Assembly: GCA_017452785.1 (NCBI GenBank)
Contig: JAFTLT010000009.1
Coordinates: forward strand, 164,699 to 228,698
Origin: Clostridia bacterium
GTDB lineage: Bacteria > Bacillota > Clostridia > Oscillospirales > Acutalibacteraceae
DNA: 64,000 nt
Direction of reading: 5' to 3'
The stretch's first letter is position 1. The number at the start of each line of letters is the position of its first letter. The notes under the pieces were generated by a model. The model was not told the DNA's origin. It worked only from the letters and a program-made list of their open reading frames with translations, and made no database searches. Positions 1-64,000 of the stretch are shown in pieces. The position numbers and the translations under genes are program-made.

Positions 1-267
1 AGGTTTCTTCCTTTCATTATTTTTCCTGACAACAAACCTACACCCAAGTTTATTCAGTATATGGGCAAGGTTTTGCCGGGAGCAGTTTTCAGCCTGCTTA
101 TTATTTATTCTCTCAAGAGTGTGGATATTCTTTCCGGCGGCCACGGTTTGCCTGAGCTTATTGCAATTGTTATAACAGAGCTGTGCCATTTGTGGAAAAA
201 GCAGATGCTCATTTCAATTTGTGCAGGCACTGTCAGCTACATGCTGCTCGTGCAGTTTGTGTTTTGA
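1..267 (+). CDS. azlD: Branched-chain amino acid exporter small subunit AzlD, C-terminal part
   Basis: The reading frame is open from base 1 and its start lies before the window, so only the last 88 residues are seen. AzlD is the small membrane partner of AzlC in a branched-chain amino acid exporter. The piece starts with RFLPF and continues with a [12 protein letters not shown] stretch, a GLPELIA motif followed by a W-K-K pair, and a hydrophobic end, which is the usual AzlD C-terminal pattern with two to three membrane helices. A hairpin terminator follows directly. The family call rests on motif recognition; the specific substrate is inferred from the family. Confidence 0.8.
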
Positions 268-293
268 GGCGGTTATAAAACTGCCTTTTTATT
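267..293 (+). terminator. Rho-independent terminator after azlD
   Basis: A 7-bp stem (AGGCGGT at 267-273 with ACTGCCT at 280-286, one G-T pair) is followed by a T-rich run. It separates azlD from the promoter that starts three bases later. Confidence 0.7.
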
Positions 294-295
294 TC

Positions 296-324
296 TTGAC
301 AGTAGACAATATATTTTATATAAT
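296..324 (+). promoter_or_regulatory. Consensus sigma-A promoter for the esterase gene
   Basis: TTGACA at 296-301 and TATAAT at 319-324 are separated by exactly 17 bases, a perfect housekeeping promoter. The start of transcription would be near 331, giving a leader of about 27 bases before the ATG at 358. Confidence 0.85.
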
Positions 325-357
325 GTTAGCAATTTATTGTTGATGCGGAGAATTCAG

Positions 358-1539
358 ATGAAAAAACTTTTTCGTGCAATAAGAATACTTTTTCTGTTTT
401 GTGTGCTTGTCGGATTGTCAACAGGTCTGTATTTTTATATAACTTCAGATGAGGAGGAATATTATTTCGTGTCACCCTTTAAAGAAAGCGAATATGTTGA
501 ATACAACCCAACAGAAGATAATGTCAAAGCTATTGGCAGAACTTATTATGAAAACGGTGTGCGCTATCTGTCACACTCAGGCAGCGGAGTTGAATTTCGC
601 TTTAAAGGCGATTATGCCATAGTAAAGATCATCGGTGACGCTGTGGAAACACAGAGTGAAAACCATTATGCACGTTTTGCAATATATAAAAACGCTCAGC
701 TTATTGCTGATGAAACTGTCAGCCGTCCTGAGAAAACATTTCGTATTGAATCAGACTCAAATGATGAGCAGACTATCATCACAGTTATTAAACTTTCCGA
801 GGCAAAACGCTCTGCTTTCGGTGTAGGCACAATAGGTGTTTTTTCTGACAGAAAGATTATGCCGACAGCTGATAAAGAGCTGAAAATTGAGTTTATAGGT
901 GATTCTATTACCTGTGGCTACGGTATTGATGAGGCAGATCCTGACGGTAATTTTTCTACTTCCACGGAAAACTTCACAAAGACTTATGCATATCTTACTG
1001 CACAGAATCTTAATGCCGATTATTCTGTTGTTGCCTTTTCCGGCTACGGAGTAATTTCAGGCTTCACTTCAAACGGCATCAGAAATGAAGAAGCAACAGT
1101 AGGGCAGTATTACGATGAAAGTGTGTTTCTTTCTTACGGTAGAGCAATGCCTTGGTATTTTCCTGATTTTATAAGTGATATTGTTGTTATAAATCTCGGC
1201 ACCAACGATGCCTCCTATTGCTCAGGGAGCTATCAAAGGCGGCAGATGTTTATAAGTGAATATGTGTCTTTATTGCGTACAGTGCGAAGCTATAACCCTC
1301 AGGCACATATATTGTGCATTCTCGGTGATATGAATAACTATCTTTATTCTTCAATTGAGCAGGCAGTGGAGCAGTATAAATCTGAAACTGCTGATATGGC
1401 GGTTGAAGCAATGACGGTAGATTACCGCATGGATATTAACGACATAGTTATTGATGGCCATCCGGGATATATGTCAAATATTTATGCCGCAGGAGTGCTC
1501 AGTGAAAAAATTAATTCCCTTTTGCCGACCGTTAACTGA
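358..1539 (+). CDS. Secreted/membrane-anchored SGNH esterase, CE2-like
   Basis: The 393-residue protein starts with a signal anchor (residues 1-25) followed by an acidic linker. A beta-rich domain comes next (about 40-165), then an SGNH hydrolase domain. Visible catalytic blocks are G181-D182-S183, the GTND block with N283, and D366-G367-H368, which together form the Ser-Asp-His triad layout. The order jelly-roll-like domain then SGNH domain matches carbohydrate esterase family 2, which removes acetyl groups from plant polysaccharides. I chose ATG 358 because CGGAG lies 7 bases upstream; a TTG at 337 in the same frame has no ribosome site. The exact substrate is not readable from the sequence. 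Confidence 0.75.
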   Translation: MKKLFRAIRILFLFCVLVGLSTGLYFYITSDEEEYYFVSPFKESEYVEYNPTEDNVKAIGRTYYENGVRYLSHSGSGVEFRFKGDYAIVKIIGDAVETQSENHYARFAIYKNAQLIADETVSRPEKTFRIESDSNDEQTIITVIKLSEAKRSAFGVGTIGVFSDRKIMPTADKELKIEFIGDSITCGYGIDEADPDGNFSTSTENFTKTYAYLTAQNLNADYSVVAFSGYGVISGFTSNGIRNEEATVGQYYDESVFLSYGRAMPWYFPDFISDIVVINLGTNDASYCSGSYQRRQMFISEYVSLLRTVRSYNPQAHILCILGDMNNYLYSSIEQAVEQYKSETADMAVEAMTVDYRMDINDIVIDGHPGYMSNIYAAGVLSEKINSLLPTVN

Positions 1540-1563
1540 CTTTATGAAAAGAGGCGTAGTCTT

Positions 1564-2577
1564 TTGAAAGATATTTTTATGTTTTCTTTTAATGCGGTAA
1601 TGCCGATATTGATTCTGTTTGTAATCGGTTATCTGCTCAGACGCATTGGTTTTGCGGATGAAAACTTTTTTAAAAAGGCAAATGCAATGGTTTTTAAAGT
1701 GTTTTTGCCTGTGCTTTTATTTAAAAATGTTTATGACATTGAGTCGCTTTCTCAGATTAACCTGCCTGCGATTGCATATTGTCTTTGCGCTGTTTTGGTT
1801 CTTTGTCTTATAGGCTTCATAACTGCAAAGCTGACAGCAAAAAGCAGAAACCAGACAGGTGTAATCACTCAGTGCACATTTCGCTCTAATTATGCCATAA
1901 TCGGAATACCTCTTGCCGAAACACTCGGCGGTGCAGAGGCAGCGGGATTTGCGAGCATACTTTCAGCCTCGTCAATACCTCTTTTCAACGTGTTGGCAGT
2001 TATTCTTCTGTCACATTACAGTGAGGATGAACATAATGCCAGTGTTAAAGCTACAATTAAAAAGACCGCAAAAAATCCGCTTATTATAGGTGTTCTTTCA
2101 GGTGTTGCTGCTGTTGCAATGCGTCAGCTCCTGCCTCTTAACGAAGCTATGGAGCCTATTTTTTCACTGCAAAGAGATTTGCCTTTTATTTACTCGGCAA
2201 TAAGCAGCATTGCAAAAGGTACAACACCACTGGCTCTGATTGTTTTAGGTGCAAGGTTTGATTTTGCTGCTGTGAAAGGTCTTTTCAGGCAAATTGTTAC
2301 TGCAACCTTTATGCGCCTTGTGGTTGCACCGCTTGTTGGTGTCGGCTGCGCAGTGCTTCTCAGTACCCGCTCAGGCTTCCTTAGTTTATCTGCAACCGAG
2401 TACCCGGCACTTATATCTCTTTTTTCCACTCCGGTTGCTGTATCGAGTGCAGTTATGGTTGGGGAAATCGGCGGTGACGAGCAATTGGCAGGGCAGCTTG
2501 TTGTGTGGACAAGTGTTTTTTCAATGCTCAGCATGTTTGCAGTAATATTCATTATGAAAAGTACAGCATTAATTTAA
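1564..2577 (+). CDS. AEC family transporter (auxin efflux carrier type)
   Basis: This 337-residue protein is almost entirely hydrophobic, with about ten membrane helices, and opens with PILILFVIGYLLRRIGF, typical of AEC permeases. The family moves small organic acids or similar solutes out of or into the cell; the substrate cannot be told here. Translation starts at a TTG with AAGAGG upstream. It follows the esterase by 24 bases and probably shares its transcript. Confidence 0.8.
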   Translation: MKDIFMFSFNAVMPILILFVIGYLLRRIGFADENFFKKANAMVFKVFLPVLLFKNVYDIESLSQINLPAIAYCLCAVLVLCLIGFITAKLTAKSRNQTGVITQCTFRSNYAIIGIPLAETLGGAEAAGFASILSASSIPLFNVLAVILLSHYSEDEHNASVKATIKKTAKNPLIIGVLSGVAAVAMRQLLPLNEAMEPIFSLQRDLPFIYSAISSIAKGTTPLALIVLGARFDFAAVKGLFRQIVTATFMRLVVAPLVGVGCAVLLSTRSGFLSLSATEYPALISLFSTPVAVSSAVMVGEIGGDEQLAGQLVVWTSVFSMLSMFAVIFIMKSTALI

Positions 2578-2596
2578 TTTGATTGGGAGTGTAATT

Positions 2597-2923
2597 ATGG
2601 AACGAGAAGAAATATTTGTGCCGCTTCTGACTTGGCTTATAGGTGCTTCGAGAATTGGCGGAAAATATAATTACTATACCGGTTCAAGGGGGACGGATTC
2701 CTCTCTTGGTATGCTTGATAAAAAGGTTTTCAATTACCGCATCTGGCTTGAAAAGCTTGATGAAAGAGAAATACTCAAAGCAGCAGTTTATTACGGTGAT
2801 AAATGCTATGAGTGTCAGAATGAAGATGATGTGGAAGTTAAGGTATATGAGCCCGAACCGGAATGCCTCAGCGAGATTAAAGGCTGGATTGAAGAAAAAT
2901 GCAGTTCATATCTTGATAATTAA
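2597..2923 (+). CDS. Small conserved hypothetical protein
   Basis: A soluble protein of 108 residues with no signal peptide and no motif I recognise. It is rich in Tyr and Glu, with two cysteines close together (C-Y-E-C) near the middle. ATG 2597 has GGGAG 8 bases upstream, which favours it over the open frame before it. It lies 20 bases after the AEC carrier and before a strong terminator, so it is the last gene of the esterase operon. Confidence 0.6.
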   Translation: MEREEIFVPLLTWLIGASRIGGKYNYYTGSRGTDSSLGMLDKKVFNYRIWLEKLDEREILKAAVYYGDKCYECQNEDDVEVKVYEPEPECLSEIKGWIEEKCSSYLDN

Positions 2924-2942
2924 TTATATTTAATCAAAAAAC

Positions 2943-2973
2943 TTCTCCCTTTTTCTTTGGGAGAAATTTTTTT
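2943..2973 (+). terminator. Rho-independent terminator
   Basis: TTCTCCC (2943-2949) pairs with GGGAGAA (2959-2965), followed by seven T. It ends the esterase operon. The bases from here to the promoter at 3100 are A/T-rich with no gene. Confidence 0.85.
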
Positions 2974-3099
2974 GAAAATGACGAAAAAACTTTTTTTGAG
3001 GATTTAAGAGAAAAACAGCGAAAATCAAAGCAATTTAAAGATTTCATCTAAATGCAGCAATTTTGAGCCGAGTTTTTGCCGAAAAATGCAAAAAAACTG

Positions 3100-3128
3100 T
3101 TGACATTTGCTCAAAATTGTTCTATATT
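3100..3128 (+). promoter_or_regulatory. Promoter of the potABCD operon
   Basis: TTGACA (3100-3105) and TATATT (3123-3128) are spaced by 17 bases. The expected transcript start is about 3135. Confidence 0.8.
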
Positions 3129-3134
3129 GTGTGT

Positions 3135-3276
3135 TATAAAAGATGTATATTTTTGCAATAATTCTGCAATTAAAAATCCCGGGGAAACGAGTGCTGTTTG
3201 CATGTTTTCTTGGGATATTTATGAGCCAACATCTTTCTTATTCGAGCGCGCATGATTTTTCATGCAGGGAAAGGGG
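3135..3276 (+). promoter_or_regulatory. Structured 5' leader of potABCD, riboswitch-like, class unknown
   Basis: Right after the predicted transcript start, AAAGATGT (3139-3146) is exactly complementary to ACATCTTT (3229-3236), closing a domain of about 100 bases. Inside are a TTGCA/TGCAA hairpin (3153-3169) and an ATCCC/GGGAT helix (3176-3180 with 3212-3216) that encloses AAAC/GTTT (3185-3199). A second hairpin, GCATGA/TCATGC (3250-3255 with 3260-3265), sits just before the AAGGGG ribosome site at 3271-3276. The word GCATG also occurs inside the domain (3200-3204) and could compete for the same CATGC. I do not recognise a named riboswitch class. Confidence 0.5.
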
Positions 3277-3284
3277 TTTTATCA

Positions 3285-4409
3285 ATGGGAGATAATTATA
3301 TTATCAAACTTCAGAACATCTCAAAGAAATTTGAAGATGATGTTATTCTTGACTCAATTAATCTTAGCATAAAAGACAAGGAATTTATGACTTTTCTCGG
3401 TCCGTCAGGCTGTGGAAAAACAACCACACTGAGAATTATAGCAGGCTTTCTTGAGGCTGACAGCGGACAGGTTATTTTTGAGGGTAAGGATATCAACAGC
3501 TTGCCTCCTCACAAGAGACAGGTTAACACTATATTTCAGCGATATGCTCTGTTTCCGCACCTTAACGTGTATGATAATATAGCTTTCGGTCTTCGTATAA
3601 AGAAGATGAAGGAAAAGGATATTGCAAAAAAAGTCGGTGAGATGCTTGAGCTTGTTAACCTTAAAGGCTTTCAGAAAAGAGATATATCATCACTTTCAGG
3701 TGGTCAGCAGCAAAGAGTTGCCATTGCCAGAGCCCTTGCAGTTGAGCCAAGGGTGCTGCTTCTTGATGAGCCTTTGGGTGCACTTGACCTCAAGCTCAGA
3801 AAGGATATGCAGGTCGAGCTTAAAAATATTCAAAAAAGAATGGGTATTACTTTTATCTATGTTACCCACGATCAGCAGGAAGCTCTGTCAATGAGTGACA
3901 CTGTTGTTGTTATGAATGACGGTAAGATTCAGCAGATCGGCACACCGATAGATATTTATAACGAGCCCAAAAACGCCTTTGTAGCCGATTTTATCGGTGA
4001 AAGTAATATTCTTGACGGTGTAATGCTTGACGACTTTAAAGCCAAGTTTTCAGGCGCAATATTCCAGTGTCTTGATAAGGGATTTGCAGTTAATGAGAGT
4101 GTTGATATCGTTGTTCGTCCTGAGGATGTGGATGTTGTTCCTTATGGCGAGGGTACCATCAGCGGTGTTATAACCTCAAACACCTTCAAGGGCGTGCACT
4201 TTGAAATGATTGTTGATATTGATAACTTCAAGTGGATGATTCAGACAACCGATTATTACCCCGTCGGCACTAAGATCGGCATTGTAATTGAACCTGATGC
4301 TATCCATGTTATGAAAAAGAGTGAATATTCAGGTATGTTCGGTGACTACAGCTCGTTCAGTGATGAGCTGGAGCACCTCAGTGATGTTACGGCAGAAGAG
4401 GAGGAGTGA
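3285..4409 (+). CDS. potA: Spermidine/putrescine ABC transporter ATP-binding protein PotA
   Basis: This 374-residue ATPase drives polyamine import with PotB, PotC and PotD. Residues 39-47 form Walker A (GPSGCGKTT), the ABC signature LSGGQQQR lies near 138, and Walker B with [11 protein letters not shown] near 160. The last 130 residues are a TOBE-type regulatory domain, as in PotA and MalK. ATG 3285 is preceded by AAGGGG at the right distance; an earlier in-frame ATG at 3252 lies inside a hairpin and lacks a ribosome site. potB follows after 3 bases. Confidence 0.93.
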
Positions 4410-4412
4410 TAA

Positions 4413-5240
4413 ATGAAAAAAACTTCTCTTGGTAAGAAACTTACCGCTTCCCCTTATATTGTGTGGTCTATGTTATTTATCATTGTTCCGCTGATTTTTG
4501 TTGCTTATTATTCCGTAACAGATGCTTCAGGCAACTTTACGCTTGAATATATAAGTGACATCGGCAGATATAAGGATGTTATGCTTAACTCTATATGGCT
4601 GGGCTTTATTGCAACAGTTATCAGCCTTATTTTGGCATACCCCTTGGCATATATTATGGCAAGAAGCAAGGCTAATGTGCAGCGCACAATGATGATGCTT
4701 GTTATGCTGCCTATGTGGATGAATCTTCTTATAAGAACTTATTCAATGATGATTCTCATGCAGGATACAGGTGTTATTAACTCTGTGCTCAGCTTCTTGA
4801 ATTTACCAAATGTTCATATGATCAACACTCAGGGTGCTGTTGTTTTCGGTATGGTTTACAACTACATTCCTTATATGATTTTGCCTCTTTATAATATTAT
4901 GGCAAAAATGGATCACAGCCTTATTGAGGCAGCAGAGGATTTAGGTGCAAATAAGCTGACAGTGCTTAAGAATATAATTTTCCCTCTTAGTCTACCCGGT
5001 GTGGCTTCGGGCTTCACAATGGTTTTTGTACCGAGTGTTTCAACCTTCTATATTTCAAAGAAGCTGGGCGGCAACACATTCTCACTTATCGGAGACGTTA
5101 TAGAGATGCAGTTTAAATCTGCAAATAACTATAATTTGGGTGCTGCACTTTCAATGGTGCTCATGGTGCTGATTATTATCTGTATGATGGTTATGAACCG
5201 CTTTACAGGCGACGATGACGACGGAGGTGTGCTGATATGA
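4413..5240 (+). CDS. potB: Spermidine/putrescine ABC transporter permease PotB
   Basis: A 275-residue inner membrane permease with six predicted helices. The EAA-type loop that docks on PotA is visible as EAAEDLGANKLTVLKNIIFP. The highly conserved arrangement potA-potB-potC-potD supports the assignment. The stop overlaps the start of potC by four bases (ATGA), indicating translational coupling. Confidence 0.92.
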   Translation: MKKTSLGKKLTASPYIVWSMLFIIVPLIFVAYYSVTDASGNFTLEYISDIGRYKDVMLNSIWLGFIATVISLILAYPLAYIMARSKANVQRTMMMLVMLPMWMNLLIRTYSMMILMQDTGVINSVLSFLNLPNVHMINTQGAVVFGMVYNYIPYMILPLYNIMAKMDHSLIEAAEDLGANKLTVLKNIIFPLSLPGVASGFTMVFVPSVSTFYISKKLGGNTFSLIGDVIEMQFKSANNYNLGAALSMVLMVLIIICMMVMNRFTGDDDDGGVLI

Positions 5241-6073
5241 AAATGAAAATGTCACCTCTTTCAAAGCTATATGTTGCTTTTATTATGCTTTTGCTTTATT
5301 CTCCCATCGTGCTGATGATTGTGTTCTCCTTTAACTCATCAGCAAGCACAAGCGTTATTACAGGTTTTTCTCTTCGTTGGTACGAATCACTGCTTCACGA
5401 TAGTGCAACAATGAATGCTCTTAAAAATACTCTTATACTTGCAGTTTCATCTTCGCTTATTGCAACTGTTATGGGTACTGCTGCCGCTGTGGGTATAAAC
5501 GCATTCAGAAACAAGTTTGTGAAAAAGACAGTTATGGGTGTTACAAATATTCCTATGATGAACCCTGAAATAGTAACAGGTATATCTATGATGCTTCTGT
5601 TTATTTTCTGTGCTAAGCTCATAGGTGTAACGGATGCCTTAGGTTTTGCAACAATGCTTATTGCTCATGTAACCTTTAACCTGCCTTATGTTATTTTATC
5701 GGTGCTGCCTAAACTCAGACAGCTTGACAAATATCTTCCTGAGGCAGCTATGGATTTAGGCTGCACACCTGTTCAGGCTTTCTTTAAGGTTATTCTGCCG
5801 TCAATTTCAACGGGTATCGTCTCTGGTCTTATGATGTCCTTTACGCTTTCACTTGATGACTTTGTTATCAGCTACTTCACTCAGGGCCCGTCTTTTGAGA
5901 CACTGCCTATCAGAATTTTCTCTATGACAAAGAAGAGAGTTACCCCTGACATGTATGCTCTTTCAACACTTATATTTGTTGCGATTCTGCTTCTTCTCGT
6001 TCTTCTCAATGTTTCACAGGTCAGAGGCGAAAAGAAAATGAACAACAAACTCAATAAGGGGGGCAAGAGATGA
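5237..6073 (+). CDS. potC: Spermidine/putrescine ABC transporter permease PotC
   Basis: The second permease, 278 residues, with six predicted helices and the loop PEAAMDLGCTPVQAFFKVIL that contacts the ATPase. It forms the channel with PotB. It overlaps potB by four bases and potD by four bases, so the four genes are tightly coupled. Confidence 0.92.
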   Translation: MKMKMSPLSKLYVAFIMLLLYSPIVLMIVFSFNSSASTSVITGFSLRWYESLLHDSATMNALKNTLILAVSSSLIATVMGTAAAVGINAFRNKFVKKTVMGVTNIPMMNPEIVTGISMMLLFIFCAKLIGVTDALGFATMLIAHVTFNLPYVILSVLPKLRQLDKYLPEAAMDLGCTPVQAFFKVILPSISTGIVSGLMMSFTLSLDDFVISYFTQGPSFETLPIRIFSMTKKRVTPDMYALSTLIFVAILLLLVLLNVSQVRGEKKMNNKLNKGGKR

Positions 6074-7287
6074 AAAAACTATACACTTTTGTCTTAACCC
6101 TTGCTGTTTTGTTTGCTCTCTCTGCTTTCGGTGCTTCTGCCTATGAAAACGAAGATTTTTATAAAAACACGGGACTTGAGGGTACCGAAATAAATGTTTT
6201 TAACTGGGGTGAATATATCAGCGACAGCTATGAGGACGGCTGTATTGATGTTAACCGTGAGTTTGAAAAGCTCACCGGTATTAAGGTAAACTATGTAACC
6301 TATGAAAGCAATGAGGATATGTATCCCAAAATCAAAAACGGTGGTGCAAGCTATGATATTGTTATACCGTCAGATTATATGATCGAGCGTATGATTTCTG
6401 AAAATATGCTCCTTGAGATTGATACATCAGCACTGCCTAATTATAAATATATTGCAGATGAATATAAGAATATGTACTATGACCCTGACAATAGCTTTTC
6501 AGTGCCCTATAATGTGGGAATGGTCGGTCTCATTTACAACACAAAAATGGTTGAGGAAGCACCCACAAGCTGGACTGCGCTCTGGGACGAAAGATATTCA
6601 GGAAAAATCCTGATGATTGACAATCCCCGTGATGCTTTTGCAATTCCGCAAAAAATTCTCGGCTACTCACTTAACTCTACAGATGAAAAAGAGCTTTCAG
6701 ACGTTGCGCAGATGCTTATTGAGCAAAAACCTCTTTTGCAGGGCTATGTTATGGATGAAATCTATAACAAAATGGAAAGCGGAGAAGCTGCAATGGTGCC
6801 TTACTATGTTGGAGACTTTGTGCTTATGAAGGATATAAATCCCGACCTTGATTTTGTTTATCCTAAAGAAGGCGTAAATATATTCGTTGATGCGATTTGT
6901 ATACCTAAATGCACACAGAATTACGATGCTGCTATGCTTTATATTAACTTCCTTCTTGACCCTGAAGTTGCACTAAGTAATGCTTTTTATATCGGATACG
7001 CTACACCTAACACAGGTGTGCTTGAGCATGAAGATTATGCTGATATGCGTGAGAATGAGTATCTTTATCCAAGTGAAGAAAATATGCCCGACACCGAATA
7101 TTTCAGAAACCTTCCTCAGGAAACACTCGACAGATTTTCTGAGCTTTGGAATGAGATAAGAATTCACGGTACCGATAACACTCATATATATATCGGCTTT
7201 GCTCTTGTCGGTGCTGCTGCACTGTTCTTCATAATAAGAAAGAGTATTATTAAAAAACGCAGAGAATATTGGTATAATTCACTTTGA
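6070..7287 (+). CDS. potD: Polyamine-binding protein PotD with C-terminal membrane anchor
   Basis: A 405-residue extracellular solute-binding protein. Residues 1-25 are a signal peptide ending in a plausible A-S-A cleavage site, with no lipobox cysteine. The mature part begins with the NVFNWGEYISD block typical of PotD/PotF. Unusually, the end (about 372-390) is a hydrophobic helix followed by K/R-rich residues, so the protein is probably anchored by its C-terminus instead of by a lipid. Gram-positive PotD proteins are normally lipoproteins. It is the last gene of the operon, followed by a strong terminator. Confidence 0.9.
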   Translation: MKKLYTFVLTLAVLFALSAFGASAYENEDFYKNTGLEGTEINVFNWGEYISDSYEDGCIDVNREFEKLTGIKVNYVTYESNEDMYPKIKNGGASYDIVIPSDYMIERMISENMLLEIDTSALPNYKYIADEYKNMYYDPDNSFSVPYNVGMVGLIYNTKMVEEAPTSWTALWDERYSGKILMIDNPRDAFAIPQKILGYSLNSTDEKELSDVAQMLIEQKPLLQGYVMDEIYNKMESGEAAMVPYYVGDFVLMKDINPDLDFVYPKEGVNIFVDAICIPKCTQNYDAAMLYINFLLDPEVALSNAFYIGYATPNTGVLEHEDYADMRENEYLYPSEENMPDTEYFRNLPQETLDRFSELWNEIRIHGTDNTHIYIGFALVGAAALFFIIRKSIIKKRREYWYNSL

Positions 7288-7320
7288 AATAAAGGCAGTT
7301 AACGGCTGCCTTTATTTTTA
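7287..7320 (+). terminator. Strong terminator after potD
   Basis: A 12-bp perfect stem (7287-7298 with 7306-7317, core AAAGGCAG/CTGCCTTT) with a 7-base loop and a T-rich tail. The first stem base is the last base of the potD stop codon. Confidence 0.9.
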
Positions 7321-7329
7321 TGTTTCGAC

Positions 7330-7358
7330 TTGACAAATGAAGGCAATAATAGTAAAAT
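7330..7358 (+). promoter_or_regulatory. Promoter of the alaS T-box transcript
   Basis: TTGACA (7330-7335), 17-base spacer, TAAAAT (7353-7358). Transcription would begin near 7365, just ahead of the T-box. Confidence 0.8.
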
Positions 7359-7377
7359 AACAGTGTTGATATTTAAT

Positions 7378-7601
7378 AAAAGCTATGACGAAAGAAACGT
7401 TCCGCTTATTTCATTGCAGAGAGAGGGGGAGGGTGTAAGCCCCTTATGAAGGACGGAAATGTGCTGCTTTCACCAGTTGCACCCGAAAGGGTCTGCCGTA
7501 AATCTGCGTTAAGGATATTGAGTGGTGCTTTATGCACAATTCGGGTGGTACCGTGGACTTGTTTCACCCCGAGGTGTGTATGATGCGCTTTATTTTTTTG
7601 T
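7378..7601 (+). ncRNA. T-box leader, alanine specific, upstream of alaS
   Basis: The leader carries the T-box core GGGTGGTACCGTGG at 7543-7556, which pairs with the free CCA end of uncharged tRNA, and an AGAGAG bulge segment near 7418. The likely specifier codon is GCT (Ala) at 7463-7465, five bases before the start of the closing strand, the same register seen in the two other T-boxes here and in glyQS leaders. AAAGC at 7378-7382 pairs with GCTTT just after it. A T-rich tract lies at 7590-7599. Read-through into alaS is expected when tRNA-Ala is uncharged. The terminator hairpin is less clear than in the other two. Confidence 0.85.
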
Positions 7602-7634
7602 AAATTATTTGTTCTTTAGAAAGGAATGTTTATT

Positions 7635-10271
7635 ATGAAATGGATGGGACTTAACGAGATAAGAGAAAAATATCTCGCCTTTTTTGAAAGCAAGGAGCAT
7701 ATGAGACTTCCCAGCTTTTCTCTTGTGCCCCAAGGTGATAAGAGTATTCTGCTTATCAATGCAGGTATGACACCTATGAAAAAGTATTTCACAGGTGAGG
7801 TTACACCTCCGAGCAAGAGAGTAACAACATGTCAGAAGTGCATTCGTACCCCTGATATTGAAAACGTTGGTAAGACTGCACGTCACGGCACATATTTTGA
7901 GATGCTCGGTAACTTCTCTTTTGGAGATTACTTTAAAAGAGAGGCAACAGCATGGGCATGGGAGTTCTTTACAAAGGTAATGGAAATTCCGGAAGAGCTG
8001 CTTTATGTGAGCGTTTATCTTGATGACGATGAAGCCTTTGACATATGGACAAAAGAGGTGGGTGTTGATCCCTCACACATGGTGCGCTTCGGTAAAGAAG
8101 ATAACTTCTGGGAGCATGGTGCAGGCCCTTGCGGCCCATGCTCAGAAATTTATTTTGACAGAGGCCCTTCAAAGGGTTGCGGAAACCCCGACTGTAAGGT
8201 AGGCTGTGACTGCGACAGATTTATTGAAGTGTGGAACCTTGTTTTCACTCAGTTTGAAAATGATGGCAATAACAATTACACACCGCTTGCTCACCCGAAT
8301 ATTGATACCGGTATGGGTCTTGAAAGACTTGCATGTGTTATGCAGGATGTTGACAATCTCTTTGAGGTTGACACTGTGCAGAATATTATGAAGCACATTA
8401 TTAAAATTGCAGGAATCAACTATCACGATGATGCAAATAAGGATGTCTCTCTTCGTGTTATTACCGACCACATCAGAAGCACAACATTTATGGTTGGTGA
8501 CGGTGTTATTCCTTCAAACAGCGGCAGAGGCTATGTTCTCAGAAGGCTTCTTCGCCGTGCAGCAAGACATGGCAGACTTATAGGCATCGACAGACCCTTC
8601 CTTGCAGAGGTTTGTGATACGGTTATTACTGAAAATGCAAATGCATATCCCAATCTTGTTGAAAAGCAGGATTACATTAAAAAGGTTATTGCTATGGAAG
8701 AGGACTCCTTCTATAAAACAATTGACTCAGGTCTCGGACTTCTTAACGAAATGATGTCTAAGAGTGAGGGCGGCGTGTTATCAGGTGAGGATGCTTTCAA
8801 GCTTCAGGATACCTACGGTTTCCCCATCGACCTGACAAAGGAAATTGCTGCTGAAAACAGCATGAGCGTTGATGAAGAAAAGTTCAGAGCTCTTGTTGAA
8901 GAAGCTCGTCTCAAAGCAAAAAATGCAAAGCGTGATGCTGCTGACAGTGACTGGAGAAACTCAGGCGTTTCACTTAAGGATATCGCAGCAACAGAGTTTA
9001 CCGGCTACAGTGAAAACGGAACATCTGCAACAGTGCTTGCAATTATTGCCGGCGGTGAAAGAAAAGACATAATCGAAGACGGTGACGATGCCTTTATAGT
9101 GCTTGATAAAACTTCTTTCTATGCCGAAAGCGGCGGTCAGGTTGGTGACTGCGGTGTCATCACAATAGGCGATAGCTCATTTGAGGTTGACAAAACAACT
9201 AAGGATGCAGACGGTGTTGTGCTTCATCACGGTACTCTTTCAGGTGACAGCATAAAAGTAGGTGACAGTGCCGTAACGGTTTATGATGAAAAAATCAGAA
9301 AAGCCACAATGAGAAACCACACATCTGCCCACCTTCTGCAGGCAGCACTTCGTGAAATTCTCGGATCACATGTTGAGCAGGCAGGTCAGCTTGTTGACAG
9401 TCAGCTCTGCCGATTTGATTTCGTTCACTTCTCAGCTATGACAAAGGATGAAATTAAAAATGTAGAAGACAGAGTAAACGAAATTATCCTTGAAGGTATT
9501 GAGCTTCTGATAAAGGAAATGCCTATTGAAGAAGCTAAGGCTATGGGTGCAATGGCTCTCTTCTCAGAAAAGTACGGTGACACAGTTCGTGTTGTAAAGG
9601 CAGGAGATTTCTCCACAGAGCTTTGCGGCGGCACTCATGTTGATAACACTGCTAAGATAGGCCTATTTAAAATTGTGGGTGAATCATCAGTTGCAGCAGG
9701 TGTCAGAAGAATTGAAGCTGTAACCGGCGCAAATGTTATGAGCTTTATTGACGGCAAGCTCAGCCTTATTGCAGATACTGCAGCAGCACTCAAAGCAGCT
9801 AATGCTAATGATATTGCATCAAAAGCAGCTTCAGTTATGACTGATGTAAAAGCTAAAGAAAAAGAAATTGAAAAGCTTTCAGGTGTGCTTGCTAACATCA
9901 AGACAGAATCAATGCTCTCAAATGCAAAGCAGGTTGGCTCAGTTATGCTTGTTACCGCTTTCCTTGAGGACACTACTCCCGATGAGCTTCGCAGTGTGTG
10001 TGACCTTGTTAAGAGCAAGGGTGACAATTACGTCGGTGTTATTGCAGGTGTGCAAAAGGCTAAAGGCACAGGTAACATCTCAGTTTGCTGCGGCAAAGAG
10101 GCTGTGGCTGCAGGTGCTCACTCAGGCAACCTCGCAAGAGAAGTTGCAAAACTTGCAGGTGGCTCAGGTGGTGGCAAGCCTGATAGTGCGATGGCAGGTG
10201 CAAAAGATGTGTCAGCACTTCCCGAAGCAATTAAAAAGGCTGAGGAGATTCTCAGCAGTATGCTTAAATAA
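7635..10271 (+). CDS. alaS: Alanyl-tRNA synthetase
   Basis: At 878 residues this is full length for AlaRS. The N-terminal class II catalytic domain begins with EIREKYLAFFESKEH and contains the GRGYVLRRLLRRAARHG block. The editing domain has the zinc motif HTSAHLL and later CGGTHV. A C-terminal DHHA1 domain ends with GGSGGGKPDSAMAG. ATG 7635 is preferred over ATG 7626 because the AGGA ribosome site (7622-7625) directly abuts the earlier ATG and is nine bases from the later one. Expression is controlled by the T-box upstream. Confidence 0.97.
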   Translation: MKWMGLNEIREKYLAFFESKEHMRLPSFSLVPQGDKSILLINAGMTPMKKYFTGEVTPPSKRVTTCQKCIRTPDIENVGKTARHGTYFEMLGNFSFGDYFKREATAWAWEFFTKVMEIPEELLYVSVYLDDDEAFDIWTKEVGVDPSHMVRFGKEDNFWEHGAGPCGPCSEIYFDRGPSKGCGNPDCKVGCDCDRFIEVWNLVFTQFENDGNNNYTPLAHPNIDTGMGLERLACVMQDVDNLFEVDTVQNIMKHIIKIAGINYHDDANKDVSLRVITDHIRSTTFMVGDGVIPSNSGRGYVLRRLLRRAARHGRLIGIDRPFLAEVCDTVITENANAYPNLVEKQDYIKKVIAMEEDSFYKTIDSGLGLLNEMMSKSEGGVLSGEDAFKLQDTYGFPIDLTKEIAAENSMSVDEEKFRALVEEARLKAKNAKRDAADSDWRNSGVSLKDIAATEFTGYSENGTSATVLAIIAGGERKDIIEDGDDAFIVLDKTSFYAESGGQVGDCGVITIGDSSFEVDKTTKDADGVVLHHGTLSGDSIKVGDSAVTVYDEKIRKATMRNHTSAHLLQAALREILGSHVEQAGQLVDSQLCRFDFVHFSAMTKDEIKNVEDRVNEIILEGIELLIKEMPIEEAKAMGAMALFSEKYGDTVRVVKAGDFSTELCGGTHVDNTAKIGLFKIVGESSVAAGVRRIEAVTGANVMSFIDGKLSLIADTAAALKAANANDIASKAASVMTDVKAKEKEIEKLSGVLANIKTESMLSNAKQVGSVMLVTAFLEDTTPDELRSVCDLVKSKGDNYVGVIAGVQKAKGTGNISVCCGKEAVAAGAHSGNLAREVAKLAGGSGGGKPDSAMAGAKDVSALPEAIKKAEEILSSMLK

Positions 10272-10325
10272 AAAATACACCCTGCTTTTACATAAGTCAG
10301 GGGCGTAAACAAAGGAGAAACTACT

Positions 10326-10667
10326 ATGGATTGTATTTTTTGTAAAATAATCAAAGGTGAAATTCCTTCAAATAAAGTTTATGAGGACGATACTGTGCTC
10401 GCTTTTCACGATATCGCACCTCAGATGCCTGTACACGTTATAGTTATTCCAAAACAGCACATTGAATGTGCCGCCGATATAAAAGAAGACAACAGTGCGG
10501 TTGTTGCTCATATTTTTGAGGTTATAGCAAAAATCGGCAAAGACCTTGGTCTTGCAAACGGCTACCGTATTATAAACAACTGCGGTGAAGACGGTGGACA
10601 GACTGTAAAGCATCTCCATTTCCACCTGCTTGGCGGTGAAAAATTAGGCGAAAAGCTTGTTAAATAA
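10326..10667 (+). CDS. HIT family nucleotide-binding protein
   Basis: A 113-residue protein beginning with CIFCKIIKGEIPS and ending with the histidine triad HLHFHLLGG, which binds and hydrolyses nucleoside phosphoramidates or AMP conjugates (Hint-like). It lies 54 bases after alaS with GGAG before the ATG. Hint-type enzymes can hydrolyse aminoacyl adenylates, so a position behind an aminoacyl-tRNA synthetase gene is suggestive, but that link is inference. Confidence 0.92.
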   Translation: MDCIFCKIIKGEIPSNKVYEDDTVLAFHDIAPQMPVHVIVIPKQHIECAADIKEDNSAVVAHIFEVIAKIGKDLGLANGYRIINNCGEDGGQTVKHLHFHLLGGEKLGEKLVK

Positions 10668-10684
10668 TATGTGAGGTGAAGGAT

Positions 10685-11221
10685 ATGGCAATGTACAAAA
10701 TGACAATTGCAGGTCTTGAGAGAGAACTTCCTATTTGCAAGGTAAATGACCATCTTGATATAGCAGGTTTTGTTATTTTCGGTGACACTGAAATAACTGT
10801 TGCATCGGCTGCAGAGCTTCTGAAAAAATGCCCTGAATTTGATTTTATTGTTGCGCCTGAAGCTAAGGCAATTCCTCTTGCACATGAGATGTCAAGACAA
10901 AGCGGAAAAAAATATTTCATCTGCCGAAAGAGTGCAAAGCTCTATATGCAAAGCCCTGTCAGTGTTAACGTTCGCTCAATAACAACTGATAAGGAGCAGA
11001 CTCTTTATATGGATTCACTTGAGGGTGAGCAGCTCAGGGGCAAAAAAGTAATCATCCTTGATGATGTTATCAGCACCGGTGAATCTCTTGCTGCTGTTGA
11101 AAAGCTCCTTGAGCAGTTTAATGCAAAGGTTGTTGCAAAGGCTGCTATCCTCGCTGAGGGTGATGCTGCAAAGAGAGACGACATAATCTTCCTTGAAGAG
11201 CTTCCGTTATTCTTTCATTAA
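10685..11221 (+). CDS. Adenine phosphoribosyltransferase-like protein
   Basis: The 178-residue protein carries a type I phosphoribosyltransferase PRPP loop, VIILDDVISTGES, and an upstream FDFIVAPEAKAIPLA block typical of Apt/Xpt/PurR-like proteins. It probably joins a purine base to PRPP or senses PRPP. It lacks the N-terminal helix-turn-helix of PurR. The base specificity is not readable. Start ATG 10685 has GAGGTGAAGG upstream. It lies 17 bases after the HIT gene and probably ends the alaS operon. Confidence 0.8.
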   Translation: MAMYKMTIAGLERELPICKVNDHLDIAGFVIFGDTEITVASAAELLKKCPEFDFIVAPEAKAIPLAHEMSRQSGKKYFICRKSAKLYMQSPVSVNVRSITTDKEQTLYMDSLEGEQLRGKKVIILDDVISTGESLAAVEKLLEQFNAKVVAKAAILAEGDAAKRDDIIFLEELPLFFH

Positions 11222-11228
11222 GACAAAA

Positions 11229-11261
11229 CTTTAAATTTTATTAAAAATTTTCAATTTAAAG
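11229..11261 (+). terminator. Possible terminator hairpin
   Basis: CTTTAAATT (11229-11237) pairs exactly with AATTTAAAG (11253-11261). The stem is A/T-rich and the T-tract after it is weak, so it may be a poor terminator. Confidence 0.4.
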
Positions 11262-11332
11262 ACTGTTTTATCACACAGATTTCACTTTTGTGTTGATAAT
11301 ATAAAATAATACTGTATATTTTCTTTTCGCAA

Positions 11333-11361
11333 TTGACAGAAAAGGAATAAAGTGGTATTAT
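11333..11361 (+). promoter_or_regulatory. Promoter of the LRR/FnIII surface protein
   Basis: TTGACA (11333-11338), 17-base spacer, TATTAT (11356-11361). Confidence 0.75.
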
Positions 11362-11401
11362 ACAGTAGATAATATTCATTTTAAATATGGATGGTGAAAT
11401 T

Positions 11402-13486
11402 ATGAAAAACTTATTCAAAAAACTTTTAGTTCCTGCCCTTATGGTGTTTGCAATTGTTTGTGCTTCACCTATGGCAAATGCCGCCGACTATCCTTTTTCA
11501 TATGAAGTTAGAGACGGTGGAGTAGTAATTGTTGCTGGCAAGGCCGATTATGTAGGTGAAGTTGTAATTCCTGAAAAGATTGACGGAGTTCCTGTAACAA
11601 TTATTTCTGACGGTGCTTTCTACGGTGCTGAAGATGTAACAGCTGTTAAGCTTCCCGCATCACTTAAGACAATCGGTAACTCAGCTTTTGAGGGCTGCGT
11701 TACAATTGAAGAAATCGTAATTCCTGACAGCGTAACTTCAGTTGGCGAAGGTGCATTTGCATCATGTGCTTCACTTAAGAGCGTAAGCATCGGTAAAGGT
11801 ATCGACGCAATCAGCAAAGGCATGTTTGAGGGATGCTCATCATTAAACGGAGTTATTCTTCCCGATAACATCAAGACTATTGATGAATATGCATTCAGCT
11901 GCTGCGACAGTCTTGAAACAATTGCTGTTTATCCTCACGTAACTAAAGTTGGTAACTATGCATTTTATGACTGCGATTCACTCGCAAAGATTGCACTTCC
12001 CGAAACAATTACAGTTATCGGTGAAGGTACTTTTGCAGAATGTGAAAAGTTAGCATCAGTTTCACTTCATAACACAGTAACTGAGATTGAAGCTCTTGCA
12101 TTTGACGGCTGTGACAAAATGACGGTTTATTACACCGGCTCAATGGCAGCATGGGCACACATTGCAATTGAAGAAGAAGGCAATGACCCTCTCACAACTG
12201 CAACAATTGCTGTTGGTCATAAGCACGACAATAAAGAGGATGTTCTTGTTACACCCACATGCACAGAAAAAGGTATCGGTGATTTCTCTTGCGAATGTGG
12301 CTATGCATATAAGGGTGAAATCCCTGCATTGGGTCACAGCAAGGTTAACATTCCCGAAATTCCTGCTACCTGCACTACTGCAGGCTCAACTTCAGGTGAA
12401 GAGTGTTCAAGATGCCACGTTATCCTTACTCAGCCTCAGACAATTCCTGCTCCCGGACATGCAGAAGTAGTTGATGCAGCTGTTGAACCCACATGCACAG
12501 AAGAAGGTAAGACAAGAGGTAGCCACTGCGATGCTTGCGGTGAAGTTTTTGTTAAGCAGGAAATCATTGAAAAGAAGCCTCATAATGATACACACGAAAT
12601 CACTAAGGCAACAACCTCCAAAAACGGTAAGAAGATATCAACCTGTAAGGATTGCGGTGATGTAAGAACAACAATTCTTTACAATGTTTCACAGTTTAAG
12701 CTTGCTGACACTTCATATGCTTACACAGGTAAGGTTATAACTCCTACTGTGACTGTTAAGGACAGTGACGGTAACACCCTCAAGGAAGATGTTGATTACA
12801 CAGTTACATATCCCGAAGGCAGAAAGGCAATCGGTAAGTATACTGTTAAAGTTACCCTCAAGGGTGACTATTCAGGCAGCAAGAAGGTTTCCTTTACAAT
12901 CACACCTGCAAAGACAGCTAAGATTACAAGCAAGACAACAGATAAATCAGTTGCTCTTACATGGGATGCAGTAAAGGGTGCAACCGGCTACAGAGTTTAT
13001 GTGTATAAGACAGTTGCCGGCAAAACAAGAGTAAAGCTCGCTTCAGTAACAGGCAAGACAACATATACTGCTCTTAAGGACTATAACGGCAAGGCACTCA
13101 AGGCAGGCGAGACATATAAGTTTGCTATTCAGGCTTATAAGAAGTATAAAGACGGCACAGTTATCTATGCTAAGAACGGTGTTGCATATACAGTTACAAT
13201 TCCTCCCACAACTCCCACAAGCCTTAAGGTTACATCAACTGCAAAGGGTAAGGTTAACCTTTCATGGACAAACGTTGCAGGTGAGGACGGATATACTGTA
13301 TTCTACTCAACATCAAAGAATGGCACCTATAAGAAGCTCAACGGCACTAAGGCTGATGTTGCAAAGCTCACAGCAAGCCTCACAAGCGGCAAGACCTACT
13401 ATTTCAAGGTCAGAGCATATTGCGCAGGCACTGACGGCAACGTAAGAAGCGGCTATTCACCTGTTAAGAGTGTTAAGGTTAAATAA
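11402..13486 (+). CDS. Secreted BspA-type leucine-rich repeat and fibronectin III protein
   Basis: A 694-residue protein with a signal peptide (1-27, cleavage after A-N-A). About seven BspA-like LRR_5 repeats follow (residues 30-255; units such as AFEGCVTIEEIVIPDSV). Next come two or three Cys-rich modules with CTE..G and GH motifs (about 280-410), a strand-rich domain (420-500) and two fibronectin type III-like modules (505-694; WDAVKGATGYRVY, WTNVAGEDGYTVFY). There is no LPxTG or membrane anchor at the end. Such proteins are thought to act in adhesion or binding at the cell surface; no partner can be inferred. It stands alone between its own promoter and terminator. Confidence 0.82.
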   Translation: MKNLFKKLLVPALMVFAIVCASPMANAADYPFSYEVRDGGVVIVAGKADYVGEVVIPEKIDGVPVTIISDGAFYGAEDVTAVKLPASLKTIGNSAFEGCVTIEEIVIPDSVTSVGEGAFASCASLKSVSIGKGIDAISKGMFEGCSSLNGVILPDNIKTIDEYAFSCCDSLETIAVYPHVTKVGNYAFYDCDSLAKIALPETITVIGEGTFAECEKLASVSLHNTVTEIEALAFDGCDKMTVYYTGSMAAWAHIAIEEEGNDPLTTATIAVGHKHDNKEDVLVTPTCTEKGIGDFSCECGYAYKGEIPALGHSKVNIPEIPATCTTAGSTSGEECSRCHVILTQPQTIPAPGHAEVVDAAVEPTCTEEGKTRGSHCDACGEVFVKQEIIEKKPHNDTHEITKATTSKNGKKISTCKDCGDVRTTILYNVSQFKLADTSYAYTGKVITPTVTVKDSDGNTLKEDVDYTVTYPEGRKAIGKYTVKVTLKGDYSGSKKVSFTITPAKTAKITSKTTDKSVALTWDAVKGATGYRVYVYKTVAGKTRVKLASVTGKTTYTALKDYNGKALKAGETYKFAIQAYKKYKDGTVIYAKNGVAYTVTIPPTTPTSLKVTSTAKGKVNLSWTNVAGEDGYTVFYSTSKNGTYKKLNGTKADVAKLTASLTSGKTYYFKVRAYCAGTDGNVRSGYSPVKSVKVK

Positions 13487-13501
13487 CCGAAACTGAATAT
13501 T

Positions 13502-13535
13502 AAAGCTCCGGAGTTAATCTTCGGGGCTTTCTTTT
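13502..13535 (+). terminator. Terminator after the LRR protein
   Basis: An 11-bp stem with G-T pairs (13502-13512 with 13520-13530, core AAAGCTCC/GGGGCTTT) followed by a T-rich tail. Confidence 0.8.
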
Positions 13536-13700
13536 ATGTACGCGGGGCAGGAGAGTACCGCTATTTTTGCCATATTCCGCCAAATAAGGAGGTTTTACTG
13601 TTTTGATGGGAAAGACGCTTGTGCCGTCCTTTTTATCGAGCCAGTCCTCGTTTTTGCACAGCCCTTTTTGTTTTCCGCCGGGCAAGCGGTAGATTTTGGA
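13536..13700. other. GC-richer non-coding block, possible degenerate dispersed element
   Basis: This stretch is richer in G and C than its surroundings and has no ribosome site or clear gene. A minus-strand frame of 61 codons crosses it but runs into the upstream terminator. It lies exactly at the left edge of the prophage remnant. I suspect a decayed dispersed repeat, without proof from one copy. Confidence 0.3.
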
Positions 13701-13704
13701 TATG

Positions 13705-13730
13705 AAAAAAGCACCCGATTAAAGGTGCTT
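13705..13730 (-). terminator. Terminator for the minus-strand remnant genes
   Basis: On the minus strand AAGCACCT pairs with GGTGCTT, followed by six T (13705-13710 in plus coordinates). It ends transcription of the small membrane protein gene. Confidence 0.75.
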
Positions 13731-13733
13731 AAG

Positions 13734-13841
13734 TCAACTATTGTGTTTTTCTTTCAGTATAAATATCAGCAAGGCTAATAACATAACAACTATGCTGATA
13801 ATATAAACTGATATTTTGTATTTCATATAGAAGTCAAGCAT
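13734..13841 (-). CDS. Tiny membrane protein (35 aa) in prophage remnant
   Basis: The minus strand encodes 35 residues starting at ATG 13841 with AAGGAG seven to eight bases upstream. After a short polar start (MLDFYMKYK) come about 20 hydrophobic residues, then a K-E-K-H-rich end. It could be a phage-type small membrane protein or part of a toxin-antitoxin unit; no family is recognised. The good ribosome site and the terminator just behind it are the reasons to believe it is real. Confidence 0.5.
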   Translation of the reverse strand: MLDFYMKYKISVYIISIVVMLLALLIFILKEKHNS

Positions 13842-13867
13842 TTTATCAACTCCTTTTTGGGTATAAG

Positions 13868-13896
13868 AAAACCGCCCTCATAACGAAAGCGGTTTA
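13868..13896 (-). terminator. Terminator hairpin between the small minus-strand genes
   Basis: AAACCGC and GCGGTTT (13869-13875 with 13889-13895) form a stem. Read on the minus strand it is followed by a T-rich tract. Confidence 0.6.
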
Positions 13897-13903
13897 ATAT
13901 AAG

Positions 13904-14065
13904 TTATTTAAGCCTATCAAGTTCTTCAGCAGATAAATCTTCAAACCTTTTGCCAGTCTCTTTTAAGTACTCACAAACCTTAGGTATATTATAACCGAAT
14001 GATTTTAATTCTGTTTGTTCTTTATTTCCAACAACAAAGTTATCGCAATCAGAAATCTTTTTCAC
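13904..14065 (-). CDS. Small protein (53 aa) after the MuF gene, candidate immunity partner
   Basis: The minus strand carries a GTG-started frame of 53 codons with GGAGG seven bases before it. The GTG lies only five bases after the stop of the MuF gene. The product is soluble, charged, begins MKKISDCDNF and ends in a helical SAEELDRLK. No family is recognised. Its tight coupling to a gene with a toxin-like C-terminal domain suggests an immunity or antitoxin role, which is inference only. Confidence 0.55.
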   Translation of the reverse strand: MKKISDCDNFVVGNKEQTELKSFGYNIPKVCEYLKETGKRFEDLSAEELDRLK

Positions 14066-14070
14066 AAGTA

Positions 14071-15192
14071 TTACCTCCACTCAAAATTATAAGTATCTAA
14101 GATGTTTTTTATTGCGTTACCCTCAAGTAAAAACCTATATGGATTTTCTCTTGTTGGTATCGGTATAGCTTTAAATTCATTTACAAAGAATTTAAACAAC
14201 TCTTTGTTTGCTGCATCTGCATATATATAACCGCCAAATCCGTTTTTTATTGATTCTTGTGCAGCAATCGCAAACAAGTGACCGCCAACCCCATTGTATT
14301 TTTTCATTGGATTGTTTTTGGTTATGCGATTATGTGGAGCTGCATTGCCCCAAAACATATATGTAGCATATGCGGCATCATCGTTTTTCAGAGCAATCAA
14401 GCCTTCAATTTCGTCACTACCTTTAACGCGTAGTGCAAAAACTTTGCTATCCTTAGGTGGATGATTCCAAGGAAAATCCCAACCATATTTTTCAGTACAT
14501 TTAGATAATTTTCTAAAGTCAGTTATTTGTTCAACATCTGTATCGACAATTCTACCTGTACTATTTTCTTTTAAACAAGGAACAAGTTCATCTATGTCAA
14601 TACTGATTATACCACTTTCTGCCGAATTGTCAACCGATTTCTGCTTCCATTCAGCATAAGTCATATCACTTGGCACAGCGTAAGCCTTGCCGTCTTTATC
14701 CCTTGCAAACCTCTGACCAACACCCACCATATCTTCATAATACGGTGCAGTTGTACCTCTGCACCAGGGGTGAAAAGGCGGTGCTGTAGTGCCTGACTGC
14801 ATCTTGTTTACAGGGAAGACCTTGCCATCCATTTCACCGCACAACGGACAGGTGATATGGTCAAGTGTTTCAACAACCTCATATTCGTCTGCACCTAATT
14901 CTTTATAGCACTCTTTTTGTGATTCGGTGGCGAAGTGTGCACTTTCCGTCATAACGACACGGCCTGCGTTGCTTTTTGAGGTCTGAAGCTGTTTTGCAAC
15001 TCTGTCAATGGTCTTTCTCGGTGCTTCACCTGTTGCTACCATTCGGGTGATTTCCTGATTAAGAACTTCAACGAGCTTCGCTTTATCAGTCCAACAACGT
15101 GCAATGAAAGTCTGATTATCCACAGTCCAAGGAGTATTCAGCACCTTTTCAAGTTTAACTCTGTCAATACTCTGCAGAGAGAAACCTACACT
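14071..15192 (-). pseudogene. 5'-truncated phage minor head protein (MuF/SPP1 gp7 type) with GNAT-like C-terminus
   Basis: The MuF-like frame is open from 15192 but is preceded by an in-frame TGA, and the usual first 150-250 residues of the family are missing. The open part begins SVGFSLQSIDRVKLEK and could only restart at GTG 15144 (357 aa). It contains a MuF core (SNAGRVVMTESAHFATESQ) and a zinc-binding-like CPLCG...HPWCRG block. After about residue 200 there is a different domain with an acetyltransferase-like motif (YNGVGGHLFAIAAQES, then ANKELFKFF). MuF proteins fused to C-terminal toxins are a known class of phage polymorphic toxins. The left-over looks like a prophage fragment. Confidence 0.7.
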
Positions 15193-15292
15193 TCATTGAT
15201 TTGGCGGTAAGTTACTACTCTCTCAAAATTACCTCTTCGCCATTCATAATTCCTCATTCATAAATTCATAATTAACTCCGTCGGCAGAGTAC
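15193..15292. repeat. Junction region with near-tandem ATTCATAA words and a dispersed 12-base word
   Basis: Next to the truncation point the sequence holds three copies of CATTCATAA or ATTCATAA within 15240-15272. At 15281-15292 is the 12-base word TCGGCAGAGTAC, which also occurs (inverted) at 47114 and 62153. No gene is visible. Confidence 0.45.
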
Positions 15293-15293
15293 C

Positions 15294-15328
15294 AAAAAGG
15301 CCACTGCAAAAACGCAGTAGCCTTTTTT
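15294..15328 (-). terminator. Terminator after the giant gene, bidirectional
   Basis: AAAAAGGC and GCCTTTTT flank an ACTGC/GCAGT stem with one C-A mismatch (15294-15307 with 15314-15328). It gives a T-run on either strand and ends the giant minus-strand gene. Confidence 0.85.
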
Positions 15329-15343
15329 CCATTTTTAACTCTA

Positions 15344-18300
15344 TTAGAAGAGGTTTTTGAAGAAGTCGGCAATCTTTCTGAACCATTCAGCGATTTTCTT
15401 GAAGAATGCGATAAATCCGTTAGGTGCAAGACCTTCTTCAGTATCCAAAACATCTTCAAATGTGTCAGAACCAAGGAGTTCATCAAGAAGCTCCCAAGCT
15501 GTGGGGCTCTTTGTCTTGAGCTTATCCATAGCCTTCTGCCATTCAGAGTTGAGGTCCTTGACGCCGTCAGCGGTTTCGCCAACACCGATGTCAGTGCCGT
15601 AGAAGAGGTAGTAAACTGTTGCCAATGCCTTATCCATGCCGAGATAAGTTTCAGTTGTGCATTCAGCTATGACATGAAGCACGCCTCTTACATATTTTTC
15701 AGCTTCTTCATTCATGCCGAGATAATCCTTGAGAAGACCGATAAACGTCTCTCTGTTATCCTCGGTCATAAGGAAGGTTATGAGCAGTCTCATTATGATA
15801 GTTACCATTTCAGCCTTTGCTGTTTCTGACTGATAAACCATCTTATAAGCTGTTTTTCCGTTTGCTGACTCATAGGAAACAAGTTTACCTACTGTAAGCT
15901 CAGCAATAGTGTTAAGGTCTATGCCTGTGAATTCATAGCCTGTGCTTTCCTTGATTGCTTCAATAGCATATTCAAAGAGGCTCTCGAAGGTTACTTCGTC
16001 AAGTCTTACACCAATGAGCTCATAAAGGTCAACTTCAACAAGAGGCTCAAGAGCACCAAGAAGAGTGTAAACTGCATTCAGTGCGTTCTTAAAGCAGGTG
16101 TCAAGTCCGTTTGAATTAATGAAATAGATGATTGCGGGAAGCATTTCAAGAATTTCATCAGCAGGCTGAGCCATAATTGCATCGAGTCTGTCAAACAGCG
16201 GATTAAGAATTGCAGTAAGAAGTGCATTTTCATCAGCGTCTGCAGCGGCATAGTAAGCATCGGGAGTGAGAATATTTTCACAGCCGAGAACCTCAAGCAG
16301 GGGAATGATACCGTATGCATAGCCCTCTGCGCCAAGCAGTGTGATAAGGTCATTCTTTTCTTCGTCAGTAAAGAATGAGAAGTCTTCATTGCAAAGTGCC
16401 CATTTAAGCACGGGGTAGATAGGAGTAATTATCTGACAAATTGTCTGAGTGAAGAGTGTACGGTCATCTTCAAACTGCGGGATAGACATTGTGCTCCATG
16501 CATCAAGATCAACGCCGATTGAAGTCTTGATAAGAGCTTTAATATGCTGAGCACCGTCAAGAGCATTGATTTCATTTGTGAGTGAAAGCATTGCATCGAG
16601 AATAGCCTGAGCATTTTTGCTGTTATAAAGTGAGCCGTTGATTGCAGTGTTCAGGAGCTCTTTGAGGCTATCAACAGTTATGCCGTCAATTTCAATGCCG
16701 AGAAGATAGATGATGTTATCGATGAATTCATCAATGTTATCAGCAATATACTGTGCCATTTCTTCTGTATAAAGAGGACCGTACTGGTGGTCTGCATAAA
16801 GCTCTGAGCTTTCCATAGCTGAGAAAGTGAAGTCTGTATCAGCCTTATCCTTATACATATAAGAGATTTCCTGCATATCAGCTTTTCTCAGATTGAGAAT
16901 ATTGAGAATTGCTGTGTAAACATCTTCGCCAAAGAGAGATTTGATGTTTTCTTCGTTGTCACCGAGCTCGATAACCTGAATGAATACTGTGATAATCAGT
17001 GTGAGCATATCTTTTCTGTCAAGGTCACTGTTATAGCTCATCTTGTAAGCATATTCACCGCTGACTGACTGATATGTCTTTATTGTACCGACGCAAAGAC
17101 CGCCGAACAGATCCTTAACGGGTGTGAGGTCAAGGTCAGTTGCTTCTTCAATAAGACCAACAAGTGCAACGAATGAAAGGTCGTTAAGATCAATGCCGAT
17201 AAGGTCATTAATGTTAATTTCAGCACCAAGACCGCTGAGTGACTCAATAAGAGCATATGCTGCACTGAGTGTGTTGTAAAGTGAAGCTGTAAGACCGTCT
17301 GCATTCAGGAAATAAATTACATTGGGAAGCACCTCAAGAATCTTGTTTGCCGGGTCTGAGAGTATATCATCAAGACGGGCAAATGCGGAATTGAGAATAA
17401 GCTCGGTAGCATTTACTTCTGTGCCGTCGGGAAGGTTTTCACAGCCGAGAGCTTCAAGCATGAGAGCTATGCCGTTCTTATAGCCTTCTGCACCTTTTAT
17501 TGTGATGATGTCGTTGTAAACATATTCGCCGTTTTCGTCAACATCTGTGCCGGTGAAGAATGCGTAATCTTCGCCGAAGAGAAGCCAATTAACAATGCCG
17601 TCAACATAGCCGAGAATTTTAACAAGTTCAGCTGTGAATTCATCAGCTGAGTCAACACCTTCTGGAGCAACATAAGCATCAAGTGCTGCAAAGTCAACGC
17701 CGAGGATTGTGTCTGCTGCATTGAGAAGGGTCTTATCAATATCTTTAAGAAGATCTGAAATACCGTCAGCAATTGCCTGTGCGTTTTCAGTTGTGTAAAT
17801 GTTTACACTGTCAGAGAGCATATCAGCAAGATTTGTATATTTCTCCTCGCTGATAAGTGTAACGATCTGTGAAACTATATCGTCAAGGTTGTCATTAAGA
17901 TATGCTGCACTGCTTTCTGTCCAGTTGTTGGGATAAGTAACAGCATAAATTGTGGGCTCAATATTAACGCCTGTGTCAAAGTCGTAATCAGTGAAGTCAT
18001 GCTCCTCACCGAAGTAGTACATCCAGTCAACTGTCTTTGTTTCAGGGTCAGTGCCGTTGAATACTGCGAGAAGTGAAGCTGTGAAGTTCTCTGCGCCGAT
18101 GAGTGCGTCAAATGCTTCTGCGTTTCCTTCTGCTTCGAGCATTTCGAGCATATAGCTGATAATAACAGTGATCATATCAGCTCTGTCAAATGTTCCTTCA
18201 GTGTAAGCACCCTTCTTACCCGTGCCGACAAATGCGCTTGCTGATGTATATTTGGTACCAATGATTGTGCATACATCATAAATAAGAGTCTTGAGTGCAC

Positions 18301-21300
18301 TTAGGTTGAGTCCTGTTGCATTTTCAATAAGGCCGACGATTGTATCAACGCCAATGTTTTCAATATCGATTTCTACAGCTTCTTCGCCTTCTTCTGTTTC
18401 AGCGGCAGGAATAAGTGTCAAAAGGTCGATATTATAGATAGGACGAAGTGTATCGAATATTACATAGATAGGATGAAGAAGATTTCTGATTGTTGTTGAA
18501 ATTCCGTCACTTGCGATGTAATAAAGTGCGCCGGGAAGAATGTCAAGGATTTCATTTATAGGATCTGCAGCAAGCTTGTCAAGTCTGTCAATAAGTGAAT
18601 AAATAACAGCCTTGAGTGTATCTTCAGCAGCTAAGCTGTCAAAAGTTTCCTTTGACATAACATCACAGCCAAGTGCCTCAAGCAGAGGTACAATAGCGTT
18701 ATCATAGCCTTCGTTGCCATAGAATGTTACGAGATCATTACCATTAACATCGTTAAAGAGTGTGAGACTTTCATCTGAAAGCAGGAAGCCGTAAAGAGGA
18801 GCAAGAGGGGAGAGTACATCAAGGAGAGCATCGATAAATGCATCTGTGTCACCATCTTCAAAGCCCCAGTTTGTGTCGTCAGATATTTCAGCGTACTTTT
18901 GGAATTCGCTGAGGTCAACACCGAGCTCATTTTTAACTATGTCGATAATCTTGCTTTCAAGCTCTAATGAGCCGAGAGCCTTTGCAATTGCAGTTACATT
19001 TGCATTAGTGTAAATGCCGCTGATTGCCTTTGTTATTTCATCTGAAAGGTCAATTTCTGAGCCTGCAACTGTCATAATTGAGTTGATTATATCTGTGAGA
19101 TTTTCGTCAACATAATCAGCTGTATCCTTTGTCCAGTTGTTTGTATGGCTAAGGTAAACAAGTGCTGCGGGGGTGATACCTTCAACTGTGCCGCCGACGC
19201 TACCGTCATACCATGAGTAATCCTCAAGTGCATATTCTGTCTGATTGAGAAGCTCAATTATTGCAGCAATTGCAAGGTCGGGATTTGTGTAGATGTTTGT
19301 GATAATATCCTTAAGCTCAGGTGTAAGCTCAGTTTCTGTGCCGTCTTCAGCCGGAACAAACATTGACATGAGAGTCTTTACAAATTCTTCATCACCAAGG
19401 CATGAAACAAGGTAGTTAAGGAAAGCCATAAAGACATCTGCCTTGTCTGCCTCGAAGTTAATGCGCTTACCGTCTGTACGCTTTGTTGTTGCGTTTTTGT
19501 TGAGCTTTGCGTATGTTATAAACTCACCTGAGTTGAGAATGGGCATATCGTTTACATCAAGACCGGGCATAAATGATGAAAGAAGCATGCCGATAATTGA
19601 ACTGAAGGATGAAATATCAAAGTCGAGTTCAAGTGTGTCTTTTGTGAGGAATGTGTTGAATTCAATGGGATATGTATCCTGAATAACATTGATGCCGAGG
19701 TAAGTATCTTCAACAAGATAGTTAAGGTCAATGTTGAGCTTATCAATTAAATCCCAGAGCTTATCAAAGGGAATTGCATAAGCGAGATTCGGAAGAATGG
19801 ATGCTACTGTGTCAACGGGAGCATTAGCAAGCTTGTTTTCAACGAAATTAATAATCGGATTGAAAATTGCATCAACGAACTGTCTTGAAGTTGTGTAGCC
19901 CTTAACAGTATTGTAATTCTTGATATCGCTTGCGTTGCAGCCGATAGCCTCAAGGATGGGTACAACAACATTTGAGTAACCGGGACATCCGTTTGCTGTT
20001 ATGGTAAGGTCACCTTTGAGTGTAATTGGAAATTCGCCAAGGAAACCTAAATCAACGGTATAAGTTGCACCGCCTGCTTCTTCATAGAAAAGTTCAAGAC
20101 TGTCATTGTCAGCCAAGAGTGCCTGAACCAAAGGAAGAATAGCGTCAAACGATTCAGCCATTGCACCAAGGAACTTACTCTTTTTAGCTGTCAGATAATC
20201 TGTGGTTGAAGCGTAGTTTTCAGGTACGATTGAATCTATACCCCAGTCAAGAGTGAGATTGCCGTCTTCGTCTTTAAGTGCATCCCAAGTAGATGCCTTT
20301 GAGAGCTGTGTTTTTGCTGTGCCGTAGCCCGATGCAATATAATCATCAACCTGATTGGGATAGATACCCAGGCCTAATCCTTTTACGATGTCTCTGAGAG
20401 GATCATAGCTGATGTCAAGAGGTACAGTAACATCAACACCAACAAGGGTTGTTTCAAAATCATAATGAGGAGGAAGTGTGCTGTAAACATCCTCAAGGGC
20501 TCCTACGATTGCAGGATAAACAATGCCCATAAGCATATTAACAAAATCATTTGTATAGAAGTTTTCAGCCATAACTTCCTTGATGAAGTCGCTGAGGAGA
20601 ATATTTCTGTCAGGATTCTGATCAATGTCAACAAGCTCGGTGAAATCATTGCTTGTAAGGAAATCGTCAAGCTTTTCAATTGTCTTGAGTACGATTTCTT
20701 CTGTTACGTCATAGTTTTCGCCTGCAACTCTTGCCTTGTCTTCATCAGTGGGATAGCGTGTAACAAACACACCGTTTTCATCGTGAAGGTGCTTCTGCTC
20801 ATGGTCTGCAAGTCCGTCTGATGCAATAAACTGATTATATTTAACAAGAATTGTTGAAAGCTTGTTATAGTTTGAACGAAGCTCACTTGAAATAATGGAG
20901 GGGTTATTCTTGTTTATGTAGTCCCAGATGTTTGTTTCAACTCTGCCGATTGCTTCTTTAACTGCAACAAAGTTTTCAAAGTTTACTTCGCCGAAAGCAT
21001 CGTAGTAGCCAACTGCTGTATCAACCTCAGCAGTGAGTCTTGCAAGGATAACATCATAGAGTCTTGCAATATAATCATCTATAATATAGCCGAGTGCGTT
21101 TTCACCTTCGCCGAAGATGCTTTCCATTGTGTCAGCGCCGATAAGACCTGTGTACTTTGTATACATCGCATCAAAAGCATCGTCTTTCTTTTCTGCGTTG
21201 GGAAGGTTAGGTGTTGTTTCAGCTACACCCTCACCAATGAGTGTTTCTGTGTCGTACTGGGTAAGGTCATCATAAACAAGAGGAATGAACCACTCATAAT

Positions 21301-22804
21301 ATGAGCCGTATTCAGCTTTAGCACCTCTCAGGTCGATTTCGTACTGAACTTCACTCTTGAAAACAGTGAGATAGGTTGTACCGTCTGTGAAAACTTCAGC
21401 AATATTTTCCTGCTTGAAGTTTTTAAGTGCAGCAATGTAACCTGCGAGTTTACCGTTAAGAGCGGAGAGGTTAGCGTTATCGTTTATGTAGTTGCCGTCT
21501 GCATCGGTGTCAATAAGTGCAATTGCTGCAGCATCGGGATACTGGGCACGCAGTGCATCAACAGCAGCTTTTATCTCTCTGAGTTTATAAAGCTCAATGT
21601 CTTTAGCAAGCTGAACCATAAATGCCTGTGAGTTGGTAAGTGAGAAATTATCATAGCCTGCAAAGTTATTGCCTACATATTCAAGAACCTCTGCTTCATA
21701 GGAATTAAGGTTATTAAGATGAGGTGCGCAGGTTGTGTAGATATTTTCCATTTCTTCAAGGTTATTTGTATCGTAACCTGCCTTCATTGCGTTGTTAAGC
21801 GCATCGATAGCGGGCAGTGCGTTGATAACCTTCTGAGCGAAAAGACAGTTAGCCATAAATGTGTCAACAGCATCCATATCAAAGAAATGATTCTTTACAT
21901 TTTGACTGTAGCTGTTGAGTTTTGCATAAGCAGTATTGTTAGCTGTGATAAGAGCACTGATTTCTGTTGCTGTCATTTTACTCAGTTGCTCAATTGTTTT
22001 GTTAACATTGCCGCTTTTAATAAAGTGGTCATTGAAAGCGTGGAGATTTTTGTAGGCAGCTGTATCTTTCGAGTTAACCGTCCTTGAAATACCGGTCAGA
22101 TAATGCCATGAGCAGGTCAGCCAATCCCATCTTCTTTGAGGGTTCCAAAATGAACCGCTATCAGTGCTTTTTTTCTCATAACCATTTTCATAGGAATGGG
22201 TATAAGTGTATGTAACTTTGAGCAATATTTCTGATGGCACCTCTGAAAGATTTAATCTTAATAAGATGTTTTCGAGGTTGGCACTTACTGATTTGGTTAC
22301 AGTTTTTCCTGATGTAACCTTATATGACAACTTTCCGGTATCAAAGTCCCATACAGATACACGATGACCACTGTAATAACCGGTCTTCAAGCTTGAAGAT
22401 GTCTTATACTGTGAGTCATCAACAACACCACTTGTCGGCAATAAAGCGTCAATAAGTGTGTTATAGGATGAACCGACGGCACTCTTCGCACTGCTGTTCA
22501 AATCACGAACCGAGTTGTTGGAGTAAGTAGTAACCGAATAGTTGTGATAATCGTTACTTGTGTCAGTAGCAGTGTTCTTACTCCATCTTGTGCTAATCCA
22601 ATCATACAATGCATCAGCAGCATTTAATAATGTTCCGTCACCGCTTGTTAGATTAGTTGTGTTTGTGATAGCTTGAAAAGCTGATTTCAGTTGTGTGTTG
22701 TTTGTTGCTGCATGTGCTGTTATGGGCGCAAAGCACACGTTAACACAACTGACAAGTATGAGCATAGTTAAAATTACGCTCAAGGTTTTCTTGCAAAGTT
22801 TCAT
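15344..22804 (-). CDS. Giant secreted repeat protein (2486 aa) of unknown function
   Basis: The ATG at 22804 has AAGGAGG just upstream. Residues 1-33 are a signal peptide ending A-H-A. The mature protein is acidic and mostly helical, and contains three full and one partial long internal repeats, marked by LLEALGC-type words near residues 951, 1377, 1786 and 2171 and by ILPGALYYIASDG-type words after each. The first 900 residues are different, with several helical segments. The protein ends in an amphipathic tail, FFKKIAEWFRKIADFFKNLF, like the end of the sialidase at 32427-33986. There is no LPxTG, S-layer or dockerin module. I do not recognise a family; an extracellular structural or surface role is the most that can be said. 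Confidence 0.85.
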   Translation of the reverse strand: MKLCKKTLSVILTMLILVSCVNVCFAPITAHAATNNTQLKSAFQAITNTTNLTSGDGTLLNAADALYDWISTRWSKNTATDTSNDYHNYSVTTYSNNSVRDLNSSAKSAVGSSYNTLIDALLPTSGVVDDSQYKTSSSLKTGYYSGHRVSVWDFDTGKLSYKVTSGKTVTKSVSANLENILLRLNLSEVPSEILLKVTYTYTHSYENGYEKKSTDSGSFWNPQRRWDWLTCSWHYLTGISRTVNSKDTAAYKNLHAFNDHFIKSGNVNKTIEQLSKMTATEISALITANNTAYAKLNSYSQNVKNHFFDMDAVDTFMANCLFAQKVINALPAIDALNNAMKAGYDTNNLEEMENIYTTCAPHLNNLNSYEAEVLEYVGNNFAGYDNFSLTNSQAFMVQLAKDIELYKLREIKAAVDALRAQYPDAAAIALIDTDADGNYINDNANLSALNGKLAGYIAALKNFKQENIAEVFTDGTTYLTVFKSEVQYEIDLRGAKAEYGSYYEWFIPLVYDDLTQYDTETLIGEGVAETTPNLPNAEKKDDAFDAMYTKYTGLIGADTMESIFGEGENALGYIIDDYIARLYDVILARLTAEVDTAVGYYDAFGEVNFENFVAVKEAIGRVETNIWDYINKNNPSIISSELRSNYNKLSTILVKYNQFIASDGLADHEQKHLHDENGVFVTRYPTDEDKARVAGENYDVTEEIVLKTIEKLDDFLTSNDFTELVDIDQNPDRNILLSDFIKEVMAENFYTNDFVNMLMGIVYPAIVGALEDVYSTLPPHYDFETTLVGVDVTVPLDISYDPLRDIVKGLGLGIYPNQVDDYIASGYGTAKTQLSKASTWDALKDEDGNLTLDWGIDSIVPENYASTTDYLTAKKSKFLGAMAESFDAILPLVQALLADNDSLELFYEEAGGATYTVDLGFLGEFPITLKGDLTITANGCPGYSNVVVPILEAIGCNASDIKNYNTVKGYTTSRQFVDAIFNPIINFVENKLANAPVDTVASILPNLAYAIPFDKLWDLIDKLNIDLNYLVEDTYLGINVIQDTYPIEFNTFLTKDTLELDFDISSFSSIIGMLLSSFMPGLDVNDMPILNSGEFITYAKLNKNATTKRTDGKRINFEADKADVFMAFLNYLVSCLGDEEFVKTLMSMFVPAEDGTETELTPELKDIITNIYTNPDLAIAAIIELLNQTEYALEDYSWYDGSVGGTVEGITPAALVYLSHTNNWTKDTADYVDENLTDIINSIMTVAGSEIDLSDEITKAISGIYTNANVTAIAKALGSLELESKIIDIVKNELGVDLSEFQKYAEISDDTNWGFEDGDTDAFIDALLDVLSPLAPLYGFLLSDESLTLFNDVNGNDLVTFYGNEGYDNAIVPLLEALGCDVMSKETFDSLAAEDTLKAVIYSLIDRLDKLAADPINEILDILPGALYYIASDGISTTIRNLLHPIYVIFDTLRPIYNIDLLTLIPAAETEEGEEAVEIDIENIGVDTIVGLIENATGLNLSALKTLIYDVCTIIGTKYTSASAFVGTGKKGAYTEGTFDRADMITVIISYMLEMLEAEGNAEAFDALIGAENFTASLLAVFNGTDPETKTVDWMYYFGEEHDFTDYDFDTGVNIEPTIYAVTYPNNWTESSAAYLNDNLDDIVSQIVTLISEEKYTNLADMLSDSVNIYTTENAQAIADGISDLLKDIDKTLLNAADTILGVDFAALDAYVAPEGVDSADEFTAELVKILGYVDGIVNWLLFGEDYAFFTGTDVDENGEYVYNDIITIKGAEGYKNGIALMLEALGCENLPDGTEVNATELILNSAFARLDDILSDPANKILEVLPNVIYFLNADGLTASLYNTLSAAYALIESLSGLGAEININDLIGIDLNDLSFVALVGLIEEATDLDLTPVKDLFGGLCVGTIKTYQSVSGEYAYKMSYNSDLDRKDMLTLIITVFIQVIELGDNEENIKSLFGEDVYTAILNILNLRKADMQEISYMYKDKADTDFTFSAMESSELYADHQYGPLYTEEMAQYIADNIDEFIDNIIYLLGIEIDGITVDSLKELLNTAINGSLYNSKNAQAILDAMLSLTNEINALDGAQHIKALIKTSIGVDLDAWSTMSIPQFEDDRTLFTQTICQIITPIYPVLKWALCNEDFSFFTDEEKNDLITLLGAEGYAYGIIPLLEVLGCENILTPDAYYAAADADENALLTAILNPLFDRLDAIMAQPADEILEMLPAIIYFINSNGLDTCFKNALNAVYTLLGALEPLVEVDLYELIGVRLDEVTFESLFEYAIEAIKESTGYEFTGIDLNTIAELTVGKLVSYESANGKTAYKMVYQSETAKAEMVTIIMRLLITFLMTEDNRETFIGLLKDYLGMNEEAEKYVRGVLHVIAECTTETYLGMDKALATVYYLFYGTDIGVGETADGVKDLNSEWQKAMDKLKTKSPTAWELLDELLGSDTFEDVLDTEEGLAPNGFIAFFKKIAEWFRKIADFFKNLF
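16000..20100 (-). repeat. Long internal repeats within the giant gene (unit about 385-425 codons)
   Basis: Within the coding region, the words LLEALGCD, LLEALGCE, LLEVLGCE and the diverged ILEAIGCN recur at spacings of about 426, 409 and 385 residues. Each is followed by a SDGIST/ADGLTA/SNGLDT segment and by a D-R-x-D/E-M-x-T-x-I-I helix. The copies are diverged in DNA, so the duplication is old. Confidence 0.8.
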
Positions 22805-23016
22805 AATAGAACCTCCTTAAATTTTGAAGTTATTTCGAGTAAACAAAAAGTCAATTGGCAATAAAGTAAAAACCAAATTTCCATAAACTCAAAATAAACT
22901 TTCAATTATATGTAGTATAACATATTAATAAAAAATTTACAAGTGTCATTTTTGACATAATCGCTTAAATTGTTAAAACGAGATGTTTTTCGTGTTGTTG
23001 AAAAGTAAACAAATTA

Positions 23017-23039
23017 AGAACACGCTCTGAACGTGTTCT
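23017..23039 (-). terminator. Terminator after sigG
   Basis: AGAACACG (23017-23024) pairs exactly with CGTGTTCT (23032-23039) with a 7-base loop. The tail on the minus strand is only moderately T-rich. The rest of 22805-23048 is A/T-rich with no gene. Confidence 0.7.
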
Positions 23040-23048
23040 ATAAATAGA

Positions 23049-23831
23049 TTATATAATTATTTTCTGATGACTTTTGATTTTTTCAAGTGCACCCTTTTCG
23101 AGTCTTGATACCTGTGCCTGTGAAATGCCTATTTCTTTTGCAACCTCTGTCTGAGTCAATCCGTTCATAAACCTGAGTGAAAGAATGGTCTTTTCTCTTT
23201 CTCCTAAATCGTTTATCGCTTTTTTCAGCAGAATTTCATCTATCCAGTTTACATCAGAGTTGCTGTCACCTATCTGATCCATAACATAAATTGTGTCGCC
23301 TGCATCAAAATAAACGGGTTCATAAAGTGAAACAGGCTCAACAATTGCTTCAAGAGCAATGACGACATTTTCTTTTTTCACGCCCATTTCTTTAGCTATT
23401 TCCTCAACTGAAGGCTCCTTTTGTGTTTCATTTATAATACGCTCCTTGATTTTCATTGCCTGATATGCTGTGTCACGAAGAGAACGGCTGACTCTGATAG
23501 GTGAATAGTCACGAAGATATCTTCTTACTTCTCCGATTATCATCGGCACTGCATAAGTGCTGAAGCGCAAACCAAGCTCGATGTCAAAGTTATCAATCGC
23601 TTTAATTAATCCGATGCAGCCAACCTGAAATAAATCATCAAGATTTTCTCCTCTTGAAGTGAATCTCTGAATGACACTCAGCACAAGTCTTAAATTTCCG
23701 TTTATCAGTTCCTCTCTTGCAGCCTTGTTGCCCTGCTTTGTTTTTTTCAAAAGCTCTGTTTTTTCTTTTTCGTTCAGTACCTTGAGTTTCGATGTATCTA
23801 TGCCGCATATTTCAACCTTATTAAAGTGCAA
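23049..23831 (-). CDS. sigG: RNA polymerase sporulation sigma factor SigG
   Basis: A 260-residue sigma factor of the SigF/SigG type that directs late forespore gene expression. Near its start it carries the SigG hallmark FNKVEICGIDTSKLKVL, followed by region 2 (NGNLRLVLSVIQRF, DDLFQVGCIGL, FSTYAVPMIIGEVRR) and region 4 ending in GISQAQVSRLEK. I place the start at TTG 23831, eight bases after GGAGG; a TTG two codons earlier is too close to the ribosome site. It shows that the organism is, or descends from, a spore former. It is divergent from the GH2 gene. Confidence 0.95.
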   Translation of the reverse strand: MHFNKVEICGIDTSKLKVLNEKEKTELLKKTKQGNKAAREELINGNLRLVLSVIQRFTSRGENLDDLFQVGCIGLIKAIDNFDIELGLRFSTYAVPMIIGEVRRYLRDYSPIRVSRSLRDTAYQAMKIKERIINETQKEPSVEEIAKEMGVKKENVVIALEAIVEPVSLYEPVYFDAGDTIYVMDQIGDSNSDVNWIDEILLKKAINDLGEREKTILSLRFMNGLTQTEVAKEIGISQAQVSRLEKGALEKIKSHQKIII

Positions 23832-23907
23832 AATCAATACCTCCGAAGGGAAATTTAACCCCTTTTTATCTCGGTATAATTATTGCCCTCATAAGAGTAA
23901 TTTAATA

Positions 23908-26980
<3,073 letters not shown>

Positions 26981-27006
26981 AAAATGTAAAAATTTAACAA
27001 GAATTG

Positions 27007-27057
27007 CCCTCAATATTCGTTATAATCAACAATTGATTTTTTCTTGAATATTGAGGG
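27007..27057. promoter_or_regulatory. Long inverted repeat overlapping the iol promoter
   Basis: CCCTCAATATTC (27007-27018) and GAATATTGAGGG (27046-27057) are exact reverse complements, with flanking ACAAG/CTTGT extending the match. The right arm covers the -35 element of the iol promoter. No T-run follows, so it is more likely an operator pair than a terminator. Confidence 0.6.
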
Positions 27058-27072
27058 TGCTTGTGTTATAAT
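27044..27072 (+). promoter_or_regulatory. Promoter of the iol operon
   Basis: TTGAAT (27044-27049), 17-base spacer, TATAAT (27067-27072). It is embedded in the right arm of the inverted repeat. Confidence 0.75.
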
Positions 27073-27134
27073 GACTATAATTGGGTGCAGAATATTTTAA
27101 GTGCCCGTAATTTAAAGCAACGGAGGCTCTCATA

Positions 27135-28148
27135 ATGAAGCAATTAAACATTGGTATCATCGGCGCAGGCCGCATTGGCAAGGTACATATGCAGTCAATC
27201 ACTTATAACGTGCCTACAGCAAAGGTTCTCGGCATCACAGACGTTTTTAAAGACGGTCTTCAGGAACTCGCTGATAAATACAGCATTGAAAAAGTATACG
27301 ATGATTATAAAGAAATGTTAGCAGATAAGGATATCGATGCTGTTCTTGTTTGTTCATCAACAGACACACACGCTGATATTTCAATAGAGGCAGCAAAAGC
27401 AGGCAAGCATGTTTTCTGTGAAAAGCCTGTTGATCTTACACCTGAAAAGGTTCAGGCAGTTATTGATGCAGTGGCAGAAGCAGGTGTTAAGCTTCAGGTT
27501 GGTTTTAACAGACGCTTTGACCACAACTTTGCACATGTTAGAAGCCTTATTAACGAAGGCAAGGTGGGTAACCTTGAGCTTATCAAGATTACTTCACGTG
27601 ACCCGGAACCCCCACCGGCAGAGTATGCAGCTGTTTCAGGCGGCATGTTCCTTGATATGACAATTCACGATTTTGATATGGCTCGTTTTCTTGCAGGCAG
27701 CGATGTAACAGAGGTTTATGCAAATGCAACATGTCTTGTTGACCCTGCAATCGGTGAAGCAGGTGACGTTGACACAGCCATTATCAACCTTAAATTTGAA
27801 AATGGTGCTCTCGGTGTGATTGACAACAGCCGCCGTGCTGCTTACGGTTATGACCAGAGAATCGAAGTTTTCGGCTCACTCGGTGCTGCTATGGCTTCAA
27901 ATGACACACCTACAAATGTCACTGTTATGAATTCAGACGGTGTTACAACCGATAAGCCGCTCTATTTCTTCCTTGAGAGATATATGCAGTCCTTCCGTGA
28001 CGAAATGGTTCAGTTTGTTGATGCTGTGCTGAATGATAAGCCCACACCCACAACAGGAAACGACGGTCTCAATTCAATTCTTGTTGCTCTTGCAGCTAAA
28101 AAGAGTGTTCAGGAAGGCAGACCTGTTAAAATTTCAGAAATTATGTAA
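27135..28148 (+). CDS. iolG: Inositol 2-dehydrogenase (Gfo/Idh/MocA family)
   Basis: A 337-residue NAD-dependent oxidoreductase, beginning with the Rossmann motif IGIIGAGRIGKVH (G10, G12, G15) and with the typical EKP motif in CEKPVDLTPE. The family oxidises myo-inositol to scyllo-inosose, the first step of inositol breakdown. The next two genes are iolD and iolE, which makes this member very likely IolG. It starts 12 bases after a GGAGG-type site and is the first gene of the operon. Confidence 0.9.
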   Translation: MKQLNIGIIGAGRIGKVHMQSITYNVPTAKVLGITDVFKDGLQELADKYSIEKVYDDYKEMLADKDIDAVLVCSSTDTHADISIEAAKAGKHVFCEKPVDLTPEKVQAVIDAVAEAGVKLQVGFNRRFDHNFAHVRSLINEGKVGNLELIKITSRDPEPPPAEYAAVSGGMFLDMTIHDFDMARFLAGSDVTEVYANATCLVDPAIGEAGDVDTAIINLKFENGALGVIDNSRRAAYGYDQRIEVFGSLGAAMASNDTPTNVTVMNSDGVTTDKPLYFFLERYMQSFRDEMVQFVDAVLNDKPTPTTGNDGLNSILVALAAKKSVQEGRPVKISEIM

Positions 28149-28213
28149 TATGACTTTGGGAGTATCTTCAGAGGATACTCCTTAAAGCGTTTATATTGAA
28201 AGGATTTGATTTA

Positions 28214-30061
28214 ATGAAACTTACGATGGCTCAGGCTCTCGTCAAATTCCTCGATAATCAGTATATAAGCTATGACGGGAAAGAGAGCAAGTTCGTTGAC
28301 GGCATTTTCGGCATTTTCGGTCACGGATGTGTTGTTGGTATCGGTCAGGCTCTCGAGCAGGGTGGTCACAGCCTTCGCTATTATCAGGGTCACAATGAGC
28401 AGGGCATGGCTCACGCTGCTATTGCCTACGCAAAGCAGATGAAAAGACGCAAGATTATTGCCTGCACTTCATCAATAGGCCCCGGTGCACTTAATATGGT
28501 TACAGCCTGCGGTACTGCCACAGCTAACCGTATTCCTCTTCTTGTTTTGCCCGGTGACACCTTTGCCTGCCGCCAGCCCGACCCTGTTCTTCAGCAGATT
28601 GAGCAGTTTGATTCATGCGCTATCACAGCAAACGATGCTTTTAAGCCGGTGTGCAAATATTGGGACAGAATCAACCGCCCTGAGCAGCTTATGACTGCTT
28701 GCATTAACGCTATGCGTGTTCTTACGGACCCTGCCGATACAGGTGCTGTTTGCATTGCAATGCCTCAGGATGTTGAAGCAGAGGCTTTTGATTATCCTGA
28801 CTACTTCCTTGAGAAGAGAGTCTGGTATATGGACAGACGAGTTCCCTCAGACAGAGAAATTGAGGCAGCTGCAGAAATAATTAAAAATGCCAAGAAGCCT
28901 ATGATTATCGTTGGCGGCGGTGTTACATATTCCGACAGTGAAAAGGCAGTTTTAGCTCTTGCTGAGAAGTGCAACATTCCCATTGGTGAAACTCAGGCAG
29001 GTAAGGGACAGATTGCTTTTGACCACTCTCTCAATTTGGGTGGTTGCGGTGTTACAGGCGGCCCTGCAGCTAATGCAATTGCAAAGCAGGCAGACCTTGT
29101 TATCGCTGTGGGCACAAGACTTACTGACTTTACAACCTGCTCAAAATGGGGTTTCCACAACCCTAATGTGAAGATGCTTTCCATCAACGTTTGCTCTTTT
29201 GATGCTTTCAAGATGGATTCAGTTGCAATTATTGCTGATGCTAAAGAGGCTTGCGAGGCTATCACCGATAAGCTCGACGATTATAAGTCACAGTGGGCTG
29301 ATGAAATTGAAACTGCTAAAAAGGCTTATATAGAAGAAATCGACCGCTGCTACAGCGACGAGTCACATGATATGCTTTCACAGATGAAGGCTCTCGGCAT
29401 TATCAATGAGGTTATTGCAGATGACAGCGTTGTTATCGGTTCATCAGGCTCACTTCCCGGATGTCTGCAGAGAATATGGAAGACCAAAGCTCCCGATACA
29501 TACCATGTTGAATACGGCTTCTCATGCATGGGATATGAAATCTGCGGTGCCCTTGGTGCAAAGCTGGCTGTTGGTGACAGAGAGGTTTACTCAATGGTTG
29601 GTGACGGCTCATTCCTTATGCTTCACAGTGAGCTTTACACAGCAATTCAGGAAGATAAAAAGATAAATGTTATGCTCTTTGACAACAGCGGTTGGGGATG
29701 CATTGAAAATCTGCAAAATAATCAGGGTACCGATACATTCGGCACACGCTTTACAAGAAGAAATGAAGCATCAGGTCTTCTTGATGGCGCTGTTATCACA
29801 ACGGATTATGCAAAAATTGCTGAAGGCTACGGTTGCAAGGCATATACTGTAACTACTGCTGAGGAGCTCTATGCTGCACTTGAGGATGCAAAAAAGCAGA
29901 GCGTTTCAACTCTCTTTGACATCAAGGTTGCACATAAGTCAATGACCGACGGCTATGATTCATGGTGGAGAGTCGGTGTTGCAGAGGTCAGCACAAGTGA
30001 AACAGTAAAGGCTTGCTATGAAGATATGGCTGCAAATATTAAAAAAGCCCGTTTATATTAA
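28214..30061 (+). CDS. iolD: 3D-(3,5/4)-trihydroxycyclohexane-1,2-dione hydrolase
   Basis: This 615-residue thiamine diphosphate enzyme opens the ring of the diketo-inositol made by IolE. An N-terminal Pyr-like domain has GHGCVVGIGQAL and GHNEQGMAHAA (the catalytic Glu region), and the C-terminal TPP-binding domain has VGDGSFLMLHSEL. The length fits IolD rather than acetolactate synthase. ATG 28214 is preferred over a TTG at 28196, since GAAAGG precedes it well. It sits 65 bases after iolG. Confidence 0.93.
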   Translation: MKLTMAQALVKFLDNQYISYDGKESKFVDGIFGIFGHGCVVGIGQALEQGGHSLRYYQGHNEQGMAHAAIAYAKQMKRRKIIACTSSIGPGALNMVTACGTATANRIPLLVLPGDTFACRQPDPVLQQIEQFDSCAITANDAFKPVCKYWDRINRPEQLMTACINAMRVLTDPADTGAVCIAMPQDVEAEAFDYPDYFLEKRVWYMDRRVPSDREIEAAAEIIKNAKKPMIIVGGGVTYSDSEKAVLALAEKCNIPIGETQAGKGQIAFDHSLNLGGCGVTGGPAANAIAKQADLVIAVGTRLTDFTTCSKWGFHNPNVKMLSINVCSFDAFKMDSVAIIADAKEACEAITDKLDDYKSQWADEIETAKKAYIEEIDRCYSDESHDMLSQMKALGIINEVIADDSVVIGSSGSLPGCLQRIWKTKAPDTYHVEYGFSCMGYEICGALGAKLAVGDREVYSMVGDGSFLMLHSELYTAIQEDKKINVMLFDNSGWGCIENLQNNQGTDTFGTRFTRRNEASGLLDGAVITTDYAKIAEGYGCKAYTVTTAEELYAALEDAKKQSVSTLFDIKVAHKSMTDGYDSWWRVGVAEVSTSETVKACYEDMAANIKKARLY

Positions 30062-30080
30062 TTTAAAGGAGTAAAAATAA

Positions 30081-30974
30081 ATGCTTAACAAAGATAAAGT
30101 ACAACTTGCAATAGCACCTATTGCTTGGACAAATGACGATCTTCCCGATCTCGGCGCTGAAAACACCTTTGAGCAGTGCGTAAGCGAAATGGCACTTGCA
30201 GGCTTCACCGGAAGCGAAATCGGTAATAAGTACCCCAAGGATGTTGAAACACTCAAGCATAAACTCGATGTAAGAGGAATGAAAATCTGTAACGCTTGGT
30301 TCTCTTCACTTCTTCTTTCTGAAGGCTATGAGGCAACAATTGAAGCCTTTATCAAGCACAGAGACTTCCTTCATGCTCTCGGTGCAAAGGTTATTGGTGC
30401 ATCAGAGCAGGGCAACAGCATCCAAGGCAAGGATGTTAGCATTTTCGGTGAAAAGCCTGTTTACACTGACGAGCAGTGGGAGCTTATTGCAAAGGGCTTC
30501 AACGAAATGGGCAGACTCGCCAAGGAAAAGGGAATGTACTTTACAGTGCATCACCATATGGGCACAGGTGTGCAGACTGAGGCTGAAATCGATAAGCTTA
30601 TGGAAATCACAGATCCTGACCTTGTTTACCTTCTTTTTGATACAGGTCACCTCTCATTCAGCGGTGAAGATGTAATCGGTGTGCTTAAGAAGTATGTAGG
30701 CAGAACAAAGCATGTTCATCTCAAGTCAATCCGAAAGGATGTTATTGCTGATGCCAAGGAAAAGGGGTACAGCTTCCTTGACAGTGTCCGTGCAGGTTCA
30801 TTCACTGTTCCCGGTGACGGTGACTTTGACTTTACACCTGTATTTGATGTACTCGACGAAGCAGGTTATGAAGGCTGGGTTGTCGTTGAGGCTGAGCAGG
30901 ATCCTGCTAAGGCTAATCCTTATGAATATGCAGTGCTTGCAAGAAATTATATAAGAGAGAAGACAGGGCTTTAA
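30081..30974 (+). CDS. iolE: Inosose dehydratase
   Basis: A 297-residue TIM-barrel protein of the xylose-isomerase-like family that dehydrates scyllo-inosose between the IolG and IolD steps. Visible are the start [17 protein letters not shown], characteristic of IolE, the metal-site block [14 protein letters not shown], and the [13 protein letters not shown] and HVHLKSIR segments. It is 19 bases after iolD. The kinase (iolC), isomerase (iolB) and aldolase (iolJ) are not in this window. Confidence 0.93.
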
Positions 30975-30998
30975 TAAAGCAGTTAAGGGAGAAATGAT

Positions 30999-32375
30999 AT
31001 GAAACCGCTTAATTTTTATCACCTGACCGATCTGCACTATTATGCCAATGAGGTTATTGGATCTTACGGTGAAAAATATGAGCTTAAGGATATGCTCGAC
31101 CAGAAGTGCATGGATAAAAGCGGTGCAATTATCGATGCTGCTTTCAGAGATGTCTGTGAAGATAAGGAGACTGATATAGTTCTTATTTCAGGTGACCTTA
31201 CCTTTGACGGTGAGGTTCAGAGTCACGACGCTCTTATTGAAAAGCTCTATGCATTGAAAGAAAAGGGCAAGCGTGTGTTTATCACCTTTGCAACCCACGA
31301 CTTTTATATGCATGCCCGCAAATATACCGATGAAGGTGAAACTGAGCTGCCGAAGTACACAAGGGCTCAGCTCAGAGAAAAATATGCTGATTTCGGCTAT
31401 AACGAAGCTATTGCAGAGCATAAGAATTCATATTCATACTGCGTTCAGCTCAGTGATGATGTAAGGCTGCTCGCTCTTAACGATGACGGCGATTTTGATA
31501 AATTCTGCGGCTTTTATAACGATTTGCTGTTTTGGATTAAAGACCAGATTGAGGCAGCTCACGAAGCCGGTTGCGAAATTTTTGCAATGACCCATCATCC
31601 GATACTTGAGCCTTCTCCCGTTTATCCCTTGTTTTCCCACAAGGCGATGCTTGGCGGCTATGAGTTTACCGGCCCGTACCTTGCCAATGCCGGCCTTGAG
31701 TATATTTTTGTCGGTCATACCCATATTCACGATATTAATTCTCTAACCACAGATAAGGGTAACACACTTTATCAGGTGAACACTGCCGCTTTAACGGCTT
31801 ATCCCCTTGCTTACCGTAAGATAGAATTCAGTGACAAGGGCATGGATGTTAAGACTGTTCAGGTCACTGAGATTGATGCTGACACTGACGGAATGAGTGT
31901 TCTTGATTATTCAAAAAAACACTTCACTTATATGATTGAGCTGATTTTCGATTCTCTCGAAAATGACTTTGATAAATTTTGTCTGCTTGCTCAGGGCTTC
32001 AGCGTTGATGGTGAAAAGCTTAGAAAAGTCGAGTCTTTGTTACATAAGTTCGGCAAGATGGTTAACGGTTTGACATTTAAGAAGCTCTGCGGATTTTTCG
32101 GCTGCGGCAAATATGTTGACAGCAGCATAGCTGATGATAAAATTGTTAAATTTCTCTGCAGCGCAATTGTTAATATGTATAGCGGCAATGAGGTATATTC
32201 ACCTGACACCCCCGAATATAAAGCAATTATCCCTGTTTGTCAGAAACTCGGCAAGGTCATTAAAATAAAAGATCACAGCGGCAACCGTGTTGATATTGCC
32301 AAGTTAGTGGCGGGAATAATCTGTGATGACGGCATAAATGATATAGAAGCATTTTTGCCTGCTAAATGCAAATAA
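30999..32375 (+). CDS. Metallophosphoesterase (calcineurin-like)
   Basis: A 458-residue protein with the metallophosphoesterase motif series: TDLHY near the start, SGDLTFDGE, a FATHD block, MTHHP and GHTHIHD. The third motif is usually GNHD/E, whose Asn is a metal ligand; here it reads ATHD, so the Asn is replaced by Thr. The C-terminal 150 residues are helical and not recognised. It follows iolE by 24 bases and may act on an inositol phosphate or nucleotide, but only its position suggests this. Confidence 0.82.
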   Translation: MKPLNFYHLTDLHYYANEVIGSYGEKYELKDMLDQKCMDKSGAIIDAAFRDVCEDKETDIVLISGDLTFDGEVQSHDALIEKLYALKEKGKRVFITFATHDFYMHARKYTDEGETELPKYTRAQLREKYADFGYNEAIAEHKNSYSYCVQLSDDVRLLALNDDGDFDKFCGFYNDLLFWIKDQIEAAHEAGCEIFAMTHHPILEPSPVYPLFSHKAMLGGYEFTGPYLANAGLEYIFVGHTHIHDINSLTTDKGNTLYQVNTAALTAYPLAYRKIEFSDKGMDVKTVQVTEIDADTDGMSVLDYSKKHFTYMIELIFDSLENDFDKFCLLAQGFSVDGEKLRKVESLLHKFGKMVNGLTFKKLCGFFGCGKYVDSSIADDKIVKFLCSAIVNMYSGNEVYSPDTPEYKAIIPVCQKLGKVIKIKDHSGNRVDIAKLVAGIICDDGINDIEAFLPAKCK

Positions 32376-32391
32376 TCAACTTTCAGTTGAT
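32375..32391 (+). other. Small hairpin before the sialidase gene
   Basis: ATCAACT and AGTTGAT are separated by TTC. There is no T-run, so it may be an mRNA processing or stability element. No separate promoter was found for the sialidase. Confidence 0.35.
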
Positions 32392-32426
32392 ATTTAATAT
32401 TATGTTTAAGAAAAGAGGATGAACTT

Positions 32427-33986
32427 ATGAAAAAAATTATTTCATCGTTACTTGCAATATTTATGATTTTAACTGTTGCAACAGTCGCAGTGGCTGCAGT
32501 TGATTATGACCAGCCTATTGAAAGAGGTACATACGGAGTAAGCGAATACCGTATACCTGCACTTTACACACTTGAAAACGGTGCTGTTATCAGTCTTGCT
32601 GACATGCGTTATGATCATGGTGCCGATTCACCTAACAATATCGAAATTCTTGCTGCTGTTTCACCCAACGGTTATACAGACTGGAAATACACAGTTCTCA
32701 ATCACTTTGATGATTATGCTGATGGCGTTACAGCAACAGCAAGTGCTTCATTCATCGACTCAGCTGTTGTTCAGTCTTCAACAGGCAGAATTTTCGTTAT
32801 AAGTGACGCTCAGCCTGCAGGCTGCGGCTACTCAAAGTGCGAAAGAGGTTCAGGCTTCATCACTGTTGACGGCAAGCCTCATATGCTTCTTACTACAGGC
32901 AATTCAACAGATGAAATGAGCTCCTTTGATTACTACATCGGCGATTTCACAAACGGTTATGCTCCGGTTCTCAAGGTTGCTGACAATTCAGTTACAGAAT
33001 ACAGCGTTGACGCTGAGCTTAACCTCTATAAAAACGGTGCTCCTATGACAATGAAGCAGAGAGGCAGCGAAGGTGTTGTTGTTCATCAGAATGTATTTTA
33101 TGCTGATGCAGCTCTCAAATGCTTCTGCACAACTTATCTCTGGATGAGATATAGTGATGACAACGGTGCAACATGGAGCAGTCCCGTTATCCTTACAGGT
33201 CAGGTTAAGACTGATAACGAATATTTCCTTGGCATTTGCCCCGGTAGAGGTATCGTTACTACTCTTGATGACGGCACAGAAAGAATTATCTTCACAGTTT
33301 ATGATAACGGTAACATCGGCTGGAATGCAGTTGAAAATGTAAGCACTATCTATTCTGACGACAATGGTGTAACATGGAAACGTGGTGCTGAAACAATTCC
33401 TGCAATGGGCGTTGGCAAAACAAGTGAATCTCAGATAGTTGACCTTGGCGGCGGTACACTTCGCATGTTTGCACGTAACTCAAGCAACTACATTGCATAT
33501 GCAGACAGCACTGACTACGGCGTTTCATGGGGTGATTTTATTGCTGATGAAAACCTCAACGCAATGGGCAACTGTATGTGTTCATTCATTAACACAAGCA
33601 AGACAATCGGTGGCAAAAAGGTTATTCTCGGTTCATTTGCTTCAAACCCGGCTTCAAGAGCTGACGGTGTTATCAAAGTTGGTCTTGTAAATGCTAACAA
33701 GACAATTGACTGGGTTTCAACCTATAAACTGACTCAGGGCAGCTTCTTTGCATATTCATGCATGACAGAGCTTGCAGACGGCAACTTCGGTATTCTTTAT
33801 GAAGATGAAGCATCACATATCGAGTATTTAGTTTTCTCAGTTGATGAAAACGGTAATATCAGTGAAGTTAACGGCAATGACCCTGTAACTGAAACAGTTG
33901 AAAAAGAACTCACTGTATGGGAAAAGATTGTTAAATTCTTTAACGATTTAATCTTCAAGATTCAGAAGTTCTTAGGCTTTATCTGA
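32427..33986 (+). CDS. Secreted exo-sialidase (GH33-like) with amphipathic C-terminal tail
   Basis: A 519-residue protein with a signal peptide (1-23). It contains the YRIPAL motif (the F/YRIP sialidase mark) and three Asp-box repeats: SDDNGATW, SDDNGVTW and STDYGVSW. These mark a six-bladed propeller sialidase that releases sialic acid from host glycans. The end is an amphipathic helix tail (WEKIVKFFNDLIFKIQKFL), similar to the end of the giant secreted protein. It is the last gene of the iol run, with a strong terminator behind it. No sialic acid uptake genes are seen. Confidence 0.85.
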   Translation: MKKIISSLLAIFMILTVATVAVAAVDYDQPIERGTYGVSEYRIPALYTLENGAVISLADMRYDHGADSPNNIEILAAVSPNGYTDWKYTVLNHFDDYADGVTATASASFIDSAVVQSSTGRIFVISDAQPAGCGYSKCERGSGFITVDGKPHMLLTTGNSTDEMSSFDYYIGDFTNGYAPVLKVADNSVTEYSVDAELNLYKNGAPMTMKQRGSEGVVVHQNVFYADAALKCFCTTYLWMRYSDDNGATWSSPVILTGQVKTDNEYFLGICPGRGIVTTLDDGTERIIFTVYDNGNIGWNAVENVSTIYSDDNGVTWKRGAETIPAMGVGKTSESQIVDLGGGTLRMFARNSSNYIAYADSTDYGVSWGDFIADENLNAMGNCMCSFINTSKTIGGKKVILGSFASNPASRADGVIKVGLVNANKTIDWVSTYKLTQGSFFAYSCMTELADGNFGILYEDEASHIEYLVFSVDENGNISEVNGNDPVTETVEKELTVWEKIVKFFNDLIFKIQKFLGFI

Positions 33987-34006
33987 TTTAATATATCCTG
34001 AATATA

Positions 34007-34039
34007 AAAACACAGCACCCTGAAAAAGTGCTGTGTTTT
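34007..34039. terminator. Bidirectional terminator between sialidase and ispD
   Basis: AAAACACAGCAC (34007-34018) and GTGCTGTGTTTT (34028-34039) form a perfect 12-bp stem with A and T runs on both sides. It serves both convergent genes. Confidence 0.9.
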
Positions 34040-34052
34040 GCTATAAATGTGT

Positions 34053-34736
34053 TTAACTTTTGAGAATAGCTTCGGCAACAATAAGATCGTGAGGATAAGT
34101 AATTTTTATATTGCAGACATCACCTTTGACGAGATGCACGTCATAGCCTTTTATTGTGTAAATTTTACATGCATCGGTGAGTATTTCCTTTTCTTCGTCA
34201 CTAAGACTTTCATAAAGCTCACGCAATTTAAGTGCCTTGAAGCATTGTGGTGTCTGTGCCTGATAAAGCCTGCTTCTGTCGGGTACTGATGAAATCACTG
34301 CACCGTCATAGGCTTCAAATATAGTGTCAGTTGCAGGAATAGCTGTGCCCGTAGCGCCGAATTTCAAAACGGCATCTATATTATTTTCGATTATTTCAGT
34401 TGTTACAAAGGGTCTTACCGCATCGTGAGTAATTAGCGCTGTGTCATCATCAAGACCGTCTGTAGCTTCAATGAAATCAATTGCCGACATAAGTGTTTCG
34501 TTTCTTGTTTTGCCGCCTCTGATAACAGTTATCTTTTCATCACTGAACAGCTCTTTTGTGAAAGAAACCCAATCTTCGGGGCAGAGGATAATAACCTTGT
34601 CAATGTCCTTTACGGCACTGAATTTTTCGGCAGTGTACCTGATAATCTCTTTGCCGCCGATTTTAATATATTGCTTTGGTAATTCGCTTCCCATTCTGCT
34701 TCCGATGCCACCGGCAGCAATAACTGCATAAATCAT
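34053..34736 (-). CDS. ispD: 2-C-methyl-D-erythritol 4-phosphate cytidylyltransferase (or TarI-like)
   Basis: A 227-residue nucleotidyltransferase with AAGGIGSRMG and LPKQYI at the start, THDAVRPFV in the middle and a C-terminal GDVCNIKITYPHDL block. IspD makes CDP-methylerythritol for isoprenoids by the non-mevalonate route. The near relative TarI (ribitol-5-phosphate cytidylyltransferase) shares these motifs; no teichoic acid genes are near, so IspD is preferred. It has its own promoter and stands alone. Confidence 0.8.
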   Translation of the reverse strand: MIYAVIAAGGIGSRMGSELPKQYIKIGGKEIIRYTAEKFSAVKDIDKVIILCPEDWVSFTKELFSDEKITVIRGGKTRNETLMSAIDFIEATDGLDDDTALITHDAVRPFVTTEIIENNIDAVLKFGATGTAIPATDTIFEAYDGAVISSVPDRSRLYQAQTPQCFKALKLRELYESLSDEEKEILTDACKIYTIKGYDVHLVKGDVCNIKITYPHDLIVAEAILKS

Positions 34737-34765
34737 AACTTCACCTTCTGAAATATTATACTTAA

Positions 34766-34793
34766 ATTATACATGAGTGGTTTATATTGTCAA
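34766..34793 (-). promoter_or_regulatory. Promoter of ispD
   Basis: On the minus strand TTGACA (34793-34788) is 16 bases from TATAAT (34771-34766). It is back to back with the Leu T-box promoter. Confidence 0.75.
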
Positions 34794-34817
34794 GTTTGAA
34801 ATTTTTTATAAAAACTA

Positions 34818-34846
34818 TTGACTTTTAAGCATTAAAATGCTATTAT
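34818..34846 (+). promoter_or_regulatory. Promoter of the leucine T-box operon
   Basis: TTGACT (34818-34823), 17-base spacer, TATTAT (34841-34846). Transcription starts near 34853. Confidence 0.75.
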
Positions 34847-34854
34847 CTTTGCAA

Positions 34855-35127
34855 TATCACAAATGCGTTGAAGAAATTATGAATTTTCATCTTATGATTT
34901 CAGAGAGTCGGTGGTTGGTGCAAACCGATACATAGTGTCAATTCAGTCTCGTTTCTGAGCAGAACTGCTGAAGACTTTTTGTTGCGTAGGTAGTTCCGGA
35001 TGCCCCGTTATCATGGCTAAGAGCTTGTTTGAGCTTAAAAGAGTGACTGTTTTACAGTAATCAAGGTGGTACCGCGAATAGTATTATTCGTCCTTGAGGT
35101 TACAGGTGTAACTTCGAGGGCTTTTTT
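34855..35127 (+). ncRNA. T-box leader, predicted leucine specific (CTC)
   Basis: The leader has the T-box core AAGGTGGTACCGCG at 35063-35076, an AGAGAG-like bulge (CAGAGAG) followed by GGTGGTTGGTGCAAACC, and a clear terminator. The specifier codon is read as CTC (34948-34950), which lies five bases before TGAGC, the register known from glyQS leaders. CTC matches tRNA-Leu. When tRNA-Leu is uncharged the antiterminator should form and the genes downstream should be transcribed. Confidence 0.85.
35092..35127 (+). terminator. Attenuator terminator of the leucine T-box
   Basis: CCTTGAGGTTACA (35092-35104) pairs with TGTAACTTCGAGG (35107-35119) over 13 positions with G-T pairs, and six T follow. 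It overlaps the antiterminator region as expected for a T-box. Confidence 0.85.
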
Positions 35128-35190
35128 ATTGTCAGTGCTACCTTAATTCTCGATGCAAAAGTGATAAATTGTTTAAAAGGAGCAAACATA

Positions 35191-36603
35191 ATGCAAAAAT
35201 TAACAGTTTCCGACATCACCCTTAAGCAGTCTGCAAAATCAGCAGACTACACTCTGAGCTTCAGAGAAAAAATTGAAATTGCAAAATTACTTAACAAAAT
35301 TCATGTCAGTGTTATCGAGCTGCCTGCAATTGTGAAAGAGAAGACAGATATGCTTCTCATCAAATCTGTTGCTTCATGCGTTCATCACAGCATAGTTGCC
35401 GTACCTGTTAATCTTCAGGAGGGTGACGTTGAGCGTGTTGCTGAGGCACTTAAGACAGCAGACAAGCCAAGAATTCAGGTTCAGGTTCCAACCTCAACAG
35501 TGCAGATGGAATATATCTGCGGCAAAAAGCCCAACGCTGTTCTTGAAATGATTAAAGACCTCACTGTGAGAGCAAAAGCACTTTGCAGCGATGTTGAATT
35601 TATTGCTGACGACGCAACAAGAAGTGACATTGATTTCCTTTATAAGGCAGTTGAATGTGCAATTGAAAACGGTGCCACAACAGTTACTGTCTGCGACACA
35701 GCAGGCACAATGTTCCCTGACGAAATTTCTGATTTTGTTTCCGATCTTATAAAGAATGTTCCTGCTTGCGAAAGCATTGAAGTAGGTGTTCAGTGCAGCA
35801 ATGCAATTGAAATGGCTTGCGCTGGCTCAATTGCTGCTCTTAAAGCAGGTGCAACAGAGGTTAAGGTTTCATCTGTTGCTTCAAAAGATACTGCATCAAT
35901 GGAGTCAATCTGTCAGATTATCCGCACACACGGCGACAGCTTCGGTTTCACAACAGGTGTGAGAACTACTGAATTCCACAAGGCTGCAAAGCAGATTGAC
36001 TGGATTGTTAACGCAAAACGCAGCAAAAATTCACCCTTTGACCATGCTTCTGCAGAGTCAGGCGAAGACTTTGTTCTCAGTGAGCATGATGATATAACTG
36101 AAGTAAGCAAGGCTATTGCAATGCTCGGCTACGATTTGTCACAGGAAGATATTTCAAATGTTTATAACGAATTCAAGCGTATCAGCACAAGAAAGACAGT
36201 AACCGCAAAGGAGCTCGATGTAATTGTTGCTTCCGCAGCTCTTCAGGTACCCATGACTTATGTGCTTGAAAGCTATGTTATCAACAGCGGTAACATTATC
36301 AGCGCAACAGCAAACATTACTGTTAAAAAGAACGGTGAAACAATCAGAGCTCTTGCAAACGGTGATGGACCTATTGATGCTGCTTTCCTTGCAGTTGAAC
36401 AGATTATCGGTCACCGTTATGAACTTGACGATTTCCAGATTCAGGCAGTTACTGAAGGTCAGGAGGCAATGGGCTCAGCTATCGTTAAGCTTCGCTCAAA
36501 CGGCAAGCTCTATTCAGGCAAGGGTCTTTCAACCGATATTATCGGCGCCAGCATAAGAGCTTATATTAACGCTATCAACAAGATAGTTTATGAGGAGGTA
36601 TAA
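35191..36603 (+). CDS. Non-canonical LeuA-like protein with leucine-binding regulatory domain, catalytic residues lost
   Basis: The 470-residue protein has the fold pattern of 2-isopropylmalate synthase. The catalytic barrel (about 1-290) keeps DDATRSD and CDTAGTMFPDE, but the usual TLRDGEQ reads TLKQSAK (K12, Q13) and the metal-binding HxHND reads Q201-C202-S203-N204. Both His ligands and the key Arg-Asp are gone, so synthase activity is unlikely. The C-terminal LeuA-dimer domain (about 355-468) is well kept (GDGPIDAAF, GLSTDIIGASIRAY) and would be expected to bind leucine. It sits behind a Leu T-box as first gene of its operon. ATG 35191 has AAGGAG upstream. I infer a regulatory or scaffold role. 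Confidence 0.75.
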   Translation: MQKLTVSDITLKQSAKSADYTLSFREKIEIAKLLNKIHVSVIELPAIVKEKTDMLLIKSVASCVHHSIVAVPVNLQEGDVERVAEALKTADKPRIQVQVPTSTVQMEYICGKKPNAVLEMIKDLTVRAKALCSDVEFIADDATRSDIDFLYKAVECAIENGATTVTVCDTAGTMFPDEISDFVSDLIKNVPACESIEVGVQCSNAIEMACAGSIAALKAGATEVKVSSVASKDTASMESICQIIRTHGDSFGFTTGVRTTEFHKAAKQIDWIVNAKRSKNSPFDHASAESGEDFVLSEHDDITEVSKAIAMLGYDLSQEDISNVYNEFKRISTRKTVTAKELDVIVASAALQVPMTYVLESYVINSGNIISATANITVKKNGETIRALANGDGPIDAAFLAVEQIIGHRYELDDFQIQAVTEGQEAMGSAIVKLRSNGKLYSGKGLSTDIIGASIRAYINAINKIVYEEV

Positions 36604-36608
36604 TCAAT

Positions 36609-39116
36609 ATGATGAAGCTTTCTTTTTCAGTCAAGGGCTGGGAGGATTATTCATGGCAGGATTTAATGAATCTTGCTAACGAAAACAGCATCAAAGGCAT
36701 TGATCTTTGCCCTGACAGTAATGCTAATCTTTTTGAAAAAAATGCAGAATTTGATAAATATAACAGCGGTGCAACAATCCGTTCAATGAAAGACAAGGGT
36801 CTTGCAGTGCCTTGTGTATGCTACAGCACTGATATTGCAGATGATAATGTCAGTGAAACTGCCGATAAAGTCAAGGAGTATATTGACTTCGCCTCAGGTA
36901 TAAGAGTACCCTATATTGCTCTTTATGCTGCAAAGGAAAATGAAAATGCTAAGGCTAATGTTATTGCATTTATTAAGGAAATCAATGACTATGCCGTCAG
37001 CAAGGATGTAACAGTTCTGTTTAAAACTGAGGGACTTTTTGCTGATACAAGCGTTCTTCGTGATGTTATCATGGAGTTTTCCTGTGACACAATCGGTGCT
37101 ATGTGGGATATGTATAACACATATTTTGTCAGCGGTGAGGACCCTGAAACAACTATCACAAATCTTGGTGCATACATTAAGCACGTGCACATCAAAGACT
37201 TTGTTGACGGTGAATATTGCCTTTTAGGTGAAGGTGAAATTCCCACAGAAATTATGGTTAATGCACTTTCCTCAATCAACTATAGAGGCTATGTAGCTTT
37301 TGATTGGGACATAGACTGGATGAGTGACCTTGACGAGCTTGATGTAATTGTTGCTCATTTCAGTGAGTATATGAAAAAATTCAAGTCAACCTCAAGAAAG
37401 AAAAATCATCTTTATTATAATAACCGCCATACTGGCAAGTTCGTTTGGAAAAAGGAAGCACTTATTGAAAAGACATTCTCGCAGGTGCTTGATAAGATGG
37501 TTGAAGAGTTCCCTGATCAGTACGCTTTTAAGTATACAACTCTTGATTATACCAGAACCTACGCCGAATTCAGAGACGATGTTGACGAGTGCTGCAGAGC
37601 GTTCCTTGCTATGGGCGTTAAACCCGGCAGCCATGTTGCGGTTTGGGCAACAAACATTCCTCAGTGGTATATTGCTTTCTGGGCTGCTACAAAAATCGGT
37701 GCTGTTCTCGTAACTGTTAACACTGCATATAAAATCCGTGAAATCGAGTACCTTTTAAAGCAGTCAGATACACATACACTTATTCTCATTGAAGGCTGGC
37801 GTGACTCACACTATGCAAACATTATCGGTGAGCTTTGTCCTGAACTCGAAACTACAAAAGCAGGCGAGCCTCTTCACTGCAAGAGACTTCCATTCCTTCG
37901 CAATGTTATTACAGTCGGCTTCAGAAAGAAAGGCTGTCTTACATGGGAAGAAGCTATGGAAAGAAGTGAAAATGTACCTGTAGAAGAAGTATACAGAATT
38001 GCAGCAAATGTTAACCCCAACGATGTTTGTAATATGCAGTATACCTCAGGCACAACAGGCTTCCCCAAGGGCGTTATGCTCACACACTATAACGTAGTTA
38101 ACAACGGTAAGTGCATCGGTGACAGAATGGATCTTTCAACTGCAGACCGTATGATGATTCAGGTGCCTATGTTCCACTGCTTCGGTATGGTTCTTTCAAT
38201 GACAGCATCAATGACTCACGGTGTTACAATATGTCCTATTCCTTATTTCTCACCGAAGCCTTCACTCGCCTGCATCAATCAGGAAAAAATTACCTGTTTC
38301 CACGGTGTGCCTACAATGTTTATCGCTCTGCTTGAGCATCCTGACTTTGAAAAGACCGATTTCTCATATATGAGAACAGGTATTATGGCAGGCTCACCTT
38401 GTCCCATCGCAACAATGAAAGACGTTGTTGAAAAGATGCACATGAACGAGATTACTATAGTTTACGGTCAGACTGAGGCTTCACCGGGCTGCACAATGAG
38501 CTCAACTGATGATCCTCTTGAGGTTCGTGTTGCCACTGTCGGCAGAGCTCTTCCTGAAATTGAATGCAAGATTGTTGACCCTGAAACAGGGGAGGACTTA
38601 CCTGTTGGTCAGATAGGCGAATTTGTTGCAAGAGGCTATAACATAATGAAGGGCTATTACAAAATGCCCAAGGCAACCTCAAGCGCAATTGACAAAGACG
38701 GCTGGCTTCACACCGGTGACCTTGCCTGCAAGACAGAAGAAGGTAACTATAAAATCACAGGCAGACTTAAGGATATGATTATCCGTGGCGGTGAAAACAT
38801 TTATCCCAAGGAAATTGAAGAGTTTATTTATACTCATCCGAAGGTCAGCGACGTTCAGGTTATCGGTGTGCCTGATGAGCAGTACGGTGAAGAAATTGCA
38901 GCTTGCATCATTCTCAAAGAAGGCGAAACAATGACCGAGGATAAAATGAAGCAGTTTGTCCGTGATCATATGGCAAAGCATAAGGTGCCAAGATATATTG
39001 ACTTTGTTGATTCATTCCCCATGAACGCTGCGGGTAAAATTCTTAAATATAAGATGCGTGAGGATGCAATTGAAAAGTACGGACTTCAGAAGGCAAACTC
39101 TGTTGAAACTGCATAA
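36609..39116 (+). CDS. TIM-barrel (sugar isomerase-like) fused to acyl-CoA synthetase
   Basis: An 835-residue two-domain protein. Residues 1-260 form a xylose-isomerase/AP endonuclease 2-like barrel (MWDMYNTYF, HVHIKDFVDG, YVAFDWDIDW). Residues 275-830 form an AMP-forming acyl-CoA synthetase: the P-loop YTSGTTGFPKG near 477, YGQTEASPG, GWLHTGDLA, KDMIIRGGENIYPKE and the Lys-containing end NAAGKILKYK. The second part activates a fatty acid as acyl-AMP and then acyl-CoA. The first domain is not a usual partner; its role is unknown. GAGGAGG lies 10 bases before ATG 36609; a second ATG follows directly. It starts 5 bases after the LeuA-like gene, so one transcript under Leu T-box control is expected. 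Confidence 0.85.
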   Translation: MMKLSFSVKGWEDYSWQDLMNLANENSIKGIDLCPDSNANLFEKNAEFDKYNSGATIRSMKDKGLAVPCVCYSTDIADDNVSETADKVKEYIDFASGIRVPYIALYAAKENENAKANVIAFIKEINDYAVSKDVTVLFKTEGLFADTSVLRDVIMEFSCDTIGAMWDMYNTYFVSGEDPETTITNLGAYIKHVHIKDFVDGEYCLLGEGEIPTEIMVNALSSINYRGYVAFDWDIDWMSDLDELDVIVAHFSEYMKKFKSTSRKKNHLYYNNRHTGKFVWKKEALIEKTFSQVLDKMVEEFPDQYAFKYTTLDYTRTYAEFRDDVDECCRAFLAMGVKPGSHVAVWATNIPQWYIAFWAATKIGAVLVTVNTAYKIREIEYLLKQSDTHTLILIEGWRDSHYANIIGELCPELETTKAGEPLHCKRLPFLRNVITVGFRKKGCLTWEEAMERSENVPVEEVYRIAANVNPNDVCNMQYTSGTTGFPKGVMLTHYNVVNNGKCIGDRMDLSTADRMMIQVPMFHCFGMVLSMTASMTHGVTICPIPYFSPKPSLACINQEKITCFHGVPTMFIALLEHPDFEKTDFSYMRTGIMAGSPCPIATMKDVVEKMHMNEITIVYGQTEASPGCTMSSTDDPLEVRVATVGRALPEIECKIVDPETGEDLPVGQIGEFVARGYNIMKGYYKMPKATSSAIDKDGWLHTGDLACKTEEGNYKITGRLKDMIIRGGENIYPKEIEEFIYTHPKVSDVQVIGVPDEQYGEEIAACIILKEGETMTEDKMKQFVRDHMAKHKVPRYIDFVDSFPMNAAGKILKYKMREDAIEKYGLQKANSVETA

Positions 39117-39137
39117 AAATAAGAAGGCGAAATATTA

Positions 39138-39953
39138 ATGAACTATCCGATAATTGACTGTCACTGTCATGTTTATCCCGATAAAATTGCTGCAAGAGCA
39201 GTTGAGGGAATTGGCTCTTTTTATAGCCTTGATATGCACTATGACGGCAAATATTCAACTCTTGTTGACAGCGGCAAAAGGAATGGAATCAGGCATTTTG
39301 TGATTTTTTCCGTTGCAACAACACCTCATCAGGTTCGTTCAATCAATAATTTTATTGCTGAGACCGTAAATGGCAGCTCCGGCTCCATGACGGGTCTCGG
39401 CACCCTTCATCCTGACAGCGAAAGCATTGAAGAAGATATTGCTGAAATTAAGGCTCTTGGTCTTAAAGGCATCAAGATGCATCCTGATTTTCAGAAATTC
39501 AGAATTGATGACGACAAATGCCGCAAAATATATGCGCTTTGTCAGGGTACTCTGCCGATATTGCTGCACACAGGCGACAGTCGGTATGATTATTCCAATC
39601 CTGACCGTATGAAGCGTATTCTTGATGATTATCCCAATTTAACGGTTATCGGTGCTCATTTCGGCGGTTGGTCCTGCTGGAGAGAGGCTGCCGAGAAGCT
39701 AAGCGGATACAGCAACTTTTATGTTGATTGCTCATCGTCATTTGATTGGCTGTCACCTGAGGAAAGTGCTGAGCTTACAAGAAAATACGGTGCCGACAGG
39801 GTGCTGTTCGGTTCTGATTTTCCCATGTGGAGCCATGAGCTTGAAATCAAAAGATTTTTTGATATGAACCTGACAGACGAAGAAAACAGAAAAATCCTTT
39901 ATGAAAATGCAATTAAGCTGTTTTCTTTGGATAAAAACACAATAGCGCTTTAA
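39138..39953 (+). CDS. Amidohydrolase family 2 protein
   Basis: A 271-residue TIM-barrel metal hydrolase of the amidohydrolase 2 (ACMSD-like) type. Visible are the first metal motif DCHCHVYP, KGIKMHPDFQKF, LLHTGDSRYD, VIGAHFGG and the last Asp in VLFGSDFPMW. Members act as decarboxylases or hydrolases; no substrate can be read. It is 21 bases after the fusion gene and closes the Leu T-box operon. A role in making or freeing a branched-chain acid is possible but speculative. Confidence 0.82.
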   Translation: MNYPIIDCHCHVYPDKIAARAVEGIGSFYSLDMHYDGKYSTLVDSGKRNGIRHFVIFSVATTPHQVRSINNFIAETVNGSSGSMTGLGTLHPDSESIEEDIAEIKALGLKGIKMHPDFQKFRIDDDKCRKIYALCQGTLPILLHTGDSRYDYSNPDRMKRILDDYPNLTVIGAHFGGWSCWREAAEKLSGYSNFYVDCSSSFDWLSPEESAELTRKYGADRVLFGSDFPMWSHELEIKRFFDMNLTDEENRKILYENAIKLFSLDKNTIAL

Positions 39954-40009
39954 ATGATTAAAGAGTTATTGTAAATTATGACAAATTATAAAAATTAGCA
40001 TTAAAACTA

Positions 40010-40038
40010 TTGACAGCTTGGTTTTAAAGTGCTAAAAT
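40010..40038 (+). promoter_or_regulatory. Promoter of the isoleucine T-box operon
   Basis: TTGACA (40010-40015), 17-base spacer, TAAAAT (40033-40038). The region 39954-40009 before it holds nothing visible. Confidence 0.8.
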
Positions 40039-40059
40039 AAGTTAAAATTTCATAGAAAA

Positions 40060-40327
40060 GCTATGACGAAGACGGACGAAGGAACGTTTTTACAGAGAGT
40101 TGACGATGGTGGAAAGTCAGCATTACAGCACTTCAGGGTCCTATCACTTCCGAGCTGAGGGTCCGAAAGTTCTTTTGAAATCAGTAGACACCCTTCGTGA
40201 TTGCTGCGTTAATGCATAGAGCTTGTTGGAGCTTGAAGGTGGCGATTTATATCGCAATTTGAGTGGTACCGCGGGTATTATTTAGTTAGTTACTCGTCTC
40301 AAAGGTTTTCTTTGAGGCGAGATTTTT
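40060..40327 (+). ncRNA. T-box leader, predicted isoleucine specific (ATC)
   Basis: It carries AGCTATGACGAAGA at the start (as in many T-boxes), an AGAGAG bulge, and the T-box core TGAGTGGTACCGCGG at 40260-40274. The specifier ATC at 40143-40145 lies five bases before CGAGC, the same spacing as in the Leu T-box, and AGCT at its two ends can pair. ATC matches tRNA-Ile. It should allow expression of the downstream synthetase when isoleucine is short. Confidence 0.83.
40293..40327 (+). terminator. Attenuator terminator of the isoleucine T-box
   Basis: A 12-position stem, CTCGTCTCAAAG (40293-40304) with CTTTGAGGCGAG (40310-40321), with one imperfect pair, and a T-run after it. Confidence 0.87.
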
Positions 40328-40365
40328 AATTTTAAAAAAATTATTTTTACCGGAGGTAAAAAGTT

Positions 40366-42627
40366 ATGGAAATGAATAATCAACTTATGGAAGTTGCATC
40401 ACGTATTAAAGAGATGCGTGAAGTATGCGGCTTCAGTGAAGAAGAAATGGCTGTTAAGACAGACATCACTCTCGAACAGTATAAGGCTTATGAAGCAGGC
40501 ACCGTGGATTTTCCCTTCTCATTTATTCACAAGTGCGCTAAAGCTTTCGGCATAGGCAAAACTGATCTTCTTGAGGGTCAGAGCAGCAACCTTTCCTCTT
40601 ATACTGTTACAAGAAAAGGGCAGGGCAAGATAACATCAAAGGAAGACGGCATTGAGATTAATAACCTTGCACCTCTTTTCAGAAATAAGCTTGCTGAGCC
40701 TTATCTTGCAAAATATGAATATAAAGAGGAACTTCAGAATAAGCCGATTCATACAATTACACACTCCGGTCAGGAATTTGACCTTGTGCTTTCAGGCAAG
40801 CTTAAGGTTCGTGTCGGCAACCATACAGAGGTTCTCGGTGAAGGTGACAGCATTTATTATAAGAGCTCATCACCTCACGGCATGATAGCTGTTGACGGTC
40901 AGGACTGCACATTCCTTGCAGTTGTTATCACAGATGATGAAGGCTCAACTGAAAAGGAAGTTCAGGAAACATTTGTCACTGCAAAAACACAGCACAGACT
41001 TGAAGCAATGAACTTTATCGTAACAGAGGAAGATGAAAAGGGTCTGCTTAAAAAGCTCGACTATAAAAATGAAGATAAGTTTAATTTTGCTTTTGACATT
41101 GTTGATGCTGTTGCTGACAAGTACCCCGACAAGCTGGCAATGCTTCATATTGCTTCTGACAAAACCGAGAGAAGATTTACATATAAGGATATGAAAAAAG
41201 AGTCTGCACGTGCAGCTAACTATTTCCTCAGTCTCGGCATCAAAAAGGGAGACAGAGTAATGCTTGTGCTCAAGCGTCACTATCAGTTCTGGATTACGGC
41301 TCTTGCTCTTCATAAGATCGGTGCTGTTATTATCCCTGCAACAAATCAGCTTGTCGAGCATGACTTTGACTACCGCTTCAAGGCTGCAGGTGTTACTTCA
41401 ATTCTTTGCACAGCTGACGGCAATGTGGCAGACCATGTTGACAAGGCAGCTGCAAATTATGGCGGACTCAACCACAAAATCATTGTTGGTGCTGACAGAG
41501 AAGGATGGCACAACTTTGATGCAGAATATAGGCGTTTCAGAAGCATCTATAATCGCACAGAAGAAACTGCTTGCGGTGATGACACAATGCTTATGTTCTT
41601 CACTTCAGGCACAACAGGTTACCCAAAAATTGCAGCTCACTCATATAAGTACGCATTGGGTCACTTCATCACTGCTAAATATTGGCATACAGTTCAGCCC
41701 AGCGACCTTCACCTTACTATTTCCGACACAGGTTGGGGCAAGGCTATGTGGGGCAAATTCTACGGTCAGTGGATGTGCGAGGGTGCAGTTTTCACCTATG
41801 ACTTTGACAGATTTGACGCTTCAGATATACTTCCCATGTTTGCGAAGTATCATATCACAACCTTCTGCGCACCTCCCACAATGTACAGAATGCTTATAAA
41901 GGAAGACCTTTCAAAGTTCGACCTTTCATCAATCAGATATGCAACAACAGCAGGTGAGGCTCTTAATCCTGAGGTGTTCTATCAGTTTGAAAAGGCAACA
42001 GGCATTGTAATCATGGAAGGCTTCGGTCAGACCGAGACTACACTTACAATCGGTAACCTTATCGGTACCACACCAAAGCCCGGTGCAATGGGTAAGCCTG
42101 TTCCCTGCTATGACATAGCTATCGTTGACCCTGACGGCAATGAATGTGCTGTTGGTGAAACAGGTGAAATTGTTGTTCGTACAGACAAGAAGATTCCCTG
42201 CGGTCTGTTTAAGGGCTATTACGGCGATGAGGAAAGAACCAAGGAAGTATGGTATGACGGTATGTATCACACCGGTGACACTGCTTGGTGCGATGAAGAC
42301 GGTTATTATTGGTACGTAAGCCGAATTGACGACGTTATCAAGTCATCAGGCTACCGAATCGGACCCTTTGAAATTGAAAATGTTATTATGGAGCTTCCAT
42401 ATGTTCTTGAGTGCGGAGTTTCAGCTGCACCCGATGAAATAAGAGGTCAGGTCGTTAAGGCAAGCATCGTTCTTACTAAGGGTACCGAGCCCACGGAAGA
42501 GCTCAAAAAGGAAATTCAGACCTATGTTAAGAAAAACACCGCTCCCTATAAATATCCGAGAATAGTTGTGTTCCGTGATGAGCTTCCCAAGACAATCAGC
42601 GGCAAAATTCAGAGAAATAAACTTTAA
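40366..42627 (+). CDS. XRE helix-turn-helix / cupin / AMP-forming acyl-CoA synthetase fusion
   Basis: A 753-residue three-part protein. Residues 8-64 are an XRE-type DNA-binding domain, 105-185 a cupin (THSGQEFDLVLSGKL and a GEGDSIYYKSSSPHG end), and 225-750 an acyl-CoA synthetase of the acetyl/medium-chain type. The last has FTSGTTGYPK near 412, a GFGQTET block, GYRIGPFEIENV and the terminal SGKIQRNK lysine. XRE-cupin pairs are common as regulators; fusion to a ligase is unusual. It could sense and activate a short branched acid in one chain. GGAGG precedes ATG 40366. It is under the Ile T-box. Confidence 0.88.
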   Translation: MEMNNQLMEVASRIKEMREVCGFSEEEMAVKTDITLEQYKAYEAGTVDFPFSFIHKCAKAFGIGKTDLLEGQSSNLSSYTVTRKGQGKITSKEDGIEINNLAPLFRNKLAEPYLAKYEYKEELQNKPIHTITHSGQEFDLVLSGKLKVRVGNHTEVLGEGDSIYYKSSSPHGMIAVDGQDCTFLAVVITDDEGSTEKEVQETFVTAKTQHRLEAMNFIVTEEDEKGLLKKLDYKNEDKFNFAFDIVDAVADKYPDKLAMLHIASDKTERRFTYKDMKKESARAANYFLSLGIKKGDRVMLVLKRHYQFWITALALHKIGAVIIPATNQLVEHDFDYRFKAAGVTSILCTADGNVADHVDKAAANYGGLNHKIIVGADREGWHNFDAEYRRFRSIYNRTEETACGDDTMLMFFTSGTTGYPKIAAHSYKYALGHFITAKYWHTVQPSDLHLTISDTGWGKAMWGKFYGQWMCEGAVFTYDFDRFDASDILPMFAKYHITTFCAPPTMYRMLIKEDLSKFDLSSIRYATTAGEALNPEVFYQFEKATGIVIMEGFGQTETTLTIGNLIGTTPKPGAMGKPVPCYDIAIVDPDGNECAVGETGEIVVRTDKKIPCGLFKGYYGDEERTKEVWYDGMYHTGDTAWCDEDGYYWYVSRIDDVIKSSGYRIGPFEIENVIMELPYVLECGVSAAPDEIRGQVVKASIVLTKGTEPTEELKKEIQTYVKKNTAPYKYPRIVVFRDELPKTISGKIQRNKL

Positions 42628-42682
42628 TATAGCTTATCGCAAAATATTTTCGGATATTTTGCGATAAATGTTTCATAAATTC

Positions 42683-42711
42683 TTGAAAAAATATTAAAAG
42701 TGTCATATAAT
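42683..42711 (+). promoter_or_regulatory. Promoter inside the intergenic gap before the MinD-like gene
   Basis: TTGAAA (42683-42688), 17-base spacer, TATAAT (42706-42711). The -10 element touches the GGAGG ribosome site, so a transcript from here would begin after that site. Confidence 0.7.
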
Positions 42712-42727
42712 GGAGGATATGAGTTTT

Positions 42728-43387
42728 ATGAAAAAGCGTATCACTCTCTTTGCAGGTCATTACGGCAGCGGCAAAACTAACATAGCTGTCAACTATGCGT
42801 TTCACTTAAAGGATATGTCTTTGCCGGTGGTCATTGCCGATCTTGACATAGTCAACCCTTATTTCCGCACAAAAGACAGTGACAAAGAGCTGAAAGAAAA
42901 AGGAATAGAGCTGCTTTGCTCGGAGTTTGCAGGCACTAATCTTGATATTCCCGCACTTCCTCAGACTATGTACAGGGCAGTGCAGGATAAAAGCACCTAT
43001 GCTGTTATGGATATAGGAGGAGACGATGTCGGCTCGGTAGCTCTCGGAAGATTTGCTCCTTTTATCAAGGAAGAAAACAACTATGAGATGATATTTGTTG
43101 CTAATTTCTTCCGTCCTTTAACGAGATCAGCTGAGGATGCACTTGAGATTATGCGTGAAATCGAAGCAGCATCTCATCTCAAATTCACGGCAATTGCCAA
43201 TAACTCAAATCTTGGTGAAGAAACAACTGCCGAAGATGTTCTTTCAACAAAGGATGAAATTGAAAAGCTTAGTGTGCTCAGTAGCTTGCCTGTTATAATG
43301 ACAACGGCAAAAAATGAAGTATGTGAAGCGTTAGAGGGTAAAGTCGATAATTTATTCCCTCTGACATTACAAAGCAAAATTATTTAA
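42728..43387 (+). CDS. MinD/ParA-like P-loop ATPase in the VOR operon
   Basis: A 219-residue protein with a P-loop GHYGSGKTN near the start, VVIADLDIVNPYFR as the next nucleotide-binding block, and AVMDIGGDDVG. It belongs to the CobQ/CobB/MinD/ParA nucleotide-binding group. Its position directly ahead of the four VOR subunits suggests a role in assembly or iron-sulfur cluster supply for that enzyme, which is inference. GGAGG (42712-42716) favours ATG 42728. An ATG at 42719 is too close to GGAGG but could serve a leaderless message. Confidence 0.75.
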   Translation: MKKRITLFAGHYGSGKTNIAVNYAFHLKDMSLPVVIADLDIVNPYFRTKDSDKELKEKGIELLCSEFAGTNLDIPALPQTMYRAVQDKSTYAVMDIGGDDVGSVALGRFAPFIKEENNYEMIFVANFFRPLTRSAEDALEIMREIEAASHLKFTAIANNSNLGEETTAEDVLSTKDEIEKLSVLSSLPVIMTTAKNEVCEALEGKVDNLFPLTLQSKII

Positions 43388-43402
43388 TCGGAGGTATAAA
43401 GA

Positions 43403-43609
43403 ATGCCTAAAGTAACATTCAGAACAGATTTATGTAAAGGTTGCGGTCTTTGCGTTGAAGCATGTCCTAAAAAGATTCTTGTAATTGCTAAGGATAAGAT
43501 TAACGCTAAAGGTCATTCACCTGCCGAAATGACAGATGAAAGCAAATGCATCGGTTGTGCTTTTTGCGCAACAATGTGTCCCGACTGTATAATCAAGGTT
43601 GAAAAGTGA
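43403..43609 (+). CDS. vorD: VOR delta subunit, 4Fe-4S ferredoxin
   Basis: A 68-residue ferredoxin with two clusters: CKGCGLCVEACPKK and CIGCAFCATMCPD. In 2-oxoacid:ferredoxin oxidoreductases this subunit passes electrons between the catalytic core and free ferredoxin. It starts 15 bases after the ATPase gene, with GGAGG before it, and is followed by the alpha, beta and gamma subunits. Confidence 0.9.
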   Translation: MPKVTFRTDLCKGCGLCVEACPKKILVIAKDKINAKGHSPAEMTDESKCIGCAFCATMCPDCIIKVEK

Positions 43610-43619
43610 GGTAAAGAAA

Positions 43620-44684
43620 ATGGCTGAAAAAGTACTTATGAAGGGTAATGAAGCTATTGCTGAAGCAGCTATCCTTGCAGGCTGCCGTCACTACTTCGGT
43701 TACCCCATCACTCCTCAGACTGAAATTGCCGCATATATGGCTAAGAAGATGCCTAAAATCGGCGGCTGCTTCCTTCAGGCTGAAAGTGAAGTTGCAGCAA
43801 TCAATATGGTTTACGGTGTTGCAGGCACCGGCAAAAGAGTTATGACATCATCATCAAGCCCCGGAATTTCTCTTAAATCAGAGGGTCTTTCCTATATGGC
43901 AGGCAGTGACCTTCCTGCACTCGTTGTCAATGTTCAGCGTGGCGGCCCCGGTCTGGGCGGCATCCAGCCCTCACAGTCAGACTATTTTCAGGCTACCAAG
44001 GGCGGTGGACACGGCGACTTCAAGATGATAGTTCTTGCACCCTCATCAGTTCAGGAAATGGCTTCACTTACAGTTAAAGGCTTCGATCTTGCTGATAAAT
44101 ACAGAATGACATCAATGATTCTTGCTGACGGCACAATGGGTCAGATGATGGAGCCTGTTTCACTTGAAGAAGTAGAGGTTGCTGACTATGACAAGTCATG
44201 GGCAGTAACAGGCACAAAGTGTGAAAGAAAGCATAACATTATCAATTCTCTTTCACTTGTACCTGAAGAACTCGAAAAGCTCAACTTTGAGAGATATGAA
44301 AAGTACAAGACAATTGAAGAAAACGAAGTTATGTATGAAGAATATATGATGGATGATGCTGAAATCTGTGTCAGTGCATTCGGCATTGCAGCACGTGTTG
44401 CAAAAAATGCAATTGCTATGGCAAGAGCTGAAGGCATCAAGGTCGGTATGATTAGACCCATCACACTCTGGCCCTTCCCCGTTAAGGCGTTCAAGGCAGC
44501 CGCTGAGAAGGTTAACAGCTTTATCAGCGTTGAACTTTCAATGGGTCAGATGATTGATGACATTAAGGCATCAACAGAATACACAAAGCCTGTTACTCTT
44601 TGCAATAGAGCAGGCGGTATGATTCCTTCACCCGAGCAGGTGTTGGAAGCAATTAAAAAGGCTAATGAAGGAGGTAACAAATAA
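43620..44684 (+). CDS. vorB: 2-oxoacid:ferredoxin oxidoreductase alpha subunit (branched-chain type)
   Basis: The 354-residue subunit has the GNEAIAEAAILAGCRHYFGYPITPQTEI start, then an ESEVAAIN block and VQRGGPGLGG, which are typical of VorB/KorA proteins. With the beta subunit it splits or forms 2-oxoacids with CoA and ferredoxin. A branched-chain specificity (2-oxoisovalerate and relatives) is favoured by the neighbouring ilvE and the Leu/Ile T-boxes; 2-oxoglutarate cannot be excluded by sequence alone. ATG 43620 has GAGGTAAAG upstream. The stop overlaps the next start (TAATG). Confidence 0.85.
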   Translation: MAEKVLMKGNEAIAEAAILAGCRHYFGYPITPQTEIAAYMAKKMPKIGGCFLQAESEVAAINMVYGVAGTGKRVMTSSSSPGISLKSEGLSYMAGSDLPALVVNVQRGGPGLGGIQPSQSDYFQATKGGGHGDFKMIVLAPSSVQEMASLTVKGFDLADKYRMTSMILADGTMGQMMEPVSLEEVEVADYDKSWAVTGTKCERKHNIINSLSLVPEELEKLNFERYEKYKTIEENEVMYEEYMMDDAEICVSAFGIAARVAKNAIAMARAEGIKVGMIRPITLWPFPVKAFKAAAEKVNSFISVELSMGQMIDDIKASTEYTKPVTLCNRAGGMIPSPEQVLEAIKKANEGGNK

Positions 44685-45439
44685 TGGTAGTATTCGATAA
44701 ACCTAAGTCACTTCTTGACGTGCCTCTTCACTACTGTCCCGGTTGCACACACGGTATTATTCACCGTCTTGTTGCCGAGGCAATTGACGAGCTTGGCATT
44801 GAAGGTCAGGCTATCGGTGTTGCACCCGTAGGCTGCTCCGTTCTTGCATACAATTATTTCAGCTGCGATATGGTTCAGGCTGCTCACGGCAGAGCTCCCG
44901 CAGTTGCAACAGGTCTTAAGCGTGCCGACCCGGATAACCACATTGTTTTCACATATCAGGGTGACGGCGACCTTGCTTCAATCGGTATGGCTGAGACAGT
45001 ACATGCTGCAGCAAGAAACGAAAACATAACAATTATTTTTGTTAACAACGCAATTTACGGCATGACAGGCGGTCAGATGGCTCCCACATCACTTCCCGGT
45101 CAGGTTACACAGACTTCACCCTACGGCAGAGACACTTCACACTGCGGTTTCCCCGTTAAGGTCAGTGAAATGCTTGCAACACTCGACGGTGCAGGCTATG
45201 TTGAAAGAGTTGCAGTCAACAACGTTAAGAATGTAAGAAATGCAAAGAAGGCTATTAAAAAGGCTTTCCAGAATCAGATTGATAAAAAAGGCTTCTCACT
45301 TATTGAGGTTGTTTCAACCTGTCCCACAAACTGGGGTATGACACCTATAAATGCTCTTAAGTGGCTTGAGGACAATATGCTTCCTTATTATCCCTTAGGT
45401 GTATATAAGGACAGAGACGCTCAGAAGGAGGCAGAATAA
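44684..45439 (+). CDS. vorA: 2-oxoacid:ferredoxin oxidoreductase beta subunit (TPP-binding)
   Basis: The 251-residue subunit carries the cluster-binding YCPGCTHG motif, a second Cys in PVGCSV, and the thiamine diphosphate site GDGDLASIGMAE followed by NNAIYGMTGGQ. It is the catalytic core partner of the alpha subunit. Both its ends overlap neighbouring genes by one base, consistent with one tightly coupled operon. Confidence 0.9.
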   Translation: MVVFDKPKSLLDVPLHYCPGCTHGIIHRLVAEAIDELGIEGQAIGVAPVGCSVLAYNYFSCDMVQAAHGRAPAVATGLKRADPDNHIVFTYQGDGDLASIGMAETVHAAARNENITIIFVNNAIYGMTGGQMAPTSLPGQVTQTSPYGRDTSHCGFPVKVSEMLATLDGAGYVERVAVNNVKNVRNAKKAIKKAFQNQIDKKGFSLIEVVSTCPTNWGMTPINALKWLEDNMLPYYPLGVYKDRDAQKEAE

Positions 45440-45975
45440 TGAGCACAACACAGATTTTAATTGCAGGCTTCGGCGGTCAGGGTGTACTTTTCGCAGGTAA
45501 GTTCCTTGCGTACAAAGGTCTTATTGCTGATAAGCAGGTTTCATGGCTTCCTTCCTACGGCCCTGAAATGAGAGGCGGCACAGCAAACTGCAGCGTTATC
45601 ATAAGCGACACACCTGTCGGCTCACCTATTGTCGGCACACCTGATATCCTTGTTGCCATGAACCTTCCTTCACTTAAGAAGTATGAAAACGATGTTGCTA
45701 AGGGTGGTATCATTATTGTTGACAGTGCACTCATCAGCGAAAAGGTTGAAAGAGACGATGTAACTACATACTATGTGCCTGCAACAAAAATGGCAAACGA
45801 TGAAGGCTTCGCTACTCTTGCAAATATGATTCTTATGGGCAAACTTATGAAGGTTTGCGAAGAAATCGGTTTTGACGGCACAGAGGCTGCTATAAATAAG
45901 GTTGTTCCTGCTAAAAAGGCAAATCTTATTGAAGTTAACCTTAAGGCTCTTAAAACAGGCTATGATTTTGAATAA
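45439..45975 (+). CDS. vorC: 2-oxoacid:ferredoxin oxidoreductase gamma subunit
   Basis: The 178-residue subunit begins AGFGGQGVLFAGKFLA and has YGPEMRGGTANC, the hallmark of the gamma (POR/VOR/KOR) subunit that contacts CoA. It completes a four-subunit delta-alpha-beta-gamma enzyme. ilvE follows after 19 bases. Confidence 0.9.
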   Translation: MSTTQILIAGFGGQGVLFAGKFLAYKGLIADKQVSWLPSYGPEMRGGTANCSVIISDTPVGSPIVGTPDILVAMNLPSLKKYENDVAKGGIIIVDSALISEKVERDDVTTYYVPATKMANDEGFATLANMILMGKLMKVCEEIGFDGTEAAINKVVPAKKANLIEVNLKALKTGYDFE

Positions 45976-45994
45976 TTATTAAGAGGTGTTTTAA

Positions 45995-47062
45995 ATGGAT
46001 ATTAAGATTACAAAAACAACTTCACCTAAGGCAAAACCTCAGAAGGGTGAAAAGCTTGGCTTCGGTCATATCTTTACTGACCATATGTTTATGATGAATT
46101 ACACAGAAGGTAAAGGCTGGCACGATGCAAGAATAGTTCCTTACGGCAATATTTCACTTGACCCCAGCGCAATGGTTTTCCATTACGGTCAGGAAATGTT
46201 TGAAGGTCTCAAGGCCTACAGAGGCGAAGATGACACAATTTATCTTTTCCGTCCTGATATGAACGCAAAGAGAGCCAACGCATCAAATGAAAGACTTTGC
46301 ATCCCCGAAATCCCTGAGGAAATGTTTGTTGAAGCTGTTAAGGCGGTTGTTGATGTTGACAGAGACTGGGTACCCTCAGACCCCGGCACTTCACTTTATA
46401 TCAGACCCTTTGTTATTGCAACTGACGAATTCCTTGGTGTTGCTCCCTCAAAGACATATCTCTTTATGGTTATTCTTTCACCCTCAGGCGCTTACTATGA
46501 AAGCGGTCTTGCTCCCGTTGGCATCTGGATTGAAGATGAATATGTAAGAGCTGTCAAGGGCGGTATGGGCTTTGCTAAGACAGGCGGTAACTATGCTGCT
46601 TCTCTTATTGCTCAGGTTAAGGCTCACGACAGTGGCTATTCACAGGTTCTCTGGCTTGACGGCGTTGACAGAAAGTATATCGAAGAAGTCGGCGCTATGA
46701 ACATCATGTTTAAGATCGGCGGCAAGGTTATCACACCTGCTCTCAACGGCAGCATCCTTCCCGGTATCACAAGAAACTCAATTCTTCATGTTTGCAGAGC
46801 TTGGGGCTATGAGGTTGAAGAAAGACGCATCAGTGTTGAAGAGCTTGTTGCAGCAGCTAAAGACGGCTCACTTGAAGAAGTCTGGGGCACAGGCACAGCA
46901 GCTGTTGTTTCACCCGTTGGCAGACTCCGCTATATGGATGACGTTATGACAATCGGTGACGGCGGCATCGGCGAGCTGACACAGAAGCTCTATGACGAAC
47001 TCACAGGCATTCAGTGGGGCAAGAGAGAAGATCCCTACGGCTGGAGAGTTGAAGTTAAATAA
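45995..47062 (+). CDS. ilvE: Branched-chain amino acid aminotransferase
   Basis: A 355-residue class IV PLP aminotransferase. K195 in GFAKTGGNYA is the expected PLP lysine; FEGLKAYRG and the EEVGAMNIMF and LPGITRNSIL blocks are typical of IlvE. It interconverts Val/Leu/Ile and their 2-oxoacids, the same acids handled by VOR. Placement after VOR gives a complete path from branched acyl-CoA to amino acid. Confidence 0.93.
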   Translation: MDIKITKTTSPKAKPQKGEKLGFGHIFTDHMFMMNYTEGKGWHDARIVPYGNISLDPSAMVFHYGQEMFEGLKAYRGEDDTIYLFRPDMNAKRANASNERLCIPEIPEEMFVEAVKAVVDVDRDWVPSDPGTSLYIRPFVIATDEFLGVAPSKTYLFMVILSPSGAYYESGLAPVGIWIEDEYVRAVKGGMGFAKTGGNYAASLIAQVKAHDSGYSQVLWLDGVDRKYIEEVGAMNIMFKIGGKVITPALNGSILPGITRNSILHVCRAWGYEVEERRISVEELVAAAKDGSLEEVWGTGTAAVVSPVGRLRYMDDVMTIGDGGIGELTQKLYDELTGIQWGKREDPYGWRVEVK

Positions 47063-47068
47063 TCTTTT

Positions 47069-47099
47069 AAAGGCACTCACTTGGGTGCCTTTGATTTTT
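47069..47099 (+). terminator. Terminator after ilvE
   Basis: AAAGGCAC (47069-47076) pairs with GTGCCTTT (47085-47092), followed by a T-run. Confidence 0.85.
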
Positions 47100-47113
47100 G
47101 AGTGACAATATTT

Positions 47114-47125
47114 GTACTCTGCCGA
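47114..47125 (+). repeat. Dispersed word GTACTCTGCCGA, copy in the ilvE-cwlD gap
   Basis: Identical 12-base word to 62153-62164 and, inverted, to 15281-15292. All three are between genes. It lies behind the ilvE terminator. Confidence 0.5.
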
Positions 47126-47144
47126 GGTTTTGCCCTTTTGTATA

Positions 47145-47173
47145 TTGATTATTCTTTCGGTTTATTGTAAAAT
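47145..47173 (+). promoter_or_regulatory. Promoter of cwlD-radA
   Basis: TTGATT (47145-47150), 17-base spacer, TAAAAT (47168-47173). Confidence 0.6.
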
Positions 47174-47224
47174 ATCCTTGTTATATAAAAGCCGAAGTCA
47201 CCATAAGATTTAATGGGTGATTTT

Positions 47225-47962
47225 ATGAAAAAGGGCTTTTATTTCGCTTTTGATTTTAAAAGGTTATGTGTTATTATCTTTTCAGCAGTGCTTATTGCCT
47301 CAGGCATTGAATGTGTAAGATACAGCACGCTATCTACTGCTACGGCAAATATAAAAGACGGCAGCACTGTCATTATAGTGGATGCAGGTCACGGCGGTGC
47401 TGATGGCGGTGCTCAGTCCTCGGCAGGGATACTCGAAAAGGACATCAACCTTGCAGTTGCAAAAAAAGTCGGAAACATTCTTTCTTTAATGGGGTATAGA
47501 GTTGTTTACACAAGAGAAAAGGATTCAATTGATTATCCCGATGAATGTGCCACAATCAAGCAAAAAAAGGTTTGGGATACCCATGACAGAATGTCAGTAA
47601 TTGAGAAATATCCTGACGGCATTTTTTTGAGCATTCATCAGAATTATTTCACTGAAAGTATCTATAGCGGTGCTCAGGTCTTTTATTCGGGCAATAATGC
47701 TGAAAGTGAGGCAATTGCCAAAAGCATTCAGAAAGCTATTGTCAGTGATATTCAGCCTGAAAATGAGCGTCAGGTCAAGCAATCAGGCACGGAAATCTAC
47801 CTTCTTTATCACGCAAAAATACCTGCAGTTATGGTTGAATGCGGCTTCTTGTCAAATGAAAAAGAGGCAATGCTTTTAAGTGACAACAGCTATCAGACCA
47901 AAATGGCAATTTCAATTGTAAGAGGCATTACAGAATATATTAACGGAATTAACGAAGTTTAG
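47225..47962 (+). CDS. cwlD: N-acetylmuramoyl-L-alanine amidase, CwlD type
   Basis: A 245-residue amidase_3 enzyme with an N-terminal membrane anchor (about 12-30). The zinc site starts with DAGHGGADGG (H56), continues with ILEKDINL and SIHQN, and the catalytic Glu is in VECGF near the end. The size and architecture match CwlD, which removes peptides from spore cortex glycan so that muramic lactam can form, together with PdaA. A polysaccharide deacetylase gene lies 9 kb away. An ATG at 47213 in frame is possible; ATG 47225 (MKKGFYF) has GGGTGA upstream. Confidence 0.85.
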   Translation: MKKGFYFAFDFKRLCVIIFSAVLIASGIECVRYSTLSTATANIKDGSTVIIVDAGHGGADGGAQSSAGILEKDINLAVAKKVGNILSLMGYRVVYTREKDSIDYPDECATIKQKKVWDTHDRMSVIEKYPDGIFLSIHQNYFTESIYSGAQVFYSGNNAESEAIAKSIQKAIVSDIQPENERQVKQSGTEIYLLYHAKIPAVMVECGFLSNEKEAMLLSDNSYQTKMAISIVRGITEYINGINEV

Positions 47963-47978
47963 GAAATGAGGAAATATT

Positions 47979-49358
47979 ATGGCACAGAAGTCAAAAACAG
48001 TTTATGTCTGCAGCAACTGCGCTTATGAAACACCAAAATGGCTCGGAAAATGCCCCGAATGCGGCGAATGGGCAACACTTGAGGAAGAAGTAAGGGTTAT
48101 TGAGTCAGGCTCTAAAAACAAGGTTTCTGCCCCTGTTGCAGCTAAAAGTGTCAAGTCTATGGCACTTGGTGAAATTAAACCTGACAATGAGCTTCGCTAT
48201 AAAACAGGCATGAGTGAGCTTGACAGAGTTTTAGGCGGAGGTATTGTCAAAGGCTCTCTTGTGCTTTTAAGCGGTGACCCCGGTATAGGTAAATCTACAA
48301 TACTTCTGCAGATTTGTCAGGCACTTGGCAAAAAACTGAAAATACTCTATGTTTCAGGCGAGGAGTCTTATTCACAGATTAAACTGCGTGCTGACAGACT
48401 TAAGGTTAAAACCGAAAATTTGTTTGTGCTTTGTGAAACAGACGCTCAGGCAGTTTGTGAGCATATTCGTTCAAGTGAGCCTGATCTTGTTATAATAGAC
48501 TCAATTCAGACTATGAATTTCACTGAGCTTAACTCTTCACCGGGCTGCGTTACACAGGTCAGAGAATGCTCAAATCTTCTTATGCGTACTGCAAAGTCTC
48601 TTTCAATTCCCATAATTATGGTGGGTCATGTAAATAAAGACGGCAATATTGCGGGGCCGAAGGTGCTCGAACACATAGTTGATGCCGTGCTATATTTTGA
48701 GGGTGAAAGAAATCTCTCCTTCAGAATTCTCAGAGCTGTTAAGAACCGCTTTGGCTCCACTAACGAAATAGGTGTTTTTGAAATGTTCGACTCAGGCCTG
48801 AAAGAGGTTGAAAATCCCTCAGAAATGCTTATTTCAGGCAGACCTAAAAACACACCGGGCTCGTGTGTTGCCTGCGTTATGGAGGGCACAAGACCGCTTC
48901 TTGCTGAAATTCAGGGCTTAGTCACATCAACGGGCTTCGGAAATCCCCGAAGAATAAGCAACGGCTTTGACTTTAACCGTCTTGCTATGCTTATTGCTGT
49001 GCTTGAAAAAAGGGGAGGATACTTCTTTGGCGGCATGGATGCCTATATAAATATTGTCGGTGGCATGAAGCTTGATGAGCCTGCTCTTGACCTGACAATT
49101 GTTATGGCTCTTGTTTCTTCTCTTAAAGATTATGCGCTTCGTGATGATGTGCTTGCTTTTGGCGAAATCGGTCTTGCAGGGGAAATCAGAGGCGTTTCAC
49201 ACTGCGAGCAGCGAATTAAAGAGGCTGCACGTCTTGGCTTTTCAAGATGCATCATACCGAAAAGCAACCTGAAAAATCTCTCGGCTTCAATTAAAAAAGA
49301 CATAGAGATTGTCGGTGTCAGAACTATAAGAGAAGCCTTTGAGGCGATAATATTATGA
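47979..49358 (+). CDS. radA: DNA repair protein RadA
   Basis: A 459-residue RecA-like helicase involved in recombination intermediates. It starts with a zinc finger (CSNCAYETPKWLGKCPECGEW in two CxxC pairs), then Walker A at 99-107 (GDPGIGKST), the RadA-specific KNRFG at about 255 and a Lon-like C-terminal domain. The next gene starts inside its stop codon (ATGA). Confidence 0.96.
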   Translation: MAQKSKTVYVCSNCAYETPKWLGKCPECGEWATLEEEVRVIESGSKNKVSAPVAAKSVKSMALGEIKPDNELRYKTGMSELDRVLGGGIVKGSLVLLSGDPGIGKSTILLQICQALGKKLKILYVSGEESYSQIKLRADRLKVKTENLFVLCETDAQAVCEHIRSSEPDLVIIDSIQTMNFTELNSSPGCVTQVRECSNLLMRTAKSLSIPIIMVGHVNKDGNIAGPKVLEHIVDAVLYFEGERNLSFRILRAVKNRFGSTNEIGVFEMFDSGLKEVENPSEMLISGRPKNTPGSCVACVMEGTRPLLAEIQGLVTSTGFGNPRRISNGFDFNRLAMLIAVLEKRGGYFFGGMDAYINIVGGMKLDEPALDLTIVMALVSSLKDYALRDDVLAFGEIGLAGEIRGVSHCEQRIKEAARLGFSRCIIPKSNLKNLSASIKKDIEIVGVRTIREAFEAIIL

Positions 49359-50101
49359 TGAGGTTTGTTAATAGTCCGAATTTGCCCGAAGGCAGAGTGA
49401 AGACCGTTATATGCGGTGAGCTTAGCGATGAGCTTAACGATTTCTTAGACAGCAGAGACATAGAACGCATTGTAATTGCACCGAATAAGTATATTGACCC
49501 TGCCACTGAAAATCACGTTGATATGGCAGCTGTTCACATAGGGAAAAATAAAGTTGCCATAGATAAAAATCAGATAATTCTTATATCTACCCTTAAAGAA
49601 AAAGGCTTCACTGTTTATGACAGTCAGAACGAAATAAAAGGGGAGTACCCGAAGGATGTTGCTCTTAACTTTGCAATTATAGGTGACTATATCTTAGGCA
49701 ACTTTTCTTATGCTGACAGCGCTTTGACACTTGGTACGACTTCGCTTAAAAAAATCAGTGTCAGACAGGGCTACTGCAAATGCTCCTGCCTTATCATAAA
49801 TGAAAACGCACTTATCACAGACGATATGTCAATTCACGAAAATGCTGCCAGAAACGGCATTGATTGCCTTCTTATTTCAAAAGGTGATGTTTCATTACCC
49901 GGACATGAATACGGCTTTATAGGCGGTGCTTCGGGCAAAATATCAAAGAGTGATGTTCTTTTCTTCGGTGACATAACCAAACACAAAGACTATAAAAAAA
50001 TAGCCGACTTCATAGAGAAGCACGGCTGCAATATAATATCTTTAGATTTTCCGCTGACTGATTTCGGCGGGATAATCCCTGTAATTGAAGAGACACCTTA
50101 A
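49355..50101 (+). CDS. Conserved hypothetical, GME-fold-like (DUF6873 type)
   Basis: A soluble 248-residue protein. Glycine-rich recurring blocks (YILGNFSYADSAL, GFIGGASGKISKSDVLFFGD, SLDFPLTDFGGIIPVIEE) resemble the propeller-like pentein/GME (guanidino-modifying enzyme) fold, and I believe it is the family called DUF6873. The usual catalytic Cys of penteins was not clearly seen at the end. It is coupled to radA by a four-base overlap. Function unknown. Confidence 0.6.
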   Translation: MMRFVNSPNLPEGRVKTVICGELSDELNDFLDSRDIERIVIAPNKYIDPATENHVDMAAVHIGKNKVAIDKNQIILISTLKEKGFTVYDSQNEIKGEYPKDVALNFAIIGDYILGNFSYADSALTLGTTSLKKISVRQGYCKCSCLIINENALITDDMSIHENAARNGIDCLLISKGDVSLPGHEYGFIGGASGKISKSDVLFFGDITKHKDYKKIADFIEKHGCNIISLDFPLTDFGGIIPVIEETP

Positions 50102-50131
50102 CCGTGTACGGAAAAGGTGTCTTGCTTTTTT
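50091..50131 (+). terminator. Terminator after the radA operon
   Basis: AGACACCTT (50091-50099) pairs with AAGGTGTCT (50114-50122), then a T-run. It touches the stop codon of the convergent gene. Confidence 0.8.
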
Positions 50132-51329
50132 ATTTAAGATTGTATTTTGCAATATAATCGTCAATCTTCTGAATAGGATTGAGGAAGGGGCTCACTGAAC
50201 GGTCATGGTTAAGTGTGTCGATAATAAGTGCCATATACTTTGACATATCAACTGAATAATACCATTTTCTCTCAAGAAGCTCAGGAGTCTGATAAATAAG
50301 GTTTGTTGTGAAAATTCTGTCAAAGAGACCTTCTTCATATGCCTTATCAAAGCGCTCAAGACCTGATGTGAAAAGACCGAATGATGAGAACACAAAAATT
50401 CTCTTAGCGTGAAGAGCTTTAAGCTGCTTGCAGACATCAATCATTGAGTCACCGCTTGAAATCATATCGTCAACAACGATAACGTCTTTACCTTCAACGT
50501 TGTCACCAAGGAATTCGTGTGAAACGATGGGGTTTCTGCCGTCGATAACAACTGAATAGTCTCTTCTCTTATAGAACATACCAAGCTCAACGCCGAGCAC
50601 CTGAGCATAATAAACACATCTGCCCATAGCACCTTCATCGGGTGAAATCATCATTGTTGTTTCAGGGGAGAACTTAATGTTGTTGTCAAGACTTTTTGCA
50701 ATTGCCTTAATCATCTGATATGTGGGTGCAACACTTTCAAAGCCGATTTTGATTGCGTTCTGAACTCTGGGGTCGTGAGCATCAAATGTGATGATATTGC
50801 TTACACCCATATTTTCAAGCTCCTGCAGTGCAAGGGCGCAGTCAAGAGATTCTCTTGCACTTCTTCTGTGCTGTCTGCCTTCATAAAGCATAGGCATAAC
50901 GACAGTTATACGCTTAGCCTTACCTGCACAGGCTGAAATAACTCTCTTAAGGTCTGCGAAGTGATCGTCGGGACTCATGGGTATCTGAAGAGGATTACCA
51001 TCTTTATCCTTGAGATTATACATCTTATAGGTTACGTTGTAGTTAAAGCAGTCGGAAATAATGAAAAGGTCATAGCCTCTGATTGATTCAGTGATAACTG
51101 CTTTGCCTTCACCTGTTGCAAAACGAGGGAAGTTGACCTTGAGGATATATGAGTCTCTGTGATATCCTTTAAGGTGAAGATTGTTATCAGTCTGATTTTC
51201 GAACTGAGCTCGGCATTCAAGAATCTGATCGCTTACCTTTTGGGCAAGTTCCTCACAGCCCTTCATAGCAATAATGCCGAGTCTGCCCTGAGGAATTGTG
51301 TCAAGATATTCTGTAAGTGATGTGGACAT
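50130..51329 (-). CDS. prs: Ribose-phosphate pyrophosphokinase-like protein
   Basis: A 399-residue PRPP synthetase-like protein, longer than the common 310-320 residues. It holds the ATP-binding RITVVMPMLYEGRQHRR block, FDAHDPRVQN, and the PRPP-binding loop VIVVDDMISSGDSM. It would make PRPP from ribose-5-phosphate and ATP. The N-terminal extension and the diverged motifs match a clostridial long form; a regulatory paralogue is possible. Its promoter lies on the minus strand at 51387-51414 and GGGGG precedes ATG 51329. Confidence 0.82.
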   Translation of the reverse strand: MSTSLTEYLDTIPQGRLGIIAMKGCEELAQKVSDQILECRAQFENQTDNNLHLKGYHRDSYILKVNFPRFATGEGKAVITESIRGYDLFIISDCFNYNVTYKMYNLKDKDGNPLQIPMSPDDHFADLKRVISACAGKAKRITVVMPMLYEGRQHRRSARESLDCALALQELENMGVSNIITFDAHDPRVQNAIKIGFESVAPTYQMIKAIAKSLDNNIKFSPETTMMISPDEGAMGRCVYYAQVLGVELGMFYKRRDYSVVIDGRNPIVSHEFLGDNVEGKDVIVVDDMISSGDSMIDVCKQLKALHAKRIFVFSSFGLFTSGLERFDKAYEEGLFDRIFTTNLIYQTPELLERKWYYSVDMSKYMALIIDTLNHDRSVSPFLNPIQKIDDYIAKYNLK

Positions 51330-51386
51330 ATTAGTTTTACCCCCTGAATTTTACTTCTTTATATGTTTGAATAATACGTCACTTAT

Positions 51387-51414
51387 ATTTTACAATATTC
51401 TGCAAAGTTTTCAA
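51387..51414 (-). promoter_or_regulatory. Promoter of the prs-like gene
   Basis: On the minus strand TTGAAA (51414-51409), 16-base spacer, TAAAAT (51392-51387). Confidence 0.6.
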
Positions 51415-51490
51415 GTCATTTTGTGAAAACGGTCTATAAAATTATAGAAAATATTTATAGCATATTTTGTGCATTATTACAAAAGGTTCA

Positions 51491-52657
51491 CTAAATATAG
51501 CAATTATCAACGGTTATAACAAGGAAATAATTCTCATTTATACTGTGTATTCTGTCGCTGATTTCAGCTATCAGTTCCTTTTCACTAAGCTTATATTTAT
51601 GAGGAATTACAATATCGAAAATAAAGTTAGTGTGCACAGGCCCCTCAACAACTCTGAAATCGTGTATGCTCAGCTTACTGTCAAAATCCTTGACAGTTTT
51701 ATGCACAAGACGGTAATATTCCTCAGTCTTTTCATCGTTTGTGACAATAGGATCCATGTGTATAACAAGCTCAATGCCGAATTTTTCCTTTGTGAGCCTT
51801 TCTATTGAATCGATGGTGTCATGTGCTCTTAGCAAATCACCGTCGGCAGATATTTCCGTGTGAACGCTGGCAAAGGTTCTTGTGGCACCGTAAGAGTGAA
51901 TTACAAGGTCATGTATTCCGAGAATTTCTTCGTGGGACATAATAAATTCCACAAGCTCGTCAACAAGCTCTTTATCAGGCGGTGTGCCGAGAATAATGCC
52001 CACTGATTCCTTTAAAATTCCAAAGCCTGAATAGAGTATGAACAGAGAAACAACTATGCCCATATATCCGTCTAAGGGGAAATCTGTAAACAGTGAAATT
52101 ATAAGTGAAACAAGAGTTATTGCTGTGGCAGTTGTGTCACTAATGCTATCGGCAACAACAGCTGACATGGCAGGTGAATCTATCTTTTTGCCAAGGTGTC
52201 TGTTAAAAATCGCAAGCCATATTTTGCCGCCGATTGAAATAACAAGCACTATAGCTGCCGGCCATGAAAACACAACAGCTTCGGGATTTCTGATTTTATC
52301 GATGGAAGATTTAATAAGCTCATAGCCCATAAGCTCAACAATAAAGCCTACGATTAAAGCTGCAACATACTCAATTCTTCCGTGACCGAAGGGATGCTCC
52401 TTGTCAGGCTTCATGTTTGCCATTTTAAAGCTGACAAGAGTTATTACACACGAAACACTGTCGCTTAAGTTGTTTACCGCATCGGCGGTGATGGCAATGC
52501 TGTTTGTCACTGCACCTATCAGGTACTTGGCAAGTGCCAGCAGTATATTTACTATTATACCTGTTACGCTGCCGAGATAACCGTATTTCTCTCTGACAGC
52601 AGGATTTTTGATGTCATTATGATTTCTGATAAAAAGTCTTACTAAAAGCTCAGACAT
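51491..52657 (-). CDS. Cation diffusion facilitator family transporter
   Basis: A 388-residue membrane protein with six helices. Metal-site motifs are in helix 2 (ADAVNNLSDSV) and helix 5 (ADSISDTTAT), and HPFGHGRIEY lies between helices 2 and 3. The last 120 residues are a cytoplasmic dimer domain. CDF proteins export Zn, Mn, Fe or Co. It starts 13 bases after mscS. The zinc uptake operon begins on the other strand about 1.1 kb away, which fits a metal-balance neighbourhood. Confidence 0.88.
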   Translation of the reverse strand: MSELLVRLFIRNHNDIKNPAVREKYGYLGSVTGIIVNILLALAKYLIGAVTNSIAITADAVNNLSDSVSCVITLVSFKMANMKPDKEHPFGHGRIEYVAALIVGFIVELMGYELIKSSIDKIRNPEAVVFSWPAAIVLVISIGGKIWLAIFNRHLGKKIDSPAMSAVVADSISDTTATAITLVSLIISLFTDFPLDGYMGIVVSLFILYSGFGILKESVGIILGTPPDKELVDELVEFIMSHEEILGIHDLVIHSYGATRTFASVHTEISADGDLLRAHDTIDSIERLTKEKFGIELVIHMDPIVTNDEKTEEYYRLVHKTVKDFDSKLSIHDFRVVEGPVHTNFIFDIVIPHKYKLSEKELIAEISDRIHSINENYFLVITVDNCYI

Positions 52658-52670
52658 ATCCTAACTCCGA

Positions 52671-53612
52671 TTATTTATTGATAATGTGCACATCAAGCTG
52701 GTTAAAGGGAATGTTGATGCCGTTTTTGTCAAGAGCAACCTTAACATCCTCCTGCATTGCAAAATAAACATCCCAATAATTTACACCGCTGCACCATACT
52801 CTTGTTACAAGAGAAATTGAGCTTGCTTCGTGTGCGCCAACGTGAACTTCGGGAACAGGGTCTTTAAGAATAAGGCTGTTGGCAAGTGCTGTTTCCATAA
52901 TGACTGCCTTTGCCTTTGCAATGTCATCGCTGTAGCTGATTGAATAGCTCAGGTCTACTCTTCTGACATTTTCAGCTGAATAGTTGATAATATGGTTTGA
53001 AGTGATGTGTGAGTTAGGGATAGTTATTCTCTTGTTATCGGGAGTGGTGATAACCGTGTACATAAAACGGATATCTGCAACACAGCCGCCAACACCGTTG
53101 AGCTCAACATAGTCACCTGTTTTGAAGGGGTGGTTCATAAGTATCTGAATACCGCTGGCAAACTGAGCAACAGTTGCCTGAAGACCGAGACCTGCTGTAA
53201 CACCGGCAGCACCAACGGCAGCAAGAAGTGAGCCGACATTGATGAACATTGAAAGAGCTGTCATAATAAAGGCAAAGTTAATGCCGACAGAAACTATTCT
53301 CTTGACAAAGTTATAAACCGACGGGTCAACATTTCTTGCCTGCATTGCTTTGACAACGAGCTTTTTGCAGAGTTTAGCAAGGAAATAGCCAATAATAACG
53401 AGCACCACTGCAAGAATAATTGTGGGAAGCTTTGCATAGATTGTTTCGAGAATCTGCAGGTCATTGAGCCAGTCAACAACATTGCCCAAAGCAGTGGGAA
53501 CATCCTCAAACTGGCCGTTTTCGTCAAGCAGGGGATTGCTTGTGGTGGTTGCATCGGTTTCAGCCATAGTTGTTTCTGCAGCGAGTAGAATGCTTCTGAG
53601 ATTGTTTAACAT
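52671..53612 (-). CDS. mscS: Small-conductance mechanosensitive channel MscS
   Basis: A 313-residue channel protein. Two to three N-terminal helices are followed by the pore helix with AVGAAGVTAGLGLQ and the beta domain (FKTGDYVELNGVGG, TVITTPDNKRITIPNSH), both typical of MscS. It releases solutes on osmotic downshock. CTCCT (AGGAG on the minus strand) precedes the ATG. It is divergent from the Zur-type regulator. Confidence 0.92.
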   Translation of the reverse strand: MLNNLRSILLAAETTMAETDATTTSNPLLDENGQFEDVPTALGNVVDWLNDLQILETIYAKLPTIILAVVLVIIGYFLAKLCKKLVVKAMQARNVDPSVYNFVKRIVSVGINFAFIMTALSMFINVGSLLAAVGAAGVTAGLGLQATVAQFASGIQILMNHPFKTGDYVELNGVGGCVADIRFMYTVITTPDNKRITIPNSHITSNHIINYSAENVRRVDLSYSISYSDDIAKAKAVIMETALANSLILKDPVPEVHVGAHEASSISLVTRVWCSGVNYWDVYFAMQEDVKVALDKNGINIPFNQLDVHIINK

Positions 53613-53691
53613 TTTAAATTCCTCCTGAATTTATTATTCGGTTAATATTATCACATTCTATAAATATTTGCAATGAATGATAGAAATTTAC

Positions 53692-53719
53692 TTGACAAAA
53701 AATCAAATTAAGTTATAAT
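53692..53719 (+). promoter_or_regulatory. Promoter of the zinc uptake operon
   Basis: TTGACA (53692-53697), 16-base spacer, TATAAT (53714-53719). Confidence 0.85.
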
Positions 53720-53720
53720 T

Positions 53721-53735
53721 TGAAATTGAATTTCA
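53721..53735 (+). promoter_or_regulatory. Fur/Zur-type operator (7-1-7 palindrome)
   Basis: TGAAATT-G-AATTTCA is a perfect 7-1-7 inverted repeat placed over the expected transcript start, directly after the -10 element. It has the layout of Fur-family boxes. It would let the first gene product repress its own operon when zinc is sufficient. Confidence 0.8.
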
Positions 53736-53756
53736 TTTTCAGTTTGAGGTGTAGCT

Positions 53757-54176
53757 ATGCAGAAATCAACCTATAACACCAAGCAAAAGAAAATCATATA
53801 CAATTTTTTGCTGCAGAATAAAGACAGACTTATGACCTGCGATGAAATTGCCGATAGCCTTAAAGCCGAGGGAACACCTGTGGGCAAGGCTACACTTTAT
53901 CGCTTTTTAGACTCACTTGTTTCACTTGGGGACGCAAGAAAGCTGAGCAATGAGGATAAGAAATGCGCCGCCTATCAGCTGCTTGACAAAGAGATGAACT
54001 GTAAATCACATCTTCATATGAAATGCACCTGCTGCGGAGAGCTATATCATCTCGGCTGTGAGTTTATGCATTCCGTGGGCGAGCATATACTTAACCATCA
54101 TCAGTTCATAATCGATAACTCTAAGACAGTTATATACGGTGTCTGCAAAAACTGCAGTGCAAAGGGAGGTATATAA
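53757..54176 (+). CDS. zur: Fur family metal regulator, probably Zur
   Basis: A 139-residue Fur-family repressor. The N-terminal winged helix includes RLMTCDEIADSLKAEG and GKATLYRFLDSL. A structural zinc site is given by CTCCGELYHLGCE and the later CKNCS, with regulatory His residues in HLHMKC and HILNHHQF. The operon partner genes are zinc transporters, which favours Zur over Fur or PerR. Its promoter has a palindromic operator, so autoregulation is likely. The next gene starts 2 bases after its stop. Confidence 0.87.
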   Translation: MQKSTYNTKQKKIIYNFLLQNKDRLMTCDEIADSLKAEGTPVGKATLYRFLDSLVSLGDARKLSNEDKKCAAYQLLDKEMNCKSHLHMKCTCCGELYHLGCEFMHSVGEHILNHHQFIIDNSKTVIYGVCKNCSAKGGI

Positions 54177-54177
54177 C

Positions 54178-54885
54178 ATGTCCCTTATAAGTGCAAAAAG
54201 CGTATATCTTCGCTATGAAAACACATCTGTGGTTGAAGACCTGAGCTTCAGCGTTGAGGCAGGGGACTATCTTTGCATTGTTGGTGAAAACGGCAGCGGC
54301 AAAAGCACCCTTGTTAAATCAATTCTCGGACTTAAAGAAACTGCAAGCGGTCATCTGCATATGGGTGACGGCCTGACATGTAAGCAAATAGGCTATCTTC
54401 CGCAGCAGCAGGCAGCGCAGAGAGATTTCCCCGCAAGTGTGTGGGAGGTTGTGCTCTCAGGCTGTCTTGCAGGCAAAAACGGCAATATCTTTTACACGAA
54501 AAAGCAAAAAGCTCTGGCTAAAGAGAATATGGAAAAGTTGGATATTCTCCACCTAAAAAATAAATGCTACCGTGAGCTTTCAGGCGGTCAGCAGCAAAGA
54601 GCACTGCTTGCAAGAGCTCTCTGTGCCACAGGCAAGATGATACTTCTTGACGAGCCGGTGACAGGTCTTGACCCGGTTGTTACTGCTGAGCTTTATGCTC
54701 TTATCAAAAAAATAAACAGACAGTTCGGCATCACTGTCATTATGGTTTCACATGACCTTTATGCTGCAACTAATAACGCAACACATATTCTGCACCTGAA
54801 AAAATCAGGCAGCTTTTTCGGCACCACGGAAGAGTACCTTGAAAGTGATGTTTATAAAAGCTTTTCGGGAGGTGATGTGCTGTGA
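54178..54885 (+). CDS. znuC: Zinc ABC transporter ATP-binding protein
   Basis: A 235-residue ABC ATPase with Walker A at 36-43 (GENGSGKS), signature LSGGQQQR and Walker B ILLDEPVTGLD, closest in style to ZnuC/MntB. ATG 54178 has GGAGG nine bases upstream. It overlaps the next gene by four bases. Confidence 0.9.
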   Translation: MSLISAKSVYLRYENTSVVEDLSFSVEAGDYLCIVGENGSGKSTLVKSILGLKETASGHLHMGDGLTCKQIGYLPQQQAAQRDFPASVWEVVLSGCLAGKNGNIFYTKKQKALAKENMEKLDILHLKNKCYRELSGGQQQRALLARALCATGKMILLDEPVTGLDPVVTAELYALIKKINRQFGITVIMVSHDLYAATNNATHILHLKKSGSFFGTTEEYLESDVYKSFSGGDVL

Positions 54886-56648
54886 TTGATACTCTTGAAA
54901 TACTGTTCTCTCAGCAGTTTCTTATAAGAGCTCTCGTTGTGGGTGTGCTCATTTCTCTTTGCTGTGCCCTTTTAGGTGTCAGCCTCGTGCTTAAGCGTTT
55001 CTCTATGATAGGTGACGGTCTCTCTCATGTGGGCTTCGGAGCTATGGCTATTGCAGCTGCAGCAGGTGTTGCACCCTTATATTTCGCACTGCCAATTGTT
55101 ATTATAGCTGCTTTCCTGCTTCTGAGAATGAGTGAAAACGGCAAGATTAAAGGCGATGCGGCAATCGCCCTCATATCAACGGGTGCCTTGGCAGTGGGTG
55201 TTATGGTCACGTCTATGACAACGGGAATGAACGTTGACATTTACAACTATATGTTCGGCAGCATACTGACAATGAGTGACAGCGATGTTGTTATTTCAAG
55301 CGTGCTGAGTGTTGTTGTCATTGCTCTTTTCGGAATATTCTATAATGAAATATTTGCCGTTACATTTGACGAGAGCTTTGCTAAGGCGACGGGCACCAAG
55401 ACCTCGGTTTATAATATGCTTATTTCGGCACTGACGGCAGTTACAATTGTTATCGGCATGAAAATGATGGGTGCTCTTCTTATTTCGTCGCTTATTATCT
55501 TTCCCACAGTAACCTCAATGCGGCTTTGCAAGAGCTTTAAAAGCGTTGTTCTGACGGGCTCATGTGTGTCTGTGATTTGCTTTTTGGGCGGACTTCTCAT
55601 ATCAATAAAATATGAAGCTCCCACAGGTGCAAGTGTAGTGTGTGTCAATATATTTTTCCTTGCAGTTTTTTCACTGTTAAAGGCTGTTTATGCAATGAAT
55701 AAATCAGTGCTGTTTAAGCGATTTATTGCCGCAATAATATGTACTGTGTCATTTGCTGCATTTTTTGCAGTGATGCTCACAGGTGAAAGCTCTGTCTATA
55801 AAAAAGAGAAGACTACAGTTGTTGCAACCACATTTGCTCAATATGATTTTGCAAGGCAGATAGCAGGGGACAGGTCAGAGGTTATAATGCTGCTTGCTCC
55901 CGGTGAAGAAAGCCACACCTTTGAGCCTACACCTGAGGATATAATGAGAATTCAGCAGTGTGATGTTTTTGTTTACGGCGGCGGTGAAAGTGATAAGTGG
56001 GCAGACAATATTCTTAAAACGGTGCCTGAAAGTGTAAACATAATTAAAATGCTCGGTGTAGTGGAGCTTTATAAAACTGACCATGAACACGAAGGAGACG
56101 GACATTCTCACGGTGAAACGGAGTATGATGAGCACGTATGGACTTCGCCTGTCAATGCAGTGAAGATTGTGAAAGCTATCAGTGAAGCTATTATTGAAGC
56201 TGACAGAGATAACGCTGAGTTTTATAAAGAGAATACCGCTAATTTTACCGCTGAGCTTTATGAGCTTGACAGTGAGTTCCAAAAGCTGCTCAGTGAAAAT
56301 GGGGGCAAAAGCATAATAGTCGGTGACCGTTTTCCTTTCAGATATTTTGCAGAGCGATATTCTCTGAGCTACTACGCCGCCTTTCCCGGCTGCAGTGCTC
56401 AGGCTGAGGTTAACCCAAAAACCATTGCAGACCTGATAGAAAAAGCTAAGGCTGAAAATATAACTACTGTCTTCAAGGTCGATTTATCTAAGGGCAGTGT
56501 TGCAAAAACAATAGCCGAGGCTGCAGGTGCAAAGGTTGAAACTCTTTATTCCTGCCACGTTATAGCCGATGAAGACTATAAAAACGGTGAGGGCTATATC
56601 AGCCTGATGAGACATAACCTCAATGTGCTGAGTGAATGCTTCAAGTGA
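54882..56648 (+). CDS. Fused zinc ABC permease (ZnuB) and substrate-binding protein (ZnuA)
   Basis: One chain of 588 residues. Residues 1-275 are a ZnuB-type permease with about eight helices (GDGLSHVGFGAMA, MKMMGALLISSL). A ninth hydrophobic stretch (about 278-300) leads into a ZnuA-type cluster A-1 binding domain (305-588) with VVATTFAQYDF, SHTFEPTPED, the His/acid-rich loop HEHEGDGHSHGE (about 398-410), DEHVWTSPVNAV and GDRFPFRYFAERY. The binding protein is usually separate and lipid-anchored; here it is tethered to the channel. The start is GTG 54882 inside the znuC stop. A terminator follows. Confidence 0.9.
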   Translation: MIDTLEILFSQQFLIRALVVGVLISLCCALLGVSLVLKRFSMIGDGLSHVGFGAMAIAAAAGVAPLYFALPIVIIAAFLLLRMSENGKIKGDAAIALISTGALAVGVMVTSMTTGMNVDIYNYMFGSILTMSDSDVVISSVLSVVVIALFGIFYNEIFAVTFDESFAKATGTKTSVYNMLISALTAVTIVIGMKMMGALLISSLIIFPTVTSMRLCKSFKSVVLTGSCVSVICFLGGLLISIKYEAPTGASVVCVNIFFLAVFSLLKAVYAMNKSVLFKRFIAAIICTVSFAAFFAVMLTGESSVYKKEKTTVVATTFAQYDFARQIAGDRSEVIMLLAPGEESHTFEPTPEDIMRIQQCDVFVYGGGESDKWADNILKTVPESVNIIKMLGVVELYKTDHEHEGDGHSHGETEYDEHVWTSPVNAVKIVKAISEAIIEADRDNAEFYKENTANFTAELYELDSEFQKLLSENGGKSIIVGDRFPFRYFAERYSLSYYAAFPGCSAQAEVNPKTIADLIEKAKAENITTVFKVDLSKGSVAKTIAEAAGAKVETLYSCHVIADEDYKNGEGYISLMRHNLNVLSECFK

Positions 56649-56653
56649 ATATA

Positions 56654-56691
56654 AAAGGACAGCTTCTGCTAATAAAGCAGTTCTGTCCTTT
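56654..56691. terminator. Terminator after the zinc operon, bidirectional
   Basis: AAAGGACAG (56654-56662) pairs with CTGTCCTTT (56683-56691), with an inner CTGC/GCAG pair. It also suits the convergent deacetylase gene. Confidence 0.85.
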
Positions 56692-56695
56692 GGTT

Positions 56696-57565
56696 TTATA
56701 TGAGTATATCCGAAAAGAATTCCTCTGTCTTAACTCCGCTTTCTCTGTTGTATCTGCCGAGGTTATAAAGACAATCCTTGTTTCCCGTGCTTATACGGTT
56801 TATTCTTCCTTCGCAGGTGAAACTGACCTTAAAGCCTATATTCTTTATTATTTCGGCAGTGTAATCGTCATAAGCTCCGTAAGGATAAGCAATGGCAGTG
56901 GGTACTGAGAGTCCCTTGCTTTCAAAGCATTTCTGCAGCTTCATTAAATCCTCGGATACGGCTTTTTCATAGGAAATATCACTTTCATTTTCAAGTCGGC
57001 TCATGCCTTTTCTTTCACCTTTTTCATTGTGATGAAGGTCATAGGTGTGTGAGTGCACTTCACAAAGAGGGGAGCTTTGCAGCTCTTTGACAGCCTGCCA
57101 GTTAAGATTTGAATAGGCTATATTGTGGTCACTGACTCTGGTGTATAGGTCAGCTGCACTGCCTATTATGAAAACCGCACTTTTCATATTGTACTTCTCC
57201 AGTATTGGCAAAGCAAGAGCCTGATAGCTTTCAAAACCGTCATCGAAGGTGATAACTATCGGTCTTTCGGGCAGAGTCTCACCACGGTAAACATAGTTAA
57301 TAAGCTCGCTCACCGATACGGCAGTGTACCCCTTTGAAGCTATATATTCAAGGTCACGCTCAAACTCCTTGGTTGTTACCGTGTAACTGCCTGCCTTGTT
57401 TTCGTTTTCGGTTATGTGATGATACATCAGCACGGGAACCTTTACATAATTATCGGCAATAACTGCAGTGTTTTCTTTTTCGGCTTTCAGAGCAAAAAAC
57501 AGGCTGACGCAGATGAGAGCCGTTATAAACAAAAATGAATAAAACTTATCCAGCTTAATAATCAA
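56696..57565 (-). CDS. Membrane-anchored polysaccharide deacetylase (CE4)
   Basis: A 289-residue protein with an N-terminal membrane anchor (8-27) and a NodB-type domain: VPVLMYHHI, the TFDDGF metal Asp motif, the HSHTYDLH His motif and AYPYGAYDD. It removes acetyl groups from a surface glycan or peptidoglycan. PdaB/PgdA-like roles are possible. The start is TTG 57565, eight bases after GGGAG; an ATG within that gap is out of frame. Confidence 0.85.
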   Translation of the reverse strand: MIIKLDKFYSFLFITALICVSLFFALKAEKENTAVIADNYVKVPVLMYHHITENENKAGSYTVTTKEFERDLEYIASKGYTAVSVSELINYVYRGETLPERPIVITFDDGFESYQALALPILEKYNMKSAVFIIGSAADLYTRVSDHNIAYSNLNWQAVKELQSSPLCEVHSHTYDLHHNEKGERKGMSRLENESDISYEKAVSEDLMKLQKCFESKGLSVPTAIAYPYGAYDDYTAEIIKNIGFKVSFTCEGRINRISTGNKDCLYNLGRYNRESGVKTEEFFSDILI

Positions 57566-57650
57566 AACAACATCTCCCGAAAAATTCTGTTAAATTTATA
57601 TGCTCTTATGCTTGAAAATATTTACTTATCTTAAATTTGTGTTTTAAGAG

Positions 57651-57680
57651 TTGATTTTATGGTGCTGATTGTAGTATAAT
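57651..57680 (+). promoter_or_regulatory. Promoter of lon
   Basis: TTGATT (57651-57656), 18-base spacer, TATAAT (57675-57680). No CIRCE or CtsR-like operator was seen nearby. Confidence 0.65.
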
Positions 57681-57712
57681 AATTTGAATTACTGAAAAGG
57701 ATGATTAAATAA

Positions 57713-60145
57713 ATGACATCAGGTTTAATTTATAAATCAATACCCGTTATACCTCTGAGAGGAATTGTCGTTTTTCCGAAGCTGAGGTTTCACTTTGAAG
57801 TGGGCAGAAAGAAGTCAATAGCTGCAGTTGATATGGCTATGGAAGACGATCAGCGTGTGCTTCTTCTCACCCAGAGAGATATAAATATAGATGAGCCGGA
57901 AATAAGCGACCTTTATAAAGTCGGCGTTATTGCAGTTATCAGGCAGGTTACAAAAGACAGTGAAACAGACAGCTATAAGATAGTTGTTGAAACTGAAGGC
58001 AGAGCTGTCATCTCAAAGGTTTTAGCCACTGAGGAATGCTTTATCTGTGACGCTAAAGAGGCAAAAAGCCGCCTTCGTGAGGGCTGTGATTATGAGCTCG
58101 CCGCCGCTGTAAGAACTGTCAGAGACAGCTTTGCGGACTATGTGAGCAATGCTCCTGCCGATATTATAGAGTATTCACGAAAGGTTTTCTTTACTGAGGA
58201 CCCCTATGAGCTTTCAGATGAAATAGCAAACACGGTGCTGACTAAATATGAAGACAGACAGGCTGTTCTGGGTGAGCTTGATGTGCTCACAAGGCTCGAA
58301 ACTCTTAATGTACTGCTGAGAAAAGAGCTGGAAATACTCCGCTGTGAAATTGACATTGAAAACCGAACTCAGGCTCAGATAGATAAAAATCAGCGTGAAT
58401 ATTATCTCAGAGAAAAAATGAGAGCTATTTCCACCGAGCTTGGAGGTGAAGAAGAGCCCGGCTTTGAAATGCAGAGCTATAAAGAGAAAATTGAAAATCT
58501 TGACTGCAGTGACGAGGTCAGAGAAAAGCTCCTTTATGAGTGCTCAAAAATAGCAAAAATGCAGTCAGGCGGTGCAGATGCATCTGTGGTGAGAGTTTAT
58601 CTCGACACAGCCTTGGCACTTCCTTTCGGCAAATATACAAATGATAACTTCAATCTCACAAACGCAAGAAAGCAGCTTGACAAAGACCACTTCGGCCTTA
58701 ACAAGATAAAAGAGCGTTTCATTGAAATGCTTGCAGTTAAAGAAAGAAGTGACGATGTCAAGGGTCAGATTATCTGTCTTGTGGGCCCTCCAGGTGTGGG
58801 CAAGACTTCAATAGTACGCAGTATTGCAGAGGCTATGGGCAGAAAGTATGTGCGTCTTGCCCTTGGCGGTGTAAATGACGAAGCTGAAATCAGAGGCCAC
58901 AGAAAGACATATATCGGCTCAATGCCCGGCAGAATTATAAATGCTCTCACTCAGGCAAAGTCTATGAACCCCATTGTGCTGCTTGACGAAATAGATAAGC
59001 TTGGCACAAGCTATAAGGGCGACCCTGCCTCTGCCCTTTTAGAGGTGCTTGACCCTGAACAGAATAACACCTTCAGAGATAATTATCTTGAGTTCCCCGT
59101 TGATCTGAGCAAGGTGCTGTTTATCACAACGGCAAACGATGCTTCAGCAATTCCTTCACCTCTTTTTGACAGAATGGAAATAATCGACCTGTCAAGCTAC
59201 ACCCCGGAAGAAAAGCTGATGATAGCTAAAAATCACCTTATTAAAAAGCAGATGAAACTTCATTCCCTCACAGCCAAGGAAGTGCGTTTCACCGATAGAG
59301 CCATAAAGCTTTTAATCGACGGCTATACCCGTGAAGCAGGCGTGCGCCGTCTTGAGCAGGTTATTTCCTCACTTCTTCGCAAGTGTGTTGTCTGCCTGAG
59401 CGAAAAGGGTGTTGACAGAATAAGCATTACTCCCGATAAAATAAAAGAGCTTCTCGGTCCCGAAAAATATCTGCCTGAGCTTATTGAAAAGGATGACCTT
59501 GTTGGTGTTGTCAACGGTCTTGCCTACACAAGCGTGGGCGGCACAATAACTCAGATTGAGGTTGTCACTGTTCCGGGTACGGGTAAGATTGAGCTGACGG
59601 GAAGCCTCGGCGATGTGATGAAGGAGTCTGCAAAAACAGCCCTTACCTATGTTCACAGCGTTGCAGACAGATACGGAATTGACCCTGAGGTCTTCACTAA
59701 AAAGGATATACACATTCACGCCCCTGAGGGTGCAGTGCCGAAAGACGGCCCCTCGGCAGGTGTTACAATGGCAACGGCTATACTCTCTGCTCTTGGCAAA
59801 ATCAAGGTTGACCGCTATGTTACAATGACGGGTGAAATTTCCCTGACAGGCAGAGTGATGAAAATAGGCGGTCTTCGTGAAAAGAGCATGGCGGCATATA
59901 AGTCAGGTGCAAAGAAGGTTATTATCCCAAGAGACAATATGCCTGATTTGTGGGAAATTGACCCGAAGGTAAGAGAAAGCCTTGAATTTATACCTGTTTC
60001 CCGTATAGATGAGGTCTTTTCACTTGCCCTTAAGAGCAGTAAGACCTTTGACGTTTCGGCAAAATCCACAGTCAGCTTCACTCACAGAGGCTCTTCAATA
60101 AAAGCACCTGTGCAAAACAAAAGGAGGAAGTCCGATGAAATTTGA
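57713..60145 (+). CDS. lon: ATP-dependent protease Lon
   Basis: An 810-residue LonA protease. The N-terminal substrate domain is followed by a helical region, the AAA+ domain with Walker A at 358-365 (GPPGVGKT) and Walker B (IVLLDEIDKLG), and the protease domain with S681 in PKDGPSAGVTMA. It degrades misfolded and regulatory proteins. Its end overlaps engB by 11 bases, a common clostridial lon-engB arrangement. Confidence 0.97.
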   Translation: MTSGLIYKSIPVIPLRGIVVFPKLRFHFEVGRKKSIAAVDMAMEDDQRVLLLTQRDINIDEPEISDLYKVGVIAVIRQVTKDSETDSYKIVVETEGRAVISKVLATEECFICDAKEAKSRLREGCDYELAAAVRTVRDSFADYVSNAPADIIEYSRKVFFTEDPYELSDEIANTVLTKYEDRQAVLGELDVLTRLETLNVLLRKELEILRCEIDIENRTQAQIDKNQREYYLREKMRAISTELGGEEEPGFEMQSYKEKIENLDCSDEVREKLLYECSKIAKMQSGGADASVVRVYLDTALALPFGKYTNDNFNLTNARKQLDKDHFGLNKIKERFIEMLAVKERSDDVKGQIICLVGPPGVGKTSIVRSIAEAMGRKYVRLALGGVNDEAEIRGHRKTYIGSMPGRIINALTQAKSMNPIVLLDEIDKLGTSYKGDPASALLEVLDPEQNNTFRDNYLEFPVDLSKVLFITTANDASAIPSPLFDRMEIIDLSSYTPEEKLMIAKNHLIKKQMKLHSLTAKEVRFTDRAIKLLIDGYTREAGVRRLEQVISSLLRKCVVCLSEKGVDRISITPDKIKELLGPEKYLPELIEKDDLVGVVNGLAYTSVGGTITQIEVVTVPGTGKIELTGSLGDVMKESAKTALTYVHSVADRYGIDPEVFTKKDIHIHAPEGAVPKDGPSAGVTMATAILSALGKIKVDRYVTMTGEISLTGRVMKIGGLREKSMAAYKSGAKKVIIPRDNMPDLWEIDPKVRESLEFIPVSRIDEVFSLALKSSKTFDVSAKSTVSFTHRGSSIKAPVQNKRRKSDEI

Positions 60146-60725
60146 TAATGCGGTTTTTGAAACCTCTTTCGGCACGGCGGGACAGCTAAGAGAGTCAGAT
60201 TTGCCTGAGATAGCCTTTTCAGGCAGGTCTAATGTGGGCAAAAGCTCACTGCTTAACAGACTCATGGGCAGAAAAAATCTTGCAAGAGTCAGCTCAATGC
60301 CGGGCAAAACCGTGACAATTAACTTCTTTAAGCTGCCTGAGTGCAGACTCGTTGACCTTCCGGGCTACGGCTATGCAAAGGTGTCACACGATGAAAAACG
60401 ACGCTGGAGCGAGCTGATGGAAAGCTATTTTTCCTCAGGCAGAGACTTAAGGCTTGTCATACAGCTTATTGATATGCGCCACGCACCGAGTCAGCAGGAT
60501 ATTGATATGATTGAATATATGACTGAATGCGGCATTCCCTTTGCGGTGGCACTGACAAAGTGTGATAAGCTCAATAAAACCGAAAGAATGGCTCAGCTTG
60601 AAAGCATATGCGGTGTGCTGACAAAATACGGCAATATAAGCGTTGTGCCCTTTTCGGCAACCAAGGGTGACGGTACTGAGGAGCTCAGAGGACTTATAGA
60701 AAGAGCGTTGAAAGGTGAGATGTAA
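60135..60725 (+). CDS. engB: Ribosome biogenesis GTPase EngB (YsxC/YihA)
   Basis: A 196-residue GTPase needed for large ribosomal subunit assembly. G1 is GRSNVGKSS (30-38), G3 is DLPGYGYAKV, G4 is LTKCDK and G5 is SATKG. AGGAGG sits before ATG 60135 within the end of lon. Confidence 0.96.
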   Translation: MKFDNAVFETSFGTAGQLRESDLPEIAFSGRSNVGKSSLLNRLMGRKNLARVSSMPGKTVTINFFKLPECRLVDLPGYGYAKVSHDEKRRWSELMESYFSSGRDLRLVIQLIDMRHAPSQQDIDMIEYMTECGIPFAVALTKCDKLNKTERMAQLESICGVLTKYGNISVVPFSATKGDGTEELRGLIERALKGEM

Positions 60726-60727
60726 AA

Positions 60728-61300
60728 ATGAAAAGAATATTTGCTGATAAAATGAAGAAAAACCCGATTATTGCTGCAGTGAAAGACCTCGGCAATCTTG
60801 ATGCAGCCCTTAGCTCAGACTGCACAATCATATTCCTTTTATGCGGCAGTATCTTTAATATTAAGGATGTTGTTAAAAAGGCAAAAGAAAAGGGTAAGAT
60901 GATATTCATTCACATTGATTTGCTTGACGGCTTTTCAAAGGATGCAGTGGCTCTTAAGTATATCAGTGAGGAAATCAAGCCTGACGGCATTATTTCAACT
61001 AAAAACAGCCAGCTTAAAACTGCCAAAAGTCTGGGACTTCTCACAGTACAAAGAATATTTATCATTGACTCACTGTCAATTGACACAGCTGTCAAGGCTT
61101 CACAGATGATTGAGCCTGATGCAATTGAAATTATGCCCGGCATTATGCCCAGAATAACAAAGCAGCTGAGCAAGGCTCTTGACGTACCTGTTATAGTCGG
61201 CGGTCTTGTCAGCGAAAAAATAGAAGTGGAAAACGCAGTCAGAAGCGGAGCTCTCGGCGTTTCCTCATCATCAAAAGAAATATGGGAGATGAAATTATGA
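60728..61300 (+). CDS. glpP: GlpP-family glycerol-3-phosphate responsive antiterminator
   Basis: A 190-residue TIM-barrel protein of the GlpP family. Blocks seen: NPIIAAVKDL, IFLLCGSIFNI, FIHIDLLDG, PDGIISTKNS, IEIMPGIMP and PVIVGGLVS. GlpP binds glycerol-3-phosphate and prevents termination in glp leaders. No glp genes are present here. It follows engB by 2 bases and overlaps the next start by four bases. Confidence 0.88.
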   Translation: MKRIFADKMKKNPIIAAVKDLGNLDAALSSDCTIIFLLCGSIFNIKDVVKKAKEKGKMIFIHIDLLDGFSKDAVALKYISEEIKPDGIISTKNSQLKTAKSLGLLTVQRIFIIDSLSIDTAVKASQMIEPDAIEIMPGIMPRITKQLSKALDVPVIVGGLVSEKIEVENAVRSGALGVSSSSKEIWEMKL

Positions 61301-61854
61301 TAAGCATCAGAAAGTATCAGCCGAAGGACAAGGAAAACTTAAGAAAAATCTGCATTGAGACTTCAAGACTGCCTAAGGCAACTCTTGAGCAAAGAGAGTT
61401 TCTCACAGTGGCATTCAATGATTATTACACAGAAAATGAGCCTGATAACATCTTTGTTGCCGTGAACGAAGATGACGAGGCTGTCGGCTACATACTCTGC
61501 AGTGAAAACTTCTATGATTTCTATGACACAATGAAAAAGTTTTATCTGCCTGCAATCAAAGAGCTTGGCATGAGCTACTATATCAGCGCATTAGGTGAAA
61601 TTCTCACACACAAGGCATTTTCAAAAAAGTACCCTGCACATCTTCACATTGATATACTCGATGTCTGTCAGGGTCAGGGTGTGGGCACAAGACTTATGAA
61701 TGAGCTCAAGGCTCACCTTAAATCAAAAAAGATAAACAATGTTATGCTCTCATGCGGCATGAGCAACAAGCAGGCTGTAAAGTTTTATCTTAAAAATGAT
61801 TTCAAAATCATAAAAAATATTTTCGGCTCAGCAATTATGGCAAGTGAATTTTAA
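61297..61854 (+). CDS. GNAT family N-acetyltransferase
   Basis: A 185-residue acetyltransferase with the acetyl-CoA motif A CQGQGVGTRLM and a C-terminal NKQAVKFYLKNDF block. The acceptor is unknown. ATG 61297 lies inside the glpP stop and has GGGAGATG before it. It closes the lon operon. Confidence 0.85.
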   Translation: MISIRKYQPKDKENLRKICIETSRLPKATLEQREFLTVAFNDYYTENEPDNIFVAVNEDDEAVGYILCSENFYDFYDTMKKFYLPAIKELGMSYYISALGEILTHKAFSKKYPAHLHIDILDVCQGQGVGTRLMNELKAHLKSKKINNVMLSCGMSNKQAVKFYLKNDFKIIKNIFGSAIMASEF

Positions 61855-61913
61855 TTAAACTGAATAAAGCGTAATTTTCAGCTCATAATACTCTCAAAAG
61901 GAGTTGAATTTAT

Positions 61914-62129
61914 ATGCTTGACAAAATTGCATTGATACTTACAATTGTTGGTGGAATCAACTGGGGTCTTATCGGCATTTTCCAGTTTGACCTTGTTGCA
62001 TGGATTTTCGGCGGACAGAGTGCCATTATCAGCAGAATTATTTACACTGTTATTGCTCTTGCTGCCATATGGTGCATCTCACTGCTTTTCAGCACAAGAG
62101 TTGACGACCCGCCTAAAGCGAAGGAATGA
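61914..62129 (+). CDS. DUF378 family small membrane protein
   Basis: A 71-residue protein with two membrane helices and the conserved DUF378 pattern (DKIALILTIVGGINWGLIG, then a FDLVAWIFG and RIIYTVIALAA). Function unknown. AAAGGAG precedes the ATG. Confidence 0.85.
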   Translation: MLDKIALILTIVGGINWGLIGIFQFDLVAWIFGGQSAIISRIIYTVIALAAIWCISLLFSTRVDDPPKAKE

Positions 62130-62152
62130 TTGCATATTAAAGTTTTTCAGGG

Positions 62153-62164
62153 GTACTCTGCCGA
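62153..62164 (+). repeat. Dispersed word GTACTCTGCCGA, copy before the ECF operon
   Basis: Same 12-base word as at 47114-47125 and 15281-15292. Here TGCCGAAA (62159-62166) can pair with TTTCGGCA (62187-62194). Confidence 0.5.
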
Positions 62165-62193
62165 AAAGGGGAGTGCCTCTGTTTTCTTTCGGC

Positions 62194-62224
62194 AAGGACA
62201 ATTGTTTGTAAAATGTCCTTTTTT
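62194..62224 (+). terminator. Terminator after the DUF378 gene
   Basis: AAGGACA (62194-62200) pairs with TGTCCTT (62214-62220), with T following. Confidence 0.75.
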
Positions 62225-62263
62225 ATATTTATAATTTAAGAGTGAAAAAATTTTTATGTTTTT

Positions 62264-62292
62264 TGCAACCCTTTATCGACTTTTTCCGAGAT
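62264..62292 (+). promoter_or_regulatory. Predicted ECF-type promoter of the sigma factor operon
   Basis: TGCAACC (62264-62270), 16 bases, CGAGAT (62287-62292). The same -35 word and spacing recur at 63753. An AAC-containing -35 and a CGA -10 are typical of ECF sigma factors. It suggests self-activation of the operon. Confidence 0.65.
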
Positions 62293-62327
62293 AATAAGTA
62301 AACCCTGAATTATGCGAGGTAAAGAAA

Positions 62328-62888
62328 ATGGAAGATAAAAAAATAATTGAACTGTTTTTTGCCCGGTCTGAAAAAGCCCTGACTGCCCTTGCTGAAAAGT
62401 ACGGCAAGCTGTGTATGAAGGTGGCTTTGCAGATACTCCATAGCCGTGAGGACAGCGAGGAATGTGTCAATGACTCTTATCTTGATGTGTGGAACACGGT
62501 GCCGCCGAAAGAGCCTGACCCGCTTATGTCCTACATAGTTAAAATTGTGCGCTATAACTCCCTTGACTGCCTTGAACACCGCTCGGCTAAAAAGCGTGGC
62601 GGCGGTGAGGCTACCGTTTCACTTGAAGATGTGGCGCTGTTTATCGGCGAGAGTGAAACCCCTGAGGATATAGTTGAAAGGCAGTTTATAACCGACTGTG
62701 TCAATGATTTTTTAAGAACGCTGACCCCTGCCGACAGAATGCTTTTTGTGAGAAAATTCTGGTTTTTTGACACCTATGAGGAGCTTTCAAAAATTTCGGG
62801 CATCAAGGTGGGCACACTCAAATCTAAAATCAGCCGAACAAGAGAAAGCCTGAAAGTCTATCTTTCTGAAAGGGGTGTTGCAGCGTGA
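62328..62888 (+). CDS. RNA polymerase ECF-type sigma factor
   Basis: A 186-residue sigma-70 family protein with only regions 2 and 4. Region 2 includes LHSREDSEECVNDSYLDVWN and region 4 includes LFVRKFWFFDTYEELSKISGIKVGTLKSKISRTRESL. The gene is followed by its likely anti-sigma gene with a GTGA overlap. GAGGTAAAG precedes ATG 62328. Confidence 0.9.
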   Translation: MEDKKIIELFFARSEKALTALAEKYGKLCMKVALQILHSREDSEECVNDSYLDVWNTVPPKEPDPLMSYIVKIVRYNSLDCLEHRSAKKRGGGEATVSLEDVALFIGESETPEDIVERQFITDCVNDFLRTLTPADRMLFVRKFWFFDTYEELSKISGIKVGTLKSKISRTRESLKVYLSERGVAA

Positions 62889-63685
62889 AGGATCTTGAAT
62901 TTTTATATGCCATAAATGACATTGATGATGAGTTTATCACCGAAGCCGCCGACGATGAAAGGCTGAAAGAGGCTTTTTGCGCCGAGTGGGGTGAGGAAAA
63001 CGAGAGTGAGCAGACGGAAAGTGACACCGCCGCCGAGGAAGCCGACCCCAAAAGAAAAAGCACCAAAAGAACGCATAAAGTTAGCTTCAAAAAGTTAATG
63101 CTTGTGGCGGTGATAGGTGCGTTGATTTTTGCTTTATCGGTAGGTGCTCTGGCAAAATATTTTGATATAAATCTTCGTGATGAGATTTATGAGATAATTG
63201 GAAAAACTGTACGAGTTGACCGTCAAGAACTTTCCGCCGAACCTAATAAATATACCGAGAGCACAAGCAAACTTGTTGATGATTTGAAAGAAAAAGGATT
63301 TGAAAATATTTTGTTGCCGAAAGCAATTCTTAATGACGATTGGCAGTTTGTGTATGTTCAGTTTAATGATAATTTTCCAATTATAGCAGGTGCAAATATT
63401 GATTTAATAACACAAAAAGGCGAGGTTGATTTTATTCTGTCTTATATCAGATACGAAGAATATAAAAACAACGAAATTAATCTTGAAACTGCTGTAAAAA
63501 TGGAAGAAATTAATATCAATGGTGTTGATGTTGTTGTAACACTTCATAAAAGTGGAAAGAAGAGCATCAGTTATGTGACAAGAGAAGAAAAAGACAATAT
63601 AACAGAACAAATGGAATATTCCTTCTCTTTCAGCAACGGCTACACCTATGAAGAAGTCCTCGATATAGCCAAAACAATTGGGTGA
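62885..63685 (+). CDS. DUF4367-type membrane protein, probable anti-sigma factor
   Basis: The 266-residue protein has an acidic cytoplasmic part (1-65), one membrane helix (70-92) and an outer domain. The last 60 residues (about 205-266) match the DUF4367 pattern, ending in FSNGYTYEEVLDIAKTI. Coupling to the ECF gene through a four-base overlap suggests that it holds the sigma factor at the membrane. GTG start. Confidence 0.8.
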   Translation: MKDLEFLYAINDIDDEFITEAADDERLKEAFCAEWGEENESEQTESDTAAEEADPKRKSTKRTHKVSFKKLMLVAVIGALIFALSVGALAKYFDINLRDEIYEIIGKTVRVDRQELSAEPNKYTESTSKLVDDLKEKGFENILLPKAILNDDWQFVYVQFNDNFPIIAGANIDLITQKGEVDFILSYIRYEEYKNNEINLETAVKMEEININGVDVVVTLHKSGKKSISYVTREEKDNITEQMEYSFSFSNGYTYEEVLDIAKTIG

Positions 63686-63708
63686 TTGCCCCTCTGAAAT
63701 ATAAATTT

Positions 63709-63743
63709 AAGCCTATGTGACGAAAAATCACATAGGCTTTTTT
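63709..63743 (+). terminator. Strong terminator after the ECF operon
   Basis: AAGCCTATGTGA (63709-63720) pairs with TCACATAGGCTT (63728-63739), with six T. Confidence 0.92.
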
Positions 63744-63752
63744 CTCTTTTTT

Positions 63753-63781
63753 TGCAACCATTTGGTCTTTTTTTCCGAAAT
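63753..63781 (+). promoter_or_regulatory. Second predicted ECF-type promoter
   Basis: TGCAACC (63753-63759), 16 bases, CGAAAT (63776-63781). Matches the element before the ECF gene. The gene it would serve is not visible before the window ends; only a six-codon frame follows the AGGAG at about 63826. Confidence 0.55.
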
Positions 63782-63860
63782 TATCTTTATCGGGCAAATG
63801 TTCTCAAACCGAATTCAGGAGAAAAGGAGATGATATGGAGAGAATATATGAATGAAAACA

Positions 63861-63978
63861 ACCCCTCTGTCAGAAAACCGCAAGGGTTTCCTGACATCTC
63901 CCCTTTCAGGGGCGACGAGAGTTATTTCTGTACTTTTAGCCCAAAAAGGGGAACGAGAATGTAGAAAGAAATTTCTAC
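63861..63978. repeat. Palindromic intergenic repeat element
   Basis: TGTCAGAAAACC (63868-63879) pairs with GGTTTCCTGACA (63885-63896) with one mismatch. CCCCTTTCAGGGG and a perfect hairpin GTAGAAA-GAAA-TTTCTAC (63961-63978) follow. The style resembles a dispersed non-coding repeat seen in clostridial genomes. A frame crosses it but has no convincing codon pattern. Confidence 0.5.
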
Positions 63979-64000
63979 AACCTATAATATAACAAAAAAA

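Follow-up and report, generated by a model that had tools for sequence, protein, structure and literature searches.

Which function is served by a locus that brings together T-box leaders, AMP-forming acyl-CoA synthetases, VOR genes and a branched-chain aminotransferase gene, and in which direction would its products work? Rumen bacteria are described as carboxylating isovalerate, 2-methylbutyrate and isobutyrate to Leu, Ile and Val (Allison and co-workers, cited in PMC7356843), and labelling work about sixty years ago put down the requirement of rumen ruminococci for such acids to the synthesis of amino acids (cited in PMC7356843). The locus analysed here lies in a 64-kb stretch of DNA from a Clostridia bacterium, referred to as the window. 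Judged from sequence, it very probably serves a biosynthetic salvage of branched-chain amino acids from branched short acids, gated by T-boxes.

Gene Content of the Locus

The features are as follows, in window coordinates.

34859..35098, +, Leu (CUC) T-box leader; RF00230 113.6 bits, E 2.4e-24, above the gathering score of 93; specifier read via a calibrated offset
35090..35121, +, terminator-like hairpin of the Leu T-box; 14-pair stem and T run
35191..36603, +, LeuA-like protein without catalytic motifs, LeuA_dimer (regulatory) domain kept; PF00682, PF08502; IPMS barrel fold
36609..39116, +, xylose-isomerase-like barrel/AMP-forming acyl-CoA synthetase fusion, proposed isovalerate-CoA ligase; PF01261, PF00501, PF13193
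39138..39953, +, amidohydrolase (Amidohydro_2); PF04909; found in some relatives
40054..40304, +, Ile (AUC) T-box leader; RF00230 79.0 bits, E 5.6e-16, below the gathering score of 93
40293..40321, +, terminator-like hairpin of the Ile T-box; 13-pair stem and T run
40366..42627, +, XRE-cupin/AMP-forming acyl-CoA synthetase fusion of MbcS/Macs type, proposed 2-methylbutyrate-CoA ligase; HTH_19, Cupin_2, AMP-binding
42634..42711, +, hairpin (42634-42667) and promoter-like TTGAAA-17-TATAAT (42683-42711); sequence scan
42728..43387, +, P-loop ATPase (SRP/HypB/FleN-like fold) of the VOR operon; fold search, no Pfam match
43403..43609, +, ferredoxin (VOR delta-like); two Fer4 stretches
43620..44684, +, VorB (alpha); NF005507 543 bits, passing the cut-off of 399
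44684..45439, +, VOR beta subunit; TPP_enzyme_C, no 2-oxoacid oxidoreductase beta model reaching its cut-off
45439..45975, +, VOR gamma subunit; POR PF01558, NCBIfam models below cut-off
45995..47062, +, branched-chain aminotransferase IlvE; NF009897 508 bits, passing the cut-off of 307

The features that a preliminary description of this DNA had listed on one strand (Leu and Ile T-boxes, two synthetase fusions, VOR genes and ilvE) are confirmed; that inventory had omitted the LeuA-like gene, the amidohydrolase and the ATPase.

T-Box Leaders and Specifier Codons

The second leader, despite its score, carries the T-box core GUGGUACCGCG, an AGAGA bulge motif, a specifier loop and a terminator, and is conserved in relatives. 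Among the leaders of orthologues, six in loci L071, L073 and L074 score 80.5-91.9 bits and one in L084 scores 93.4 bits. Promoter-like sites lie 5' of both T-boxes, at 34818 and 40010, in regions where such sites are not rare in shuffled sequence.

The specifier triplets are CUC within AGU-CUC-G (first leader) and AUC within U-AUC-A (second leader). The same offset yields a codon that fits the gene in seven of the ten other leaders of this genome that precede a known gene: valS (GUA), hisS-aspS (GAC), trpS, trpB and a TrpB-like gene (UGG each), thrS (ACC) and the ilvA-leu operon (AUC), with a second candidate codon also offered by the pattern for the valS and aspS leaders. The UUC of the pheS leader is one base off the calibrated offset, the GCU of the alaS leader was read by eye, and the leader of a trpX-like gene, its product recognised by eye, is unreadable with the offset. 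An eleventh such leader precedes a gene of unknown product. A pairing-based specifier search proved too wide, misreading known leaders, and was replaced by a tighter codon-blind rule, correct in six of the same ten leaders (pheS was missed by one base, along with thrS, alaS and the trpX-like gene). No Val T-box is found in the 64-kb window.

Specifiers and Synthetase Clades in Relatives

The preliminary description had proposed a search of related genomes for such leaders and their codons. This comparison places Ile or Val specifiers ahead of the XRE-cupin synthetase and Leu specifiers ahead of the LeuA-like gene, so that the codons match the tRNAs of the expected amino acids. Rows left out before counting were five named loci duplicating G-handle loci, L123 (which repeats L075), L122 and LeuA matches below 38% identity. 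Among 164 full-length XRE-cupin synthetase genes, 149 leaders could be read (12 had no core found and three lay at contig ends), giving 110 Ile and 39 Val; the codon-blind rule assigned 139 of these and the remaining ten were read by eye. The LeuA-like gene gave 55 readings from 60 cases (four without a core, one at a contig end), all of them Leu, 53 by the rule and two by eye. By-eye readings make up 12 of all 204. Since leaders and codons recur ahead of orthologues across many genera, the locus pattern is more than chance.

The two specifiers also follow the synthetase itself. Tandem XRE-cupin synthetases occur in the order Ile then Val in all 32 loci where both were read. On a tree of 163 of the 164 proteins, the Val-richest clade, picked post hoc as such, holds 38 Val, no Ile and eight unread leaders, with one Val outside it; Ile/Val changes number two, against a shuffled mean of 34.9, with the ten by-eye labels included. 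Three near-fixed differences separate the Ile type from the Val type; one of them, the change of G458 to A flanked by W457 and K459, falls within the synthetase domain.

Loss of the Classical Pathway in Most Carriers

The genome of the window, a draft with 3.6% estimated contamination, contains ilvA, ilvB, ilvC, ilvD, leuA, leuB and leuC, so here the route would be an addition. In many relatives it looks like the only route, as far as gene content indicates. Of the 48 genomes that carry the LeuA-like gene 4 have LeuC, versus 130 of the 177 that do not carry it (p 9e-17); of the 82 in which the synthetase has a strong match 16 have IlvC, versus 93 of the other 143 (p 2.9e-11). Both p values come from Fisher tests that ignore descent. 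A strong match here means E 1e-230 or better, and in a few of the 82 synthetase carriers (G148, G201, G229, G240) the match is partial or without the N-terminal part. With one genome per genus and the window's genus excluded, LeuC shows the same contrast, being found among the matches listed in 0 of 11 genomes versus 34 of 47; a listed match counted as LeuC here if its frame had about 420-515 codons, the partial G052 was included, and the list extends down to E 2.7e-26. IlvC is also absent in 10 of 12 genomes hand-picked from 80 named loci, including that of Neglectibacter timonensis, a cultured carrier whose synthetase leader (locus L219) was read by eye as AUC. Within the genus of the window, IlvC and the synthetase are not mutually exclusive, IlvC being present in 16 of 29 genomes with the synthetase and 4 of 6 without it (p 0.68). 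This coexistence, like the classical genes still present in the genome of the window, counts against the salvage reading.

The first of these LeuC comparisons relies on TIGR02083, which separates LeuC (130 of 225 genomes over the cut-off, 134 at E <1e-110) from aconitase-like matches at about 1e-80 to 1e-100. TIGR00170 failed as a marker, with 0 of 99 genomes passing its cut-off.

T-boxes activate genes on amino acid shortage, through the matching uncharged tRNA, AMP-forming synthetases consume ATP, and VOR and IlvE are reversible, VOR being a known enzyme of peptide fermentation. The locus could on this last ground be read in the breakdown direction, with IlvE deaminating amino acids, VOR oxidising the oxoacids and the synthetases releasing acids. 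The T-box control, synthetases that spend ATP, carriers mostly without the classical pathway and specifiers that separate paralogues all speak against such a catabolic role, which we consider very improbable.

Substrates of the Synthetases

The residues W440, W457, K459, W462, C501 and G554, which we take to line the acyl pocket, are invariant in 16 XRE-cupin synthetase sequences and identical in 3etc, the nearest solved chain (618 bits). This chain is Macs of the archaeon Methanosarcina acetivorans, 580 residues long and matching the synthetase part only of the fusion; it prefers 2-methylbutyrate, and Trp259 and a Gly replacing the Trp of Acs are named for its pocket (PMC10455477). The best NCBIfam model is MbcS of Staphylococcus aureus (NF047394; 442 bits, below the equivalog cut-off of 850), a 525-position model without the XRE-cupin part. 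MbcS is reported to act selectively on 2-methylbutyrate and isobutyrate and to use isovalerate poorly (PMC10026030), a gap into which a separate synthetase under a Leu T-box fits. By these likenesses, the XRE-cupin fusion would activate 2-methylbutyrate (Ile type) and isobutyrate (Val type).

For the barrel fusion, isovalerate is the proposed substrate. The solved enzymes closest to it are fatty-acyl/feruloyl, malonyl and coumarate ligases, and its gene adjoins the LeuA-like gene in 57 of the 58 cases with room.

The likeness to MbcS brings in another function, since in Staphylococcus that enzyme supplies primers for branched membrane fatty acids (PMC10026030). If the acyl-CoAs of the present locus were mainly lipid primers, neither T-boxes with a matching tRNA, nor VOR and IlvE downstream of the synthetase (44 of 83 loci with room), nor the missing IlvC and LeuC would follow; we regard this role as most unlikely.

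A LeuA-like Protein without Catalytic Motifs

Any of the motifs TLRDG, HxH and GERxGN, presumably catalytic in 2-isopropylmalate synthase, occurs in 0 of 36 LeuA-like proteins, versus 3/4, 4/4 and 4/4 canonical LeuA sequences. This loss alongside a kept regulatory domain is a new observation, beyond the preliminary description. The best score against the NCBIfam LeuA model is 319.9 bits, below the cut-off of 532. The LeuA-like protein shares the barrel and the LeuA_dimer domain with LeuA and differs in lacking the three motifs and in occurring mostly in genomes without LeuC. On both these grounds a working LeuA, and with it an ordinary isopropylmalate synthase function, was ruled out.

Conservation among the LeuA-like proteins is highest in the regulatory domain, with a mean pairwise identity of 70% versus 47%; one canonical LeuA pair shows the opposite order (66% versus 75%). 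Two strict LeuA_dimer patterns match 27 and 10 of the 36 proteins, and two of four canonical sequences each. The protein is probably a leucine sensor through its kept domain. It might instead be an enzyme with a new reaction: the predicted structure (pTM 0.60, barrel part alone used) keeps the IPMS barrel fold, and barrel residues including D8, D141, R144 and D169 are invariant in 20 sequences. Against a new reaction stand the absence of all three motifs from every one of the 36 proteins and the inverted conservation, and we find it rather unlikely. Should leucine sensing hold, the protein would exemplify an enzyme retained for the sake of its sensor domain; no LeuA pseudoenzyme was found in the open-licence literature, among the matches listed.

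Proposed Route and Its Control

Comparative evidence supports the reductive carboxylation proposed in the preliminary description well: the specifiers are conserved and matching, the XRE-cupin synthetase is closest to 2-methylbutyrate and isobutyrate enzymes, and carriers are mostly without IlvC and LeuC. In the route that we infer, with its substrates, VOR direction and leucine sensing, 2-methylbutyrate, isobutyrate and isovalerate would be taken from the surroundings and converted to CoA esters by dedicated AMP-forming synthetases, the barrel fusion activating isovalerate. VOR with reduced ferredoxin would add CO2 to the acyl-CoA, and IlvE would aminate the resulting 2-oxoacid. With each synthetase behind a T-box for its own end-product tRNA, the route would open when that amino acid is short. 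The LeuA-like protein would bind leucine via its regulatory domain and throttle the adjoining isovalerate synthetase.

A fuller version, to which we give about an even chance, is a three-channel system in which Ile, Val and Leu T-boxes gate their own ligases and a dead IPMS, as leucine-sensing subunit, exerts feedback on the isovalerate ligase by way of two degenerate barrels. For the other two ligases, that part may fall to the XRE-cupin domain, and the system would stand in for the classical pathway in many Clostridia of the gut that are uncultured.

T-box control, claimed earlier for the locus as a whole, is clear in the window only for the synthetase genes, because a hairpin and a promoter-like site separate the XRE-cupin synthetase from the ATPase-VOR-IlvE genes, which may have their own promoter. 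Across the loci, the gap from the synthetase to the next gene exceeds 60 nt in 36 of 67, 22 of these with a promoter-like site, and vorB and vorA are not both found within 8 kb downstream on the same strand in 30 of the 83 loci with room.

Firmicutes T-box control of classical branched-chain amino acid genes (PMC2494555) shares the RNA and the specifier logic with the present locus; neither acyl-CoA nor ferredoxin has a match in the main text of that paper. In agreement with the preliminary description, which named no described regulon of the sort, no T-box regulon for branched-acid salvage was found in the open-licence literature, among the matches listed. The rumen carboxylation route, sharing acids, products and rumen habitat with the proposed one, is known from labelling (PMC7356843); what the locus offers is candidate genes with their control, and a regulatory code that would assign a substrate to each synthetase. 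As a marker, the T-box/synthetase locus could also help to predict reliance on branched acids among uncultured bacteria of the gut. Many of the related carriers come from ruminant guts.

T-box leaders and their specifiers

The source genome of the window is a draft of 2.44 Mb in 74 contigs (completeness 89.8%, contamination 3.6%), in which identical-score matches on the contig pairs C40/C69 and C24/C62 suggest duplicated stretches. It contains 13 T-boxes: the two leaders studied here, ten before nameable products and one before a further gene. Both of the leaders have a promoter-like site upstream and a terminator-like hairpin downstream.

T-boxes in the window
34859-35098, + strand: first leader, before the LeuA-like gene (Rfam, 113.6 bits)
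40054-40304, + strand: second leader, before the XRE-cupin acyl-CoA synthetase gene (Rfam, 79.0 bits, under the gathering score; E 5.6e-16)
7376-7574 (172074-172272 on contig C4 of the same genome): further T-box, before alaS (82.4 bits)

Specifiers were read nine to seven bases 5' of GAG. The codon at this offset fits the gene in 7/10 of the genome's leaders with nameable products, namely GUA for valS, GAC for hisS-aspS (aspS being confirmed), UGG for trpS, trpB and a TrpB-like gene, ACC for thrS and AUC for the ilvA-leu operon. These products were assigned by NCBIfam, with thrS, scored as a cut protein, below its cut-off. The pheS leader carries UUC shifted one base from the offset, GCU was read by eye for alaS, and the trpX-like leader was unreadable. 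The calibrated offset gives CUC in the first window leader and AUC in the second, confirming the Leu and Ile specifiers of the preliminary description.

Conservation of the leaders in relatives

The sample comprised neighbourhoods from relatives and 80 loci of named records (best 80 of 588 candidates); 43 of these 80 records name a ruminant host in their titles, and one is the isolate Neglectibacter timonensis. Of the 164 XRE-cupin synthetase genes of full length, 149 have a leader that a codon-blind rule could read (for the rest, no core was found in 12 and 3 sit at contig ends). The rule gave Ile for 103 leaders, Val for 36 and another codon for 10; by eye, these ten show AUC in seven and GUA/GUC in three. 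Leaders of the LeuA-like gene were readable in 55 of 60 cases (four without a core, one at a contig end), with 53 Leu by rule and two CUC by eye. Among split or partial XRE-cupin genes, 7/19 leaders were read (four Ile, three Val), and three loci (L071, L073 and L074) have three Rfam T-boxes each, which we read as one Ile, one Val and one Leu leader. This survey of related genomes, a check proposed earlier, gives Ile or Val for the synthetase leaders and Leu for the LeuA-like leaders.

Wherever two full-length synthetase copies stand in tandem and both leaders were read, Ile comes first and Val second (32/32); in six further tandem loci the second copy has no detected leader, and two more loci were readable only in part. 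The clade richest in Val (support 1.0) holds 38 Val, no Ile and 8 unread sequences, with one Val sequence outside it, and labels change twice on the synthetase tree, compared with a mean of 34.9 and a minimum of 30 in 200 shuffles. Ile-type and Val-type synthetases differ almost without exception at three positions. In the synthetase domain, G458 of the Ile type (98% of 109) is replaced by A in the Val type (38/38), between W457 and K459, which we take to be pocket residues of Macs. Isobutyrate would fit a smaller Val-type pocket.

Substrates of the synthetases

The formation of Leu, Ile and Val from branched acids by rumen bacteria is old knowledge (cited in PMC7356843). The best NCBIfam model for the XRE-cupin synthetase is MbcS (442 bits, below the cut-off of 850), which, according to PMC10026030, activates isobutyrate and 2-methylbutyrate and is weak on isovalerate. 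Its closest solved chain is 3etc (618 bits), that is Macs, whose preferred substrate is 2-methylbutyrate (PMC10455477). The Ile and Val leaders therefore precede an enzyme type known for Ile and Val precursors, while the Leu leader precedes another type, the barrel-ACS (a xylose-isomerase-like barrel fused to an AMP-forming acyl-CoA synthetase). Its leader and neighbours suggest isovalerate as a candidate substrate. The preliminary description knew of no T-box regulon of this kind, and neither such a regulon nor a LeuA pseudoenzyme was found among the open-licence literature matches listed.

The LeuA-like protein

The motifs TLRDG, HxH and GERxGN, which bear catalytic and metal residues of LeuA, are absent from 36/36 LeuA-like proteins; in the four members of the LeuA family aligned with them, the motifs are kept in 3/4, 4/4 and 4/4, respectively. 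Mean identity among LeuA-like members is 70% in the C-terminal LeuA_dimer domain, 47% in the barrel (residues 1-230) and 36% in the linking stretch, unlike one canonical LeuA pair (66%, 75% and 63%). Two strict regulatory-domain patterns match 27/36 and 10/36 of these proteins. The predicted structure (mean pLDDT 81, pTM 0.60) shows the isopropylmalate synthase barrel (3ewb, 272 aligned columns at rmsd 1.6). The LeuA-like gene is directly followed, on the same strand, by the barrel-ACS gene in 57/58 cases with room, the exception being a fragment. We read the LeuA-like protein as a putative leucine-sensing subunit.

Presence of the classical pathway

In a set of 99 genomes, made up of the window's own and those of relatives, LeuC occurs in 3/36 with the LeuA-like gene versus 44/63 without it (p 1.2e-9); outside the window's genus the figures are 0/11 versus 38/53. 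Among 225 genomes drawn evenly across the order, LeuC occurs in 4/48 versus 130/177 (p 9e-17), and IlvC in 16/82 with a strong synthetase match versus 93/143 others (p 2.9e-11). These p values are only a guide, because some genomes belong to both sets, the species are related by descent and draft assemblies miss genes. IlvC was found in 2/12 further genomes, hand-picked from the 80 named loci (best 80 of 588). However, two observations count against a loss of the classical pathway: the window's own genome carries ilvA, ilvB, ilvC, ilvD, leuA, leuB and leuC, and within its genus IlvC is present in 16/29 synthetase carriers versus 4/6 others.

VOR genes and operon layout

In 83 loci the sequence extends 6 kb or more past the last synthetase. 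In 53 of these, vorB and vorA are encoded in the same orientation in the 8 kb downstream, joined by ilvE in 44. The gap from the synthetase to the next gene is at most 60 nt in 31/67 loci, and 4 of those 31 have a promoter-like site in it, so that in these loci the T-box transcript would mostly extend into VOR. In the window itself, the gap has a hairpin and a promoter-like TTGAAA-17-TATAAT, and VOR may have its own promoter.

Gene behind the window's gap
42728-43387, + strand: P-loop ATPase, before the ferredoxin and VOR genes (no Pfam match; SRP/HypB/FleN NTPase-like fold)

This ATPase may serve in cofactor insertion or electron activation. It is also present in VOR operons that showed no T-box core (loci L124, L125 and L127-L137). 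Four loci (L126, L127, L128 and L130) are second VOR operons in other families, with a split XRE-cupin gene and a synthetase behind VOR and no T-box core found.

In the Leu T-box operon, the amidohydrolase (39138-39953) is found in many relatives and missing from some. The barrel domain of the barrel-ACS (36609-37400) varies fast in the alignment and may also be non-catalytic, since HVHIKD and WD residues are lost in one clade.
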